32,594 nucleotides of DNA from Candidatus Zhuqueibacterota bacterium (GTDB lineage: Bacteria; Zhuqueibacterota; Zhuqueibacteria; Zhuqueibacterales; Geothermadaptataceae): contig JAUZRQ010000053.1 in NCBI GenBank assembly GCA_030950365.1, forward strand, positions 1 to 32,594, given 5' to 3'. Positions 1-32,594 of the stretch are shown here, piece by piece. The notes beneath the pieces are model-generated. The model was given only the letters and a program-made list of their open reading frames with translations, was not told the DNA's origin and did no database searches. Position 1 is the first letter of the stretch. Each line of letters starts with the position of its first letter. A program made the position numbers and the translations under genes.

Positions 1-38
1 TTTTATGTGAAACTATATTTTCTTTTATGATAGTTTTA

Positions 39-58
39 TGCACATATAATAGTGTGCA
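39..58 (+). promoter_or_regulatory. vapBC promoter with palindromic operator
   Basis: A perfect -10 hexamer TATAAT (45-50) lies between the arms of an inverted repeat, TGCACA (39-44) and TGTGCA (53-58). No good -35 box is visible. The palindrome is 31 bases before the antitoxin start. Type II antitoxins commonly repress their own operon by binding such palindromes, so binding here would block polymerase. The operator role is inference. Confidence 0.55.
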
Positions 59-89
59 AGATAAAAATTGTAAAAAGAGAGGTGCTTTA

Positions 90-311
90 ATGCTTAAAAA
101 TATCACGCTTAGTGCGGATGAACAACTCATCAAGAAAGCCAGAGAAAAAGCGCGGCGTGAAAACACAACCTTGAATGAAACTTTCCGGCAATGGCTGAAA
201 AGGTACGTGATGTCTGATCAGGAGCAGTTTAATTATGAAGAACTGATGGATTCTTTAAGCTACGTGAATCCTGGGCGCAAATTTACAAGGGATGAGCTCA
301 ATGAGCGATAA
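90..311 (+). CDS. Ribbon-helix-helix-like antitoxin, VapB type
   Basis: A 73-residue protein, probably the antitoxin that neutralises the PIN toxin encoded next and represses the operon. The N-terminus (LKNITLSADEQLIKKAREKA) fits a short beta strand followed by a helix, as in ribbon-helix-helix DNA-binding domains. The C-terminal half is polar and probably wraps the toxin. The ATG at 90 is preferred over an upstream in-frame ATG at 27 because GAGAGGTG (77-84) is well placed and the upstream start would overlap the promoter. The stop overlaps the toxin start by 11 bases, as expected for translational coupling. The gene is AT-rich compared with the rest of the window, which suggests horizontal acquisition. 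The antitoxin subfamily is uncertain. Confidence 0.75.
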   Translation: MLKNITLSADEQLIKKAREKARRENTTLNETFRQWLKRYVMSDQEQFNYEELMDSLSYVNPGRKFTRDELNER

Positions 312-732
312 ATTTTTCATCGATACGAATGTTTTTATTTATTCATTTGATAAATCCTCGCCGCAAAAGCAGATGCGCGCAAAAGAAATGATTCGCGAAG
401 CTTTGCAGAATTATGCTGGATGCATCAGTTTTCAGGTGATTCAGGAATTTTTGAATGTTGCGACGCAGAAATTTCAGACACCGTTAAAAAAACAAGATTG
501 TCGAAAATATATTTCCAACGTATTAGAACCATTATGTGAAGTCTTTGCCAGTATTGAGCTTTATCACACTGCCTTGGAAATTCAGGAAGGCTGGCAATAT
601 TCTTTTTATGATTGCCTGATCATTGCTGCAGCGCTAAAGGCCAATTGTCGCATTTTGTACTCCGAAGATTTACAGCATGACCAGCGCATCAGGGAATTAG
701 TGATTAAAAATCCGTTTCATGGCATTTCGTAA
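301..732 (+). CDS. PIN-domain ribonuclease toxin, VapC type
   Basis: A 143-residue PIN-domain protein. Expected acidic metal-binding residues are visible: Asp8 in FFIDTNVFIYSFD, Glu in the QEFLNV segment, Asp in YSFYDCLIIAAAL and an acidic pair in YSEDLQHD. VapC toxins are Mg-dependent endoribonucleases that cleave tRNA or rRNA and stop translation; the RNA target cannot be read from sequence. The ATG at 301 overlaps the antitoxin stop. An in-frame ATG at 292 is also possible and would add three residues. The length is normal for the family and all key acidic residues appear present, so the toxin looks intact. The module is AT-rich and sits beside unrelated metabolic genes, typical of a mobile toxin-antitoxin unit. 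Confidence 0.88.
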   Translation: MSDKFFIDTNVFIYSFDKSSPQKQMRAKEMIREALQNYAGCISFQVIQEFLNVATQKFQTPLKKQDCRKYISNVLEPLCEVFASIELYHTALEIQEGWQYSFYDCLIIAAALKANCRILYSEDLQHDQRIRELVIKNPFHGIS

Positions 733-738
733 TGGGTT

Positions 739-766
739 AAAAATCGCAGACACCGCGAAGGTGCCT
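739..766 (-). terminator. Probable intrinsic terminator between convergent genes
   Basis: On the minus strand a seven-pair stem with one G-U pair (arms 748-754 and 760-766, five-base loop) is followed by a short T run (739-743). It lies just beyond the end of the prolyl oligopeptidase gene. On the plus strand the stem has one A-C mismatch, but it is followed by a T-rich stretch (771-780), so it may also serve vapC. Confidence 0.45.
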
Positions 767-787
767 CGTGTTTTATTTTTACCCAAA

Positions 788-2914
788 TCACATCCCCACA
801 TGCCACATCAGAAAGCTCAGCCAATTGGTCATGTCTTCGATGCGTTTGCTGACGGGCATGCCGCCGGAGTGGCCGGCTTTGGTGTCGTAGAGCAGCAGCA
901 CCGGATTGTCAGAGCCGGTGGCGTGTTGCAGCAGCGCCGCCATCTTGCGCGCGTGCAGCGGGGCCACACGCGTGTCACCGTCGCCGGTGATGAAAATCAC
1001 TGACGGGTATTTCGTTCCGGGCTTGACGTTGTGGTACGGCGAATATTTCAGCAGGTACTGGAACTGCTCGGGATCGTCGGAGGAGCCATACTCCGGAATC
1101 CAGAAGCGGGCGACGAGAAATTTATGATAGCGGATCATGTCGAGCAGGGGGTAAAAACACGCCACGGCTTTGAACAGATCGGGGCGCTGGGTGAGCGCGG
1201 CGCCAACCAGCAGGCCACCGTTGCTGCCGCCGGAAATGGCCAGCTTTTCCGGATTGGTGTATTTATTGTCGATAAGCCACTCCGCCGCGGCGATGAAATC
1301 ATCAAACACGTTCTGCTTTTTCTCACGCATGCCGGCCTTGTGCCACTCTTCGCCAAATTCGCCGCCGCCACGCAGGCTCGGCCGCGCAAACACGCCGCCG
1401 TTCTCCACCCAGATCGTCGCCAGCGATGAATAGCCGGGCTTCAGGCTGATGTTGAATCCGCCGTAGCCGGTGAGCAGCGTGGGATTTTTGCCGTTCAATT
1501 CCAGCCCTTTTTTATGCACCAGAAACATGGGCACCCGGGAGCTGTCCTTGGAGGTGTACCACACCTGCTTGACTTCGAACTGCTCGCTGTCGATGGGCAC
1601 CTGGAGTTTCGCCCAGACCGATTTCTGGCCCGAGCTCACATCGTAGCGGTAAATCGTCGTCGGGATCAGAAACGAGGAATAGCTGAAAAAGGCCTCGTTG
1701 CCCTGCCAGTGGCCGGCGAGGCCGGACACCGAGCCCATGGCCGGCAGCTCGATTTCGCCATCCGACTGGCCGTCTGGTGTAAAGATTTTGATGTGCGATA
1801 CCACGTTTTCCAGATAATTCACGAACAGCTTACCGCCCACCAGCGAAAAACCTTCGATGATGGATTCGGATTCAGGCACGATTTCCCGCCATCTGGATGG
1901 ATGTTGGGGCAGCTGGTTAAGCCTGACACTCAGGATGCGCTTCTTCGGCGCCTGCCAGTTGGTTTGGACATAGAGGCGGCCGTCGGCGATGGTGCCGTAA
2001 AACCGCGCCGGAATATTCTGTACAACCGGCACGATGCTGCCGCCGCGCGCCAGGTTCTGGTAATGGATTTCGGTTTGGTCGGCCGAGGCCCCATAGAGCA
2101 CGTGGATGAGCAGATGACGGCCGTCTTCCGAAACCTCTGAGAAAATGATTTTGTCGGGGCCGTAGCCGTCGCCGAAGATTTTGCGATCGTCCGAAGGTTT
2201 GCTGCCGAGCCTGTGAAAATACACGCGCGAGCCTTCCTTCCCGTGCCGGGTGTAATAAAACCCGTCGCCGCTTTTTACGAACGACACGCCGAAATAACGC
2301 GCCCGCGGCAGGCTGTCGGGTAGGTTGATGCGGCGGTCGACATCCAGCAGGTGCAGGCTCACTTCGTCCTCGCCGCCGCGGCGTTTGCTGTAAATGAGAA
2401 TCTGGCCGCCCGCCGAAATCTCGCGGATTTGTACGCTGATGGTGTGGTCGGGGCTGAGGGTGTGTGGATCGATGAGCACCTGATCTTCACCGTCGAGGCC
2501 CTCGCGCATGTAGATGATGGGCAGGTCCTGGTCGGCGGCGCGTTTGGTGAAAAAGTAGCGGCCGTTGCGCTCGATGGGCACGCTGATGCTCTCGACGCGC
2601 ATGAGTTCTTCCAGGCGCTGGCGGAGCCGGTCGCGCCCGGGCAGCTTGTCGAGAATGGAATGGGTGTATGCGTTTTGCCGGGCGATCCACTCGCGCGTTT
2701 CCGGTGCCTGCTGGTCCTCCAACCAGCGGTAGGGATCGACGAGTTCGACGCCGTGCAGCACTTCCTTAACGTTGTCCTGGCGAGTCTCGGGTGGGGGAGG
2801 AAATTTGGATTTTTTCGAGCAAGACGGTGCTATGATGAATGCAAAAACGAGGAAACTACCGATGATGAGACCGGCCATCCGGGCTCGCTGGCTTCCGGCT
2901 ACTTTAATTTTCAT
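788..2914 (-). CDS. Prolyl oligopeptidase family serine peptidase (S9A), exported
   Basis: A 708-residue S9A prolyl endopeptidase, predicted to cut short peptides after proline. The N-terminus has a hydrophobic signal segment (about 13-30) ending in APSC, so Cys32 may be lipidated, although the lipobox is imperfect. Residues about 45-450 form the N-terminal segment and beta-propeller; the hydrolase domain follows. The catalytic triad is visible: Ser564 in GGSNGG, Asp647 in GDGDTRV and His682 in KAGHSGG. PYRWLED near residue 61 is a family hallmark. The length matches the family. The start is supported by AGGAGAG six bases upstream. The gene appears monocistronic, ending against vapC in convergent orientation. 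An outer-membrane or periplasmic role in peptide scavenging is inferred. Confidence 0.93.
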   Translation of the reverse strand: MKIKVAGSQRARMAGLIIGSFLVFAFIIAPSCSKKSKFPPPPETRQDNVKEVLHGVELVDPYRWLEDQQAPETREWIARQNAYTHSILDKLPGRDRLRQRLEELMRVESISVPIERNGRYFFTKRAADQDLPIIYMREGLDGEDQVLIDPHTLSPDHTISVQIREISAGGQILIYSKRRGGEDEVSLHLLDVDRRINLPDSLPRARYFGVSFVKSGDGFYYTRHGKEGSRVYFHRLGSKPSDDRKIFGDGYGPDKIIFSEVSEDGRHLLIHVLYGASADQTEIHYQNLARGGSIVPVVQNIPARFYGTIADGRLYVQTNWQAPKKRILSVRLNQLPQHPSRWREIVPESESIIEGFSLVGGKLFVNYLENVVSHIKIFTPDGQSDGEIELPAMGSVSGLAGHWQGNEAFFSYSSFLIPTTIYRYDVSSGQKSVWAKLQVPIDSEQFEVKQVWYTSKDSSRVPMFLVHKKGLELNGKNPTLLTGYGGFNISLKPGYSSLATIWVENGGVFARPSLRGGGEFGEEWHKAGMREKKQNVFDDFIAAAEWLIDNKYTNPEKLAISGGSNGGLLVGAALTQRPDLFKAVACFYPLLDMIRYHKFLVARFWIPEYGSSDDPEQFQYLLKYSPYHNVKPGTKYPSVIFITGDGDTRVAPLHARKMAALLQHATGSDNPVLLLYDTKAGHSGGMPVSKRIEDMTNWLSFLMWHVGM

Positions 2915-2984
2915 GGAAAGCTCTCCTGCATTTGATGAAGCGTTCCAGGATTTAAATTTTGATTCAATCGCGTTCTTTGATTAA

Positions 2985-3050
2985 CCTTTTCGACCGGATT
3001 TACAGAATAAACTGGATAAAGGGAGGAGAACCTTTATATCCTGTCAGAAA
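2985..3050. repeat. Dispersed GGATTTACAG-type repeat, copy 1
   Basis: A stretch with short repeating units (GGATTTACAG, AATAAACTGGAT) is followed by ATCCTGTCAG, roughly the inverse of the start. A similar block lies at 16538-16585. From memory, units of this kind recur in intergenic DNA of many FCB genomes; function unknown. Confidence 0.5.
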
Positions 3051-3103
3051 AAAGAACCTGCATAAAATATTTTTTCTCTTCCATAAGCGCAAGCTGAATT
3101 GAC

Positions 3104-4024
3104 TCAAGTTGGTTGATGGGTTTGGGGTATCACTGGCTGGATCGCTTTACGAATGAAAGCCCCAATATTCCCAATCGCCTGCCGCGCTTCAGGCAGGAAG
3201 GGGGCGAAGAAGTGCCACACATGCATCATGTCCGGCCAGATGTCCAGGGTCACCCTCACACCGGCGGCCCGGGCCTTTTCTGCCAGGCGCAGGCTGTCGT
3301 CCAATAGCACTTCGTGGGTGCCGACGTGGATGAATAGCGGCGGAAGGCCGTGCAGATCGCCGTACAGGGGAGAGGCGTACGGATTTTTGGGGTTCTCGCC
3401 GTGGAGATATTGCCGGGCGACGTAATCCAGCGCTGCTACCGGCACAATGGGATCGACCGCGGCCTTGCTGCGGATGCTGTCGCCGGTGCCGGCGAGATCG
3501 GTCCAGGGCGACAGGCAGACGGCGGCGGCCGGGAGCGGCTCGCCTCGGTCGCGCAGGAAAAGCAGCAGCGCCAGCGCCAGACCGCCGCCGGCGGAATCCC
3601 CGGCCACCACCAGCCGCTGCGGCGGAATTTTTTGTTGCAGCAGCCACCCATAGGCGCGATGCGCATCTTCCAGCGCCGCCGGAAACGGATGCTCTGGCGC
3701 CAGCCGGTAGCCGATGGTCAGGCATTTGACACCGGCTGCCCGGGCGATGCGCGCCGCCAGCGCCCGGTGCGTGCGGATGGACCCCATGACGTAGCCGCCA
3801 CCGTGGAGATACAGAATGGCGGCATCTTCGGGGGCGCCTGCCGGAACGAGCCATTCTGCCGGAAAAGAATCCATGGCGGCGGTGCGCCGTACGCCGCGGG
3901 GCATGGGGATGAGCCGGGCGAAACGCTCCAGACGCTGACGCCGGGATTCCAGTGTGGCATAGCGTCGATTGAGCCGGCGACTCAGCGCCAGCAATGTGCT
4001 GTGTAAGATGCGATGGATTGGCAT
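3104..4024 (-). CDS. Alpha/beta hydrolase, hormone-sensitive-lipase (family IV) esterase
   Basis: A 306-residue esterase or lipase of the HSL family. The oxyanion-hole motif HGGG is at residues 74-77, the nucleophile Ser144 lies in GDSAGG, an acidic residue follows in THEVLLDDS (about 238-243), and the catalytic histidine is probably His268 in PDMMHVWH. The N-terminal 45 residues, rich in Arg, form the usual cap. No signal peptide is evident, so the protein is probably cytoplasmic and hydrolyses short or medium acyl esters. Substrate is unknown. The ATG at 4024 has AAGGAG rather far upstream (13 bases), so the exact start is less certain. It is separated by about 190-210 bases from both neighbours and is probably its own unit. 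Confidence 0.9.
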   Translation of the reverse strand: MPIHRILHSTLLALSRRLNRRYATLESRRQRLERFARLIPMPRGVRRTAAMDSFPAEWLVPAGAPEDAAILYLHGGGYVMGSIRTHRALAARIARAAGVKCLTIGYRLAPEHPFPAALEDAHRAYGWLLQQKIPPQRLVVAGDSAGGGLALALLLFLRDRGEPLPAAAVCLSPWTDLAGTGDSIRSKAAVDPIVPVAALDYVARQYLHGENPKNPYASPLYGDLHGLPPLFIHVGTHEVLLDDSLRLAEKARAAGVRVTLDIWPDMMHVWHFFAPFLPEARQAIGNIGAFIRKAIQPVIPQTHQPT

Positions 4025-4096
4025 AAATTTAATGCAGCTCCTTGTGCTTTACTGCAAATCCCAAGATCTCCATCCCAGGAATGAGCTGTGGTACGA

Positions 4097-4147
4097 GATT
4101 CCGGCATTCCTGCGCCCACCTTCTGGTGGCCACCGGAAGTCGGAATG
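4097..4147. repeat. Imperfect palindrome (intergenic hairpin)
   Basis: The block starts with ATTCCGGCATTCC and ends with GGAAGTCGGAAT. These pair imperfectly around a central perfect hairpin CCACC-TTCT-GGTGG (4116-4129). It lies in the 214-base gap between the esterase and the DUF5916 gene. It resembles a dispersed palindromic repeat; no long T run follows, so it is not a convincing terminator. Confidence 0.4.
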
Positions 4148-4238
4148 ACAAAAAACAGTTCATGCTAAATGGTTACAATGTAACTCGATATCTCAAATGG
4201 CATTGAGGCAGTAAAGCAAGCAAAGTATTCCGTGCTGC

Positions 4239-6395
4239 CTAATACCAGGTTGCATACCGAAACTTGAGCAGAAACTGATACGATTCCCGGGTCCAGCGGT
4301 CGGTGAGGGAGCGCGCCAGGTTGTGGTTGTACACGATAAACAGGTCGCCCTGCGGTGAAAACGTCCAGCGCAGGCGGGTGTTGGTGCCGATGGTGTTGCT
4401 TTCGTTGTCGTACTGGATAAAGCTGCTGATTTGCAAATCCGAAGACGGCGTAAAGGACAACCGCACGGCGTACAGCCGCTGGGTGAAGTTGCCCTCCTTC
4501 AGCCGGCCGTAGTTGAGCTCGCCGCTGATGCGGGCCACGAACACGGCCGAGGGCTTGATATCCATGTAAAATTCGATCTGATCCAGCCGGCCGCTGTAAA
4601 AACCGCCGAACCACCAGGTGACCTGTCCGCTAATCTTTCGCTTGTTGGCCAAACCGGCTTCGAGCCGGTAACGCAGCCAGTGGTAGGCGCCCACGGGTAT
4701 CACCACATTGTCGGAAATTTCGAACGGCTCCGGCAGGTTCTCGCCCTGCGGCACAATATTGAATTCGAACCGATCACCGCTTTCCAGCCGCCAGTTGATG
4801 GGCGCCATGAAGACCCGGTAGCTTTCCCACCGGTTCTGCAAATTGGTGACCAGATAGGGATAGAATTCATGAAACATCTGCCGCACCAATTTCCACTCCG
4901 GTCGTGGGGAATAGGTGACGCCCAGCCGCCAGATGTTCACTCCGGGCCGCGGCACAAAGCCGAGCGAGGGCGAAAAGCCATCACCGATGTGTTTGTACAC
5001 AAACGCGATGTCCCACAGGTCGTTGGGATAGTCGATTTTGAAACCGTACGCGGCTTTATCGCCGGTTACCCCCGCCCGCTGATTGTACAATCCCCACACG
5101 CCGATCAGGAAGTTTTTGTCGCCGCGAAAATACGACGTTTGATAGGTGAAATCCGCGCCGGCCAGCCAGCTATTTTCCCGGCCGAGCGGATCGCCAAACG
5201 TGGTGATGAGTCCCATGGACGATTCGCGCCAGATATTCTGTTTGAGGCGCACTACACCCATGGTAGTGGCCGGGGTGAGTCCGGCCACCGCGCGCGTGCG
5301 GGTGACCAGCGCGCCGATGTTGGTGTTGGCCACGCGGCCGTTGACTTTCAGTCCGGCGTCGATGGGGATTTGCTGGCCGCGGTACAGGCCAATGCGGCGG
5401 CTGAAAAAGGGAATAATGTCGCGGCTGAGACCGAGGCCAAATTCGAAAATATCGGCGCCGCGCAGGAAAAAGGTGCGTTTTTCCGGGAAAAACAGCGGAA
5501 ACCGGGTGAGGTTGGTCTGCCGGGCATCGACCTCGGTCTCGGCGAAATCGGTGTTGAGGGTGAGCGAAGCTTCGAGGTTGGGGCCGAACCGCTGCGTGAG
5601 GTCCAGGCTGAGGTCGCTGCGGACGTCGGTCGGGGCATTCGGCTCGAATATCCCGAAACCGCCGACCACAGACGGGCTGATGGTCAATCCGTGGCCGACA
5701 TCGAACGCGGGCAGGTGCATCAATTGCCCGGCATGGGTGGTCTGCCCGAATTCGTAATCGATGGTCGCCCCGGACCAGCGGTCGGTTTCCTGCAATCGCT
5801 GGATGCGGCGCTGCACGTTGAATCCCCAGACAGAACCGCCGCGCTGGAAGTTGAGACTCTTGACGGGCAGGTACATTTCCAGCGACCAGCCGTATGGGCC
5901 GATATGGGTTCGGGCATCCCAGACGGCGTCCCATTCGCTGTTTTCGTCTTCCCCCTGGCCAACTACAAGCGCGTCGTAGCGCGCCCCGGCCGGATTGATT
6001 TTGAAAATGTAGCCGGTGCGGCCGTCGTTGAAGGTGTCGAACACCAGCGCAATGTAATCTTCTCGGGACAGCCGCGCATCCCTGCCGCGACTGAATGCGA
6101 CGATCTGCTCGGGATGTGGATCGTAGCAGATTACGCCGATGTACAGCCCTTTGGCAGTGGCCAGCACCCGGACGCTGGTCGACGCCGATGGCGCGATACC
6201 CTGTTTCGGTTCGATCATGGTCAGGTGGGTGATGGAATCAGCCTGGAACCATGCCTGTTCCATTATCACGCCATCTAAATGAATGCGGCTTTTGAGTCTT
6301 CCGGCACGCAAAACCGGCCGATCTTTGGCCTGTGATCCGGCCGCAAGCAGAAACAAAAAAAACAGCGCTAACGAAAAGCAGTTTCCCGGTTTCAT
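4239..6395 (-). CDS. DUF5916 outer-membrane beta-barrel with N-terminal CBM9-like domain
   Basis: A 718-residue exported protein. A signal peptide spans residues 1-23 (hydrophobic core LALFFLFLLAAGSQA). Residues about 27-220 look like the carbohydrate-binding-family-9-like sandwich that opens DUF5916 proteins (LDGVIMEQAW, then GYIFKINPAG). The remainder is rich in alternating aromatic strands and ends in FRYATWY, as outer-membrane barrels do. FFPEKRTFFLRGADIFEFG (302-320) is the signature segment of the family. Function is not established; transport or attachment of a polymer-related ligand is a guess. Residues 205-211 read DRWSGAT, which matches the FMN-attachment pattern used by ApbE, encoded about 1 kb upstream on the same strand; this may be chance. 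The start lacks a close Shine-Dalgarno sequence. Confidence 0.85.
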   Translation of the reverse strand: MKPGNCFSLALFFLFLLAAGSQAKDRPVLRAGRLKSRIHLDGVIMEQAWFQADSITHLTMIEPKQGIAPSASTSVRVLATAKGLYIGVICYDPHPEQIVAFSRGRDARLSREDYIALVFDTFNDGRTGYIFKINPAGARYDALVVGQGEDENSEWDAVWDARTHIGPYGWSLEMYLPVKSLNFQRGGSVWGFNVQRRIQRLQETDRWSGATIDYEFGQTTHAGQLMHLPAFDVGHGLTISPSVVGGFGIFEPNAPTDVRSDLSLDLTQRFGPNLEASLTLNTDFAETEVDARQTNLTRFPLFFPEKRTFFLRGADIFEFGLGLSRDIIPFFSRRIGLYRGQQIPIDAGLKVNGRVANTNIGALVTRTRAVAGLTPATTMGVVRLKQNIWRESSMGLITTFGDPLGRENSWLAGADFTYQTSYFRGDKNFLIGVWGLYNQRAGVTGDKAAYGFKIDYPNDLWDIAFVYKHIGDGFSPSLGFVPRPGVNIWRLGVTYSPRPEWKLVRQMFHEFYPYLVTNLQNRWESYRVFMAPINWRLESGDRFEFNIVPQGENLPEPFEISDNVVIPVGAYHWLRYRLEAGLANKRKISGQVTWWFGGFYSGRLDQIEFYMDIKPSAVFVARISGELNYGRLKEGNFTQRLYAVRLSFTPSSDLQISSFIQYDNESNTIGTNTRLRWTFSPQGDLFIVYNHNLARSLTDRWTRESYQFLLKFRYATWY

Positions 6396-7372
6396 GGGTC
6401 ATCTCGTCCTGTCACATTCACACCATCTTGAACGTTGCATTACGAATCGTGCATATGTTTAAATGAATTATTTCCAATTATCGCGAGCGATTTGGTTGTA
6501 ACTATTCAGCGCAAATTGGGCACTGCCATTTTGAATCACCATGATACGCCTTGCGAATGCATTTGGATATCGCCCCCAAAAAACACCGATTTCACAGATT
6601 GGCACTGATTTTCGGGGAGCTACGGAAGCACACGGATTGACGCAGATGGTCTTCTTAAAACCTTGGAATGAAGAATTCACTATCTCGAAATCCTCAAAAT
6701 TAAATCATAGCGCTTCAGCACCACTGCGAGAGGTTTGCTTTTCTGCCTTATGAGTTTTTCACCATTTGCTGAATAGTTACTCTGAATCGTTATATTGGGT
6801 TTGCGCTTCTATTCCCGGACTCTTATTACAGATAATGGTCTGGATGATGCTTTTCTCTTCATCAAAAAGTTGCAAAAGACCGGCTGAACCGATTGCCAAT
6901 GCCCGGGCGCATGTTACCACGCGGCATGTCTTCTGTAACAGTAGATTTGATAAACGCATTTTTGTTTAATTTACCTTTGCGTCCTACCTACAGGAAAGGA
7001 ATTTGGATGAACATTACGATCAATGAGGAAACGGGCACCCCCAATCCGGCCTTATAGATGCAATCGACAGGCGAAGCGAAGCATTCATGAAATACAGGGC
7101 CGCCCCCCTATCGGCATGAAACGCCCATGGTTAGCCAGGATTCTTCCTGTTCATGGATCCCTCTGTTACAGAATCGATACGGAATATGCCCCGGCAAGTT
7201 GCCGTGCCGCTAAGCGGCCGGGTTCGCTGCCTTCCTGATTTCTAAATTAATCATCCTGAGCTAATTATCAAGAAATATCTGGTGCCGGGAACGGTGACAG
7301 ATGCATGCCTGGGGTGAAGGGTTTCAGAAAGGGATTGCTAATCACAGAAGCAAAAGTAGGCTGTTCCCCGGT
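6396..7372. other. Non-coding region with MITE-like element and decayed sequence
   Basis: This 977-base gap carries MITE-like element A (6498-6793). I see no protein I can support in the rest. A well-formed ribosome site, AGGAAAGGA (6992-7000), precedes an ATG at 7007 that opens only 16 codons (7007-7057), which could be the start of a truncated gene. From 7060 to 7372 no frame gives a recognisable protein. Confidence 0.6.
6498..6793. mobile_element. MITE-like element, copy A
   Basis: The element opens with GTAACTATTCAGC (6498-6510), whose exact inverse GCTGAATAGTTAC occurs at 6768-6780, followed by a second terminus-like CTGAATCGTTAT (6782-6793). Flanking octamers are ATTTGGTT (6490-6497) and ATTGGGTT (6794-6801), a 7/8 match. 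The interior aligns with copy B (16132-16417) along its whole length at roughly 80% identity by eye. There is no transposase frame. GTAA ends with 8-bp duplications match the IS66 family rule, so it may be moved by an IS66-type transposase elsewhere (inference). Confidence 0.65.
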
Positions 7373-8404
7373 TCATTCGACAAGCTGTAATCCGTATTTC
7401 TGTTTCCAGGCCAGGTCATAATACACCGTCCCTGAATGATCGACGAAGAGGGCGAGCACGGGAGACGGTTGGAGCTTTTTGTATTGGGGCCAGCCGAGGA
7501 TGAAGAGATACGTAGCCCAGACGTCCGCGGCTTCGGCCGAAGGCGCCAGCACGGTGACGCTGCGGTAATCCGTCGCCGGATAACCGGTTCGCGGATCGAG
7601 AATGTGGTGGTAGCGTTTGTCATCGATGATGGCGTAGCGCTCGTAATCGCCGCTGGTGGCTACCGCAAAATCGGTCAGTTCAAAGGTCGCCAGTAGTTCG
7701 CTCAGTTGTCTTGGATGCTTTATACCGATGCGCCATTTGCGACCGTCCGCCTTCAGCCCCGAAGCGTAGATGTCGCCGCCGGCATTGATGAGGAACTGGC
7801 GAATGCCATGCTGGCGGAGCATCGCGGCGGCACGGTCGATAGCATAGCCCTTGGCGATGCCGCCGAGATCCACGCGCATGCCGGGCTTCAAGAAACGGAC
7901 TGTGGTGTCGGCCGGGTTAAGGCGGATCTGGCGGTAATCTACCAGCGCCAGTTTCTGTTGCAGCGTGTCAGGACCCGGCAGGCGAATATCGCCGTCTTCA
8001 TTGAAACCCCATAGAACCGAAATCGAGCCGATGGATATGTCGAACAGGCCGTGAAATTGCCGGCTGTAATCCAGCGCGCGCTGCAAAATGGCAAACGTTT
8101 CCGCAGAAACCCGCACCGGCCGTTGCGCGGCGGAGGCATTGAGTTTGCCGATCTCGCTATCGGCGCGGTGGGAGCTGAGGGTATTCTCGATGCGCTCCAT
8201 CTCACGAAAAGCAAAATAGCAGGCCTTTTTGGCTGCCTGCACGCTTTTGCCGAGCGCGATGATGTCGACCTGGGTGCCGAGCAGAAATTTGGTGGTGGAG
8301 ACTTCAAAGACGGGGGCAGTGGGCTTAGACTGTGCAAACAGCCCACCGCCATACAGCAGAACGACGAGAAAGGGCCAGCGTATCGATTTAGTAAACAATG
8401 CCAT
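7373..8404 (-). CDS. apbE: FAD:protein FMN transferase (ApbE)
   Basis: A 343-residue exported ApbE flavin transferase. It uses FAD to attach FMN covalently to Thr/Ser of extracytoplasmic acceptor proteins. A signal peptide is visible at residues 1-25. Family motifs are in order: DLGGIAKGYA (179-188), NAGGD (207-211), ATSGDYER (249-256), HILDPRTG (267-274), then the Mg-site Asp294 and Thr298 in EAADVWAT. The ATG at 8404 is chosen because CAGGGGTGG immediately precedes it; the frame continues upstream to a TTG at 8431. The start overlaps the NusG-II gene by 17 bases, indicating coupling. It is the last gene of the six-gene cluster, and likely substrates are encoded nearby. Confidence 0.95.
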   Translation of the reverse strand: MALFTKSIRWPFLVVLLYGGGLFAQSKPTAPVFEVSTTKFLLGTQVDIIALGKSVQAAKKACYFAFREMERIENTLSSHRADSEIGKLNASAAQRPVRVSAETFAILQRALDYSRQFHGLFDISIGSISVLWGFNEDGDIRLPGPDTLQQKLALVDYRQIRLNPADTTVRFLKPGMRVDLGGIAKGYAIDRAAAMLRQHGIRQFLINAGGDIYASGLKADGRKWRIGIKHPRQLSELLATFELTDFAVATSGDYERYAIIDDKRYHHILDPRTGYPATDYRSVTVLAPSAEAADVWATYLFILGWPQYKKLQPSPVLALFVDHSGTVYYDLAWKQKYGLQLVE

Positions 8405-9074
8405 CCACCCCTGCAGCGTTTTGACCGGCAACTACCACACGAACTTGATTTGGAATGCAAATCAGGTTTTGGCCGGGGCGGCGGATGGCGCCCATGTTCA
8501 TGCAGGTCTTGTGCCGGCAGCTCGATTCCACAATGCTGGCCTTGCCCTGGCGCACCGAAAGAGCGATAAAGCCGCGGATGCCGGCCACACGGAAATAGTC
8601 TCGATGATCTTCGAAACGGATTTCTTCCACCAATTGATTGCGCACGAACACCTGCAGCTTTTCGGGCTGTGCGTCAGCCGTGTCCTGTGAGAATTGCATC
8701 AGTACTGGATTCTCGACACGCCGCGGCATGCCGAATTGGCGCGCGATTTCCATGAGGCCGCGGGTCAGGTCATCCTGCGGCCGATAAAAATTGATCAGCC
8801 GGCCGCTGGCGATCAGCGCCATGTCCGAAAGGTGCTCGCCGGGCAGGGTGTATTCCGCGTATTTTAACGACGACCTGGAAAGGACCTGCGATTGCAGCAG
8901 GCTCTCCAGTTTGGTCAGCACCTCATCCGGCCGGTCGGTGACGATGCTCAATTGAAATGGCGATCGTGGCGCTTCACCGGCCGCGGCTTTGCGAAGGAAA
9001 AACGGCAGGGTGTTCGACAGCACCAGGCCGGAGGTGACGAACGAAATCTGTTTGATGAAATCGCGTCGCTTCAT
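8388..9074 (-). CDS. NusG-domain-II protein with twin-Arg-like leader
   Basis: A 228-residue protein beginning KRRDFIKQISF, a twin-arginine-like leader that suggests export in folded form. The C-terminal region about 138-220 resembles NusG domain II (NusG_II): a beta domain with ESSCRHKTC (Cys186, Cys191), the MGAIRRPGQ turn and a third cysteine, Cys206, in LICIPN. Such domains are often encoded beside apbE and rnf/FMN-binding genes; the cysteines may bind metal or be redox active, which is unproven. The middle region (about 40-135) is unrecognised. It overlaps apbE by 17 bases and follows the DUF3570 gene by 22 bases, so it lies inside the cluster. Confidence 0.82.
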   Translation of the reverse strand: MKRRDFIKQISFVTSGLVLSNTLPFFLRKAAAGEAPRSPFQLSIVTDRPDEVLTKLESLLQSQVLSRSSLKYAEYTLPGEHLSDMALIASGRLINFYRPQDDLTRGLMEIARQFGMPRRVENPVLMQFSQDTADAQPEKLQVFVRNQLVEEIRFEDHRDYFRVAGIRGFIALSVRQGKASIVESSCRHKTCMNMGAIRRPGQNLICIPNQVRVVVAGQNAAGVDGIVY

Positions 9075-9096
9075 AGCTGCATCTCCTGTATAAACA

Positions 9097-10257
9097 TTAA
9101 AAATGATAGCGCACGGAAAAACTCAAAATGTATGCGTACAGGTTTTTCAACCGGCTGTGCCAGTCGGGCGTGGCCGAATGCCGGTGGTAAAAGTTGAGAA
9201 TAAAATTGACCTGCAAATTCTCGTCCTGGAAAAATGGCACATTCTTAAAATAGCCACCATTGATGCTCAGTTTGATCTGATAGTTGTTGCTGTAATTTTC
9301 ATTGAGCTTGGTGTCCACCGTCATATATTCTTCCGGCCGCAGGTATTGCGGCTTGAAGAAAAAGGCGCGGTCCTGGATATAGTTCCGCAGCCCCAGTCCG
9401 AGAATGACAGCCGGATGCAAATACTGCTGATACAGGATATTGGTGGTCAGCGAATTGACATCCCAGCTATCCCAGTAATACCGGACGCCAAAATTCAGCG
9501 CGGCGCGCGGGCCGACCTTGTAATTCAGCCGGAGCCCGATGGCCTTACGAATGCGCCGATCGGGATGCGAGGTTTCATAGGTCGCCACCCGGTCGCCCTC
9601 GATGATGCGCACCACCTGATACGGATCCGCCAGATAGCCATGCGAATTGTTGTACGAAAGAATCACCTGCATGATGAAAATCGGGCTGAGAATCTGCGTG
9701 AAGTTGAAGCTGTAGGTGTACACGTCCTTCTTTCGGGTCCACGTGCGAATCTGGGGAAAGACGCGATCCCAGCTTCGAACGAATCCAAATTGCAGGGTGG
9801 TGTTTTTTTTCGCCAGCAGATAGGTGAACAGGCTGGCGAGGGTGAACGAGCTGTAATCGTGCTCACGGCTATACAGCGCGTTAAGGGAAAACGTGCCGCC
9901 CTTCAGAAGACCACCGGTGAGCAGTTCGTTCACGCCCAGCCCGATTTCATGCCGTACCTCGTCCGGCCGATCGTCGCCGCCGCCGTCCTCATTCTCCGTG
10001 GCCGAGGTCACGCCATCGACGTTGAAATGGCTGCGCATGGATGCGGCGCTGATCACATCAACCAGATAGCGGACACTGACCGTGGAGCTATCGGAAAAGC
10101 GTTTGGTCATCGAGATCGTCGGATAGACGATTTTGACATTAAAGTTATCAAAATAAGAATTAATTGCAACCTGCAATTCGTTATCCGGCAAATCCTGAGC
10201 GCGCAGCGGGCTGGCCAGCAGCAAAGCACAAAGTCCTGCTACCAGTCGTTTAACCAC
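9097..10257 (-). CDS. DUF3570 outer-membrane beta-barrel, candidate FMN acceptor
   Basis: A 386-residue DUF3570 protein. The start is GTG at 10257: GGAGG lies eight bases upstream, and the start overlaps the DUF4266 stop by eight bases. The longer open frame upstream runs through the DUF4266 gene and is discarded. A signal peptide (1-20) ends in SPLRA before QDLPDNE. Alternating strands follow, and the C-terminus SFSVRYHF is a typical barrel end. An extracellular or periplasmic loop carries DGVTSAT (81-87), close to the ApbE motif D-x-x-[ST]-G-A-[TS], with Thr87 as possible FMN site. A second match, DVISAAS, is at 67-73. DUF3570, DUF4266, thioredoxin and apbE genes are known to cluster. Role in redox transfer across the outer membrane is inferred. 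Confidence 0.85.
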   Translation of the reverse strand: MVKRLVAGLCALLLASPLRAQDLPDNELQVAINSYFDNFNVKIVYPTISMTKRFSDSSTVSVRYLVDVISAASMRSHFNVDGVTSATENEDGGGDDRPDEVRHEIGLGVNELLTGGLLKGGTFSLNALYSREHDYSSFTLASLFTYLLAKKNTTLQFGFVRSWDRVFPQIRTWTRKKDVYTYSFNFTQILSPIFIMQVILSYNNSHGYLADPYQVVRIIEGDRVATYETSHPDRRIRKAIGLRLNYKVGPRAALNFGVRYYWDSWDVNSLTTNILYQQYLHPAVILGLGLRNYIQDRAFFFKPQYLRPEEYMTVDTKLNENYSNNYQIKLSINGGYFKNVPFFQDENLQVNFILNFYHRHSATPDWHSRLKNLYAYILSFSVRYHF

Positions 10258-10480
10258 AGCCGCAACCTCCGCTTTGGGCTCCGGTGCCGCCCACGGAACC
10301 TTCCCGGTAGTCCAGATAGTGTTCTTTGATTCCGGCTTCGATGGGATTCTCATCAAAGATCATGATCGGATCGGCCAGCTCGCCGCGCTGCCACGGTTGC
10401 ACCATGGCACAGCTCATAAGGCCGGAAAACAGCAATCCCAGCATGGTTAAAATCATTCCTCTTCGGACTTTCCCTGTCAT
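10250..10480 (-). CDS. DUF4266 small lipoprotein with C-terminal GGCGCG
   Basis: A 76-residue lipoprotein. The signal ends in LMSC, making Cys24 the likely lipidated residue. The mature part has QPWQRGELADPIM, a family hallmark, then HYLDYREGSVGG and a Gly/Cys tail ending GGCGCG. DUF4266 proteins are nearly always encoded next to DUF3570 barrels; the function is unknown. The paired C-terminal cysteines might bind metal, cofactor or a thioredoxin partner (speculation). The stop overlaps the DUF3570 start, so the two are probably made in fixed ratio. The TlpA-like gene lies 23 bases upstream. Confidence 0.85.
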   Translation of the reverse strand: MTGKVRRGMILTMLGLLFSGLMSCAMVQPWQRGELADPIMIFDENPIEAGIKEHYLDYREGSVGGTGAQSGGCGCG

Positions 10481-10503
10481 GTTTTGCTCCCATGTTGATG
10501 CTG

Positions 10504-10992
10504 TTACAACAACTCCTTGATCCGGCGGATCAGCTCGGCCTTATCCTTTTCCTGAAATCCGGTGTGGCGGTAGCGGATCACGCCGTTTTTATCGATCAGA
10601 ATGGTGGTGGGCATGCCCTGTAGCCGATAGAGTCCAGCGATTTTGCCTTTAGGGTCGAACACAATCGGAAAAGCCGGTTTTGCCTTTTGTTTGTCAAGAA
10701 ACCGGCTCACTTTTTGAATATCTGTATCTACATTGATACCGATGACAGTAAAATTTTTGTTTTTCAATTGATGATGCAACTGCACCAGAAAGGGGAATTC
10801 CTGTTTACAGGGGCCGCACCAACTGGCCCAGAAATCTAGCAGCACGACTTTGCCTTTGTATTGAGACAGTTTCAATGTTTCGCCATTGAGCGTCTTTCCG
10901 GCAAAATCTGGCGCAGGCTTTTTGAGCGCCGAACTGCTGGCAAAACTGGTGATCAAGACCAGGGTCATCAAGATCATCAATATTCGCTTCAT
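10504..10992 (-). CDS. TlpA/ResA-like thioredoxin, exported
   Basis: A 162-residue periplasmic thioredoxin-fold protein. Residues 1-22 are a signal peptide, followed by the AhpC/TlpA start (APDFAGKTLNGETLKLSQYKG) and the redox motif WCGPC in DFWASWCGPCKQE. The cis-proline lies in GMPTTILID. Such proteins reduce disulfides in c-type cytochromes or partner lipoproteins. The ATG at 10992 is supported by GGAGG six bases upstream; the open frame extends further but without a ribosome site. It lies 44 bases after the haem-motif lipoprotein and 23 before the DUF4266 gene. Likely clients are the cysteine-rich neighbours (inference). Confidence 0.92.
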   Translation of the reverse strand: MKRILMILMTLVLITSFASSSALKKPAPDFAGKTLNGETLKLSQYKGKVVLLDFWASWCGPCKQEFPFLVQLHHQLKNKNFTVIGINVDTDIQKVSRFLDKQKAKPAFPIVFDPKGKIAGLYRLQGMPTTILIDKNGVIRYRHTGFQEKDKAELIRRIKELL

Positions 10993-11036
10993 CCTGAACC
11001 TCCTTTGGATATGAGTGTGATTTGAGTGTATCAGCG

Positions 11037-11369
11037 CTATTCGTCCTCCCACAAGGTGCCATGGCACTGAAAACAGGAAGGCGCAATGGTTTTGATGCCA
11101 TTCACCTCGGCAACGCCTCCGTCCAGGTCTTCCTGGTGGCATTTATCGCTGGAACAGCCGCTCGAAGGCCGGTATGGATATTTGAGGCCCTCGCGATGCA
11201 TGACCCCACTCACATTGACCGTATGATCATCTGGAGGCCCCTCCTTTTTTTGGGGCGGAAATGGAGCCTCGCAACCTATGGTTGTTAAAAGAATCCAACA
11301 TAAAATCAAAACGCGATAAACGAGCTGCATGTTTTTATGCTTGGGTTTTGACGCCGGAATGTTTACCAT
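11037..11369 (-). CDS. Small lipoprotein with two c-type haem motifs
   Basis: A 110-residue exported protein, first gene of the flavinylation cluster. A hydrophobic signal ends in TIGC, so Cys33 is probably lipidated. Two haem-attachment motifs follow: a CX4CH variant, CSSDKCH (72-78), and a classical CFQCH (99-103) near the C-terminus. CX4CH is used in some multihaem cytochromes. Extra histidines (49, 58) could be axial ligands. An electron carrier for the flavoproteins is a reasonable inference. Start choice is uncertain: ATG 11369 has a weak purine-rich site, and ATG 11330 gives a shorter signal. A promoter candidate lies 45 bases upstream of 11369. I do not recognise a named family. Confidence 0.75.
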   Translation of the reverse strand: MVNIPASKPKHKNMQLVYRVLILCWILLTTIGCEAPFPPQKKEGPPDDHTVNVSGVMHREGLKYPYRPSSGCSSDKCHQEDLDGGVAEVNGIKTIAPSCFQCHGTLWEDE

Positions 11370-11413
11370 ATTCTTCTGTGCTAGGGATGCTAGGCAAAAG
11401 CCATGCCGAGATC

Positions 11414-11441
11414 ATTTTGCATAGCTCTGTAAGATTGTCAA
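11414..11441 (-). promoter_or_regulatory. Candidate sigma70-type promoter of the flavinylation cluster
   Basis: Read on the minus strand, a perfect TTGACA (11441-11436) is followed after 16 bases by CAAAAT (11419-11414), four of six matches to TATAAT. A transcript would begin about 38 bases before the ATG at 11369. No operator is evident beside it. Confidence 0.4.
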
Positions 11442-11760
11442 AAGGTAATTAAAGAAAAGTCAGCTCTTTACTTTTGATGATGGTGCTGGAGGGGATGCTG
11501 GAATGGAGGGCATTTTGTTGAAAATCACAGAAACGGTCACAAGCCCATTACATTTACGTTATTTTGTTTCAAATATGGGGTTCCAGTGGGGGCTACAAGG
11601 GATATGTAAAAATACCATACCACGGCGCATTGATTGTATAAAATTTCCAGCCTTGAGCAGTCGGTTCCCAATCATTTTGAAAATAAAAAGGTTGCGAACG
11701 TACAACGGGTGCCATCATCGGCTATGCTGGTTTTCTGCCAACGGCGGGCATGCAATTTGC

Positions 11761-11790
11761 TTGAATGTGTTTATTGCATTGCAATACGAT
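11761..11790 (+). promoter_or_regulatory. Candidate promoter with palindromic operator before the DUF2271 gene
   Basis: TTGAAT (11761-11766) and TACGAT (11785-11790) are 18 bases apart. Most of the spacer is a perfect palindrome, TATTGCA-T-TGCAATA (11772-11786). The layout fits a repressor or MerR-like activator site, but the boxes are weak and no regulator is encoded nearby. Confidence 0.3.
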
Positions 11791-11846
11791 CGATGTTCAC
11801 GATATGCAGGGGCAACGGAATGAGCTACTTCAGGAGAATGTGCCAA

Positions 11847-13247
11847 ATGCGAAAATCAGGCCGGACGGTGGCGATCATTGCCACCGTACTCGCGATGGTG
11901 CTAGGACAGGGAAGCCGGGACGGATTCGCACAAACCCAGGGCAGGGTTACGTTTCGTGTGACCACCACGAGCTATGGGGGCAAATACGCAGATAAACATG
12001 TTGGAGCGATTTGGGTGGAGGACGCTCAAAATCAATTTATTAAAACATTGAAAGTGTGGGCTAAAAAACGAATCAAACATCTCGTCAAATGGAATGCCGC
12101 AAGTAATGGCAATAAAGTAGATGCGATTACTTCGGCCACGCTGCGCAGCCACCGTTCGCACGAGGTCACCTGGAACTGCACCGATGTGAACGGCGCCGTG
12201 GTGTCGGATGGCGTGTATCGCATCTATGTTGAGTTCACCGAGGATAATTCGGCCAAATCCAGCGGCAAGCCGGGCAAATGGATGGTGGTGGAATTCACCA
12301 AGGGGCCGAATGATCAAACGGTGAATCCGCCGGACAAAACCTATTTCAAAAATATCGAGCTGATTTATACGGCCAGTGGGAGCGCCCCGCCACAACTGGC
12401 CTCGGTATCCGGGCGCGTTCAGGACAGCCAATCGCAATCCGCAATTGTTGACGCAACGGTGACTCTTCTCCGTAACGGACAGAGCGTGAAACAAACGCAA
12501 AGCGGATCCGATGGCGGCTACCAGTTTGCCGATATTCAGGCCGGCACGTATACCATCCGGGCCGCGGCATCCGGATATCAGCCCGGGGAAATCTCGGTGA
12601 CCCTGCAGGCCGGCGATGCCCTCACCGGGCGGAACATCTTGTTGGATCCGGTGGTGCAACCGGCATCGCTGCAGGGCAAAGTGGTGGATGCCAGCAATCA
12701 GCAGCCCATCGCCGGCGCGACGGTGCAACTGCAGGTCGGCGGGCAGGTAAAATACGAAACGCGGACGGTGAACGATGGGCAGTTCGGCCTGCCAAATATT
12801 CAGCCAGGCACCTATTCGCTGGTCGCGTTCAAGGATGGCTACGAGACGGCCAGCGAAACCATTACCCTGGCGGACGGCCAGCAGATGACCGGCAAAATTC
12901 TTCAGCTTACGCCGGTCGTGAACGGCGCCAGCTTTAGCGGCACCATCCTCGATGCGCAAACCGGTCAGCCGGTAAACGGCGCTACGGTGCAGCTTCTGCA
13001 ATCGGGACAGGTGGTGCAAGAAACGCAAACGGACGCCAGCGGCCGCTTCGCGTTTCAGGACGTGGCCCCCGGCAACTACACCCTCAAAGTGAGCCGCGAT
13101 GGCTATGCAAGCAGGACCGAGTCGGTGACCCTAAACCCCGGCGATAATGTTTCGGGGCGGACCATTCAGGTGACGCCGCAGCAAACGGCCGACACCACCC
13201 CGCCAACGCCGCCGCGCAATGTTCGCGCGCGCAAGCTTGGCAATTAG
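11847..13247 (+). CDS. DUF2271-type candidate flavoprotein with three CarboxypepD_reg-like repeats
   Basis: A 466-residue exported protein. ATG 11847 is chosen: AGGAG (11832-11836) is ten bases upstream and a signal peptide follows (1-28, ending GFAQ). Upstream in-frame ATGs at 11820 and 11838 are less well placed. Residues about 32-178 resemble DUF2271 (VGAIWVEDAQNQFIKTL, VTWNCTDVNG, DGVYRIYVEF) and contain DAITSAT (92-98), the ApbE target pattern, with Thr98 as likely FMN site. Three homologous repeats of about 88 residues follow (184-271, 272-359, 360-446), each with G-x-V/I-x-D, GATVQL-like and PGxYxL motifs of carboxypeptidase-regulatory-like folds. The tail is Pro/Arg rich. It is divergent from the apbE cluster. 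A redox role anchored to the envelope is inferred. Confidence 0.82.
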   Translation: MRKSGRTVAIIATVLAMVLGQGSRDGFAQTQGRVTFRVTTTSYGGKYADKHVGAIWVEDAQNQFIKTLKVWAKKRIKHLVKWNAASNGNKVDAITSATLRSHRSHEVTWNCTDVNGAVVSDGVYRIYVEFTEDNSAKSSGKPGKWMVVEFTKGPNDQTVNPPDKTYFKNIELIYTASGSAPPQLASVSGRVQDSQSQSAIVDATVTLLRNGQSVKQTQSGSDGGYQFADIQAGTYTIRAAASGYQPGEISVTLQAGDALTGRNILLDPVVQPASLQGKVVDASNQQPIAGATVQLQVGGQVKYETRTVNDGQFGLPNIQPGTYSLVAFKDGYETASETITLADGQQMTGKILQLTPVVNGASFSGTILDAQTGQPVNGATVQLLQSGQVVQETQTDASGRFAFQDVAPGNYTLKVSRDGYASRTESVTLNPGDNVSGRTIQVTPQQTADTTPPTPPRNVRARKLGN

Positions 13248-13277
13248 CCCCAATTGACACCACGAAAATAAATTTAG

Positions 13278-13311
13278 AAACACCAGGCACCTAGCAGGTG
13301 CCTGGTGTTTT
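13278..13311. terminator. Strong bidirectional intrinsic terminator
   Basis: A perfect 15-bp stem (13278-13292 with 13296-13310), three-base loop AGC, with A-rich and T-rich ends on the two sides. It sits between the convergent DUF2271 and M48 genes and can stop transcription from both. Confidence 0.92.
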
Positions 13312-13316
13312 GCTCG

Positions 13317-14609
13317 CTACCCCATGGCAACGGCTTGTTTCTGCTGGCCGTTCAGGCGTTTTTCATAATCCTCCATCGCCGCGATGCGCTCGGCAAGCGT
13401 CGGATGGGAATAGTAATAGAAACTGTACAGAGGATGCGGCGTGAGGTTGCTCAAATTGTCCTTGCTCAATTTCAGCAGGGCGCCAATGAGACCATGAGCC
13501 GTGCCCATGGCCTCCACGGCAAAGCGGTCGGCCTCGTACTCGTATTTGCGCGACAAGATCGAACCGAGCGGCGTCAGGAAAAAGGTGAACGGCCCGGAGC
13601 AAAACCCGAATAGAATGATGGCGGCATGGTAGCTGGGGCCAGAAAAGCCAAACGCCTGGAAAAACGACGGATAATGCAACAATAGACTTAAAATCCATAA
13701 GCCTGCCAGCATGCTCGCCAGCGACAACGCCAGCCCCTTTTTGATGTGATGCTTCTTCTCGTGTCCGATTTCGTGCGCCAGTACAGAAACCACCTGGTCC
13801 TCTTCCAGATTATCCACCAGGGTATCAAACAGAACGATACGTTTGACCCGGCCGAGGCCGGTGAAATAGGCGTTGCTGTGTTTGGAGCGCTTGCTGCCGT
13901 CCATCACGAAAATGCCGCTGGTGTGAAAATGCACTTTTTGCACCAGGTGCAGGATTTTTTCCTTCAGCGAACCATCCGGCAGCGGTGTGAATTTGTTGAA
14001 CCAGGGGGCAACCACCGTGGGATACAGATACACCATGAGCAACTGAAACCCGGCCAGAAAGCCAAACGCATATAGCCACCAGTAATTGCCGGTTTTGTCC
14101 ATGAACCAGAATAGGCCCCAGAACAGCGGCGCCAGCAGCACAAGCGACAGCACCAGGCTTTTCAAGCCGTCGATGATGAACAGTTTCCAGGTCATTTTGT
14201 TAAAGCCAAACCGTTCTTCGATGACGAAAATGGAGTACAGGGTGAACGGCAGGTTGAATAAACTAAACATCAAGGACAGGGTGAAAATGTAAACGATGCC
14301 GTGCAAATAGGAATGCAGCGGCCACTGCGCGATGAGGACATCCATGCGGCCAAGCGTTCCGCTGAGAATGATGAACAGCAAAAATAGGGAAGAAGCTGTG
14401 TTGCGGATGATTCCGAATCGACCGCGGGTAAGGGTATAATCCACACTTTTGCGGTACGTTTCGCTATCTACCACTTCGCGAAACGCCTCTGGCGGCGCCT
14501 CAGCATGGGCGCGTACATGGCGCATGTTCAGCCAGGTCAGGAACGTTTCCCAGAGATATTCCAGCGCGAACAAAATTAGATACAGGGTCAGTATTTGACT
14601 GGCGCTCAT
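13317..14609 (-). CDS. M48 family zinc metallopeptidase (Ste24/CAAX-protease-like)
   Basis: A 430-residue multi-pass membrane protease. The zinc motif HEIGH is at about 279-283, followed by KKHH, and the third ligand is probably in the EYEADRFA segment. GSKRSKHSNAYFTGLG is the Ste24-type substrate-groove motif. Five or more hydrophobic helices surround it. Ste24-like proteases cleave membrane or prenylated substrates in eukaryotes; in bacteria they probably act in membrane protein quality control. The start at 14609 (second of two adjacent ATGs; the other is 14612) is chosen because GGAGG lies four bases upstream; a longer form from 14636 lacks a ribosome site. It is divergent from the MATE gene across about 170 bases. 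Confidence 0.92.
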   Translation of the reverse strand: MSASQILTLYLILFALEYLWETFLTWLNMRHVRAHAEAPPEAFREVVDSETYRKSVDYTLTRGRFGIIRNTASSLFLLFIILSGTLGRMDVLIAQWPLHSYLHGIVYIFTLSLMFSLFNLPFTLYSIFVIEERFGFNKMTWKLFIIDGLKSLVLSLVLLAPLFWGLFWFMDKTGNYWWLYAFGFLAGFQLLMVYLYPTVVAPWFNKFTPLPDGSLKEKILHLVQKVHFHTSGIFVMDGSKRSKHSNAYFTGLGRVKRIVLFDTLVDNLEEDQVVSVLAHEIGHEKKHHIKKGLALSLASMLAGLWILSLLLHYPSFFQAFGFSGPSYHAAIILFGFCSGPFTFFLTPLGSILSRKYEYEADRFAVEAMGTAHGLIGALLKLSKDNLSNLTPHPLYSFYYYSHPTLAERIAAMEDYEKRLNGQQKQAVAMG

Positions 14610-14776
14610 CATGCCTCCGAATAGTTTGAGTCGCATCCGTGAAATAAGGGTTGCGAATTGGGCACAAAGGGCTTTTATTTAGCCGAGCCCGTTGCAAAAT
14701 AAAAATTCGAGTGATCGAAAACAATGCCTTTGTGGCTCTGATATCGCGAATCGTGAATTCTGGAGAGATTATCGCT

Positions 14777-16096
14777 GTGCCGCAGGAAACCGCCTCAACC
14801 GCATCTTTGAAGCGATTTTTGCGATTGACCATCCCCAATATTTTGTCCAATGTCACCGTGCCCCTCACCGGTCTGGCGGATACCATCATGCTCGGCCATT
14901 TGCCGGACGTGAGCATCCTGGCCGGCGTGGCACTGGGCGCGGTGATTTTTGATTATGTGTACTGGACGTTCGGCTTTTTACGTATGGGCACCACTGGCCT
15001 CACGGCTCAAGCCATGGGCCGCCGCGATCAGGAGGAGGTGTTCCATTTGCTGTATCGCGGCCTGCTCATCGGCGGCATCATCGGTTTGAGCATTCTCATT
15101 TTGCAATATCCACTCATGAAAGTGGCGTTTGCGCTGTTGTCCGGATCGCCCGATGTGGAAGCCGCCGGCCAGGCCTATTTTTCCGCGCGCATCTGGGCGG
15201 CGCCCGCAACCCTGTGCAATTTCGCCTTTCTGGGCTGGTACCTGGGTCGCGAAGAAAGCCACCTGGCGTTATATATGACCATGGTCGCCAATGTTTCCAA
15301 TGTGATTCTAAACTATATTTTCCTGTATCTGTTCCACCTGGGTGCGTTTGGCGCGGGACTCGGCACCGCGATCAGCCAGTATTTTCAATTGGTTATTGCG
15401 CTGCTGATCTTCCGCAGCAAACAACCGCGGCCACAGCCGTCGCGCCAGACGCTGCTGGATCGTAAAAAGCTCAGCCACATGTTGCGGCTGAATATCGATA
15501 TTCTGATTCGAACCGTGTGCCTGATTTCGGCTTTCGCCATTTTTACCAACTTTGGGGCCAAGCTGGGCACGGTGGTGCTGGCGGCGAACAGCATTTTGCT
15601 GCGGTTTCTGGATATTGCCGCCTATTTTATCGATGGTGCGGCGTTCGCTACCGAGAGCCTGGCTGGCATTTTCTACGGCGAGCGCAACCGTGCGGCGTTG
15701 CGGAAGCTGTTGATGCAGGCGCTGCTTCTGGGTGAACTATTCGCTCTCGGCTTCATCGTGGTGATTGCCCTGTGGCCGGAGCCGATTTTTCGGGGCATGA
15801 CCTCGCACGACAATGTGATCGCGTTGCTGCGGGAATACGACTACTGGTTCATGTTGGCGCTGATTTTTGGCGCCGTGGCCTATATTTATGATGGCTTTTT
15901 CATTGGCCTCACGCGTGGCCGGACCCTGCGCAATGCCATGCTGATCAGCTTTTTTGTGGGCTTTCTCCCCTGGGCCATCCTGGCCGTACGATCGAACAAC
16001 AATCATGGGCTATGGGCCAGCCTGGTCGTATTCATGGTGTTTCGTGATGTGACCCTGTTTTGGCCATCCAGGAAGTTGATTGAAGGCAAAGAATAA
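14777..16096 (+). CDS. MATE family efflux transporter (DinF-like)
   Basis: A 439-residue inner-membrane protein with about twelve hydrophobic segments. The first repeat opens RLTIPNILSNVTVPLTGLAD-type, characteristic of MATE exporters of the DinF branch (TIMLGHL, GTTGLTAQAMGR). MATE proteins export cationic drugs or metabolites using Na+ or H+ gradients; the substrate here is unknown. The GTG at 14777 is preferred because GGAGAG (14762-14767) is nine bases upstream. The frame is open back to 14651, but that extension is not hydrophobic and has no ribosome site. Length is normal. No regulator is adjacent. Confidence 0.92.
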   Translation: MPQETASTASLKRFLRLTIPNILSNVTVPLTGLADTIMLGHLPDVSILAGVALGAVIFDYVYWTFGFLRMGTTGLTAQAMGRRDQEEVFHLLYRGLLIGGIIGLSILILQYPLMKVAFALLSGSPDVEAAGQAYFSARIWAAPATLCNFAFLGWYLGREESHLALYMTMVANVSNVILNYIFLYLFHLGAFGAGLGTAISQYFQLVIALLIFRSKQPRPQPSRQTLLDRKKLSHMLRLNIDILIRTVCLISAFAIFTNFGAKLGTVVLAANSILLRFLDIAAYFIDGAAFATESLAGIFYGERNRAALRKLLMQALLLGELFALGFIVVIALWPEPIFRGMTSHDNVIALLREYDYWFMLALIFGAVAYIYDGFFIGLTRGRTLRNAMLISFFVGFLPWAILAVRSNNNHGLWASLVVFMVFRDVTLFWPSRKLIEGKE

Positions 16097-16131
16097 CATC
16101 AAGAAAATCATCCTGAGGAATCCGCTGAAAT

Positions 16132-16417
16132 GTAACTATTCATCACAAACCGGGCACTGCCATTTTGAATCGCCATGAAACGCCTTGCTAATGAATTTGG
16201 ATATTGATTCCCCAAAAACCTCAGATTTCACAGATTGGCACTGATCTTTGGGGAGCCACGGATGCACACGGATTGACGCGGATGGTTTCCCTGAAACCTT
16301 GAAATGATGAATTCGCGATTCCGAAATCCTTAAAATTTAATCTCGGTGGTCTCAGCGCCAGTGCAAGAAGTTTGTTTCTCTCCCTTAGAATATTTTCCCC
16401 CTTCGCTGAATCGTTAT
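16132..16417. mobile_element. MITE-like element, copy B
   Basis: Second copy of the element at 6498-6793, same orientation. It starts GTAACTATTCATC and ends GCTGAATCGTTAT. Flanks are GCTGAAAT (16124-16131) and GCTGAAAG (16418-16425), a 7/8 direct repeat. Shared interior blocks include CACAGATTGGCACTGAT and CACGGATTGACGC. No coding potential is visible. Confidence 0.65.
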
Positions 16418-16537
16418 GCTGAAAGGCCGAAATCTTATTTTGTGCTTAGCCGGAATGAAAAGAAAGCTTTGGAATTGCCGGGACCGCTGAACGGTTCCAA
16501 AAAGGCTCTACGTTGAACTGTATGGGGTGCCTGTTCA

Positions 16538-16585
16538 TTTTTTGACAGGATTTACAGGATAAACAGGAATAAGTCATGTCAAAAA
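16538..16585. repeat. Dispersed GGATTTACAG-type repeat, copy 2
   Basis: Short tandem-like units (GACAGGAT, TTACAGGAT, AAACAGGAAT) are followed by CATGTCAAAAA, an inverse of the TTTTTGACAG start. Similar to 2985-3050. A role as a transcription stop or REP-like hairpin is possible but unproven. Confidence 0.5.
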
Positions 16586-16792
16586 TAGGTGAATCGCCAT
16601 AAATAAGAATCCCCCCGTCCATAATCCTTCATACATTGTCCAGGATGGCATTTTTCGAGCTTCATCCATTTCATGATTGAAAGGATACAAGCAAAAAGTT
16701 TCGATATGCCAGGCGTGGGGTATATTCTCGAGGATATGGTTGATCCTGTTGGATAACTACTTACACAGAACGGCATAGAGCCATAAAAAAGC

Positions 16793-16928
16793 GTAACTAT
16801 TACTACTTCAGAAAATGAGGATTTTGTGCGACTCAGCCCACTTCCCGTCATTGCGAGGATCCGCCAGCCGGCGAAGGCTCGTGATATCGGGTCCTTTTGT
16901 TTTTTGTTCCAAAGGGCTGAATCGTTAT
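16793..16928. mobile_element. Short MITE-like element, copy C, abutting the fabI terminator
   Basis: A 136-base block starts GTAACTATT and ends GCTGAATCGTTAT, like elements A and B, but its interior is different and contains GTCATTGCGAGGATCCGCC. Flanks are AAAAAAGC (16785-16792) and AAAAAAAGC (16929-16937), a target-duplication candidate differing by one A. The right duplicate is part of the fabI terminator. Confidence 0.55.
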
Positions 16929-16960
16929 AAAAAAAGCGGTCAGGGTTTGACCGCTTTTTT
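16929..16960 (-). terminator. Intrinsic terminator of fabI
   Basis: A perfect seven-bp stem GCGGTCA/TGACCGC (16936-16942 with 16948-16954), five-base loop, with seven T in the minus-strand transcript (16929-16935) and six T on the plus side (16955-16960). It lies 17 bases after the fabI stop. Confidence 0.92.
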
Positions 16961-16976
16961 CTCGAATACGTGTTTT

Positions 16977-17816
16977 TCAGGATGATTTGTTTTGGTATTG
17001 CTGATACAGCATTTCAATAATCGCATCGCTGATGCCCATGGAGCTGAAGCCGCCGTCGTGATACAGGTTCTGCATGGTCACCTTGCGCGTCAGGTCGGAG
17101 AGCAGGGTCACCACATAATCGGCGCAGTCTTCGGCGGTGGCGTTGCCCAGCGGTGAAATTTTCTCCGCAAAGTCATACAGCGCGTCAAAGCCCTCGATGC
17201 CCGTGCCGGCGGTGGTTTTAGTGGGACTCTGCGACACCGTATTCACACGGATGCCGCGCTTGCCCAGCCGGGCGCCGAAGTTGCGGGCGATGCTCTCCAG
17301 CAGCGCCTTGGCATCGCTCATGTCGGAATAGGTCGAAAAAATGCGCTGCGCGCCGATATAACTGAGCGCCACGATGCTGGCGCCGTCGTTCAGCACGTCT
17401 TTTTTCAGCGCCGCGGCGATCATCCGGTGCAGCGACATGGCCGATACATCCAGGGTTTTGTGATACCAGTCGTAGTTCAGGTCTTCATACGGACGTTTTT
17501 TGCGCACGTTCGGCGACATGCCGATGGAATGCACAATGAAATCGATTTTGCCGTACTCCTGCCTGAGCTGCTCGAAGGCCTCCTCCAGGTCCTCGCTGTT
17601 GCTGGCGTCGCAGGCGATGAGCGGCGCATTGCCGCACAGTTTGGCCAGCTCCGCCACCGTGCCCAGCCGGAACGCCACCTTCACGTTGGAGATGGCAAAC
17701 CGCGCTCCTTCGCGGTAGGCGGCGAGAGCGATCTGCCAGGCAATGCTTTTTTCATCCAGCGGGCCGAAGATGATGCCTTTTTTGCCTTCCAACAAGCCAT
17801 AGCTTTTGCTGCTCAT
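16977..17816 (-). CDS. fabI: Enoyl-[acyl-carrier-protein] reductase, FabI
   Basis: A 279-residue NADH-dependent enoyl-ACP reductase, which reduces trans-2-enoyl-ACP in the last step of each fatty-acid elongation cycle. Visible features are the FabI-type nucleotide site (GIIFGPLDEKSIAW, 14-27), HSIGM (96-100) and the catalytic Tyr153, Tyr163 and Lys170 in SYIGAQRIFSTYSDMSDAK. VTMQNLYHDGGFS near the C-terminus is the Bacteroidota-type version. AAGGAG lies upstream of the ATG at 17816. The gene follows a HAD phosphatase gene by 18 bases, so the two are probably co-transcribed, and it ends in a strong terminator. Confidence 0.96.
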   Translation of the reverse strand: MSSKSYGLLEGKKGIIFGPLDEKSIAWQIALAAYREGARFAISNVKVAFRLGTVAELAKLCGNAPLIACDASNSEDLEEAFEQLRQEYGKIDFIVHSIGMSPNVRKKRPYEDLNYDWYHKTLDVSAMSLHRMIAAALKKDVLNDGASIVALSYIGAQRIFSTYSDMSDAKALLESIARNFGARLGKRGIRVNTVSQSPTKTTAGTGIEGFDALYDFAEKISPLGNATAEDCADYVVTLLSDLTRKVTMQNLYHDGGFSSMGISDAIIEMLYQQYQNKSS

Positions 17817-17834
17817 AATCGTCTCCTTTGCGAT

Positions 17835-18503
17835 TTATCGAATCACTCCCTCATCTTGTCTCAACTGCGCATAATCTGTGATGTGTACATCCGCCAGCGG
17901 CGATGGCTCGATGCCTGCACGCACGAGCTGGATCGCAAACAGACCAGCCTGTTTGGCGGCTTCAATGCCCGGCGGGCTGTCCTCAATGGCGCAGGCGCCA
18001 TCCGCAGCCATACCGAGCCGCTGCAAGGTGCGAACATAGGGCTGCGGCGATGGTTTCGGTGCCAGGCCATCCCGGTAGCCAACCACCACCCGGAACCAGC
18101 GCCGCAGGTTGTGCTGTTTCAGAAACGCTTCGACGCGGTCTTCATAGGAATTGGAGCAAATGGCCAGCGTGTGCGTCCGGTGCAGGGCAGGCAGCAACTC
18201 CAGCACCCCGGGAATGAATCGCAATTCACCCCGCGCCTCGAGCGCCTCCTGCAGAACCACCTTGCGCTGCAAGCAGAAGGCCACATCCACTTCCGCGCCA
18301 AACAGGTCGCGGGCGATCTGGGAGTCGAGCCGGCCGGCGATTTGTGCGGCGGAGACGCGAAGGTCGTCGTGGCCGAGCTCACGTGCCAATTGCTCCCAGG
18401 CGCGGGCCTGCAGCACTTCCGAATCGACAATCACGCCATCGAAATCGAAAATAACGGCCGAAAAGCGGCGCAGCCAATTTCCAGGGTCGTTGATCGTTTT
18501 CAT
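17835..18503 (-). CDS. HAD-superfamily phosphatase (beta-phosphoglucomutase-like)
   Basis: A 222-residue HAD subfamily IA hydrolase. The nucleophile motif FDFDGVIVDSE gives Asp20 and Asp22, motif II is CSNS, and the acidic motif appears as IEDSPPGIEAAKQAG. A small alpha-helical cap lies between motifs I and II. This set is typical of beta-phosphoglucomutase or phosphoglycolate/sugar-phosphate phosphatases; the substrate cannot be told. The ATG at 18503 is chosen over a TTG at 18533, which would add a non-conserved leader; neither has a clear ribosome site. It lies directly upstream of fabI with an 18-base gap. Confidence 0.9.
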   Translation of the reverse strand: MKTINDPGNWLRRFSAVIFDFDGVIVDSEVLQARAWEQLARELGHDDLRVSAAQIAGRLDSQIARDLFGAEVDVAFCLQRKVVLQEALEARGELRFIPGVLELLPALHRTHTLAICSNSYEDRVEAFLKQHNLRRWFRVVVGYRDGLAPKPSPQPYVRTLQRLGMAADGACAIEDSPPGIEAAKQAGLFAIQLVRAGIEPSPLADVHITDYAQLRQDEGVIR

Positions 18504-18598
18504 GTGAACAGGATAATACAAAATTTGCCGCAAGAATTCCAGTAAATTCAGATGGAAAGTAAGACCAGGCAGAAAGCGCTACACCGAATCATTGTAAT

Positions 18599-18819
18599 GG
18601 AACTATTCAGCTATTTTCGTTTGATGAAATATTGATTGTCATCGCAAGCAGCCTTCGCTAGGCGGACGCGCCTGTCCGACTGCTGGCGGACGTGTCCGAC
18701 GACTGGCGGACGGCGATCTCTTTGCAGATAGGCCATTAAGATCGCTTCGCCGCGGAGTTTACCCCGCACGTGATGTGGGGCTTCTCGCGATGACGATGAG
18801 TAGGAAGCTGAGCAGTTAC
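18599..18819. mobile_element. MITE-like element, copy D
   Basis: Ends are GGAACTATTCAGC (18599-18611) and GCTGAGCAGTTAC (18807-18819), imperfect inverses and variants of the ends of copy A. Flanks are ATTGTAAT and ATTGTAGC (6/8 match). The interior has outer arms GTCATCGC and GCGATGAC and a 20-bp tandem repeat. No open frame. Confidence 0.5.
18673..18712. repeat. 20-bp tandem repeat, two units
   Basis: Two adjacent 20-base units (18673-18692 and 18693-18712), each starting TGTCCGAC and ending CTGGCGGACG, differ at two positions. A partial third unit precedes them (CTAGGCGGACG, about 18659-18669). They lie inside element D. Confidence 0.75.
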
Positions 18820-18951
18820 ATTGTAGCAATTTAGCCTGTGCAGCGATCCTCTCCTTCTCAAGTTAAACCTGGGAAGGAGAGGTAGAAGAAAGGAGAGAAC
18901 GGCTATAAATATTTGCTTGCAATCCAATTTTTTTTCTTTATTTTAACAATT

Positions 18952-19917
18952 ATGAGTTTTGGCTTTCGCGACATCGAAGAAGCCCAATCCCGGATAGCCG
19001 GTGTGGTATATCGGACGCCGGTGCTGCGCTCAATCAACGAGCGCACAGATGGCGCTGCGGAGTTCTTTTTCAAATGTGAAAATCTGCAGCGAAGCGGCGC
19101 GTTCAAGCTGCGCGGGGCCTACAATAAAATCGCTGCCCTCTCGGAGCCGGTGCGCCGACACGGTGTGGTGGCGTTCTCCAGCGGCAATCATGCCCGGGCG
19201 GTGGCCACGGCCGCCCGGTTGCTGGGCACGCATGCCAAAATCGTGATGCCGAAGGACGCGCCCGCAGTGAAGCTGCAGGCCACGCGGGCGGTCGGCGCGG
19301 ACATCGTGCTTTACGACCGTTACCGCGAGAGCCGCGAGGCGATTGCGCAGGCCATTTGCGAAAACGAGCACCGCACGCTGGTCCCACCGTTTGACGATCC
19401 CCTGATTATCGCCGGGCAGGGCACCATTGGCGTGGAACTGCACGAGCAGATGCCGGAATTCGATCTGCTGGTGGCGCCCATCGGCGGCGGTGGCCTCATT
19501 TCCGGCGTGGCCACGGCCCTGGCTGAATTGCGCCCGGAGGTACAGATTTACGGCGCCGAGGCCGAAGCCGCCAACGATACGTTTCTGTCGCTGCAAAAAG
19601 GCGAGCGGGTGCAGATCCCGGTGCCCAAAACCATCGCCGACGGCATGCAGGTGACGTCGCCGGGCAAATTGACCTTTCCCATCATCCAGCGGCTCGTACG
19701 GGAGGTTGTGCTGGTTTCGGAGCAGGAAATCGTGGAAGGCATGCGCTGGGTGGCCGAACACATCCGGCAGATCATCGAACCGACGTCGGCGGTGGCGGTG
19801 GCTGCAGCGCGAAAACTGGCGACCCGCTTCCCTGGGACGCGCATCGCGATCATCCTCAGTGGTGGGAATGTAGATAAGCAACGATACCGGGAACTTCTGG
19901 CAGGAAAGGAAGTGTGA
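18952..19917 (+). CDS. PLP-dependent threonine dehydratase / hydroxyaspartate ammonia-lyase-like
   Basis: A 321-residue fold-type II PLP enzyme. The PLP lysine is Lys52 in RSGAFKLRGA, the substrate loop is SSGNHA (76-81), and the phosphate-binding glycines are GGGGLISG. There is no C-terminal ACT domain, so it is not the feedback-regulated biosynthetic IlvA. DAPAVKL and the TSPGKLTFPIIQRLV segment resemble threo-3-hydroxy-L-aspartate ammonia-lyases and serine racemases as much as catabolic threonine/serine dehydratases. The reaction is therefore dehydration and deamination of a beta-hydroxy amino acid, exact substrate open. The ATG at 18952 removes a 13-residue hydrophobic leader in the longer frame. 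The stop overlaps the SDR start by one base. Confidence 0.9.
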   Translation: MSFGFRDIEEAQSRIAGVVYRTPVLRSINERTDGAAEFFFKCENLQRSGAFKLRGAYNKIAALSEPVRRHGVVAFSSGNHARAVATAARLLGTHAKIVMPKDAPAVKLQATRAVGADIVLYDRYRESREAIAQAICENEHRTLVPPFDDPLIIAGQGTIGVELHEQMPEFDLLVAPIGGGGLISGVATALAELRPEVQIYGAEAEAANDTFLSLQKGERVQIPVPKTIADGMQVTSPGKLTFPIIQRLVREVVLVSEQEIVEGMRWVAEHIRQIIEPTSAVAVAAARKLATRFPGTRIAIILSGGNVDKQRYRELLAGKEV

Positions 19918-20693
19918 TGCTCAACCGTCTGTTCGAAACGAAAGTGGTGTTGATCACTGGTGCATCCAGCGGCATTGGTCGGGAAACCGCGCTGGCGTTT
20001 GCGCGTGAGGGCGCACGTCTGGCGCTGCTGGGCCGCAACGAAGCGGCGTTGCGGGAGGTGGCCGGGGCCGTACGCGATATTGGCGCCGAAGCGGCCTACG
20101 TGATCGCCGATGTGGCCACCCGCCCGGACTGTGAAAACGCGGTTCGCTGGCTTATCGACTCGTTCGGCCGCCTGGATGTGCTGGTCAATGCCGCGGGCAT
20201 CATTCGCGCCGGCAGTATTGAGGACACGTCGCAAGCAGACTGGCAGGAACTATGGCAGGTCAACGTCAATGGCGTGTTCCACATGATGCAACTGTGCGTG
20301 CCGCATCTGGAAAAGACGCGGGGCAGCATCATCAACGTGTCCAGCGTGAGCGGCCTGCGCGCCTTTGCCAATCTGATCGGCTATTGTACCAGCAAGGCCG
20401 CCGTGGATCAGATGACCCGTTGTGCCGCGCTCGACCTCGCCCCCAGAGGCATTCGGGTTAATGCCGTGAATCCGGGCGTGGTGGTGACCGAATTACACCG
20501 GCGCGGCGGCATGGATGAATCCGAATACCAGCAATTTCTCGAACGCAGCAAAGTCACGCATCCGCTGGGCCGGGTCGGCCGGCCCGTGGATGTGGCCGAG
20601 GCCATCCTTTATCTGGCCTCACCGAAAGCCGACTGGGTTACCGGCGTCACCCTGAGCGTGGATGGCGGGCGGCAATTGACCTGCGCCCGTTGA
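19917..20693 (+). CDS. Short-chain dehydrogenase/reductase (SDR)
   Basis: A 258-residue classical SDR. The cofactor motif TGASSGIG (14-21) opens a Rossmann fold, NAAG follows, and the catalytic set is a serine in NVSSVSG with Tyr156 and Lys160 in YCTSK. The C-terminal segment (VTGVTLSVDGGRQL) is typical of SDR oxidoreductases. Substrate is unknown. ATG 19917 shares its A with the preceding stop codon TGA, and GGAAAGGAAG lies just upstream, so translation is coupled to the PLP dehydratase. The pair may act in one pathway, for example breakdown of a hydroxy amino acid, but this is inference from position only. Confidence 0.93.
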   Translation: MLNRLFETKVVLITGASSGIGRETALAFAREGARLALLGRNEAALREVAGAVRDIGAEAAYVIADVATRPDCENAVRWLIDSFGRLDVLVNAAGIIRAGSIEDTSQADWQELWQVNVNGVFHMMQLCVPHLEKTRGSIINVSSVSGLRAFANLIGYCTSKAAVDQMTRCAALDLAPRGIRVNAVNPGVVVTELHRRGGMDESEYQQFLERSKVTHPLGRVGRPVDVAEAILYLASPKADWVTGVTLSVDGGRQLTCAR

Positions 20694-20761
20694 AATAAGT
20701 CAGGAAGGGAAATCGGCACAGGAGTGGATGGAACCACAACTCGCATGATCACAGAGGGACA

Positions 20762-22030
20762 ATGTTCAAATCAATGCCGCTGAAGCTGTTGTTTGTGTTC
20801 TTTCCCATTTTTTATGTCATATCGTCGTTGAACTTCGCCGCTCCAGCGAAGGAGCTGCGGTCGGTCAACAGCCCTGAGCCGCTGCAAAACGCGCGATCGC
20901 TGAAAATCCGGCGTGGCGCCACCCTGGAGCGGTTGCTGCGGCAGGCCGGGGTGCCGCGTGAACAGAGTCAGCAAATCGCGCTTTCCCTGCGCGAGGTGTT
21001 CAATCCCCGGCGGCTGCGTGCCGGCGACCGGCTGCTGTTGTTGCAGGATGCATCCGGCGCCGTGCAAGAGCTGCGCTACCAGCCTGCGTCGGAGCTGCTG
21101 GTGGGCGTGCGCCGTGATGGCAGCGGCGGATTCGTGGCCTTCCGCGATTCGCTGGCGAGCCATGTGGAAACCACGTTTGTGAGTGGAACCGTACGCACCA
21201 CGCTGTACGACGCCGTGCTGCAAATCGGCGAGAGTCCCGAGCTCATCGTAGCGTTTTCGGATATTTTTCAGTGGGATATCGATTTCTTTATCGATCCGCG
21301 CCGGGGCGACCGGTTTTACATCCTGTTCGAGAAAAAGTACGTGTACGATCCGCAAACGCAGGACTGGCGTTTCAGCGGCTACGGCGATATTCTGGCCGCT
21401 GCCTATGAAAAGCGCGACACCACGTTGTTAGCTTATAGCTTTCCCGATGCCAAAGGCCGTCTGCGTTATTATGACATCCGTGGCAATAGTTTTCAGAAAA
21501 CGTTTCTGAAGTCGCCGCTGAATTACCGGCGCATCACGTCTTATTTTTCCACCCGGCGGCGGCATCCGATTCTGAAGCGCGTGCGGGCGCATACCGGCGT
21601 GGACTTCGCGGCGCCCACGGGAACGCCCATTGTGGCAGCGGCCGATGGCAAGATCATCCACATCGGCTGGAATGGCGGCTACGGCAAGTGCATCAAAATT
21701 TCGCATAAAAATGGCACGTTTGTGACCCTGTATGGTCATCTGTCGCGTTATGCCAAAGGGTTAAAGAAAGGCAGTACGGTGCATCAGGGACAGGTCATTG
21801 GCTATGTGGGCGCCACGGGATTGGCTACCGGGCCGCATCTGCATTATACCATGTACTACAACGGCCGGCCGATCAATCCGCTGAAAATCCGGCCAGTGGC
21901 CGGCAAGCCCATCCCCAAAGACCGGCTGCCGGAATTCCAGCAGCGGGCGCGCTGGCTGGCGTTTCAGATGGGCCTGTTGCCGGCAGAGCAATTTGCCGAT
22001 GATTTTCCCCCGGAAGGCCTCGCCCGGTAG
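20762..22030 (+). CDS. M23 peptidase, MepM-like murein endopeptidase
   Basis: A 422-residue exported LytM/M23 peptidase that should cut peptidoglycan cross-links. An N-terminal hydrophobic segment (7-23) is a signal peptide or anchor. Residues about 47-96 (GATLERLLRQAGV to LRAGDRLLLLQD) look like the LysM/OapA-like domain found in MepM. Zinc ligands His277 and Asp281 are in RAHTGVDFAAPTG, His361 in PHLHY, and a catalytic histidine, His326, in YGHLSRY. GPHLHYTMYYNGRPINP is the family C-terminal motif. The ATG follows AGAGGGA. The next gene starts about 60 bases downstream on the same strand. Confidence 0.95.
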   Translation: MFKSMPLKLLFVFFPIFYVISSLNFAAPAKELRSVNSPEPLQNARSLKIRRGATLERLLRQAGVPREQSQQIALSLREVFNPRRLRAGDRLLLLQDASGAVQELRYQPASELLVGVRRDGSGGFVAFRDSLASHVETTFVSGTVRTTLYDAVLQIGESPELIVAFSDIFQWDIDFFIDPRRGDRFYILFEKKYVYDPQTQDWRFSGYGDILAAAYEKRDTTLLAYSFPDAKGRLRYYDIRGNSFQKTFLKSPLNYRRITSYFSTRRRHPILKRVRAHTGVDFAAPTGTPIVAAADGKIIHIGWNGGYGKCIKISHKNGTFVTLYGHLSRYAKGLKKGSTVHQGQVIGYVGATGLATGPHLHYTMYYNGRPINPLKIRPVAGKPIPKDRLPEFQQRARWLAFQMGLLPAEQFADDFPPEGLAR

Positions 22031-22090
22031 TTGGTGTTTGCCAATCAGATCAATGGTTTGGTTAACAAACAAGGAAACGCGACCTTTTTT

Positions 22091-23290
22091 ATGCCTCGTC
22101 TCCTAAAAGCGAGTGGCCGATCCGAATTCAAAGCATTGTTGGAGAATCTGCCTCGCAGCACGCGGATCAAGCTGACGCTCGCCGTGGCTTTGATTTTCGC
22201 CACGCTTGGGGCCATTGATCACGTTAGGCGAACCGCAGCTCGGCGAAAACTATCTCTCCCAGTTTTTGGTCTCCACCCTGTTTAGCGCCCTGATTGCAGC
22301 CAACATTATCTGGAATTTGCACCATGCCCGGCGGATGATGACATCAGGATTTGTAATCGTTTTTTTGTTTTTGGGATGGATCTTTATCCAGAACTCCTCA
22401 CGGCAGCAGAAAGCAGACGCGGCCCTCACCATGCCTGTAACTGAGCAAATGGAGGTACAGGCGCAGCGGCGCATGCTGCTGGTTGTGGCCGGAACCGTCT
22501 TTGTGTCATTCGGATACGGGCTGTTTATCCTGCTGGTGAGCCGGGAGATGCAAAAACGCAGCCGCGCCGAAGCCGAGATCAGCGTGGCGCGCGACATCCA
22601 GAATGCGCTGCTGCCGGCGGACCCGGGCAATGAGGATGGCTATGAATCGCATGGCGTGATGCTCCCGGCCACCGAAGTGGGTGGAGACTATTTCGACCGT
22701 TTTCCCATATCCCCCCGGCAGACCCTGTTTATCGTGGCCGATATCGCGGGGCACGGTGTGGGTTCCGGCATTCTGGCCGCCATGTTCAAAAGCACCGTCT
22801 GGATGGAGTTGCGGCACACCACCGACCTTGCGGCGCTCCTGCAGCATTTGAATGCAGCCTTCCACGCCCTGACCGATCGAAAAACGTTCGTCACCTGCGC
22901 CATGCTGCTGCTGGACCGGCAGGACGGCAAGGCCACCCTTGCGACTGCCGGCATCCGCCCATCTTACAGATGGATGGCCAATCTCAGCGGCTTCTGAAGC
23001 ACCATACTGCCAATCTGGCCCTTGGCTTGATTCCCCACGCCCAATTTTCAGTTAAAACCGTGGCCTTCCAGCCGGGCGATACCTTCGTGCTTTATTCAGA
23101 CGGCGCATTCGAAACCATGAACGCGCAAGGGGATATGTTCGGGGAAGCGCGCTTACACCGGCTTTTGGCCCGACTGGCCGGACGGCCGCCGCGCCACTTG
23201 TGCGAATCGGTGCTGCAAGAAATTCAGGATTTTCAGCAAGAGCGGCATCAAATGGATGATATCACCATCCTGGCTATCCGATGCTGTTAA
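22091..23290 (+). pseudogene. SpoIIE/PP2C phosphatase with N-terminal membrane helices, two frameshifts
   Basis: A single SpoIIE-type serine phosphatase is spread over three segments. The ATG at 22091 opens frame 2 (PRSTRIKLTLAVALIFATLG, first helix). At the GGGG run 22208-22211 the frame must lose one base to continue as PLITLGEPQLGENYL. The long middle segment holds the membrane helices and phosphatase start (VARDIQNALLP, VGGDYFDRF, VADIAGHG). Near 22950-22952 one base is missing, so the expected AGHPP motif becomes AGIRP and a stop follows at 22997. Frame 2 resumes with HPPILQMDGQ, LYSDGAFE and MDDITIL to 23290. The shifts compensate. Either the gene is recently broken or these are assembly indels. 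The intact protein would be a membrane phosphatase regulating a partner-switching system. Confidence 0.8.
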
Positions 23291-23495
23291 ATGCTATCAA
23301 AAGAGGTTGTGTGGGAGACAGGGGACATTATCACGCCTTGAAAAAACAATGATATCGATATCCTATCATCAAATATAGGGAGCTCCTAAATTGCAAAAAT
23401 AATTCCAATAATATTCTTCGCAAGGTATTATGGTTAGCAACATTGATTCAGTTTAGCTTCGCTAAATAGATTTTGAACCCTATAATCCACCAAGA

Positions 23496-25349
23496 TTATC
23501 CAACAGAATCTTTTTTCAGATAGGATTGTAGTTCTTCTTTTAGATGTTCTATTTCGTTTTTTAATTTATGAAACACTTTCGCGGCGCCATCCATATTTCC
23601 ATCTTTTGCGAGTTTTTCCAATTCTTGCGCTTTTTGGTATGGTGAATTTGCAGCCAGAGTGGCAAGTGAACCTTTTAAAGTATGTGCGGTCCTTTGTAGC
23701 ATTTTGTTGTCCTTTGATGAAATAGCCTCTTGAATTTGTTCCAGCAACCTACTGGCATCATCCTGAAAAATCGAAATGATTTCAATCAACAAGTTTTTAT
23801 CATTGTCAACTTGTTGCTGCAATGTATCTTCGGAAAACAGCTTATTCGAAGCGCTACTATTTCGTTTCGTTAAGAAAATCTCCTCCTGTTCATTATGGCT
23901 TTCTAAAGATGGCGTCATTGAACTTTGCCGGTCTAAATCGGGAATTATCTCTGTTGAGAGTATTTCTTTGACATCAACAACTTTTACCGATTCTTGTGGA
24001 TTTAATTGCTCTTGTTGAAGAATCTGGATCACTGTTTCGATCAATTCGTGTGCGTCGGCGCTCTTTACAACGACAGCGTTTGCACCTGCTTCTAAGGCTT
24101 TCAATCTGGTTTCAGCCTGGTCGTCGGTCGTGAATAGAATTAATTTTATATTGTTCAAAGCATCCTGGCGCCGTACTTCATGGCAGATTTCAATTCCCGA
24201 AAGCCCTGGAAGCATGTAATCCAATATAGCGGCATCGGGGCGTTCATTCAGTATCAATGTCAGTGCTTCCTTGCCATCAGCCGCCGTGATTGGATGAAAC
24301 CCGGCTCTTCGAAGCAATCGGGTATAAAGCCGTAAAATGACAGGATTATCATCAACGATGAGAATTTTGTGACGTTCTTTGATTTTAGAAGAAAGTGGTC
24401 TTTCAGAGGTTTTGGTAATGATCAACAGTTTGTCGCCGATTTTAATGCGAAAGTTGTCCTTGGGGAATAATGTATCTTTGTGTCCACGTCGGATCCCCAA
24501 TATCCGAACATGGTTTTCCTGCTGAATATTGGCAATGGGCTTGTGGAGCCAATCAGAATCCTGGTCGATAACGAGCCATTGTAAGCCGGAATGGTCTTTC
24601 ACATTCGCAAGGGCTTGTATAGACAGGTCGCCTGTGGCACTCAACATTTGGATGGCCATTTGGAGGCCGGCCGTTTTATATGGTGATATGACTTCATCTG
24701 CACCAGCCCTTATTAATTTTCTCTCCGATGCTTCGTTGTCGGCTCGGGCAATAATATGTAGTGTAGGGTTTAATTCGCGTGCAGTTAATGTGATAAACAA
24801 GTTGTCCGGAACGGAGGGCAATAAAGTTAATAGCCCATTGGCGCGTTTAATTCCCGCGAGCTGCAGAATGGTTTCATCAATAGCGTCTCCTTCGATATAT
24901 AACAGACCTTTTTCGCTTAACTCTTGACAGCGTTCTTTTTTGGCATCGATAATCACAAAGTCCACGTCTAGATCACAAAACCGCTGGGCTGCGGCCGCCC
25001 CCACTCTTCCAAATCCACAAATGATATAATGAGAATGTAGATTTTGAATCTGCTGGATCATGCGTTTCCTCGCACTATGGGGATCAACAATTTTCTCGAA
25101 AAAAATCTCTAAAAATGCATGGCCTACGAAGGCCAGGTTGATAAAACCAAGAAAAATTAAAATGGTTGTTAAAAAGCGCCCAGTTGGCGTCAAGGGTCTC
25201 ACTTCTCCAAAGCCGACCGTGGTGATAGTAATTATGGTCATATACAGACCTTCGCCCGGGGTATAATCTTCTATGATGACATATCCAATCGTCCCTGATA
25301 GGATGAGAATAAATAAAAAGATAAGGGGAATAAAAATGTGTCGCTTCAT
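23496..25349 (-). CDS. K+ channel-RCK fused to response-regulator receiver and HPt domains
   Basis: A 617-residue multidomain membrane protein. Two helices (about 5-25 and 59-82) flank a pore loop with selectivity filter TTVGFGE (43-49), as in two-helix K+ channels. An RCK/TrkA-N domain follows (about 106-235; CGFGRVGAAA, IIDAKKE, EGDA), then TrkA-C (about 240-315). Residues about 327-445 are a receiver domain with acidic pair Asp333/334, phosphoacceptor Asp377 in ILDYMLPG, Thr407/408 and Lys429. After a polar linker, residues about 505-612 form an HPt domain with phospho-His556 in AHTLKGS. No histidine kinase is present or encoded nearby. Phosphorylation may gate ion flow, or ions/ligands may tune a phosphorelay (inference). 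The gene is markedly AT-richer than its neighbours. Confidence 0.92.
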   Translation of the reverse strand: MKRHIFIPLIFLFILILSGTIGYVIIEDYTPGEGLYMTIITITTVGFGEVRPLTPTGRFLTTILIFLGFINLAFVGHAFLEIFFEKIVDPHSARKRMIQQIQNLHSHYIICGFGRVGAAAAQRFCDLDVDFVIIDAKKERCQELSEKGLLYIEGDAIDETILQLAGIKRANGLLTLLPSVPDNLFITLTARELNPTLHIIARADNEASERKLIRAGADEVISPYKTAGLQMAIQMLSATGDLSIQALANVKDHSGLQWLVIDQDSDWLHKPIANIQQENHVRILGIRRGHKDTLFPKDNFRIKIGDKLLIITKTSERPLSSKIKERHKILIVDDNPVILRLYTRLLRRAGFHPITAADGKEALTLILNERPDAAILDYMLPGLSGIEICHEVRRQDALNNIKLILFTTDDQAETRLKALEAGANAVVVKSADAHELIETVIQILQQEQLNPQESVKVVDVKEILSTEIIPDLDRQSSMTPSLESHNEQEEIFLTKRNSSASNKLFSEDTLQQQVDNDKNLLIEIISIFQDDASRLLEQIQEAISSKDNKMLQRTAHTLKGSLATLAANSPYQKAQELEKLAKDGNMDGAAKVFHKLKNEIEHLKEELQSYLKKDSVG

Positions 25350-25918
25350 TCGCTTATTAAAACATGGGGTTCTAAAATTATTAACAATGTTTGGATTTAT
25401 ATGGATTTAAAAAATTTTTATAAGTCTGTTGAATGATCTGCTTGATGGTTGCCATAAACGGACTATTTCTTTTAATGTTATCGAGCCGAGGGAAAAGATG
25501 TTAAGTGTAAGCAGACAGGCTATCCAATATGTATGTAAGTCAATGAAAGCGAGCAGATTAAATACATATCGGAAGCTGGGCATGAAAATGCCGCGCTAAT
25601 TGCGCAGCTGACTTCAAAAAAGCTCTACCCCAAAATACTCGTGAGAGAACTTTTAGCTTGCATGATTCATAAATTTCTCACGCAAAGACGCCAAGTCGCA
25701 AAGAAATAGCGCCTTTTTTTTTCGCTTGATAAAAAACTTGTTTTTTTAAAATTAAATCACTTTAGGTTGCTCAATACTTTGCGTTCCTCGCGCCTTTGGG
25801 GGTTGAATTATCCAGGCCAAAAAGAATATTTGTCATAAAAGTCTTGCAATTTGTTACAAAAAAATTAATTTCTTGCGCACACACGATGGTAGTCAAATAG
25901 CGTGGAGAGCTGGCCGGT
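25350..25918. other. Divergent intergenic region with repeat and gene-like debris
   Basis: This 569-base gap should hold promoters for the channel gene and the liv operon. At 25498-25599 an ATG after GAGGGAAAAG opens 33 codons; a second frame (about 25539-25709) reads SEQIKYISEAGHENAALIAQ and on to a stop inside the repeat. Together they look like a frameshifted small gene that I do not recognise. A weak TTGCAA (25844-25849) precedes the liv genes without a clear -10 box. Confidence 0.45.
25676..25800. repeat. CACGCAAAGACGC-type inverted intergenic repeat
   Basis: The left end, CTCACGCAAAGACGCC-AAGTCGCAAAG, and the right end, CTTTGCGTTCCTCGCGCCTTTG, are imperfect inverses of one another around an AT-rich centre. 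From memory, this motif recurs in intergenic DNA of many unrelated bacterial genomes; its function is unknown to me. Confidence 0.55.
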
Positions 25919-26968
25919 ATGGACATGAAGCGGGACTACTTCGAAGACGTCCAATTATTGAAAGACCGTGCGCAAAAAATCTGGTTTGGTATTCTGGTCG
26001 TTTCCCTGATCCTGTTTCCGTTTGTCTCACCCAATTACTACATTTATCTCGTCAATTACATTGCCATCAATGTCATCGTCACCGTCGGCTTGAATTTGCT
26101 GATTGGCTATACCGGTCAGATTTCGCTGGGTCATGCCGGCTTTTTCGCCATTGGCGCGTATGCCACCACCCTGCTCATGTTGAAATTGCACGTGCCGTTT
26201 TTTCTGGCCATCGTGATTGCCGGTTTTCTGGCCGCGGCGTTTGGTTTCTTGCTGGGCCTGCCGGCGCTGCGGTTGGAAGGGCCGTATCTCGCCATTGCTA
26301 CGCTCGGGTTCGGCATGGCGGTAACCACCATTATCGGCCGGGTGTCCCTATTCGGTGGGCACATGGGCCTGCAAACGCCGCCCCTGAGCATCGGGCCGTT
26401 CGTGGCCAAAAACGACCGCGAAATCTATGCGGTGATCATGCTGTTTACCTTTCTCATGACATTTGCCGCGCGCAACATCACGCGCACGCGCGTGGGGCGG
26501 GCGTTCATCGCCATTCGCGATAGCGATATCGCGGCCGAGGCGCTGGGCGTGAACATTGCCTACTACAAAACCCTGGCGTTTGCCATCAGCGCGTTTTACA
26601 CCGGAGTGGCCGGTGGCCTGATGGCCTTCGTACTGGGCTTCATCAATCCGAATATTTTTGATTTGCTGCAATCGATTTTGTTTCTGGCCATGGTGGTCGT
26701 GGGCGGTGCCGGCACCATCCTCGGGTCGGTAATGGGTGCTACGGTGGTGTCGTTTCTGAATATCAAGCTGGAAGCGGTGCAGAACATTCCCGGCGTTGGG
26801 CAGTTCCTGCTGCACATTTCGCAGAAATGGTTGAGCGTGAGCGGGCTGCCCAATTTTACGTTCGTGCTGTTCGGCCTGATTTTGATTTTCATCGTGGTAT
26901 TCGAGCGATTGGGACTTTACGGCATCTGGCTGCGAACCAAAATCTACTGGCGGACGTGGCCGTTCTGA
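25919..26968 (+). CDS. Branched-chain-type ABC transporter permease, LivM family
   Basis: A 349-residue inner-membrane permease with about nine to ten hydrophobic segments. LLIGYTGQISLGHAGFFAIG is the LivM signature; ITRTRVGRAFIAIRDSDIAAEALGVN is the cytoplasmic loop that contacts the ATPases. The N-terminal MKRDYFEDVQLL is typical of Liv-like systems linked to an acyl-CoA ligase gene. First gene of a six-gene plus-strand operon; LivH follows after about 70 bases. GGAGAG lies about ten bases before the ATG. The transported substrate is not necessarily an amino acid given the ligase in the operon. Confidence 0.94.
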   Translation: MDMKRDYFEDVQLLKDRAQKIWFGILVVSLILFPFVSPNYYIYLVNYIAINVIVTVGLNLLIGYTGQISLGHAGFFAIGAYATTLLMLKLHVPFFLAIVIAGFLAAAFGFLLGLPALRLEGPYLAIATLGFGMAVTTIIGRVSLFGGHMGLQTPPLSIGPFVAKNDREIYAVIMLFTFLMTFAARNITRTRVGRAFIAIRDSDIAAEALGVNIAYYKTLAFAISAFYTGVAGGLMAFVLGFINPNIFDLLQSILFLAMVVVGGAGTILGSVMGATVVSFLNIKLEAVQNIPGVGQFLLHISQKWLSVSGLPNFTFVLFGLILIFIVVFERLGLYGIWLRTKIYWRTWPF

Positions 26969-27039
26969 ATGTCCCCGAAATTGCCCGCCACCGAGAGCTG
27001 GAATCGCAAACGTTGATGATATCAATATAACGGAAGCGC

Positions 27040-27912
27040 ATGTTTGGACAACTGGTGATCAACGGAATGGCCGTGGGCAGCCTGTATGCGCTGGTGGCGC
27101 TAGCCATGGTCATTATCTACAAAGCCTCGGAAGTGCCCAATTTCGCGCAGGGCGAAATGGCCATGGTCTCGACCTATTTCGCCTACATGCTGCTGATCAG
27201 CGACCGGGTGCCGTGGCAACTGGCCCTGTTGGGGACCCTGGTGTTCGCCTTTGTGCTCGGTATGGTGCTTGAATTTTTGTTCGTTCGGCGGGCCAAAGAG
27301 CCAACGGTCTTGGATTTGATTATCGTCACCCTGGGGATGCAACTGGTGCTGCACGGTCTGGCCGGTTGGAAATGGGGCCCGGATCAGAAAGATTTCCCGT
27401 TACCCATCAGCGATACCGAGGTGGTGCAGGTGGGGGGAGTGGTAATCAGTTATTTGAATTTGACCACCATGATCACGGCACTGGTGTTGATGGGCCTGCT
27501 GTATGCGTTTTTCCAGTATACCAAAATCGGCGTGGCTATGAAAGCCACGCAGCAAAACTGGATGGCCGCGCGCATCAATGGCATCCGCACCAACCACATT
27601 CTGGGCATCACCTGGGGCATCAGCTCGGTCATTGGCGCGCTGGCCGGCGTGCTGTTCGCGCCCACGTCCACCCTCGATCCGCACCTGATGTGGGATCCGC
27701 TGATCAAAGGCTTTGCCGCCGCGGTGATGGGCGGCATGAATAGCCTGGTGGGCGCCGCGCTCGGCGGCTATCTGCTCGGCTTTCTGGAAAACCTGTTCGG
27801 CCTGTACATTTCGCTGGAATTCAAATCCATCGTGGCGTTTCTGGCCATCGTGCTGGTGCTGTGGTTCCGGCCCAGCGGCCTGTTCAGCAAACATTACGAG
27901 CGGCGGGTGTAA
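27040..27912 (+). CDS. Branched-chain-type ABC transporter permease, LivH family
   Basis: A 290-residue permease with eight or so hydrophobic segments. INGMAVGSLYALVALAMVII and VPNFAQGEMAM are LivH signatures; the conserved cytoplasmic loop is KIGVAMKATQQNWMAARING. It should form a heterodimer with the LivM-type protein in the inner membrane. The stop is one base before the ATP-binding gene, indicating tight coupling. A short purine stretch (GGAAG) precedes the ATG. Confidence 0.94.
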   Translation: MFGQLVINGMAVGSLYALVALAMVIIYKASEVPNFAQGEMAMVSTYFAYMLLISDRVPWQLALLGTLVFAFVLGMVLEFLFVRRAKEPTVLDLIIVTLGMQLVLHGLAGWKWGPDQKDFPLPISDTEVVQVGGVVISYLNLTTMITALVLMGLLYAFFQYTKIGVAMKATQQNWMAARINGIRTNHILGITWGISSVIGALAGVLFAPTSTLDPHLMWDPLIKGFAAAVMGGMNSLVGAALGGYLLGFLENLFGLYISLEFKSIVAFLAIVLVLWFRPSGLFSKHYERRV

Positions 27913-27913
27913 T

Positions 27914-28717
27914 ATGGCGGCTCTGTTGAAAGTGGACAATCTCACCAAGCATTTTGGCGGCATCCTGGCGCTAGATCATCTCTCTTTTGAGGTGCAGGAG
28001 GGTGAAATCTATTCCATCATCGGGCCGAACGGCGCCGGCAAAACCACCCTGTTCAACTGCATCAGCGGGCTGTACCGACCGGATAAGGGCAGCATTTTGT
28101 TCAGTGGGCAGGAGCTTATCGGCCTGAAGCCGCACAAAATCGCCGAGCTGGGCATTGCGCGCACGTTTCAGAACATCGAGCTGTTTTCGCACATGACCAC
28201 CATGGATAATTTGCTGCTAGGGCGTCACATCCACTTGCGCAGCGGCGTGTGGCACAGTCTGTTGTTGCCCTGGCGCAAATCGCTGACGGCGCGCGAGGAG
28301 GTGGCGCACCGGGCGCGCATCGAGCAGATTATCGATTTTCTGGAATTGCAATCGGCGCGCGATCAATTTGTGAAATCGTTGCCCTACGGCCGGCAAAAGC
28401 TCGTGGAGCTCGGCCGGGCGCTGGCCCTGGAGCCGAAGCTACTGCTGCTGGACGAGCCTTCTGCCGGTATGAACACCGAAGAACGGCAGGACCTGTTTTT
28501 CTGGCTGCAGGATATCAAAGAAGACCTGGGCATCACGATCGTGATGATTGAACACAACATGCAAATGGTGATGGACGTTTCCGACCGCATTCTGGCGATC
28601 GATTTCGGCAAGAAGCTGGCCGAAGGCCTACCGGAGGAGGTGGCCAACCATCCGGATGTGATCAAAGCCTACCTGGGAGAAGATGAACACGAATCAGCCG
28701 CTGTTGCGCGTCAATAA
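27914..28717 (+). CDS. Branched-chain-type ABC transporter ATPase, LivG family
   Basis: A 267-residue ABC ATPase that powers import. Walker A is GPNGAGKTT, the signature is a degenerate LPYGRQKLVELGRAL (canonical LSGGQ-like), Walker B is LLLLDEPSAGMN and the H-loop is MIEHNM. FQNIELFSHMTTMDNLLLGR is characteristic of LivG. Starts two bases after the LivH stop and ends overlapping the next ATPase gene by 35 bases, so the proteins are probably made in a fixed ratio. Confidence 0.95.
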   Translation: MAALLKVDNLTKHFGGILALDHLSFEVQEGEIYSIIGPNGAGKTTLFNCISGLYRPDKGSILFSGQELIGLKPHKIAELGIARTFQNIELFSHMTTMDNLLLGRHIHLRSGVWHSLLLPWRKSLTAREEVAHRARIEQIIDFLELQSARDQFVKSLPYGRQKLVELGRALALEPKLLLLDEPSAGMNTEERQDLFFWLQDIKEDLGITIVMIEHNMQMVMDVSDRILAIDFGKKLAEGLPEEVANHPDVIKAYLGEDEHESAAVARQ

Positions 28718-29468
28718 CATCGAAACGTATTATGGCCTGATCTGCGCGGTGCAGGGCGTGTCGCTGGAAATTGCACCCGGCACGATCACGGCCATTTTAG
28801 GGAACAACGGCGCGGGCAAAACCACCATCCTGAAAACCGTCATGGGGCTTTTGGACGACCAGCCGGACAAGGGCAGCATCTATTTCAAAGATCAGCGCAT
28901 CGACGACAAGGACCCCGAGCAGATCGTGCGGCTGGGCATCGGTTTTGTTCCCGAAGGCCGCGAGATTTTTGACGAGCTAACGGTCAAAGAGAATTTGCTG
29001 GTGGGCGCCTACACCCGCCGCGACCGCGCCGGCATCCGCGCGGATATGGACCGCATCTACGGCTATTTCCCGATTTTAAAGGAACGCGAAAAGCAACTGG
29101 CAGGCACCCTGTCCGGCGGGCAGCAGCAGATGCTGGCCATCGGCCGTGCGCTCATGAGCCGGCCGCAGCTTTTGCTGATGGATGAGCCGTCGCTGGGGCT
29201 ATCGCCCATGCTGGTGCGCGATATTTTTCGCATTATCCGGCAGATCAATGAAGAAGGCATCACCATTTTGCTGGTGGAACAGAACGCGCGTATGGCGCTC
29301 CGCGTGGCGCACTACGGCTATGTGATGGAAAACGGCCGGTTCGTGATGGCCGGCACCGTGCAGGAACTGATGGAAGACCCCGATGTGCAGGAATTTTACC
29401 TCGGCATGAAAAAAGAGACCTCGGTCAAAGGCTATCAGCGGTGGAAACGCAAAAAACGCTGGCGATAA
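28683..29468 (+). CDS. Branched-chain-type ABC transporter ATPase, LivF family
   Basis: A 261-residue ABC ATPase, partner of the LivG-type protein. Walker A GNNGAGKTT, signature LSGGQQQ, Walker B LLLMDEPSLGLSP and the LVEQNA switch are intact. The C-terminus carries a basic tail (RWKRKKRWR) beyond the usual LivF end; from memory such tails occur in LivF proteins encoded beside acyl-CoA ligases. The ATG at 28683 overlaps the preceding gene by 35 bases. Confidence 0.95.
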   Translation: MNTNQPLLRVNNIETYYGLICAVQGVSLEIAPGTITAILGNNGAGKTTILKTVMGLLDDQPDKGSIYFKDQRIDDKDPEQIVRLGIGFVPEGREIFDELTVKENLLVGAYTRRDRAGIRADMDRIYGYFPILKEREKQLAGTLSGGQQQMLAIGRALMSRPQLLLMDEPSLGLSPMLVRDIFRIIRQINEEGITILLVEQNARMALRVAHYGYVMENGRFVMAGTVQELMEDPDVQEFYLGMKKETSVKGYQRWKRKKRWR

Positions 29469-29501
29469 CGACGCGGATGGAAAACGAGTCGGCAGATCAT
29501 C

Positions 29502-31334
29502 ATGGCAGACAAAACGAGCACAAATAGCGCCACGTATAAAACCGTGCCGCAGGTGTTCGCCGAAACGGTGAAAAAATACGGCAACCGGGTGGCGCTGCGC
29601 CAGAAGGAATTCGGCGTCTGGAAAGACATTTCCTGGAACGAATATTACGCCGCGGCCAAAAGGGTTGGCATGGCCCTGGTGCAAATGGGCCTGAAGAAGG
29701 GCGATTGTGTGGCCATCATCGGCGAAAACTGCCCGGAGTGGGTGTTCATCGATCTCGGCGTGCAGTGCGTGGGCGGGGTGTCGGTGGGTATTTACACCAC
29801 CAACTCGGCCGAGCAGTGCGAATATGTGATCAATCATTCCGAGGCGCGGTTCTTTTTTGTGGAGAATGAAGAGCAGCTTGACAAATGGCTGATTTTCCAG
29901 GATCGCGCGCCGTCGGTGGAAAAGGTGATCGTGTGGGACAAAAAGGGCCTGCGGCACTTCCGGCATTCCAAAGTGATGTTTTTTGATGATCTGATCGAAA
30001 TAGGCGAAAAAGCGATCCAGAAAAAGCCGGAGCTGTTTGAAACGTTGATGGACACGGTCAAACCGGATGATCTGGCGCTCTTAATTTACACCTCGGGCAC
30101 CACGGGGCCGCCCAAAGGCGCCATGCTGACGCACAAGAACGCCACCTGGATGGCCGACGCCGTGGCCAAAGCCAATCCGGTGTACGACACTGACGAGCTG
30201 CTGTCGTTTCTGCCGCTGTGTCATATTTTCGAGCGGCTGTTTTCGGTGTTCCTGCACATCCGGTATGGCTATGTGATCAATTTTGTGGAAAACCTCGAAA
30301 CCGTGCCGCAAAACATGCGCGAAGTATCGCCCACCGTGGGCTATGGCGTGCCGCGCATCTGGGAAAAATACTACAGCAATGTGGCCATCCGTATGGCCGA
30401 TGCCACCTGGTTCAAGCGCTCGGTGTTTGCCATCGCCCGGCGCATCGGCGAAAAGCATGCGCGCTACCGGATGGTGTACCGCATACGGCCGCCATTTTAC
30501 CTGCGGGCGGCGTACTTTCTGGCCTATCTGGCGGTGTTTCGCAAATTAAAGGAACGGCTCGGCTTCGATCGCATGCGCATCGCGTACTCCGGCGCCGCGC
30601 CCATTTCACCGGAAGTGCTACTTTTTTTCCAGTCCATCGGTCTGAACCTGCTGGAAGGTTACGGTCAGACGGAGGGCACCGGTGTGACCACGGTCAACCG
30701 CCTCGATGCGTACAAGCTGGGTTCGGTGGGACAACCGTTGCCAGGGGTGGAGGTGAAGATCGCCGACGACGGCGAGATTCTGGTGCGTTCACCGTCGGTG
30801 TTTAAAGGCTATTTCAAGGACGAAGAGGCCACCCGGCGCACGCTGGCGGATGGCTGGCTGCATTCCGGCGACGTGGGCGAAATGGATGAAGAAGGTTTTT
30901 TGAAGATCGTCGATCGCAAAAAAGACATCATCATCACGGCGGGCGGTAAAAACATCGCGCCGCAGCACATCGAAAATCTGCTCAAGTTTAGCCCGTACAT
31001 CAACGATGCGGTGGTCATCGGCGACCGGCGCAAATTTTTAAGCGCGCTCATCGTCATCGATGAGGAAAATGTGGTGAAGTACGCGCAGGATCACAAAGTG
31101 CAATTTTCCACTTATTCGGATTTGACCCGGCACTCGGAAATCGTCCAGCTGATCCAGCGCGAAGTGGATGCCGTCAATGCCAGGCTGGCGCGGGTGGAGC
31201 AGGTGCGCAAGTTTCGCATCCTGCCGAAGAAGCTGTACGAAGAGGACGGCGAGGTCACCCCGACCCTGAAAGTTAAGCGCAAGAGCATCCAACAGATGTA
31301 CCGTGATTTGATTGAAGAGATGTACGAAAGTTGA
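29502..31334 (+). CDS. Long-chain acyl-CoA ligase (AMP-binding, FadD15-like)
   Basis: A 610-residue adenylate-forming enzyme that activates a carboxylic acid to its CoA thioester with ATP. The P-loop motif IYTSGTTGPPKGAML, the substrate motif GYGQTEG, the hinge SGDVGEMDEEGFLKIVDRKKD and the C-terminal lysine region (TPTLKVKRK) are visible. Length and motifs fit long-chain acyl-CoA ligases. It sits between the ABC ATPases and the binding protein, 33 bases after the LivF-type gene. The import system may therefore deliver a fatty, branched or aromatic acid that is trapped as CoA ester (inference). No signal peptide; probably cytoplasmic. Confidence 0.94.
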   Translation: MADKTSTNSATYKTVPQVFAETVKKYGNRVALRQKEFGVWKDISWNEYYAAAKRVGMALVQMGLKKGDCVAIIGENCPEWVFIDLGVQCVGGVSVGIYTTNSAEQCEYVINHSEARFFFVENEEQLDKWLIFQDRAPSVEKVIVWDKKGLRHFRHSKVMFFDDLIEIGEKAIQKKPELFETLMDTVKPDDLALLIYTSGTTGPPKGAMLTHKNATWMADAVAKANPVYDTDELLSFLPLCHIFERLFSVFLHIRYGYVINFVENLETVPQNMREVSPTVGYGVPRIWEKYYSNVAIRMADATWFKRSVFAIARRIGEKHARYRMVYRIRPPFYLRAAYFLAYLAVFRKLKERLGFDRMRIAYSGAAPISPEVLLFFQSIGLNLLEGYGQTEGTGVTTVNRLDAYKLGSVGQPLPGVEVKIADDGEILVRSPSVFKGYFKDEEATRRTLADGWLHSGDVGEMDEEGFLKIVDRKKDIIITAGGKNIAPQHIENLLKFSPYINDAVVIGDRRKFLSALIVIDEENVVKYAQDHKVQFSTYSDLTRHSEIVQLIQREVDAVNARLARVEQVRKFRILPKKLYEEDGEVTPTLKVKRKSIQQMYRDLIEEMYES

Positions 31335-31417
31335 TGGCATCCCGCACCTCACAAATCTGAATGGACGCTGTTACGAAAACCAAGGGAGCTTTCGATCTAA
31401 CCAAAGGAGGGCAGGCG

Positions 31418-32594
31418 ATGAAGCATTCACGTTGGTTGCTTGCAGGTGTTGTTCTGGCCGTCTTCGCCGTGACGCTGGGCGTAGGCTGCGCCAAGAAAGG
31501 CCAGCGCGGCGTCACCGATACGGAGATCGTCATCGGGCAGTGGGGCCCGCAAACCGGACCGGCCGCCCTGTGGGGCGCGGTGGCGCGCGGCACGGCCGCT
31601 TATTTCAAGATGATCAACGAGGAAGAGGGCGGCATCCACGGCCGCAAGATCCGCTACATTTACCGCGATGACGCCTACCAGCCGGCCAAGACCAAGGCCG
31701 TGGTGAAGGAAATGGTGGAGAACGAGGGCGTGTTCGCCTTCGTCGGCGGCGTGGGTACCGCGCCGGGCATGGCGGTGAAGGATTATCTTGTTCAGAACAA
31801 GGTGCCGTGGGTGGGACCGGCTTCGGGCTCCTCGCACTGGGCCTATCCGCCGAACGAGTACATTTTTGCCGTCTATCCGCTGTATTTCGATGAAGCCACC
31901 ATCATGGTGGACTATGCGGTGAACACGCTGAAGAAGACCAGGATCGCCATGATCTACCAGAACGACGATTACGGCAAGGGCGGCCTGGTGGGCGCAAAAA
32001 TGGCGCTGGAAAAACACGGCCTGGATTTCGTGGCCACCGCTACCACGCAGATCATGGACACAGACCTGAGCTCGCACATTTTGAAACTGAAAGAAGCCGG
32101 CGCGGAAGTGGTGATCATGTACCTGTTGCCGAAACAGGCGGCGATTTCCCTCGGCACGGCGGCCAAGCTCGGCTTCAAACCGCAGTGGATGACTACAAGC
32201 ACACTGTCAGATATGAGCCTGATGCACAACATCACCAAAGGGCTATGGGAAGGCGTGATTTTCGCCAACTTCGCCGAGATGCCGGATTCGGATCATCCGT
32301 TGATGAAAAAATACCGCGAAGCGGCTAAAAAATACGCACCGGATGAACGTTGGGGCGTATTCTTTGCCGCCGGATTTCTGTTCGCCGAACCGATGGTGGA
32401 AGGCCTGAAGCGCGCCGGCAAAGACCTGACGGTGGAAAGTTTCATCGAGGCCATGGAATCCATCAAGGATTTCAAAGGCATCGGTCCGACGATTACGTTT
32501 GGCCCGAATCAGCGGCAGGGCACGCGCTCGGTCTTTCTGAGCCAGTGCGTTTCCGCCACCGAGGCCAAGCAGCTCACCGACTGGATGACCTCGG
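31418..32594 (+). CDS. Substrate-binding lipoprotein of the Liv-type ABC transporter (partial)
   Basis: Continues past the window; 392 codons are visible. It begins with a lipoprotein-like signal ending LGVGC, giving Cys24 as probable lipidation site. Then comes a Peripla_BP_6 (LivJ/LivK) domain: IVIGQWGPQTGPAALWG, INEEEGGIHGRKI, VGGVGTAPGMAV, MIYQNDDYGKGG. Such proteins capture amino acids, amides, urea or small carboxylic acids in the periplasm and hand them to the permeases. AAAGGAGG seven bases upstream of ATG 31418 is the strongest ribosome site in the operon, fitting high-level synthesis of a binding protein. Confidence 0.94.
   Translation, partial: MKHSRWLLAGVVLAVFAVTLGVGCAKKGQRGVTDTEIVIGQWGPQTGPAALWGAVARGTAAYFKMINEEEGGIHGRKIRYIYRDDAYQPAKTKAVVKEMVENEGVFAFVGGVGTAPGMAVKDYLVQNKVPWVGPASGSSHWAYPPNEYIFAVYPLYFDEATIMVDYAVNTLKKTRIAMIYQNDDYGKGGLVGAKMALEKHGLDFVATATTQIMDTDLSSHILKLKEAGAEVVIMYLLPKQAAISLGTAAKLGFKPQWMTTSTLSDMSLMHNITKGLWEGVIFANFAEMPDSDHPLMKKYREAAKKYAPDERWGVFFAAGFLFAEPMVEGLKRAGKDLTVESFIEAMESIKDFKGIGPTITFGPNQRQGTRSVFLSQCVSATEAKQLTDWMTS

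Follow-up and report, generated by a model that had tools for sequence, protein, structure and literature searches.

Both flavin-carrier families at the locus described here, and its core of four genes, are already known. DUF3570 and DUF2271 proteins have been shown experimentally, with site mutants, to be ApbE substrates in other species, DUF3570 carrying two sites, and clusters of ApbE, DUF3570, DUF4266 and a thioredoxin have been described, in which DsbD is typical but not universal (316 published clusters lack it; Meheust et al. 2021, eLife, PMC8238504). DUF2271 flavoproteins are known from Amantichitinum ursilacus and are linked to iron in Caulobacter and Alteromonas (PMC11870441, PMC7190382). 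Here we analysed a 32,594-nt stretch of DNA (the window) from an uncultured bacterium of Candidatus Zhuqueibacterota (KSB1), contig JAUZRQ010000053.1, with positions 7373–13247 as the region of interest. Its locus is a real, widespread variant of the known flavinylation system; the version with haem lipoprotein and NusG_II, altered motifs and predicted surface flavins is new in that we found no description of it in the literature searched.

Six genes lie on the minus strand, and the DUF2271 gene is divergent from this operon on the plus strand. The gene content and strands given in a preliminary description were confirmed by Pfam profiles for six families (ApbE 291 bits, NusG_II 59, DUF3570 131, DUF4266 72, AhpC-TSA/Redoxin ~105, DUF2271 40; all above their cut-offs) and, for the lipoprotein, by its lipobox together with CSSDKCH and CFQCH. 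The tight spacing claimed there (overlaps or gaps of at most about 45 bases) also held: 44 bp, the largest gap, separate the lipoprotein and thioredoxin genes, 23 bp thioredoxin and DUF4266, and 22 bp DUF3570 and NusG_II, while DUF4266 and DUF3570 (GTG start at 10257) overlap by 8 bp (TGTGGTTAA) and NusG_II and ApbE by 17 or 44 bp according to which start is used. Lipoboxes and signal peptides were assigned by eye, and a search for inverted repeats in the divergent region found none. The features are as follows.

7373–8431, minus strand: ApbE, FAD:protein FMN transferase (PF02424, E=1e-86; start TTG 8431 or ATG 8404)
8388–9074, minus strand: exported NusG_II protein (PF07009, 59 bits)
9097–10257, minus strand: DUF3570, 386 residues from GTG, last residue Phe, predicted 16-strand outer-membrane barrel (PF12094, 131 bits; AlphaFold; Foldseek)
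9997–10017, minus strand: candidate flavinylation site 2 of DUF3570, DGVTSAT, residues 81–87, acceptor T87 (motif conservation)
10039–10059, minus strand: candidate flavinylation site 1 of DUF3570, DVISAAS, residues 67–73, acceptor S73 (motif conservation)
10250–10480, minus strand: DUF4266 lipoprotein, CGCG at the C-terminus, reading frame running into the start of DUF3570 (PF14086, 71.6 bits)
10504–10992, minus strand: TlpA/ResA-like thioredoxin (WCGPC) with signal peptide (PF00578/PF08534)
11037–11369, minus strand: dihaem c-type lipoprotein, likely start ATG 11330 (alignment of seven sequences)
11847–13247, plus strand: DUF2271 with three CarboxypepD_reg repeats and a conserved DTTPPxPPxNV tail (PF10029, 40 bits; PF13620, three stretches; start ATG 11847 or 11820)
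12120–12140, plus strand: candidate flavinylation site of DUF2271, DAITSAT, acceptor T98 (motif in 5/5 loci)

As in the published DUF3570 cluster (PMC8238504), the four core families, ApbE, DUF3570 and DUF4266 among them, share one operon, and DUF3570 has two acceptor motifs. In contrast to that cluster, a dihaem lipoprotein and a Tat-exported NusG_II protein are added, the motifs carry Ala or Ser instead of Gly, and the thioredoxin appears TlpA/ResA-like (strong matches to PF00578/PF08534) rather than of the PF13899 type (13 bits, below the cut-off of 27). DsbD is absent beside the cluster and was located only on contig C15; cytochrome-c assembly genes are also present in the genome. The DUF2271 protein (40.1 bits versus a cut-off of 27.3) resembles known DUF2271 flavoproteins in its domain and its D-x-x-T-x-A-T site, yet differs by fusion to one to three CarboxypepD_reg repeats, its place beside a DUF3570 operon, and Ser for Gly.

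The locus contains three candidate flavinylation sites. The preliminary description had placed DGVTSAT at residues 81–87 of DUF3570 (from the GTG start) and DAITSAT at 92–98 of DUF2271 (from ATG 11847), both correctly, and its proposal of the two proteins as flavin carriers stands, as both families are flavinylated elsewhere and the motif columns are conserved. It overlooked, however, the second DUF3570 motif, DVISAAS, whose acceptor lies 14 residues before T87; the two motifs map to the same region as the pair of sites in Chlorobiales. Composition shuffles give expectations of 0.0046 motifs for DUF3570 (two seen) and 0.014 for DUF2271 (one seen), hence their occurrence is not due to chance. 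The check that had been suggested, conservation of the motif columns, was run on 19 related DUF3570 proteins, mostly retrieved via peptides lying outside the motif, and on five DUF2271 loci, and the columns are conserved. D, A and the terminal S/T are retained in all 19: site 1 has D, A and S in 19/19 with Ala (18/19) or Ser (1/19) at position 5, and site 2 has D, G, S and A in 19/19, ending in T (16/19) or S (3/19). Among 356 seven-residue windows of DUF3570, only six are at least as conserved as site 1 and only four as site 2, and flanking loop residues show average conservation. All five DUF2271 loci carry D-A-[IVT]-T-S-A-T.

The Gly of the usual [S/T]GA[S/T] is thus replaced by Ala (site 1) or Ser (site 2) in DUF3570, with Gly in 0/19 branch members, and T-S-A-T stands in its place in every DUF2271 locus, whereas DUF3570 proteins of Chlorobiales and Gammaproteobacteria have Gly. 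The replacement of Gly noted earlier is therefore real, but judging from these alignments it was fixed long ago in whole branches and is not peculiar to this locus. The absence of Gly from position 5 counts against flavinylation, given that in a different ApbE system modification fell to roughly half after a Gly-to-Ala change (PMC12052999). The motifs might accordingly be decayed and unmodified in this organism, with ApbE serving only a distant FMN_bind protein that carries a canonical DAITGAT on contig C15; Gly is after all the described residue. We consider this improbable, as few stretches of DUF3570 are better conserved over deep lineages than the Gly-less motifs and ApbE is encoded within the operon itself.

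ApbE belongs clearly to its family (291 bits versus a cut-off of 25.6) and has the Asp-Ser-His catalytic set, its S260, H276 and D303 aligning with Ser257, His273 and Asp301 of FmnB (7esa), the assigned triad of that enzyme (PMC8906456). Since it is the only ApbE detected in the genome (one match), it must also serve the DAITGAT protein. The operon ApbEs form a single clade (12/12, support 100/99), and Glu300, three residues ahead of the Mg-ligand Asp303, occurs in 30/31 ApbEs whose DUF3570 partner is Gly-less, in 0/29 whose partner has Gly, and in 0/27 other ApbEs of KSB1 relatives away from any DUF3570. We nevertheless do not accept Glu300 as a demonstrated specificity residue, because it is confined to two clades of the ApbE tree, the Gly-type ApbEs fall into one clade with many further differences (positions 195, 303, 118), so that ancestry confounds the pattern, and the genomes G002 and G004 break it with Gly-less DUF3570 but only Met, Ala or Thr300 ApbEs. 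His275 was rejected in the same role; FmnB and T. pallidum Ftp carry it too. That a special ApbE recognises the Gly-less motifs, as had been suggested, may be so but is unproven.

The same arrangement of six genes is found in at least six lineages of phylum rank (KSB1, Calditrichota, Kapaibacteria, Ignavibacteria, Chloroherpetonaceae and Gemmatimonadota), and partial loci occur in Latescibacterota and Eisenbacteria. The ignavibacterial locus L124 is complete, while L126 and L127 lack the thioredoxin. Four loci with the same DUF3570 (L100, L101, L120 and L122) have no adjacent NusG_II or ApbE. DUF2271 was found adjoining the operon only in KSB1/Caldithrix-labelled loci and is divergent in four relatives (G001, G019, G028 and G040); DUF2271-like matches beside Chlorobiales DUF3570 were rejected, being cupredoxin-CarboxypepD_reg proteins. 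One could see in all this an ordinary cluster of the published type, in which thioredoxin, DUF4266, DUF3570 and ApbE are the working unit and cytochrome, NusG_II and DUF2271 incidental neighbours. The core four genes agree with such a cluster (PMC8238504) and many DUF3570 loci manage without dihaem or NusG_II genes, but the dihaem gene lies upstream in 15/16 branch loci with enough DNA and NusG_II is present in 14/18, across deep lineages, while neither was found across more than 60 other DUF3570 loci. The two genes mark this DUF3570 branch, and we regard mere neighbourhood as an unlikely though serious alternative.

The lipoprotein has its lipobox at C33 and two haem motifs, C72-x4-C77-H78 (CSSDKCH) and C99-x2-C102-H103 (CFQCH); H49 and H58 are invariant among seven aligned sequences. 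It has no match in Pfam and reaches 16.5 bits, below the cut-off of 27, with NCBIfam TIGR01904 (GSu C4xC/C2xCH cytochrome domain; CxxxxCH/CxxCH), and its homologue in L128 (Chloroherpetonaceae) is enlarged to about 12 haem motifs. DUF4266 ends in GGCGCG, which includes the C-terminal CxC. Haem-binding Cys pairs must be reduced prior to haem attachment, a need that fits a role of the thioredoxin, for which ResA is the top NCBIfam model, though scoring below its cut-off. Thioredoxin, DUF4266 and lipoprotein could then serve the maturation of c-type haem and disulfides in a ResA/CcmG-like manner, with no electron path and with the DUF3570 flavins acting alone on diffusing substrates. This appears rather unlikely, as thioredoxin and DUF4266 accompany DUF3570 at loci without the dihaem gene, and L126 and L127 have that gene but no thioredoxin.

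The NusG_II protein combines a twin-arginine signal (RRDFIKQ), a ferredoxin-like N-domain and a NusG_II domain (59 bits versus 29.6) with the cysteine set C186-x-H188-x-x-C191...C206-x-P; R3, R4, F6, C186, H188, C191, C206 and P208 are invariant in 15 sequences. Its model (pLDDT 77) matches A. aeolicus NusG, Lin0431 and 4esn in Foldseek, with target TM 0.81–0.86 to 3ld7, 4esn and 4obi. It shares with NusG_II/DUF1312 proteins (Lin0431, 4esn, 4obi) the fold and the three-Cys pattern of standalone KSB1 members, but unlike them has a Tat signal and an extra ferredoxin-like domain in place of a membrane anchor, and an additional His in C-x-H-x-x-C. Given the twin-arginine signal and this cysteine set, it is possibly metal-bearing, and may be a partner dedicated to this branch of ApbE.

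DUF3570 is modelled as a 16-strand barrel (AlphaFold, pLDDT 86.9, pTM 0.80), and Foldseek matches of the model are outer-membrane barrels. Both sites fall in the β3-β4 region, where strand 3 ends and within loop 71–99; loops counted from the model total ~108 residues on the flavin-site side versus ~39 on the opposite side. By strand parity, the β3-β4 loop with both sites is predicted to be extracellular; the site-2 loop has pLDDT below 50 and may lie either outside or inside the pore.

Altogether, we propose, with a probability of roughly 0.6, that the locus encodes an envelope covalent-flavin redox complex of a flavinylated DUF3570 outer-membrane barrel, the haem lipoprotein and partners. By the chemistry of its family, periplasmic ApbE would move FMN from FAD onto the putative acceptors S73 and T87 of DUF3570 and T98 of DUF2271; DUF3570 would be flavinylated ahead of folding and then form the barrel, its two FMNs sitting in the long β3-β4 loop, either at the outer face or tucked into the pore. 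Dihaem lipoprotein, CxC-tailed DUF4266 and TlpA-like thioredoxin would carry electrons between the envelope and a partner outside the cell. Such an electron-transfer chain is a reasonable inference, and the operon contains no gene for a quinol or membrane electron donor. Its most likely purpose might be reduction of an external acceptor, for example ferric iron, as the links to iron published for the two families of carriers hint.

MtrCAB porin-cytochrome conduits likewise encode an outer-membrane barrel with a c-type cytochrome, transfer across the outer membrane being a proposal here, but this barrel has 16 strands in the model, two haem motifs accompany it with no decahaem-type cytochrome, and the flavins are predicted to be covalent on the barrel; no sequence relation to such conduits was found. 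More tentatively, a Glu300-marked ApbE branch with its own glycine-less motif may serve a surface-flavin barrel wired to a CX4CH/CX2CH cytochrome expandable to about 12 haems, with Tat-exported NusG_II as ApbE partner.

In summary, the fixed Ala/Ser together with a matching ApbE residue offers a concrete test of ApbE substrate choice, useful for flavin-tagging, and the NusG_II link suggests an ApbE partner so far unrecognised. The haem-lipoprotein version in several deep lineages, with its predicted surface flavins, makes DUF3570 function directly testable: does the loop lie outside, and does DUF3570 exchange electrons with the cytochrome? If true, the Glu300-branch reading would describe a flavin-based counterpart of porin-cytochrome conduits.

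The genome that holds the window (as contig C86) comprises 4.98 Mb at 95% completeness, and the named relatives nearest to it belong to candidate division KSB1. The locus contains the following features:

Minus strand, in order of transcription: dihaem lipoprotein, TlpA/ResA-like thioredoxin, DUF4266, DUF3570, NusG_II, ApbE
Plus strand, divergent from this six-gene set: DUF2271 protein with three CarboxypepD_reg repeats
Site 1: DVISAAS, residues 67-73 of DUF3570 (GTG start 10257)
Site 2: DGVTSAT, residues 81-87 of DUF3570 (same start)
4239-6395, about 1 kb downstream of the operon: DUF5916-type gene, left out of the unit

Within the operon, intergenic gaps measure 44, 23 and 22 bp; an 8-bp overlap joins DUF4266 to DUF3570, and one of 17 or 44 bp joins NusG_II to ApbE. 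Elsewhere in the window, 23496-25349 encodes a single 617-aa protein uniting Ion channel, TrkA-N/C, response-regulator receiver and Hpt domains.

Co-expression and site mutants have established DUF2271 and DUF3570 proteins as ApbE substrates, the latter with two flavinylation sites (eLife 2021, PMC8238504). The proposal of two acceptors in the preliminary description thus follows from known families, and we consider it very probable (roughly 0.85) that both are flavinylated. DGVTSAT, the DUF3570 motif it named, is indeed present, yet DVISAAS was overlooked; in the alignment it matches a site present in nearly all other DUF3570s, which reads DSVSGAS in Chlorobiales and DALTGAS in Gammaproteobacteria. 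At position 5, the usual Gly column, the 19 members of the branch sharing Gly-less motifs with the window carry Ala (18) or Ser (1) but never Gly at site 1, and invariably Ser at site 2, which bears out the earlier remark on Ser replacing Gly in DUF3570. Named branch loci were retrieved with peptides from other parts of DUF3570, the remainder with the Pfam profile.

One each of ApbE, DUF3570, DUF2271 and an FMN_bind protein (with canonical DAITGAT) was detected in the window genome. The operon ApbEs form one clade in the tree. Glu300 of the window ApbE occurs in 30 of 31 ApbEs paired with Gly-less DUF3570, versus 0/29 and 0/27 among the rest, and two clades carry it. In genome G028, whose ApbE does not adjoin the operon, Glu300 is also present in a second ApbE encoded elsewhere. 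Genomes G002 and G004, however, have Gly-less DUF3570 and no Glu300-type ApbE; we treat Glu300 as a lead, a candidate mark of ApbEs serving Gly-less DUF3570. Separately, all 29 ApbEs paired with Gly-type DUF3570 (L132-L152, L185-L214) have Gly at the Mg ligand Asp301 of the reference FmnB and, at window position 195, Glu in place of the Gly of other ApbEs; a swap of metal ligand is possible. Locus L253 (G012:C148) has a NusG_II and ApbE pair whose ApbE frame retains Glu300 and lacks active-site motifs (ATNGDYENS, no HHI motif), possibly a pseudogene or frameshift.

The larger unit recurs across the branch. Leaving the window aside, it comprises 18 loci, of which 16 have sufficient DNA to look for the dihaem gene; 15 of these carry it upstream, and NusG_II follows in 14 of 18; genome labels are KSB1, Calditrichota, Kapaibacteria, Gemmatimonadota, Ignavibacteria, Latescibacterota, Eisenbacteria and Chloroherpetonaceae. 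With the same profiles, both genes were absent from more than 60 other DUF3570 loci, many with limited flanking DNA, mostly from Gammaproteobacteria, Bacteroidota and the Chlorobiales-like order of locus L128. The divergent DUF2271 gene is found in the window and four relatives, all KSB1- or Caldithrix-labelled, with 3, 2, 1, 1 and 1 CarboxypepD_reg repeats (for two loci the count was made from the sequence by eye). The five proteins also have a conserved C-terminal tail in common, DTTPPxPPxNV (window 13190-13247; L095-L098), resembling the beginning of a fibronectin III domain whose remainder is missing. In the order of L128, a cupredoxin-CarboxypepD_reg protein adjoins DUF3570 operons (L256 4170-4778, L257 4011-4619), a parallel to the window's DUF2271-CarboxypepD_reg gene; L256 also has a class I cytochrome c beside the operon.

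The lipobox Cys, C-x4-C-H and C-x2-C-H recur in all seven aligned lipoprotein homologues, as do H49 and H58, the candidate distal haem ligands. The L128 counterpart, which matches Cytochrome_C7, repeats this module to reach about 12 haem motifs. An electron-transfer role for the cytochrome is thereby favoured, and we lean slightly towards electron exchange between it and the DUF3570 system. At L122 6475-7209, an extra C-terminal domain lacking a Pfam match is fused to the dihaem lipoprotein.

The window NusG_II protein has a twin-arginine motif and two domains, one ferredoxin-like and one NusG_II; in the latter, C-x-H-x-x-C and a third Cys are invariant in 15 sequences. That a Cys/His-rich protein should be exported by Tat hints at a putative cofactor. 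Standalone KSB1 NusG_II proteins lack this His and look membrane-anchored, and in most loci inspected their neighbour is a gene that, judged by eye, may encode a Gx-transporter. Nearly all 20 of those in L153-L172 end in [DN]-x-[IV]-[TI]-x (DVITQ, DAITG, DMITG), similar to the first half of D-x-x-T-G-A-T, the ApbE motif. This ending may serve as a mimic through which ApbE docks, or may be no more than the end of a structural strand.

The predicted DUF3570 model (pLDDT 86.9, pTM 0.80, 25 sequences) has 16 long strands and a C-terminal Phe, and the PDB structures it matches are outer-membrane barrels, with BcsC (0.55) and PelB (0.52) among the highest TM-scores. Site 1 lies at the end of strand 3 and site 2 within the strand 3-4 loop (residues 71-99). 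A periplasmic N-terminus is usual for outer-membrane barrels; taking it as such, this loop faces outward, in agreement with summed loop lengths of about 108 residues on its side versus about 39 on the other. Model confidence for the loop itself is low, and it may instead be folded into the pore; surface display of the flavins is, by a small margin, the expectation from the model.

Induction of DUF2271 genes is described for Alteromonas under iron limitation (PMC7190382) and for Caulobacter iron-stress mutants (PMC11870441), and 25 published DUF3570 clusters contain an iron transporter (PMC8238504). No iron gene was recognised among annotated genes around the window operon, which leaves the link weak and iron a doubtful partner of this system.

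Clusters of ApbE, DUF3570, DUF4266 and a thioredoxin-like protein, with or without DsbD, are already described (PMC8238504), in a main text that makes no mention of NusG; searching the literature for NusG domain II together with flavinylation gave no match. Altogether, the window locus is a real, widespread variant of a known system.
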